Translations under genes and position numbers: made by a program
Source: a bacterium HR27
Lineage (GTDB): Bacteria > Chloroflexota > Chloroflexia > Thermomicrobiales > Thermomicrobiaceae
Assembly (NCBI GenBank): GCA_002898975.1
Contig: BEID01000010.1
Coordinates: 1 to 11,794, forward strand
DNA: 11,794 bases
Direction of reading: 5' to 3'
Part shown: one piece after another, positions 1 to 11,794 of the stretch
Layout: each line of letters begins with the position of its first letter
How positions within the stretch are numbered: the stretch's first letter is position 1
The notes under the pieces: model-generated
What the model was told of the DNA's origin: nothing
What the model saw: the letters and a program-made list of their open reading frames with translations, nothing else
The model's database searches: none

Positions 1-1467
1 CTGTCGCTTCCCGTCACCGTTCCGCTCCGGCCAGCTCGCCAGCGTGAAGAGCGGCACCAGCTGGTCACGCAGGCGGAAGACATCCTGCTCACCGTAGTGC
101 TCGATGTCCCGATCGGTAATGAGCACGATCTCCTGGACGACGTTATAGGGAATGCCGAGCAGGTATCCCCGCGCAGTGAAGACGAGCGTATTCATCACCG
201 AGACCGAGGTCGGCACGACGAGGCGGATCGTCGTCCCCTGCCCGGGCACCGAGGAGATGGTCAGGTTCCCGCCCAGTTCCTGCATCCGCACCGCCACGAC
301 ATCCAGCCCCACGCCGCGGCCGGAAAGCTCGGTCGCCTGGTCGCGCGTCGAGAAGCCCGGCCGCAAGAGCAGCGCGTTGAGTTCCGCCTCGGTCAGCGTG
401 GCCGCTTCCCGCGCACTGACGAACCCACGCTCGACCGCCTTCTGCCGTACCGCCTCGTAGTCGATCCCTTTCCCGTCGTCGCTCACCTCGATGACCAGGT
501 TCGACCCCTCGCGACTCGCTCGCAGCGTGATCCGCCCACGCGACGGCTTGCCGTAGGCGATCCGCCGCTCCGGCGATTCGATGCCGTGGTCGACCGCGTT
601 CCGCAAGAGGTGGACGAGCGGGTCGCGCAGCTCCTGGAGGATGCGCCGGTCGACTTCCAGGCGACCGCCGTCGATGACGAGGTCGACCTCTTTCCCGGTG
701 GCACGCGCCGCATCGCGTACGACTCGCGGCATCTGCGAGAACAGCGACGAGATCGGCTGCAGGCGCGTGAGCGCGGCGATGTCCTGCAGCTCGGAGACCA
801 TCACCGAGAGCTTCTTCGACGCGCCGACCAGCTCGCCGTCCTGCAGGTTCGCTGCGAGCGCGGTAATGCGGTTCCGCGTCACCAGCATCTCCTCCGCCAG
901 GCGCCCGAGCCGATCGAGGACGTGCACCGGTACCCGGACGGTCGAACTGGCGAGTTCGGCGTCGCCGGCCCGCAGCTCGTCGCCACGGTGCTCGGCTTCC
1001 GTTGCTGGCTCGCTGCCCACCGCTCCCGCGGCCGCCGGCTCCGCCGGGCTGCCGCTGGTCGCCGCGGGTCGTTGCATCGCGCTCGCCGCCGCCTGCTGGA
1101 GGCGCTCGGTCAGGAGCGGGAGCCCGTCCGGCGGCTCGGCCTGGCCAGCCCGGTGGGCCAGGTAGGCACGCGTCAGCGAGACGGTCTGGAGCAACAGGTC
1201 GACGTGCTCGGGGACAACTGGCGCGCCCTTGCGCAGGACGTCGGCCAGCTGCTCGGCCGCATGGACGAGCGCCACCAGGTCGGTCAGGTTCAAGTACCCG
1301 GCGCTCCCCTTGGTCGAGTGGAGGTGCCGGAACACATCGTTCAGCAGTCGTTCCTTCTCAGCTGCCGATTCGGCACGTTCCAGCTCGACGAGGGCCGGCT
1401 CGATCGCCTCGAGCCGCTCCCGCGTCTCCTCGATGAACATCTCGATCAGCTCGCGATCCTCACCCAC
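1..1467 (-). CDS. cheA: Chemotaxis histidine kinase CheA (3' part beyond window)
   Basis: CheA autophosphorylates on a histidine under receptor control and passes the phosphate to CheY and CheB. The first 489 residues are present and the frame is open to the window edge. Residues 1-110 are an Hpt (P1) domain with FRHLHSTKGSAG; H50 is the expected phospho-histidine. Residues 110-172 are an Ala/Pro/Gly-rich linker, with no room for a CheY-binding P2 domain. Residues 173-268 form the P3 dimerisation helices. The P4 ATPase follows, with the N-box around H286, N290 and DHGIE, the G1 box DDGKGID (330-336) and the G2 box GRGVGLDVV (383-391). A P5 CheW-like domain begins near 422 and is cut off. The GTG start is chosen because a GAGGAGGA ribosome site lies about 8 bases upstream; the nearer ATG at 1475 is out of frame and stops after four codons. 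It lies 37 bases after the receptor gene, so the two are probably co-transcribed. Confidence 0.97.
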   Translation of the reverse strand, partial: MGEDRELIEMFIEETRERLEAIEPALVELERAESAAEKERLLNDVFRHLHSTKGSAGYLNLTDLVALVHAAEQLADVLRKGAPVVPEHVDLLLQTVSLTRAYLAHRAGQAEPPDGLPLLTERLQQAAASAMQRPAATSGSPAEPAAAGAVGSEPATEAEHRGDELRAGDAELASSTVRVPVHVLDRLGRLAEEMLVTRNRITALAANLQDGELVGASKKLSVMVSELQDIAALTRLQPISSLFSQMPRVVRDAARATGKEVDLVIDGGRLEVDRRILQELRDPLVHLLRNAVDHGIESPERRIAYGKPSRGRITLRASREGSNLVIEVSDDGKGIDYEAVRQKAVERGFVSAREAATLTEAELNALLLRPGFSTRDQATELSGRGVGLDVVAVRMQELGGNLTISSVPGQGTTIRLVVPTSVSVMNTLVFTARGYLLGIPYNVVQEIVLITDRDIEHYGEQDVFRLRDQLVPLFTLASWPERNGDGKRQ

Positions 1468-1504
1468 GGTTCATGTCCTCCTCTGCCGCATCCCTGCCTG
1501 ACCC

Positions 1505-3613
1505 TCACCAAGCACTGCGACCGTTGCCCAACCACGAGGCATGCACCGGAACCGGCCCGACCGTTTCGTCAGCCTCGCCGTACCCGTTGCCGCGCAGCGG
1601 AGTCGCTTCGTCATGGGTCGAGACCGCCGCCGACTCCGCCTCCACCCGGAACCGCTCCACCAGCTTGGCCAGCTGCTCGGCCAGCCCGACGAGGTGCTCG
1701 GCCGCAGCGGCGATCTCGCCGACCTGCGTCGCCATCTCCTCGGTCGCCGCGGAGACCTCTTCGGCAGCAGCAGCGTTCTGTTCGGCGACGGCCGTCACCT
1801 GCCGGATCGAGCCGCGCACCTGTTCGGCGGTCGAGGACAACTCACTGGCCGATGCCGCGTTCTCCTCGGCGATCGCTGCGGTGTCCTCCATCGTCGCCCG
1901 CAACTCGGCGCTCCGCTTGGCGATCTCCTCGAGCGACTGCAGCAGCTCCTGGTTCCGCTGCGCGACTTCCTCGGCTGCCTGGCGGATCGCCGCGAAGACC
2001 TCCGCCACTTCCCGTGCCTCGCTGCTCACCTGGGCGACAGAGCCGGCGCTCTCGGCCATCGCTGTCACGGCCTGCTCCACGGTGCGCTGGATCCCCTGCA
2101 CCATCTGGGCGATCTCCTGCGTCGAGGCCGCTGAGCGCTCGGCCAGCTTGCGCACCTCCTCGGCCACGACCGCGAACCCCTTGCCCGCCTCACCGGCCCG
2201 GGCCGCCTCGATCGCTGCGTTGAGCGCCAGGAGGTTCGTCTGCTCGGTGAGATCGGTGATCACCTCGACGATCTGCCCGATCTGCTTGGAACGCTCGCCG
2301 AGCTCCTGGATCGCCCGGGCCGTCTCCTCGACCTGCTTGCGGACCTTCTCCATGGCCCCGAGCGTCCGTTGCACGACCTGCCCACCGCTCTCGGCCTGCT
2401 CGCGATTCCGACCAGCCTGCTGCGTCACTGCGCGCGCCAGCTCGCCGACCCGCTGGTTGCGCTCCGCCATCTGCTGGACCAGGTCGGTCGCCCGCTGGAG
2501 CGCGTGCCCCTGCTCCTGCGCCGCCTTGGCGACAGCCTGGATCGTCTGTGTCATCTCGTCGATCGCCGTGGAAGCGCTGGTCACCTGTTCCGCCTGTGTC
2601 GACGAGCCCTGGGCAACCTCCTGGATCGTACGGGCGACCGCATTGGTCGCGTCGGCGATCTGGGCGGAGAGTGTCTGGGTCTGCGTTCCCGCCTCGGTCA
2701 CCTGGCTCACTGCCCGGCGCACCTGGCCGACCAGCTGGGCCAGGTCAGCCAGCGCCTGTTCGAAGGTCACGCTCACGGCACGCAACCGCTCGATCATGCG
2801 GTCGAATGCGTGGGCCATCCGGGCGAGTTCGTCGCGGCCGCGCACCCCTAACGGCTCGGTGGTCACCGTGAAGCGGGCAGTGAGGTTACCGGCCGCCAGC
2901 TGAGCGAGCGCGGCCTCCAGCGCCGCCAGCTCCTGCTCCGCAAGCTGCTGGCTCGCCTTAGCGACTGCGCTCACCGTGCGCAGAGCCGGCCGCAGCACGA
3001 GCACCCCGACGACGAGCGCGACGATCGCGAGCCCAGCAGCACCGAGCATGGCGAACTGGAGCTGCGTCAAGCGCGTTTTGGCCCGCTGAGCTAACGCTGC
3101 CGCATCGGCAGTCGAAGCGCCTTCGACATCACGGATCGCCTGGAGGAGCGCGTCGAACTTTTGCGCCCCGTCACCGGTCATGTTCTGCTGCGCGGCGACG
3201 AGATCGTACTTGCGCGAGAGCTGCAGGGTGCGTTCCGCCGACTGGCGATAGGCGGTCCAAGCGTCGCGTAGCGCAGTCACCGTCGCATGCTCTTCCGGCG
3301 TGTGCGCGGTGGCCGCCAACGTGTCGAGGTCTGCGGCGATCTCTTGATCGAGCTGTGCGATCCGCTCGTCGAGTTGCTTGCGGTAATCTGCGTTGGTCGT
3401 CGCACCGACGTGCGCGACGACGTTCGTGCGCACCTCGAGCATCCGGCGTGACACCTTACTGACGGTAACCAGAACGGTATTCATCTCGCTGACTTGTTCG
3501 ACATCGTCTCGGCTATTCCCGAGCCAGAACCACCCCACCGCACCGAGCAGGACGAAGACCACCGCCATCGCGGCGATGATGCCGAGGACCTTTTCGCGGA
3601 AACCGACCGTCAT
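1505..3613 (-). CDS. Methyl-accepting chemotaxis protein (transmembrane receptor)
   Basis: This is a 702-aa membrane receptor that controls CheA. A short N-terminal tail leads into transmembrane helix 1 (about 9-31). Residues 32-187 are an all-helical extracytoplasmic region that looks like a four-helix-bundle sensor (4HB_MCP type), and TM2 is about 188-208. A HAMP region follows, ending near [17 protein letters not shown] (261-277). The rest is the long cytoplasmic coiled coil, with the conserved signalling tip at about 448-500 ([20 protein letters not shown] and [18 protein letters not shown]). Likely methylation segments rich in E/Q with A-S/T pairs lie near 335-360 and 585-630. The 40-residue tail lacks a C-terminal NWETF-type CheR docking peptide. 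The ATG at 3613 is preferred over the codon at 3643 because AAAGGGG precedes it by about 7 bases and TM1 then starts close to the N-terminus. The ligand cannot be inferred. Confidence 0.97.
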
Positions 3614-3656
3614 CCTTCCGCCCCTTTCGTACCCTGCGTTCACGTCCCATTCCGAG

Positions 3657-3684
3657 GTTTCGGAAGGAACTGGCTGGCACTTGA
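3657..3684 (-). promoter_or_regulatory. Candidate sigma-28 promoter of the receptor-cheA unit
   Basis: On the minus strand TCAAG (3680-3684), 16 bases, then CCGAAAC (3657-3663). This resembles the flagellar sigma-28 pattern TAAAG - about 15-16 - (G)CCGATAT. It ends 43 bases before the ATG at 3613. The -10 part lies inside a perfect 6-bp dyad with a 4-base loop, TTCCGA-ggtt-TCGGAA (3650-3665), which could be an operator or just a hairpin in the transcript. The same spacing recurs before the other three units. Confidence 0.5.
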
Positions 3685-3772
3685 GTGACGAGCGTCGATC
3701 CGGGACTTCCCGGCCAGACTGCCCCTGACCGCTTTCCTAGGACGAGCGACGCGGTGCGCTCCTGGCCCAGCC

Positions 3773-3918
3773 GGGCGCGGCGCGCTGCGCCCGGCAGCGC
3801 CTTTCGGCGCGGCAAGCGACCGCCCAGTCTTCGCACGCGGTCGAACACCCCTCACTCCCGCCGCGACCGCGACCTCCCCCTCCGCGTTGTCCCCGTAGGG
3901 GCGACGCGTGCGTCGCCC
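3773..3918 (+). repeat. 146-bp composite repeat, copy 1 (hairpin at each end)
   Basis: The unit starts with a near-perfect hairpin GGGCGCGGC-GC-GCTGCGCCC (3773-3792) and ends with a perfect one, GGGCGACGC-GT-GCGTCGCCC (3899-3918), preceded by GTAG. The same unit, inverted, is at 8854-9000. Shared blocks include the terminal hairpins, GCGGCAA.CGACCGC, GTCTTCGCACG.GGT, CCCTCAC.CCCG and CCCCCTCCGCGTTGTCCCC. I see no credible ORF in it. Confidence 0.75.
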
Positions 3919-3926
3919 ACAAACCA

Positions 3927-3986
3927 CCCCTCACCCCCGGCTCGCTCCGCTCGCCACCCCCTCTCCCGCGCGGTGCGGGAGAGGGG
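3927..3986 (+). repeat. 60-bp repeat, copy 1
   Basis: It begins CCCCTCACCCCCGGCTCGC and ends in a strong hairpin: CCCCTCTCCCGC (3958-3969), a 5-base loop, GCGGGAGAGGGG (3975-3986). The inverted copy at 8321-8380 differs by one deleted T and one extra end base, so the pair is recent or kept alike by conversion. Confidence 0.85.
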
Positions 3987-4048
3987 CACATACGTGTCGC
4001 GTCCGTCTGGGTGGAAACGGGTTCGGTTCTCCGGGCTGACGGCCCGAC

Positions 4049-4168
4049 GGGTCAGGCACGCCTGACCCCTACAGAGAGAACGGCAGGGCTGTGCGGCGAC
4101 CGTGACCAACAATCGGTGACGGTGGGTACATCGACGTCCGTCCTGTAGGGGCGAGGCGTGCCTCGCCC
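4049..4168 (-). repeat. 120-bp paired-hairpin (BIME/MITE-like) unit, copy 1
   Basis: Two hairpins face away from each other: GGGTCAGGC-AC-GCCTGACCC (4049-4068) followed by CTAC, and GTAG followed by GGGCGAGGC-GT-GCCTCGCCC (4149-4168). The interior is bounded by a perfect 9-bp inverted repeat, CCCCTACAG (4066-4074) and CTGTAGGGG (4143-4151). At its centre is an imperfect dyad, CCGTGACC...GGTGACGG. Related units in the other orientation are at 8436-8565 and 8658-8779. The interior is too short for a transposase, so any mobility would depend on an enzyme encoded elsewhere. Confidence 0.8.
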
Positions 4169-4266
4169 AGCCGCGCCGGAGGCACGGCCATTGTCACGCG
4201 TCGCCGTACTCTCGGTGCCGGCACTGCGACATACGAACGGGGTTTGCCAGCCCTACCAGACCGGAT

Positions 4267-4287
4267 GGGTCAGGCGACGCCCGACCC
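4267..4287. repeat. Degenerate hairpin of the GGGTCAGGC family
   Basis: GGGTCAGGC-GAC-GCCCGACCC is an imperfect family member, followed by a decayed second one (GGGTCACGCGGG). It lies about 55 bases beyond the stop codon of the last gene in the cheRB operon. It might help end that transcript, although no T-run follows it on the minus strand. Confidence 0.5.
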
Positions 4288-4340
4288 GACGGGTCACGCG
4301 GGTGAGAGGGGACAGGCAGTACACCCGACCGCGACAGCCG

Positions 4341-5090
4341 TCACTTCCACTGCCCGGTGCTTGCGAGCCAGGCGGTCTTGTCCTTCTCCTTACCGTCCGG
4401 CGCGCCCCACAACGCCTTCAGCGCCAGCGCCTCCGGCACCACGAAGAGCCAGACCGTCTGCTTCTCGTACTGCGGCGGTTGTCCCTTCTGCGGTTTCACC
4501 GGGCGCTCGCTGTACCCGAAGCTCGCCTGCAAGACGAGCCACTTGCCGTCGCGCAGCTCAGCGGGGAACTGGGCCGGTACCACCGCTTCCACACCGTCGA
4601 GCAGGATGTACAGCGGCCGCTCCAGCTTGTTCCGCCAGGCGCGCGCCAGCACCCCGCAGGTGACGACATTGCAGACCTCGTGATAGGCCGCGAGGTCCAT
4701 CTCCTGCGCCTCGCTGAGCTGGACGCCATCCGTGTCGACCACCGGTGCCTCGCGCGTCGCCGGCGGACGACGCATCCCGATCGCACCCCAGTCCAGCGCC
4801 TCGGCGAGCGGTTGCAGGAGAAACGCCGGTACCTGCTCGTCCTGCAGGTTCACGCGGAAGCGCGCCAGTGCCCAGCCCGACCGCGCTGGAAACTTACCCG
4901 GATCGAAGACCGCTCCGACGATCGATTCCGGTAGGAACCCGACGCTGATACCGAGCAGCGTCGAGAGGTTCTCCGCCACAGTTGGCAAGAGATACTGCTC
5001 CCAGAGCACCGCCCGGAACTTCTGCGGCACCTTCGGATTCCGCGTCAACGGTGCCGAAGCTGGGAAGACGGGTGCGACCTTGACCGACAT
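4341..5090 (-). CDS. Uncharacterised chemotaxis-operon protein with a CheC/CheX-like E-x-x-N motif
   Basis: A 249-aa soluble protein that I cannot assign to a named family. It has no signal peptide or membrane segment. The N-terminal half has a helix-like stretch (KFRAVLWEQYLLPTVAENLSTLL, roughly 24-46). At 125-155 comes LSEAQEMDLAAYHEVCNVV followed by CGVLARAW, where E138 and N141 have the spacing of the catalytic E-x-x-N of CheC and CheX phosphatases. The C-terminal part alternates beta-like segments (YILLDGVEAVVP, WLVLQASFGY, QTVWLFVVP) and ends in a Lys-rich stretch. The start at 5090 is supported by AGGAG about 6 bases upstream. It is 19 bases after the CheX-like gene and is probably translated from the same mRNA. 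A CheY-phosphate phosphatase, or a decayed CheX paralogue acting as an adaptor, would fit. A role at the motor switch is possible, but I see no FliM/FliN signature. Confidence 0.85.
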   Translation of the reverse strand: MSVKVAPVFPASAPLTRNPKVPQKFRAVLWEQYLLPTVAENLSTLLGISVGFLPESIVGAVFDPGKFPARSGWALARFRVNLQDEQVPAFLLQPLAEALDWGAIGMRRPPATREAPVVDTDGVQLSEAQEMDLAAYHEVCNVVTCGVLARAWRNKLERPLYILLDGVEAVVPAQFPAELRDGKWLVLQASFGYSERPVKPQKGQPPQYEKQTVWLFVVPEALALKALWGAPDGKEKDKTAWLASTGQWK

Positions 5091-5109
5091 CGTTCGCTCC
5101 TCGCTGCTG

Positions 5110-5622
5110 CTAGCTCTCCTTCGCGGCGAACCCGACGTCGAGCGTCGGCTGGTCCGGCAGTCCGACCTGGACCCGCACCGCCGCGCCGCTCGCCAGGCTC
5201 GCGCCGACATTGAGGCTCTTGGCCCCACTCACGTACACCGGTAACCCGAGCCCCATCTGCAACCCGACGCTCGCCAGATGGCGCTGGATTTGCCCTGCCA
5301 GGATGTTGGTGAGTTCCCGGACGGCATCTTGCAACATCTCGTCCTCCCCGTCCGGGCGCTCCCCGAGCAGCACCTCGGCGACCGAGGCGAGCGCTTCCAG
5401 CTCCCCACCCAGCCAGACGACCGCCTGGAAACCGCCTCCGCTGGTGTCGACCACCGTGACGAGCGCGATCCCGACCGGCGGATGCGCCCAGGGGAGTTCG
5501 GCCTCACCGAGTACGGTCACTTCCGCCCCGCACAGCAGCTCCAGGGCCTCACGCGCAGCTTGCCCGATGAACTCGACCAGCCGACCGCTCGTCGTCAGCT
5601 CCTGCACGATCGCGTGGCTCAC
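5110..5622 (-). CDS. cheX: CheX-like chemotaxis phosphatase
   Basis: A 170-aa protein with the fold signature of the CheX/CheC phosphatases, which remove phosphate from CheY-P and reset the motor signal. The hallmark is DAVRELTNILAGQI at 99-112: E103 and N106 are the expected catalytic pair, followed by the usual I-x-G. Beta-rich segments flank it (VGIALVTVVDT, FQAVVWLGG, VRVQVGLP). Only one E-x-x-N is seen, as in CheX rather than CheC. The GTG at 5622 is chosen because GGAAGGAG lies about 10 bases upstream. An earlier GTG at 5655 would overlap the cheY stop codon (GTGA), adding 11 residues with no family resemblance, and cannot be excluded. It sits 29 bases after cheY, its likely substrate. 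No CheZ is seen in the window. Confidence 0.88.
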   Translation of the reverse strand: MSHAIVQELTTSGRLVEFIGQAAREALELLCGAEVTVLGEAELPWAHPPVGIALVTVVDTSGGGFQAVVWLGGELEALASVAEVLLGERPDGEDEMLQDAVRELTNILAGQIQRHLASVGLQMGLGLPVYVSGAKSLNVGASLASGAAVRVQVGLPDQPTLDVGFAAKES

Positions 5623-5651
5623 GACACTGCTTCTCCTTCCGCACTGCCTCG

Positions 5652-6032
5652 TCACGCCCGAGCCAACAGCATCTCGAGCGCTGCACCGAGTGCCTCGGGC
5701 GTCACCGGCTTGGTGAGCAGGTTGTCGACCCCAGCTTCCTTCGCCTTGAGCATCTGTTCCTCGGTGCTCTGGCTGGTGATCATCAGGATAGGGGTACGCT
5801 TGCCGGTCCCCTGTTCCTTCTCACGTGCAGCGCGCACGAATTCCACGCCGTCCATGCCCGGCATGTTCCAGTCGACGATCACCAGGTCGAACTTCCCGGG
5901 CTCGAACGCGGCCAGTGCTTCCTCCCCGTTGTTCGCCTCGGTCGCTTCGACCTCGTAGCCGACCTGGCGCAACGACCGGACATGCATAACCCGCATCATT
6001 TTCGAATCGTCAGCGATGAGAACCTTCAACAC
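5652..6032 (-). CDS. cheY: Chemotaxis response regulator CheY
   Basis: A stand-alone receiver domain of 126 aa, the usual CheY length. The acidic pair is D8-D9 (LIADDSK), the phosphate acceptor is D54 (VIVDWNMPGMDG), the switch residue is T86 (LMITS) and the conserved lysine is K108 (LLTKP). The position of E. coli Tyr106 is Leu here, which occurs in other CheY proteins. Phosphorylated by CheA, it should bind the flagellar switch. The start is the GTG at 6032, with GGAGGAGG 6 bases upstream; the longer frame to 6158 runs into the preceding gene. It is 34 bases after cheRB and 29 before the CheX-like gene, consistent with one operon. Confidence 0.96.
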   Translation of the reverse strand: MLKVLIADDSKMMRVMHVRSLRQVGYEVEATEANNGEEALAAFEPGKFDLVIVDWNMPGMDGVEFVRAAREKEQGTGKRTPILMITSQSTEEQMLKAKEAGVDNLLTKPVTPEALGAALEMLLARA

Positions 6033-6066
6033 CGTCGACCTCCTCCGCTCTTCTCGATCCGCTCGC

Positions 6067-7968
6067 TCAGCTGCGGGCCAGTGCCGCACCGCGCTGAGCC
6101 CAGCGCACGACCTCACTGGGGATATCGGCAGTCGCCAGCACCTTCTGCACCCCACCACGCGCCAGTGCGGCCTCGATCATTCCCGCCACCACCGCATCTT
6201 CCGGCCGTTGCACGACGGTGTAGGCACCGGCTGCTGCCAGTTCCGCCATCCCGATCGCTCCGTCGTCACCCATTCCGGTCAGCACGACTGCCATCACCCG
6301 CGGGCCGAGTCCGGCCCGCGCCGCCGAGACGAAGGCGCGGTTCACGTTGGGCACGTAGATATCGCCCGGTTCCGGCAGCACCACCTGGATCCGCCCGGCG
6401 CGCGTGAGGAGCACGTTCCGTCCGCCCGGTGCGACGAGCAACGTGTCGGCGGTCAACAGCTCACCGTCCGCCGCCTCGTGTGCCGCGTACTGACCGACGC
6501 GAGCCAGACGTTCGGCGAAGCTGCGCGTGAAGTTGGGCGGCATGTGCTGCACGACGAGGATCCCGATCCCGAGCCCTGCCGGGAGCGCCGCAACCAGCTC
6601 GGTGACGACCGCCGGCCCACCGGTCGAGGACCCGATCAGGAGGAACCGTTCGGCCGGTCGCCGCAGCAGCTCACCCCGCGACACCGCGCCGTTCCGACCG
6701 TTGGCAGTGAGCGCACCGTTCGGCACCGCCGTCTGTCGGCTGAGGAACCCGGTTCCCAGCCGTGCTGGTGCCACAGCGCGGGGACGGGACGAGCATCGCT
6801 GGCGGGCCACCTGCACGGCGTCACCGATCTCCGGTGCCACCCGCCGCAACGCGCCCGGCACGAGTTCCGGCACCACGACGGCCGGCACGCCGCGCACCTG
6901 CGGATGACCTGGCCCGGTCACGATGACCACCGGCCACCCCTCCAGGACAGCCAGGCGCTCGAGGACCGAACGGTCTTCGAGCGCGTCCAGGAGTACGACC
7001 GCTGTTCCCTCCTCTTCGAGGTGTGCCCGCGCTTCGTCGATCGAGCGGACTTCACCGATGACCTCGATGGTGGGGAGCAGACGCAGCGCCTGCCGGATGG
7101 CAACCCGGCTGACCGGCGTATGGCTGACGAGGAGCACCCGCGTCCGCTCGCCGGATTCAGCTGTCCTGGACATCGCTGGCTGGCGCTTGCGGTACAGGTA
7201 CGCTCCTGCGACCGACACCCGCTCGAGCTCGGGCGGCGGCTTGTCGAGTGTCTCGGCCGACCCGATGACCAGGATCCCACCCGGGAGCAGCGCCTCGACG
7301 AAGCGGCGGACGATCTCGGCCCGGTGCTCGGCCGTAAAGTACATCAGCGTGTTTCGGCAGAAGATCACCGCGAAGGGCCCGGGCGAGAGTCGCTCGATGA
7401 GGTTGACCTGCTCGAAGCGCACGCGCTGGCGGATCGGTTCGCGCACGCACCACAGTTCGCCACGCTTTTCGACGTGTGACCGTGCGCGTTCCAACCCCTG
7501 GTCGCGGAACGACCACTGCCGGTAACACCCCTCCCGAGCCCGCTGTAGCGCCTCGTGGTCGAAGTCGATTCCCAAGACCTCGAACGGATGACCGAGCGGA
7601 GCCAGCACCTCCTCAGCGGTCATCGCCAGCGAGTACGGTTCCTCACCGCTCGAGCAGCCAGCCGACAGGATGCGCAGCGGCTTTTGCATCTGGGCGAGTT
7701 CGGGGAGCAGCTGACGCAGCGCGTCGAAATGCTTGGGTTCCCGGAAGAAGTAGGTCTCGTTGATCGTCAACCCCTGGCAGATCGCCTCGAGAACCGCCTG
7801 CTCACCGCGCAGCGCACGCTCCAGGAACTCGTCCACGCTGGCCGCACCGAACCGGCGCGCCTCCTGCTGCACGACGCGTGCCAGCCGCTGCCAGAGGAGT
7901 TCGGTGGGACTGAAGCCCAGACACGGGAAGACTTTTTCACCGACCTGTTTGAGGAGTTCCTCGCGCAT
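6067..7968 (-). CDS. cheRB: CheR-CheB fusion: receptor methyltransferase plus methylesterase/deamidase
   Basis: One 633-aa frame holds both adaptation enzymes. CheR (1-263) adds methyl groups from SAM to receptor glutamates; it shows NETYFFRE (70-77), the SAM loop SAGCSSGEEPYS (102-113) and FCRNTLMYF (203-211). Residues 277-378 look like a CheB receiver, but the acidic pair is replaced (VLLVSHTPVS) and the KP motif is lost (PELVP); one Asp (D328, VVLLD) remains. A disordered-looking linker (about 385-435) leads to the CheB esterase (437-630), with S448 in IGSSTGGP, H475 in VVQHMPPN and D569 in GMGDDGAIGM as the catalytic triad. There is no ribosome site before the internal ATG (codon 266), so separate CheB is not evident. 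The ATG at 7968 has AAGGAG 8 bases upstream; a GTG at 7977 is possible and adds three residues. It is first in the operon with cheY, cheX and the 249-aa gene. Confidence 0.95.
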   Translation of the reverse strand: MREELLKQVGEKVFPCLGFSPTELLWQRLARVVQQEARRFGAASVDEFLERALRGEQAVLEAICQGLTINETYFFREPKHFDALRQLLPELAQMQKPLRILSAGCSSGEEPYSLAMTAEEVLAPLGHPFEVLGIDFDHEALQRAREGCYRQWSFRDQGLERARSHVEKRGELWCVREPIRQRVRFEQVNLIERLSPGPFAVIFCRNTLMYFTAEHRAEIVRRFVEALLPGGILVIGSAETLDKPPPELERVSVAGAYLYRKRQPAMSRTAESGERTRVLLVSHTPVSRVAIRQALRLLPTIEVIGEVRSIDEARAHLEEEGTAVVLLDALEDRSVLERLAVLEGWPVVIVTGPGHPQVRGVPAVVVPELVPGALRRVAPEIGDAVQVARQRCSSRPRAVAPARLGTGFLSRQTAVPNGALTANGRNGAVSRGELLRRPAERFLLIGSSTGGPAVVTELVAALPAGLGIGILVVQHMPPNFTRSFAERLARVGQYAAHEAADGELLTADTLLVAPGGRNVLLTRAGRIQVVLPEPGDIYVPNVNRAFVSAARAGLGPRVMAVVLTGMGDDGAIGMAELAAAGAYTVVQRPEDAVVAGMIEAALARGGVQKVLATADIPSEVVRWAQRGAALARS

Positions 7969-8004
7969 ACACTGCACTCCTTACCTCACTGCTCTCAGCA
8001 GCGA

Positions 8005-8032
8005 GATACGGCAGCCGCACGATCCATCTTGA
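8005..8032 (-). promoter_or_regulatory. Candidate sigma-28 promoter of the cheRB operon
   Basis: On the minus strand TCAAG (8028-8032), 16 bases, then CCGTATC (8005-8011), preceded by G. The distance from the -10 to the ATG at 7968 is 36 bases, giving a short leader that contains the ribosome site. The -35 and the spacing match the candidate before the receptor gene. Confidence 0.5.
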
Positions 8033-8164
8033 CTCCGCTCGCTCCCTCCCACACTAGCCCGTTCGTCCTGCATCCCGGTCGCGACCGTTCCTAAGGCGGC
8101 AGGACCGGGGTTTCTCGGTCCGCGGAGGGGAGCCAGGCGCGGTGTAACCGCGGTGAGCGCGGAC

Positions 8165-8184
8165 GGGCGACGCACCCGTCGCCC
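8165..8184. repeat. Variant hairpin of the GGGCGACGC family
   Basis: GGGCGACG-CACC-CGTCGCCC has an 8-bp perfect stem and a 4-base loop instead of the usual 9 and 2. Just before it are two unrelated small dyads, GGACCG...CGGTCC (8102-8121) and CGCGGT-gta-ACCGCG (8138-8152). I see nothing else between 8033 and 8258. Confidence 0.55.
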
Positions 8185-8259
8185 CGACAGGGTTGGGCTG
8201 GTACCTGACGGCCGCCCGTGCATCGTCTCCCTGCGCCGCGCATGCAGCCGTCACCTCCC

Positions 8260-8306
8260 GTAGGGGTCACGCGTGCGTGACCCTTCGGGTCAGGGGTGCC
8301 TGACCT
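8260..8306 (+). repeat. GTAG followed by two tandem hairpins
   Basis: GTAG, then GGGTCACGC-GT-GCGTGACCC (8264-8283), TTC, then GGGTCAGGG-GT-GCCTGACCT (8287-8306). The first stem is perfect and the second has end mismatches. The same hairpin-TTC-hairpin arrangement occurs at 8546-8588 and 8760-8802. Confidence 0.8.
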
Positions 8307-8320
8307 GCGGAGCCCCCCTG

Positions 8321-8380
8321 CCCCCTCTCCCGCACCGCGCGGGGAGGGGGTGGCGAGCGGAGCGAGCCGGGGGTGAGGGG
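8321..8380 (-). repeat. 60-bp repeat, copy 2 (inverted)
   Basis: Read on the minus strand, this is the 60-bp unit of 3927-3986 with a single T missing in the hairpin arm and one extra G at the end. The near-identity contrasts with the looser match of the longer repeats. Confidence 0.85.
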
Positions 8381-8418
8381 TGTCCAGCCTGGCGTTGTGC
8401 CACCGCGGTTCGCTGTCC

Positions 8419-8435
8419 GCGCCTGCGGCGCGTCC
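8419..8435 (+). repeat. GCGCC-TGC-GGCGC mini-hairpin, copy 1
   Basis: A 5-bp stem (6 bp with the flanking C/G) placed directly before the CGAGGC hairpin, separated by GTCC. It recurs at 8640-8653 with a 4-base loop and at 8834-8852 with an 8-bp stem, each time on the non-GTAG side of a main hairpin. It therefore seems to be a regular part of the composite element. Confidence 0.55.
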
Positions 8436-8565
8436 GGGCGAGGCACGCCTCGCCCCTACACGGTTACAGGGCGGGGAACGATACGCCGACCGTGGTCGGT
8501 CGTCGGTCACGGTGGCTGCTGCCGCGCCGCCGTTGCCCCCTGTAGGGGTCAGGCGTGCCTGACCC
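8436..8565 (+). repeat. 130-bp paired-hairpin (BIME/MITE-like) unit, copy 2
   Basis: GGGCGAGGC-AC-GCCTCGCCC (8436-8455) followed by CTAC, then an interior, then GTAG and GGGTCAGGC-GT-GCCTGACCC (8546-8565). The interior ends are CCCCTACA and TGTAGGGG. The centre again has a dyad, ACCGTG...CACGGT, but the rest of the interior has diverged from the other two copies. Confidence 0.78.
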
Positions 8566-8568
8566 TTC

Positions 8569-8611
8569 GGGTCACGCGTGCGTGACCCTTCAGGTCAGGG
8601 GTGCCTGACCC
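8569..8611 (+). repeat. Two extra tandem hairpins attached to copy 2
   Basis: GGGTCACGC-GT-GCGTGACCC (8569-8588) and AGGTCAGGG-GT-GCCTGACCC (8592-8611), each separated from its predecessor by TTC. With 8546-8565 they make a run of three hairpins at a 23-base period. Confidence 0.8.
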
Positions 8612-8639
8612 GTCCGGTCCGTACTCGGTCACCATGGCC

Positions 8640-8779
8640 GCGCCTTGCGGCGCGTCCGGGCGAGGCACGCCTCGCCCCTACAGGACGGGCGTCGATGCAC
8701 CCGCCGTCACCGATTGGTGGTCACGGTCCCTACGATGGCCCCGGCGTTTCCCCCTGGAGGGGTCAGGCGTGCCTGACCC
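8640..8779 (+). repeat. Mini-hairpin plus 122-bp paired-hairpin unit, copy 3
   Basis: The mini-hairpin GCGCC-TTGC-GGCGC (8640-8653) precedes GGGCGAGGC-AC-GCCTCGCCC (8658-8677) with CTAC. The far end is GGGTCAGGC-GT-GCCTGACCC (8760-8779), where the expected GTAG has become GGAG. The interior is very close to the inverted copy at 4049-4168: the ATCGGTGACGG and GACCGTGACCA core blocks and the CATCGACG block are shared. Confidence 0.8.
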
Positions 8780-8782
8780 TTC

Positions 8783-8802
8783 GGGTCACGCGTGCGTGAC
8801 CC
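8783..8802 (+). repeat. Single hairpin, TCACGC type
   Basis: GGGTCACGC-GT-GCGTGACCC, a perfect 9-bp stem, separated by TTC from the previous hairpin. A small CCGGCCC/GGGCCGG dyad follows at 8808-8821. Confidence 0.8.
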
Positions 8803-8833
8803 GTCCGGCCCGGGAGGGCCGGGAACCTACGTA

Positions 8834-9000
8834 CCCGCGCCTGCGGCGCGGGCGGGCGACGCACGCGTCGCCCCTACGGGGACAACGCGGAGGGGGCGGC
8901 CGCAGGAGCGACGGGGGTGAGGGATGTCCCACCACGTGCGAAGACCTGTGCGGTCGATTGCCGCACCTCGCGGCGCGGCCGGGCACGGCACGCCGCGCCT
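8834..9000 (-). repeat. 146-bp composite repeat, copy 2 (inverted), with mini-hairpin
   Basis: The mini-hairpin CCCGCGCC-TGC-GGCGCGGG (8834-8852) adjoins GGGCGACGC-AC-GCGTCGCCC (8854-8873) and CTAC. Reading on the minus strand from 9000, the unit follows the order of 3773-3918, with an outer hairpin GGGCACGGC-AC-GCCGCGCCT (8981-9000). Several substitutions separate the two copies. Confidence 0.75.
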
Positions 9001-9077
9001 TGCCAGGGCGTGGTCGGTTGGCGATGGTCGCCTGCCGCTCGCCGACCTCCGTTCCCCAAACCACGAATCCCCCGCAC

Positions 9078-9098
9078 GGGTCACGCACGCGTGAACCC
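9078..9098. repeat. Hairpin, TCACGC type with a one-base bulge
   Basis: GGGTCACGC-AC-GCGTGAACCC has one extra A in the right arm and is followed by a CGGCC-ggag-GGCCG dyad. It lies about 100 bases beyond the stop of the 193-aa gene. The remaining DNA from 9001 to 9198 shows no gene or other clear feature. Confidence 0.6.
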
Positions 9099-9198
9099 GT
9101 CGGCCGGAGGGCCGGGAAACACGATCCGGCAGGGCCGGACGCTGCGTGCTGCGCCCCGCCGACCGAAGCCAACAGGACGGCGCTGGATACGGTACGCG

Positions 9199-9780
9199 CT
9201 ACCGGACGACCGCACCCTGCCTCGTCGCTTCGCCACGCAGGAAGGACAACGCCAGGAACTGCCAGTCGAGCGTCAGGCGCGTGGCACGGATCCGCTCGAG
9301 GAGACCGCTGTCCTCGACGCGCAGGAGCAGCTCGGCCTGCTCGCCCTGAGCCGCTCGAGCACGGGCAGCCGAGACGCGCAGCCCGCCCAGGTCGACGGCA
9401 GCCCGCTCGACGGTCGGCGCGCGCTCCTGCGATGGTCCGGTCGTCGGCAGCTGGGCCACCAGCTGCTGGAAGATGCTGGGAGCTGCTGCGAGCTGTCCCT
9501 CCCAGCCCCGGCCGTACGCGTCGCGGACCGCGACCCGCTGGCTGGCGAGGTCGACCAGGAACCAGGTGGTGACACCGTGGACCGCCAGCGCGCCGCGCAC
9601 CCGGAGCGGGCGACCATCGGCGGCCCGGTCGACCGTCAGCTCGGCGAGCGCGACGACCGGTGCCGGCGCTGGCCGGCTGGCACTCGCGGTGAGGCGCTGG
9701 CGGGCCGGTGCGAGGTCGAGTCGCTCGGCGAGCGTCGCGCCCCCGGCTAGCATGGCTTTCCTCGATACAGCACTCGTCAC
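9199..9780 (-). CDS. Uncharacterised protein next to flagellin
   Basis: I do not recognise this 193-aa protein. It has no signal peptide, membrane helix or cysteine and is rich in Ala, Arg and Leu. The N-terminal 45 residues are probably disordered (SASRPAPAPVV). A beta-rich core (about 43-100: VALAELTVD, LRVRGALAVHG, TWFLVDLASQRVAVRDAYG) is followed by a predicted amphipathic helix (PSIFQQLVAQLP), another Ala-rich helix and a hydrophobic C-terminal segment (LTLDWQFLALSFLRG). Of three possible starts, the GTG at 9780 has GAGGAG at the best spacing (8 bases); GTG at 9786 and ATG at 9753 are alternatives. A candidate sigma-28 promoter sits 52 bases upstream. Its place after flagellin and that promoter suggest a late flagellar or motility role, such as an export, capping or glycosylation helper; this is inference only. 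Confidence 0.8.
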   Translation of the reverse strand: MTSAVSRKAMLAGGATLAERLDLAPARQRLTASASRPAPAPVVALAELTVDRAADGRPLRVRGALAVHGVTTWFLVDLASQRVAVRDAYGRGWEGQLAAAPSIFQQLVAQLPTTGPSQERAPTVERAAVDLGGLRVSAARARAAQGEQAELLLRVEDSGLLERIRATRLTLDWQFLALSFLRGEATRQGAVVR

Positions 9781-9831
9781 ACTCACTGCTCCTCACGCAC
9801 CGGGTGTCACCGCTTACCTCGTCGTACGGGG

Positions 9832-9859
9832 AAAACGGGGTTCCCTGTCCCGTCCTCGA
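9832..9859 (-). promoter_or_regulatory. Candidate sigma-28 promoter of the 193-aa gene
   Basis: On the minus strand TCGAG (9855-9859), 16 bases, then CCGTTTT (9832-9838). This is the weakest -10 of the four candidates. It lies just past the flagellin terminator, where a new promoter would be expected. Confidence 0.35.
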
Positions 9860-9867
9860 AGACGACG

Positions 9868-9897
9868 ACGCCCCGACCGGGATACCGGCCGGGGCGT
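9868..9897 (-). terminator. Hairpin terminator of flagellin
   Basis: In the minus-strand RNA there is a 13-bp stem with a UAUC loop and one G-U pair (arms 9885-9897 and 9868-9880), starting 15 bases after the flagellin stop codon. It is followed by CGTCGTCTTC rather than a true T-run, so termination may be partial or factor-assisted. Confidence 0.65.
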
Positions 9898-9912
9898 GCT
9901 GCGCGCGCTCGC

Positions 9913-11463
9913 CTAGCGCAGGAGCTGCAGGACCGACTGCGGGATCGCGTTGGCCTGGGCCAGGACGGCCACACCGGCCTGCTGGAGGATCTGGTTGCGG
10001 GTGAAGGTGACCATCTCCGCCGCCATGTCGACGTCGCGGATCCGGCTCTCCGAGGCGGTGAGGTTCTCGTTCTGGACGCCCAGGTTGGCGATCGTGTGCT
10101 CGAGCCGGTTCTGCGCCGCACCGAGCTCGGAGCGGACGTTGTTCACGTAGCTGATGGCGCCGTCGATCGCCGTGATGAGGTCCTTGGCTGCCTGGACTTG
10201 TTGCGCGTTCGTACCGGGTGAGCTGTCGACCTGGTTCGCGAAATTGTTCAGCTGCGTGTAGAGGTTCTGCAGCGCCGCGGGTGTCGCGCTGTTGTTATCG
10301 ACCAGGACACGGCTGAAGGCAACCAAATAGCTGTGCCCACTGTTCGGACCGACCTGGAAGTGGGCTGACCCGTCCCCGCTGGTCGTGAGCACGTAGCGGT
10401 CCAGCCCGTAGCCGATGTCGTCCTTGCTGGCGAAGCCGGTGGTCGTCTCGAAGGTGATCTCCACGCCGAGCGCCTCGAAGTTCAGCGTGAAGCGCCCACC
10501 CGCTGCGACCGAGGCGGGCAGATCGAGGCTCTGCGCGGCACCGTCCGAGCCGCGTGTTAGGGTAATCTGCTGCGTGGTCGCGTTGTAGCTGAACGTGTAG
10601 GTATCGCTCGCCAGCGCACCGCTCACGTCGATCGCCGCCACGTGGCCGAGCGCGGTCCGGATCGGCGTATTGGGCGTCCCACGGAGGTCCGAGGTCGCGG
10701 CCACGACACCACTACTGTCGACCTCGATGCTCCGCCCCTCGAGCGCGCGACCGAGCAGGTCAGCCGTGCGGAAGCCAGCGCTGATGTTTAGCGTGAACCC
10801 GTTACCCGATCCGTCATCGAACGTGACAGTCTGTGGGCCCGGGGTATACGCGTTATCAGCCGGCAGAGATGCGTAGAACGTCGTGCTTCCATCGGTGGCC
10901 GTGAGCTGGTTCGTGGTCTCATCGTACGAGATCGTGTACGTCCCAGCAGCGACGGTTCCGTTGACGGTGAGACCAGTGACCGTCCCCTCGCCGCCGACGC
11001 GGCTGCCGACGGCGAAAGCCGATGCCGAATCGACACTGGTCGCCAGCGAGCCGGTGAGGAGCAACTTGCCGTTGAAGGTGGTCCGGTTGGCGATCGCGTT
11101 GACCTCCTGCTGCAGGTTTTGCAGCTCGCTGTTGATCGCCGCCCGGTCTTCCGTCGTCAGCGTATCGTTCGCAGCCTGGACAGCCAGCTCGCGCATGCGC
11201 TGGAGCATCGAGTGCACTTCGTTCAGTGCACCTTCGGCCGTCTGGATCATCGAGACGCCGTCCTGGGCGTTGCGCATCGCCTGCTGGATGCCGCGGATCT
11301 GGGCCCGCAGCTTCTCGGAGATCGAGAGCCCGGCCGCGTCGTCAGCCGCTCGGTTGATGCGCAAGCCGCTCGAGAGCTTCTCGATCGACTTGGCCAGGGC
11401 GAACCCGGTGATCGAGAGGTTGCGCTGCGCGTTGACCGCGTTGATGTTGTTGTAGATCCGCAT
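9913..11463 (-). CDS. fliC: Flagellin
   Basis: This 516-aa protein is the filament subunit, exported through the flagellar apparatus and assembled outside the cell. The N-terminal D0/D1 is conserved over residues 1-140 (MRIYNNINAVNAQRNL, KLSSGLRINRAADDAAGLSI, NAQDGVSMIQTAEGAL, RTTFNGKLLLTG). The C-terminal D1/D0 is conserved over about 405-516 (GAAQNRLEHTIANL, ESRIRDVDMAAEMV, ILQQAGVAVLAQAN) and ends in the usual LLR. The central 150-400 is the variable surface region. It contains two similar units (about 168-240 and 281-353), each with a TYT-x-SY-x-x-TT-x-Q-x-T-x-T strand pair and a later F(T)LN...F segment. There is no cysteine. The start at 11463 has AAGGGAGG upstream and matches other flagellins. 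Strong terminator and promoter signals flank it, so it is probably a single-gene unit. Confidence 0.98.
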   Translation of the reverse strand: MRIYNNINAVNAQRNLSITGFALAKSIEKLSSGLRINRAADDAAGLSISEKLRAQIRGIQQAMRNAQDGVSMIQTAEGALNEVHSMLQRMRELAVQAANDTLTTEDRAAINSELQNLQQEVNAIANRTTFNGKLLLTGSLATSVDSASAFAVGSRVGGEGTVTGLTVNGTVAAGTYTISYDETTNQLTATDGSTTFYASLPADNAYTPGPQTVTFDDGSGNGFTLNISAGFRTADLLGRALEGRSIEVDSSGVVAATSDLRGTPNTPIRTALGHVAAIDVSGALASDTYTFSYNATTQQITLTRGSDGAAQSLDLPASVAAGGRFTLNFEALGVEITFETTTGFASKDDIGYGLDRYVLTTSGDGSAHFQVGPNSGHSYLVAFSRVLVDNNSATPAALQNLYTQLNNFANQVDSSPGTNAQQVQAAKDLITAIDGAISYVNNVRSELGAAQNRLEHTIANLGVQNENLTASESRIRDVDMAAEMVTFTRNQILQQAGVAVLAQANAIPQSVLQLLR

Positions 11464-11614
11464 CGTCGGCCTCCCTTGCCGTTCGAGTCACGACCAGCAC
11501 GTCCCTGCGCTGGCCCGTCGTTCCCGAAAACCTCGCGACCGTTTCGCCGTCGCGCGCGGTCGACCTCGCTTCGTGCCGCCTCACCCGGCGGCGGGGCCTC
11601 CTTTCTGCTCTGGT
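11464..11614 (-). other. Probable long 5' leader of flagellin mRNA
   Basis: If the promoter at 11615-11642 is right, the leader is roughly 140 bases. It can form GCGAC...GTCGC and CCAGC...GCTGG stem-loops (the latter at 11494-11513, 30 bases before the ATG). The ribosome site AAGGGAGG is unpaired in these simple models. No ORF with a credible start is seen. Confidence 0.35.
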
Positions 11615-11642
11615 GTTTCGGCAGGCGACGCGCTGGGCTCGA
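11615..11642 (-). promoter_or_regulatory. Candidate sigma-28 promoter of flagellin
   Basis: On the minus strand TCGAG (11638-11642), 16 bases, then CCGAAAC (11615-11621), preceded by G, giving GCCGAAAC against the sigma-28 consensus GCCGATAA/T. The -10 is identical to that of the receptor gene. A separate 12-bp palindrome, CCGATCGATCGG (11698-11709), lies 56 bases further upstream and could be an operator, with little support. Confidence 0.5.
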
Positions 11643-11766
11643 TAGGGAAGGAAGTACCGGTTCCTACGCGGTATGCGCTGACACCGGTGAGCTGGAACCG
11701 ATCGATCGGCAAAGGACATGACGCGTGTCCTCTGCAGCCGGGCGAGGCCTGCCGTTCCCGCGGGGC

Positions 11767-11794
11767 CACCCCTCACCCCCGTCGCGACCGCAGC
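11767..11794 (+). repeat. Partial copy of the 146-bp repeat at the window edge
   Basis: The sequence ACCCCTCACCCCCGTCGCGA and the following bases match the middle of the 146-bp unit (3847-3870 and its inverted copy near 8895-8927). A decayed hairpin (GGGCGAGGCCTGCC) lies about 25 bases before it. The unit appears to continue past the window. Confidence 0.5.

Follow-up and report, generated by a model that had tools for sequence, protein, structure and literature searches.

Introduction

In other bacteria, the late flagellar genes are switched on once the anti-sigma factor FlgM has been exported. Among the Escherichia coli FliA (sigma-28) sites given in PMC4183435, TCAAG is found at flgKL and CCGAAA at tsr, so that neither of these boxes is odd in a candidate FliA promoter. 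Thermomicrobium roseum was described as non-motile, yet its megaplasmid bears a full flagellar gene set (PMC2615216). Here we analyse a stretch of 11,794 nucleotides from a related bacterium, HR27 (contig BEID01000010.1), hereafter the window, which carries flagellin and chemotaxis genes preceded by similar boxes.

Results

Four spaced motifs in the window

An earlier note on this DNA had described four motifs, each with a 16-base spacer, and an exact scan of the window confirmed them: the pattern TCRAG-N16-CCGWWWY has exactly four matches, all on the minus strand, at 3657-3684, 8005-8032, 9832-9859 and 11615-11642. In dinucleotide shuffles of the window, 0.04 matches were expected, with a maximum of 1, and 0 of 200 shuffles reached four, a result that overstates significance since the pattern was derived from the same four sites.

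All genes concerned lie on the minus strand. The putative flagellin promoter (11615..11642) consists of TCGAG (11638-11642), 16 bases and CCGAAAC (11615-11621), and precedes a gene for a flagellin of 516 aa (9913..11463; Flagellin_N 5.7e-46, Flagellin_C 2e-30); its −35 box is TCGTG in one relative (G001) and TCCAG in T. roseum. The candidate cheRB promoter (8005..8032) reads TCAAG, 16 bases, CCGTATC, with TCATG in T. roseum. It is followed by a CheR-CheB fusion (6067..7968; CheR 5.3e-48, CheB 3.5e-48), for which a start at ATG 7968 is, judged by eye, more likely than at GTG 7977, then by a CheY-like response regulator (5652..6032; Response_reg 1.5e-26), a CheX phosphatase (5110..5625; CheX 7.4e-11) and, as final gene of the unit, a 249-aa protein without assignment (4341..5090). 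The candidate receptor-cheA promoter (3657..3684) reads TCAAG, 16 bases, CCGAAAC, with TGAAG in G005. It precedes a methyl-accepting chemotaxis receptor (1505..3613; MCPsignal 5.7e-42) and cheA, truncated by the window end (1..1467; Hpt, H-kinase_dim, HATPase_c). The receptor more likely starts at ATG 3613, by eye and from the T. roseum annotation, as GTG 3643 would leave almost no leader. The remaining motif (9832..9859) stands before a 195-aa ORF (9199..9786), the 193-aa gene of the earlier note, which has no Pfam match; its T. roseum relative likewise has none.

In the draft genome of the window (2,073,354 bases in 419 contigs), the pattern gives 19 matches, against 2 for the same pattern read backwards. 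A simple ORF caller placed all four window sites between ORFs, at distances of 13, 27, 45 and 151 bases from the ORF that follows; of the other 15 matches, 14 lie within ORFs and 1 overlaps an ORF. The genome-wide enrichment that the earlier note called for is thus one of position only, the window sites being the sole matches in the draft that are neither inside nor across an ORF. In numbers of bare matches it was absent: across 16 other genomes the pattern was not commoner where there is a flagellum, as the 13 genomes that have FliA contain 7 to 25 matches each and the three that lack a flagellin match contain 27, 27 and 35, and in five Thermomicrobium genomes 6 of 93 matches were a flagellin or receptor promoter, the remaining 87 being unclassified.

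A small matrix built from flagellin promoters of other genera only was intended as an independent detector. Over 94,032 placements in the window, the four sites rank 3rd, 8th, 16th and 2607th, the poorest being the motif before the 193-aa gene. The best score in the window was 11.5, and 40 shuffles also gave a mean best score of 11.5, so that single-site scores were no longer taken as proof. The wider pattern TCNWG-N15-GCCGAWMV likewise proved too loose, each genome or record giving between 13 and 63 matches. Over 31 loci, its 33 sites were placed by the simple caller in ORFs (26) or between them (7), labels that are rough, the T. roseum flagellin promoter also being placed inside an ORF. Its matches in the window's genome number 34; of the seven inspected (C3, C7, C10, C12, C16, C137 and C294, with C137, C16 and C294 chosen for their near-consensus look), only C10, in the window, and C294 were intergenic. 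The same genome contains a further site, TCAAG-N16-CCGATAA, followed after 10 bases by an ORF that encodes an MCP signalling domain. It is position and conservation, rather than single-site score, that carry the case for these putative promoters.

Conservation among relatives

Within Thermomicrobium, the boxes and the exact 16-base spacing recur before the orthologous late genes: flagellin in 6 of 6 assessable genomes, receptor-cheA in 7 of 7 and cheRB in 5 of 7, the cheRB site being missing in G005 and G006. These counts leave out the G002 flagellin row, whose contig starts within the gene, and the second-receptor (MCP2) rows outside T. roseum, where the first receptor was matched again. Box identity exceeds spacer identity at all three promoters (0.91 vs 0.41 for flagellin, 0.93 vs 0.46 for the receptor, 0.85 vs 0.38 for cheRB), as computed on site-bearing rows alone, rows without a site being dropped. 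At these three places, TCRAG-N16-CCGAAAC/CCGTATC agrees with the sigma-28 arrangement of a TAAAG-like −35 and a GCCGATA-like −10 box 15-16 bases apart, and it is related to the textbook TAAAGTTT-N11-GCCGATAC that three genomes of a sister genus have at the corresponding position upstream of flagellin.

T. roseum was the genome held out for promoter scoring. Its scores were 13.8 for flagellin, 18.2 for cheRB, 19.0 for the receptor, 12.6 for flaG-fliD-fliS-fliT and 14.7 for a PilZ gene, which is YcgR-like, while 12 non-flagellar control units scored at most 9.0. Two genes not expected to be late nevertheless exceeded this maximum (flgE 12.4, flbD 10.9), and a second receptor, at 8.9, fell just under it. 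The flaG site, absent from training, scored 17.0 or more in each of 5 genomes.

A FliA protein was found over the cut-off in 13 of 61 relatives' genomes, five of them of the same genus, and all 13 also have a good flagellin match. None was over the cut-off in the window's draft, which is 62.6% complete (best 105.8 bits, cut-off 189.6). By eye, this best match resembles a housekeeping sigma factor. A flgM gene is present in T. roseum.

A box upstream of the putative flagellin promoter

Upstream of the flagellin motif lies a further box, GGTACTTCCTTCCC (11645..11658, minus strand), a possible activator site, also found upstream of flagellin in T. roseum. The corresponding pattern, GGTACTNNYTTCCC, has 11 matches in 7 same-genus genomes, and 8 of these are at flagellin (5) or receptor (3) promoters, with an offset of 9-10 bases, about one helical turn, between the two kinds. 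The receptor promoters of G000, G001, G002 and T. roseum lack this box but retain their TCAAG and CCGAAA boxes. Sigma-54 was considered for this box and set aside: sigma-54 promoters are expected to have a −12 GC, which is missing here.

The flagellin mRNA leader

A conserved leader of about 145 nt (11464..11608, minus strand) separates the putative flagellin promoter from the gene. It contains a core, GGTCGACCG (11557..11565), which is GGTCAACCG in most relatives and fits GGTC[AG]ACCG in 13 of 13 leaders, followed by a hairpin GCGAC-N9-GTCGC (11535..11553), in which 100% of cells are paired over 5 pairs and 2 of the pairs show changes on both sides. A second hairpin (11494..11513), with 93.4% of cells paired over 7 pairs and again two-sided changes in 2 of them, presents AGGGAC in its loop, as a CsrA-type site would, and in the alignment all 13 leaders have GGA in a hairpin loop near the ribosome-binding site. 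The ribosome-binding site itself lies in a small hairpin, GGC-AAGGGAG-GCC (11468..11480), which is without covariation support as its 3 pairs are invariant in the 13 leaders.

Genes for CsrA and FliW were each found in 14 of 20 genomes searched, namely the 13 FliA genomes and G018, with the csrA match exceeding its cut-off in 10 of these 14; both adjoin flgL in relatives. Neither was found in the window's 62.6% complete draft.

No Rfam match was obtained over the window leader at E up to 1, and a search of nine loci with the limit raised to an E of 5 returned six weak matches, all of them below the gathering score and none to a riboswitch. Described Rfam families, the c-di-GMP-I riboswitch included, were rejected for want of a covariance-model match. 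A covariance model of the leader recovered its 13 source sequences in 41 genomes at 83.6-118.6 bits, and nothing else in these genomes, or in 301 from the phylum, matched at 27 bits or above; five of the 22 weak matches from one of these searches were opened, and none was a flagellin leader. The family could therefore not be extended. The core GGTC[AG]ACCG was found in 0 of 70 stretches upstream of flagellin matches outside Thermomicrobiaceae.

Discussion

The earlier note proposed that filament, receptor, adaptation and one unknown gene form a single sigma-28 regulon. For flagellin, receptor-cheA and cheRB this proposal is supported by the recurrent boxes and spacing, the sister-genus site and the association of FliA with flagellin; for the 193-aa gene, on the other hand, it is not supported. 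A comparable site before that gene occurs in 0 of 6 other Thermomicrobium genomes (best score 3.8, while the 35 control rows reach 9.0), some of the gene starts in this comparison being extrapolated. By eye, flagellin is followed by a GC-rich hairpin (about 9869-9896), and the motif comes right after it. That all four motifs are real sigma-28 promoters, the fourth having been gained in this species, would agree with its exact fit to the pattern, its intergenic position 45 bases before the ORF and the TAAAG-N16-CCGATG found in G007 and G012 before a different, 128-aa gene following flagellin. Its absence from the six relatives and its rank far behind the other three nevertheless make this unlikely.

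Another explanation is that the motifs match by chance or through the composition of GC-rich DNA, since the pattern was picked post hoc, most of its matches elsewhere are coding and genome-wide enrichment is lacking. For the flagellin, receptor-cheA and cheRB sites chance is already unlikely, and exact recurrence with constant spacing despite drifting spacers, together with the scores in held-out T. roseum, leaves this explanation hardly any credit. A little more can be said for a different regulator or sigma factor binding these sites, with a superficial likeness to sigma-28 and the GGTACTNNYTTCCC box as the true control element: few matches to this box lie anywhere but at promoters of flagellin and of some receptors, and it shows the helical-turn shift between them. 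Its loss at four receptor promoters where the TCAAG and CCGAAA boxes persist, and the company that FliA keeps with flagellin among relatives, speak against it, and we hold it to be very improbable. As sequences stand, we are quite confident in the following combination: that the flagellin, receptor-cheA and cheRB motifs would be FliA promoters, that the one in front of the 193-aa gene would be a chance match, and that CsrA and FliW probably control flagellin.

With the three motifs taken as FliA promoters, FliA-RNA polymerase would contact TCRAG near −35 and the CCGAAAC-like sequence near −10, with 16 bases between, and transcription would start just past the −10 box. Judging from its relatives, the window's own species would carry fliA, csrA and fliW. 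Filament, receptor and adaptation genes would be switched on together and late, once FlgM has left the cell, by analogy with other bacteria and with the flgM of T. roseum. As the leader hairpins look like CsrA sites, flagellin would probably be controlled a second time, at translation, by CsrA and FliW. A more elaborate, tentative scheme, which we would not favour though it deserves mention, adds two undescribed elements to flagellin control: the GGTACTNNYTTCCC box would bind an activator acting with FliA, and the leader core would be a sensing or folding switch atop CsrA/FliW. The boxes about one helical turn apart at flagellin and receptor, and a leader RNA family belonging to flagellin only, would form part of the same tentative scheme.

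Taken together, the system would be a sigma-28 regulon of the ordinary kind, in a group that has been little studied, and the GGTACTNNYTTCCC box and the 145-nt flagellin leader are its less expected features. It provides a concrete FliA motif for this thermophile group, TCRAG-N16-CCGAAAC and close forms, for which no earlier description was found in the portion of the literature searched, and the flagellin leader is a candidate new cis-regulatory RNA family. The boxes being kept at base level while the spacers drift, the flagellar system may well be under selection, as the alignments suggest.

Compared with the E. coli FliA promoters described in PMC4183435, the motifs share TAAAG / GCCGATAA-type boxes and late filament, receptor and chemotaxis targets. 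They differ in that TCGAG with CCGAAAC is the usual form at flagellin, and in that the first box is 16 bases from CCG, whereas this distance is 15 in the E. coli examples given there. As in the CsrA/FliW-controlled hag leader of Bacillus subtilis (PMC6529632), the flagellin leader has a GGA-loop hairpin near the ribosome-binding site; unlike it, the leader described here has in addition the conserved core GGTC[AG]ACCG with its hairpin, and its ribosome-binding site is enclosed in a small hairpin.

The motif, its relatives and the sigma factor

The draft genome (G000; 2,073,354 bases across 419 contigs, with a completeness of 62.6%), of which the window is one whole contig, encodes in this stretch a CheA (cut), a receptor, a 249-aa unknown, CheX, CheY, a CheR-CheB fusion, a 195-aa unknown and flagellin. 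The same gene order is annotated in Thermomicrobium roseum, whose DSM 5159 megaplasmid matches the window at 82.1% over 56%; genomes G003, G005 and G006 are placed in the same genus as the window, which is thus assigned to Thermomicrobium. The 249-aa protein (4341-5090, minus strand), without Pfam match and always found after cheX, is 88-92% identical among same-genus genomes and about 70% identical in a sister genus: a conserved, uncharacterised member of the chemotaxis cluster. By eye, the intergenic regions at about 3880-4340 and 8160-9160 are packed with palindromic, GC-rich repeats that are variants of GGGTCAGGCGTGCCTGACCC and GGGCGAGGCACGCCTCGCCC.

An earlier note had described TCRAG-N16-CCGWWWY on the minus strand ahead of receptor-cheA (3657-3684), cheRB (8005-8032), the 195-aa ORF (9832-9859; called there the 193-aa gene) and flagellin (11615-11642), and read it as a sigma-28 promoter. 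All four motifs are present, with no further match in the window. The whole draft contains 19 matches, vs 2 for the reversed pattern. The window's four are intergenic and ahead of ORFs; 14 of the other 15 lie within ORFs and one overlaps an ORF. As the pattern was derived from these same four sites, the shuffle figure was not counted as proof. The genome-wide enrichment for which the note suggested testing was not observed: the bare pattern is not commoner in flagellated genomes, with 7 to 25 matches in the 13 genomes having a FliA, and 27, 27 and 35 in three without flagellin match. Flagellin and receptor promoters represent 6 of the 93 matches of five Thermomicrobium genomes, the remaining 87 being unclassified. 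The motif tells by its place, not by its count.

Upstream of flagellin, Thermomicrobium genomes have TCGAG, 16 bases, then CCGAAA (TCGTG in G001, TCCAG in T. roseum); three sister-genus genomes have TAAAGTTT-N11-GCCGATAC, and other genera TCAAG or TAAAG, followed after 15 or 16 bases by CCGA or TCGA. The receptor site was found in 7/7 Thermomicrobium genomes (as TGAAG in G005) and the cheRB site in 5/7 (as TCATG in T. roseum), G005 and G006 being the two where it was not found. In site-anchored rows picked for having a site (flagellin 5, receptor 6, cheRB 4), mean pairwise identity for flagellin, receptor and cheRB, respectively, was 0.91, 0.93 and 0.85 in the boxes, 0.41, 0.46 and 0.38 over 15 spacer bases, 0.54, 0.35 and 0.42 upstream, and 0.79, 0.46 and 0.33 downstream, the high flagellin value downstream being due to the conservation of the leader itself. 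Upstream of the 193-aa gene in six other genomes, best scores were only -2.5 to 3.8. The observation of the note was right, and its sigma-28 reading holds for three of the four units; for the 193-aa gene it is not supported.

FliA was searched in 61 genomes with TIGR02479 (FliA/WhiG, cut-off 189.6 bits), and 13 scored above cut-off. A flagellin match was found in 15 of the 61, namely these 13, G000, and G018, in which it is weak and FlgL-like only. The best match in the incomplete G000 draft, 105.8 bits, reads like a housekeeping sigma. T. roseum has both fliA and flgM (PMC2615216). On this basis, we infer that the window's own species has FliA.

Candidate further members of the regulon

A matrix trained on G000-G006 sites alone was used to scan 28 units of the held-out T. 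roseum. Scores were 19.0 for the receptor, 18.2 for cheRB, 14.7 for a PilZ gene, 13.8 for flagellin and 12.6 for flaG-fliD-fliS-fliT, with 12 non-flagellar control units at 9.0 or less; the 193-aa relative scored 1.5. Two results count against a clean late-flagellar regulon: flgE (12.4) and flbD (10.9) were above controls, and the second receptor (8.9), flgM (7.2), flgK (5.8), fliP (5.0), fliA (4.8) and flgC (2.2) were not.

With a second matrix, to which sites of other genera were added (flaG being in neither training set), flaG scored 17.0-17.9 in 5/5 genomes, and PilZ 15.0, 13.1, 8.1, 8.1 and 4.0 in five. In six genomes each, flgM scored 7.0-10.2, its site in five of them being TTCAG or TTTAG 16 bases from CCGATA, and flgK 5.9-8.4. 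As the 35 control rows (fliP, fliA, flbD, PucR, HicB, NUDIX) reach 9.0, the flgM, flgK and most PilZ sites are supported by position and look, not by score. The T. roseum PilZ gene (L266, 4090-4782, minus strand), YcgR-like and divergent from flagellin, has TCCAG-N16-CCGATAC 55 bases ahead of its start, a site weaker or missing in some relatives; its product has a PilZ domain, and a YcgR-type N-domain scoring 22.0 vs a cut-off of 23.

When 20 flagellar stretches from 13 genomes were scanned with the strict pattern T[AC]AAG-N14-16-CCGA[TA][AG], 18 sites were found: seven ahead of flagellin, four ahead of the receptor, two ahead of flgK, two ahead of a 128-aa gene after flagellin, and three within ORFs or unplaced. 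Elsewhere in G000 (contig C294, locus L306, 2695-2722, minus strand), TCAAG-N16-CCGATAA lies 10 bases ahead of a second receptor ORF, whose product carries an MCP signalling domain (E 6.5e-45). We conclude that this is an expected sigma-28 regulon; literature searches found no description of one for this group. We also noted TCCAG-N16-CCGATAG at position 1501 of loci L286 and L289, from two Thermomicrobium genomes, 21 bases ahead of an apparent membrane metalloprotease gene (394 aa).

Upstream box and flagellin leader

In five genomes (G000, G001, G003, G005 and G006) the flagellin -35 box is preceded by a further box, GGTACTNNYTTCCC, at 11645-11658 of the minus strand in the window. G003, G005 and G006 also have it 25-26 bases away from the receptor -35 box; the two distances differ by about one helical turn. 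Besides the window, it was noted at loci L260, L261 and L262. In T. roseum it is present ahead of flagellin and absent ahead of the receptor. The pattern, picked post hoc from flagellin and receptor upstreams, has 11 occurrences across seven same-genus genomes, of which 8 are at these promoters and 3 ahead of ORFs that are not flagellar. Seven genomes of other genera have 3 occurrences, with no recognisable flagellar gene among the downstream ORFs printed, and the reversed pattern occurs 3 times across all 14. In Thermomicrobium the box is nearly restricted to flagellin and some receptor promoters, and a protein may bind it.

The flagellin mRNA leader (about 145 nt, window 11464-11608, minus strand) is one of 13 flagellin leaders that have in common the core GGTC[AG]ACCG and three hairpins: one that goes with the core, one with a GGA loop, and a small one enclosing the ribosome-binding site. 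Core and hairpin, which have no Rfam match, were seen solely ahead of flagellin in 13 genomes. In the alignment of these few and related sequences, 96.9% of cells are paired over 15 pairs, vs 20.0-45.6% in slid versions, and 4 pairs are altered on both sides. The observed value was reached by 0/500 shuffles for four of the five measures, and by 352/500 for the fifth (further pair types). Single-sequence folding was unremarkable in four of five leaders (z -0.6 to -1.7) and reached -4.0 in one, and a leader model recovered the 13 sequences used to build it, with every other match under 27 bits. By eye, a different conserved flagellin leader stretch, around GTTCAGGGAAGGACGGTGATGCC, is seen in Actinomycetota-labelled MAGs (L186, L191, L194, L198, L201).

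Of 20 genomes, 14 have csrA and 14 have fliW, in each case G018 and the 13 in which FliA is found. A literature search on the leader core found no paper. As for a CsrA/FliW layer, since hag of Bacillus subtilis is known to be controlled by CsrA and FliW (PMC6529632), it would probably correspond to an already-known type of control.
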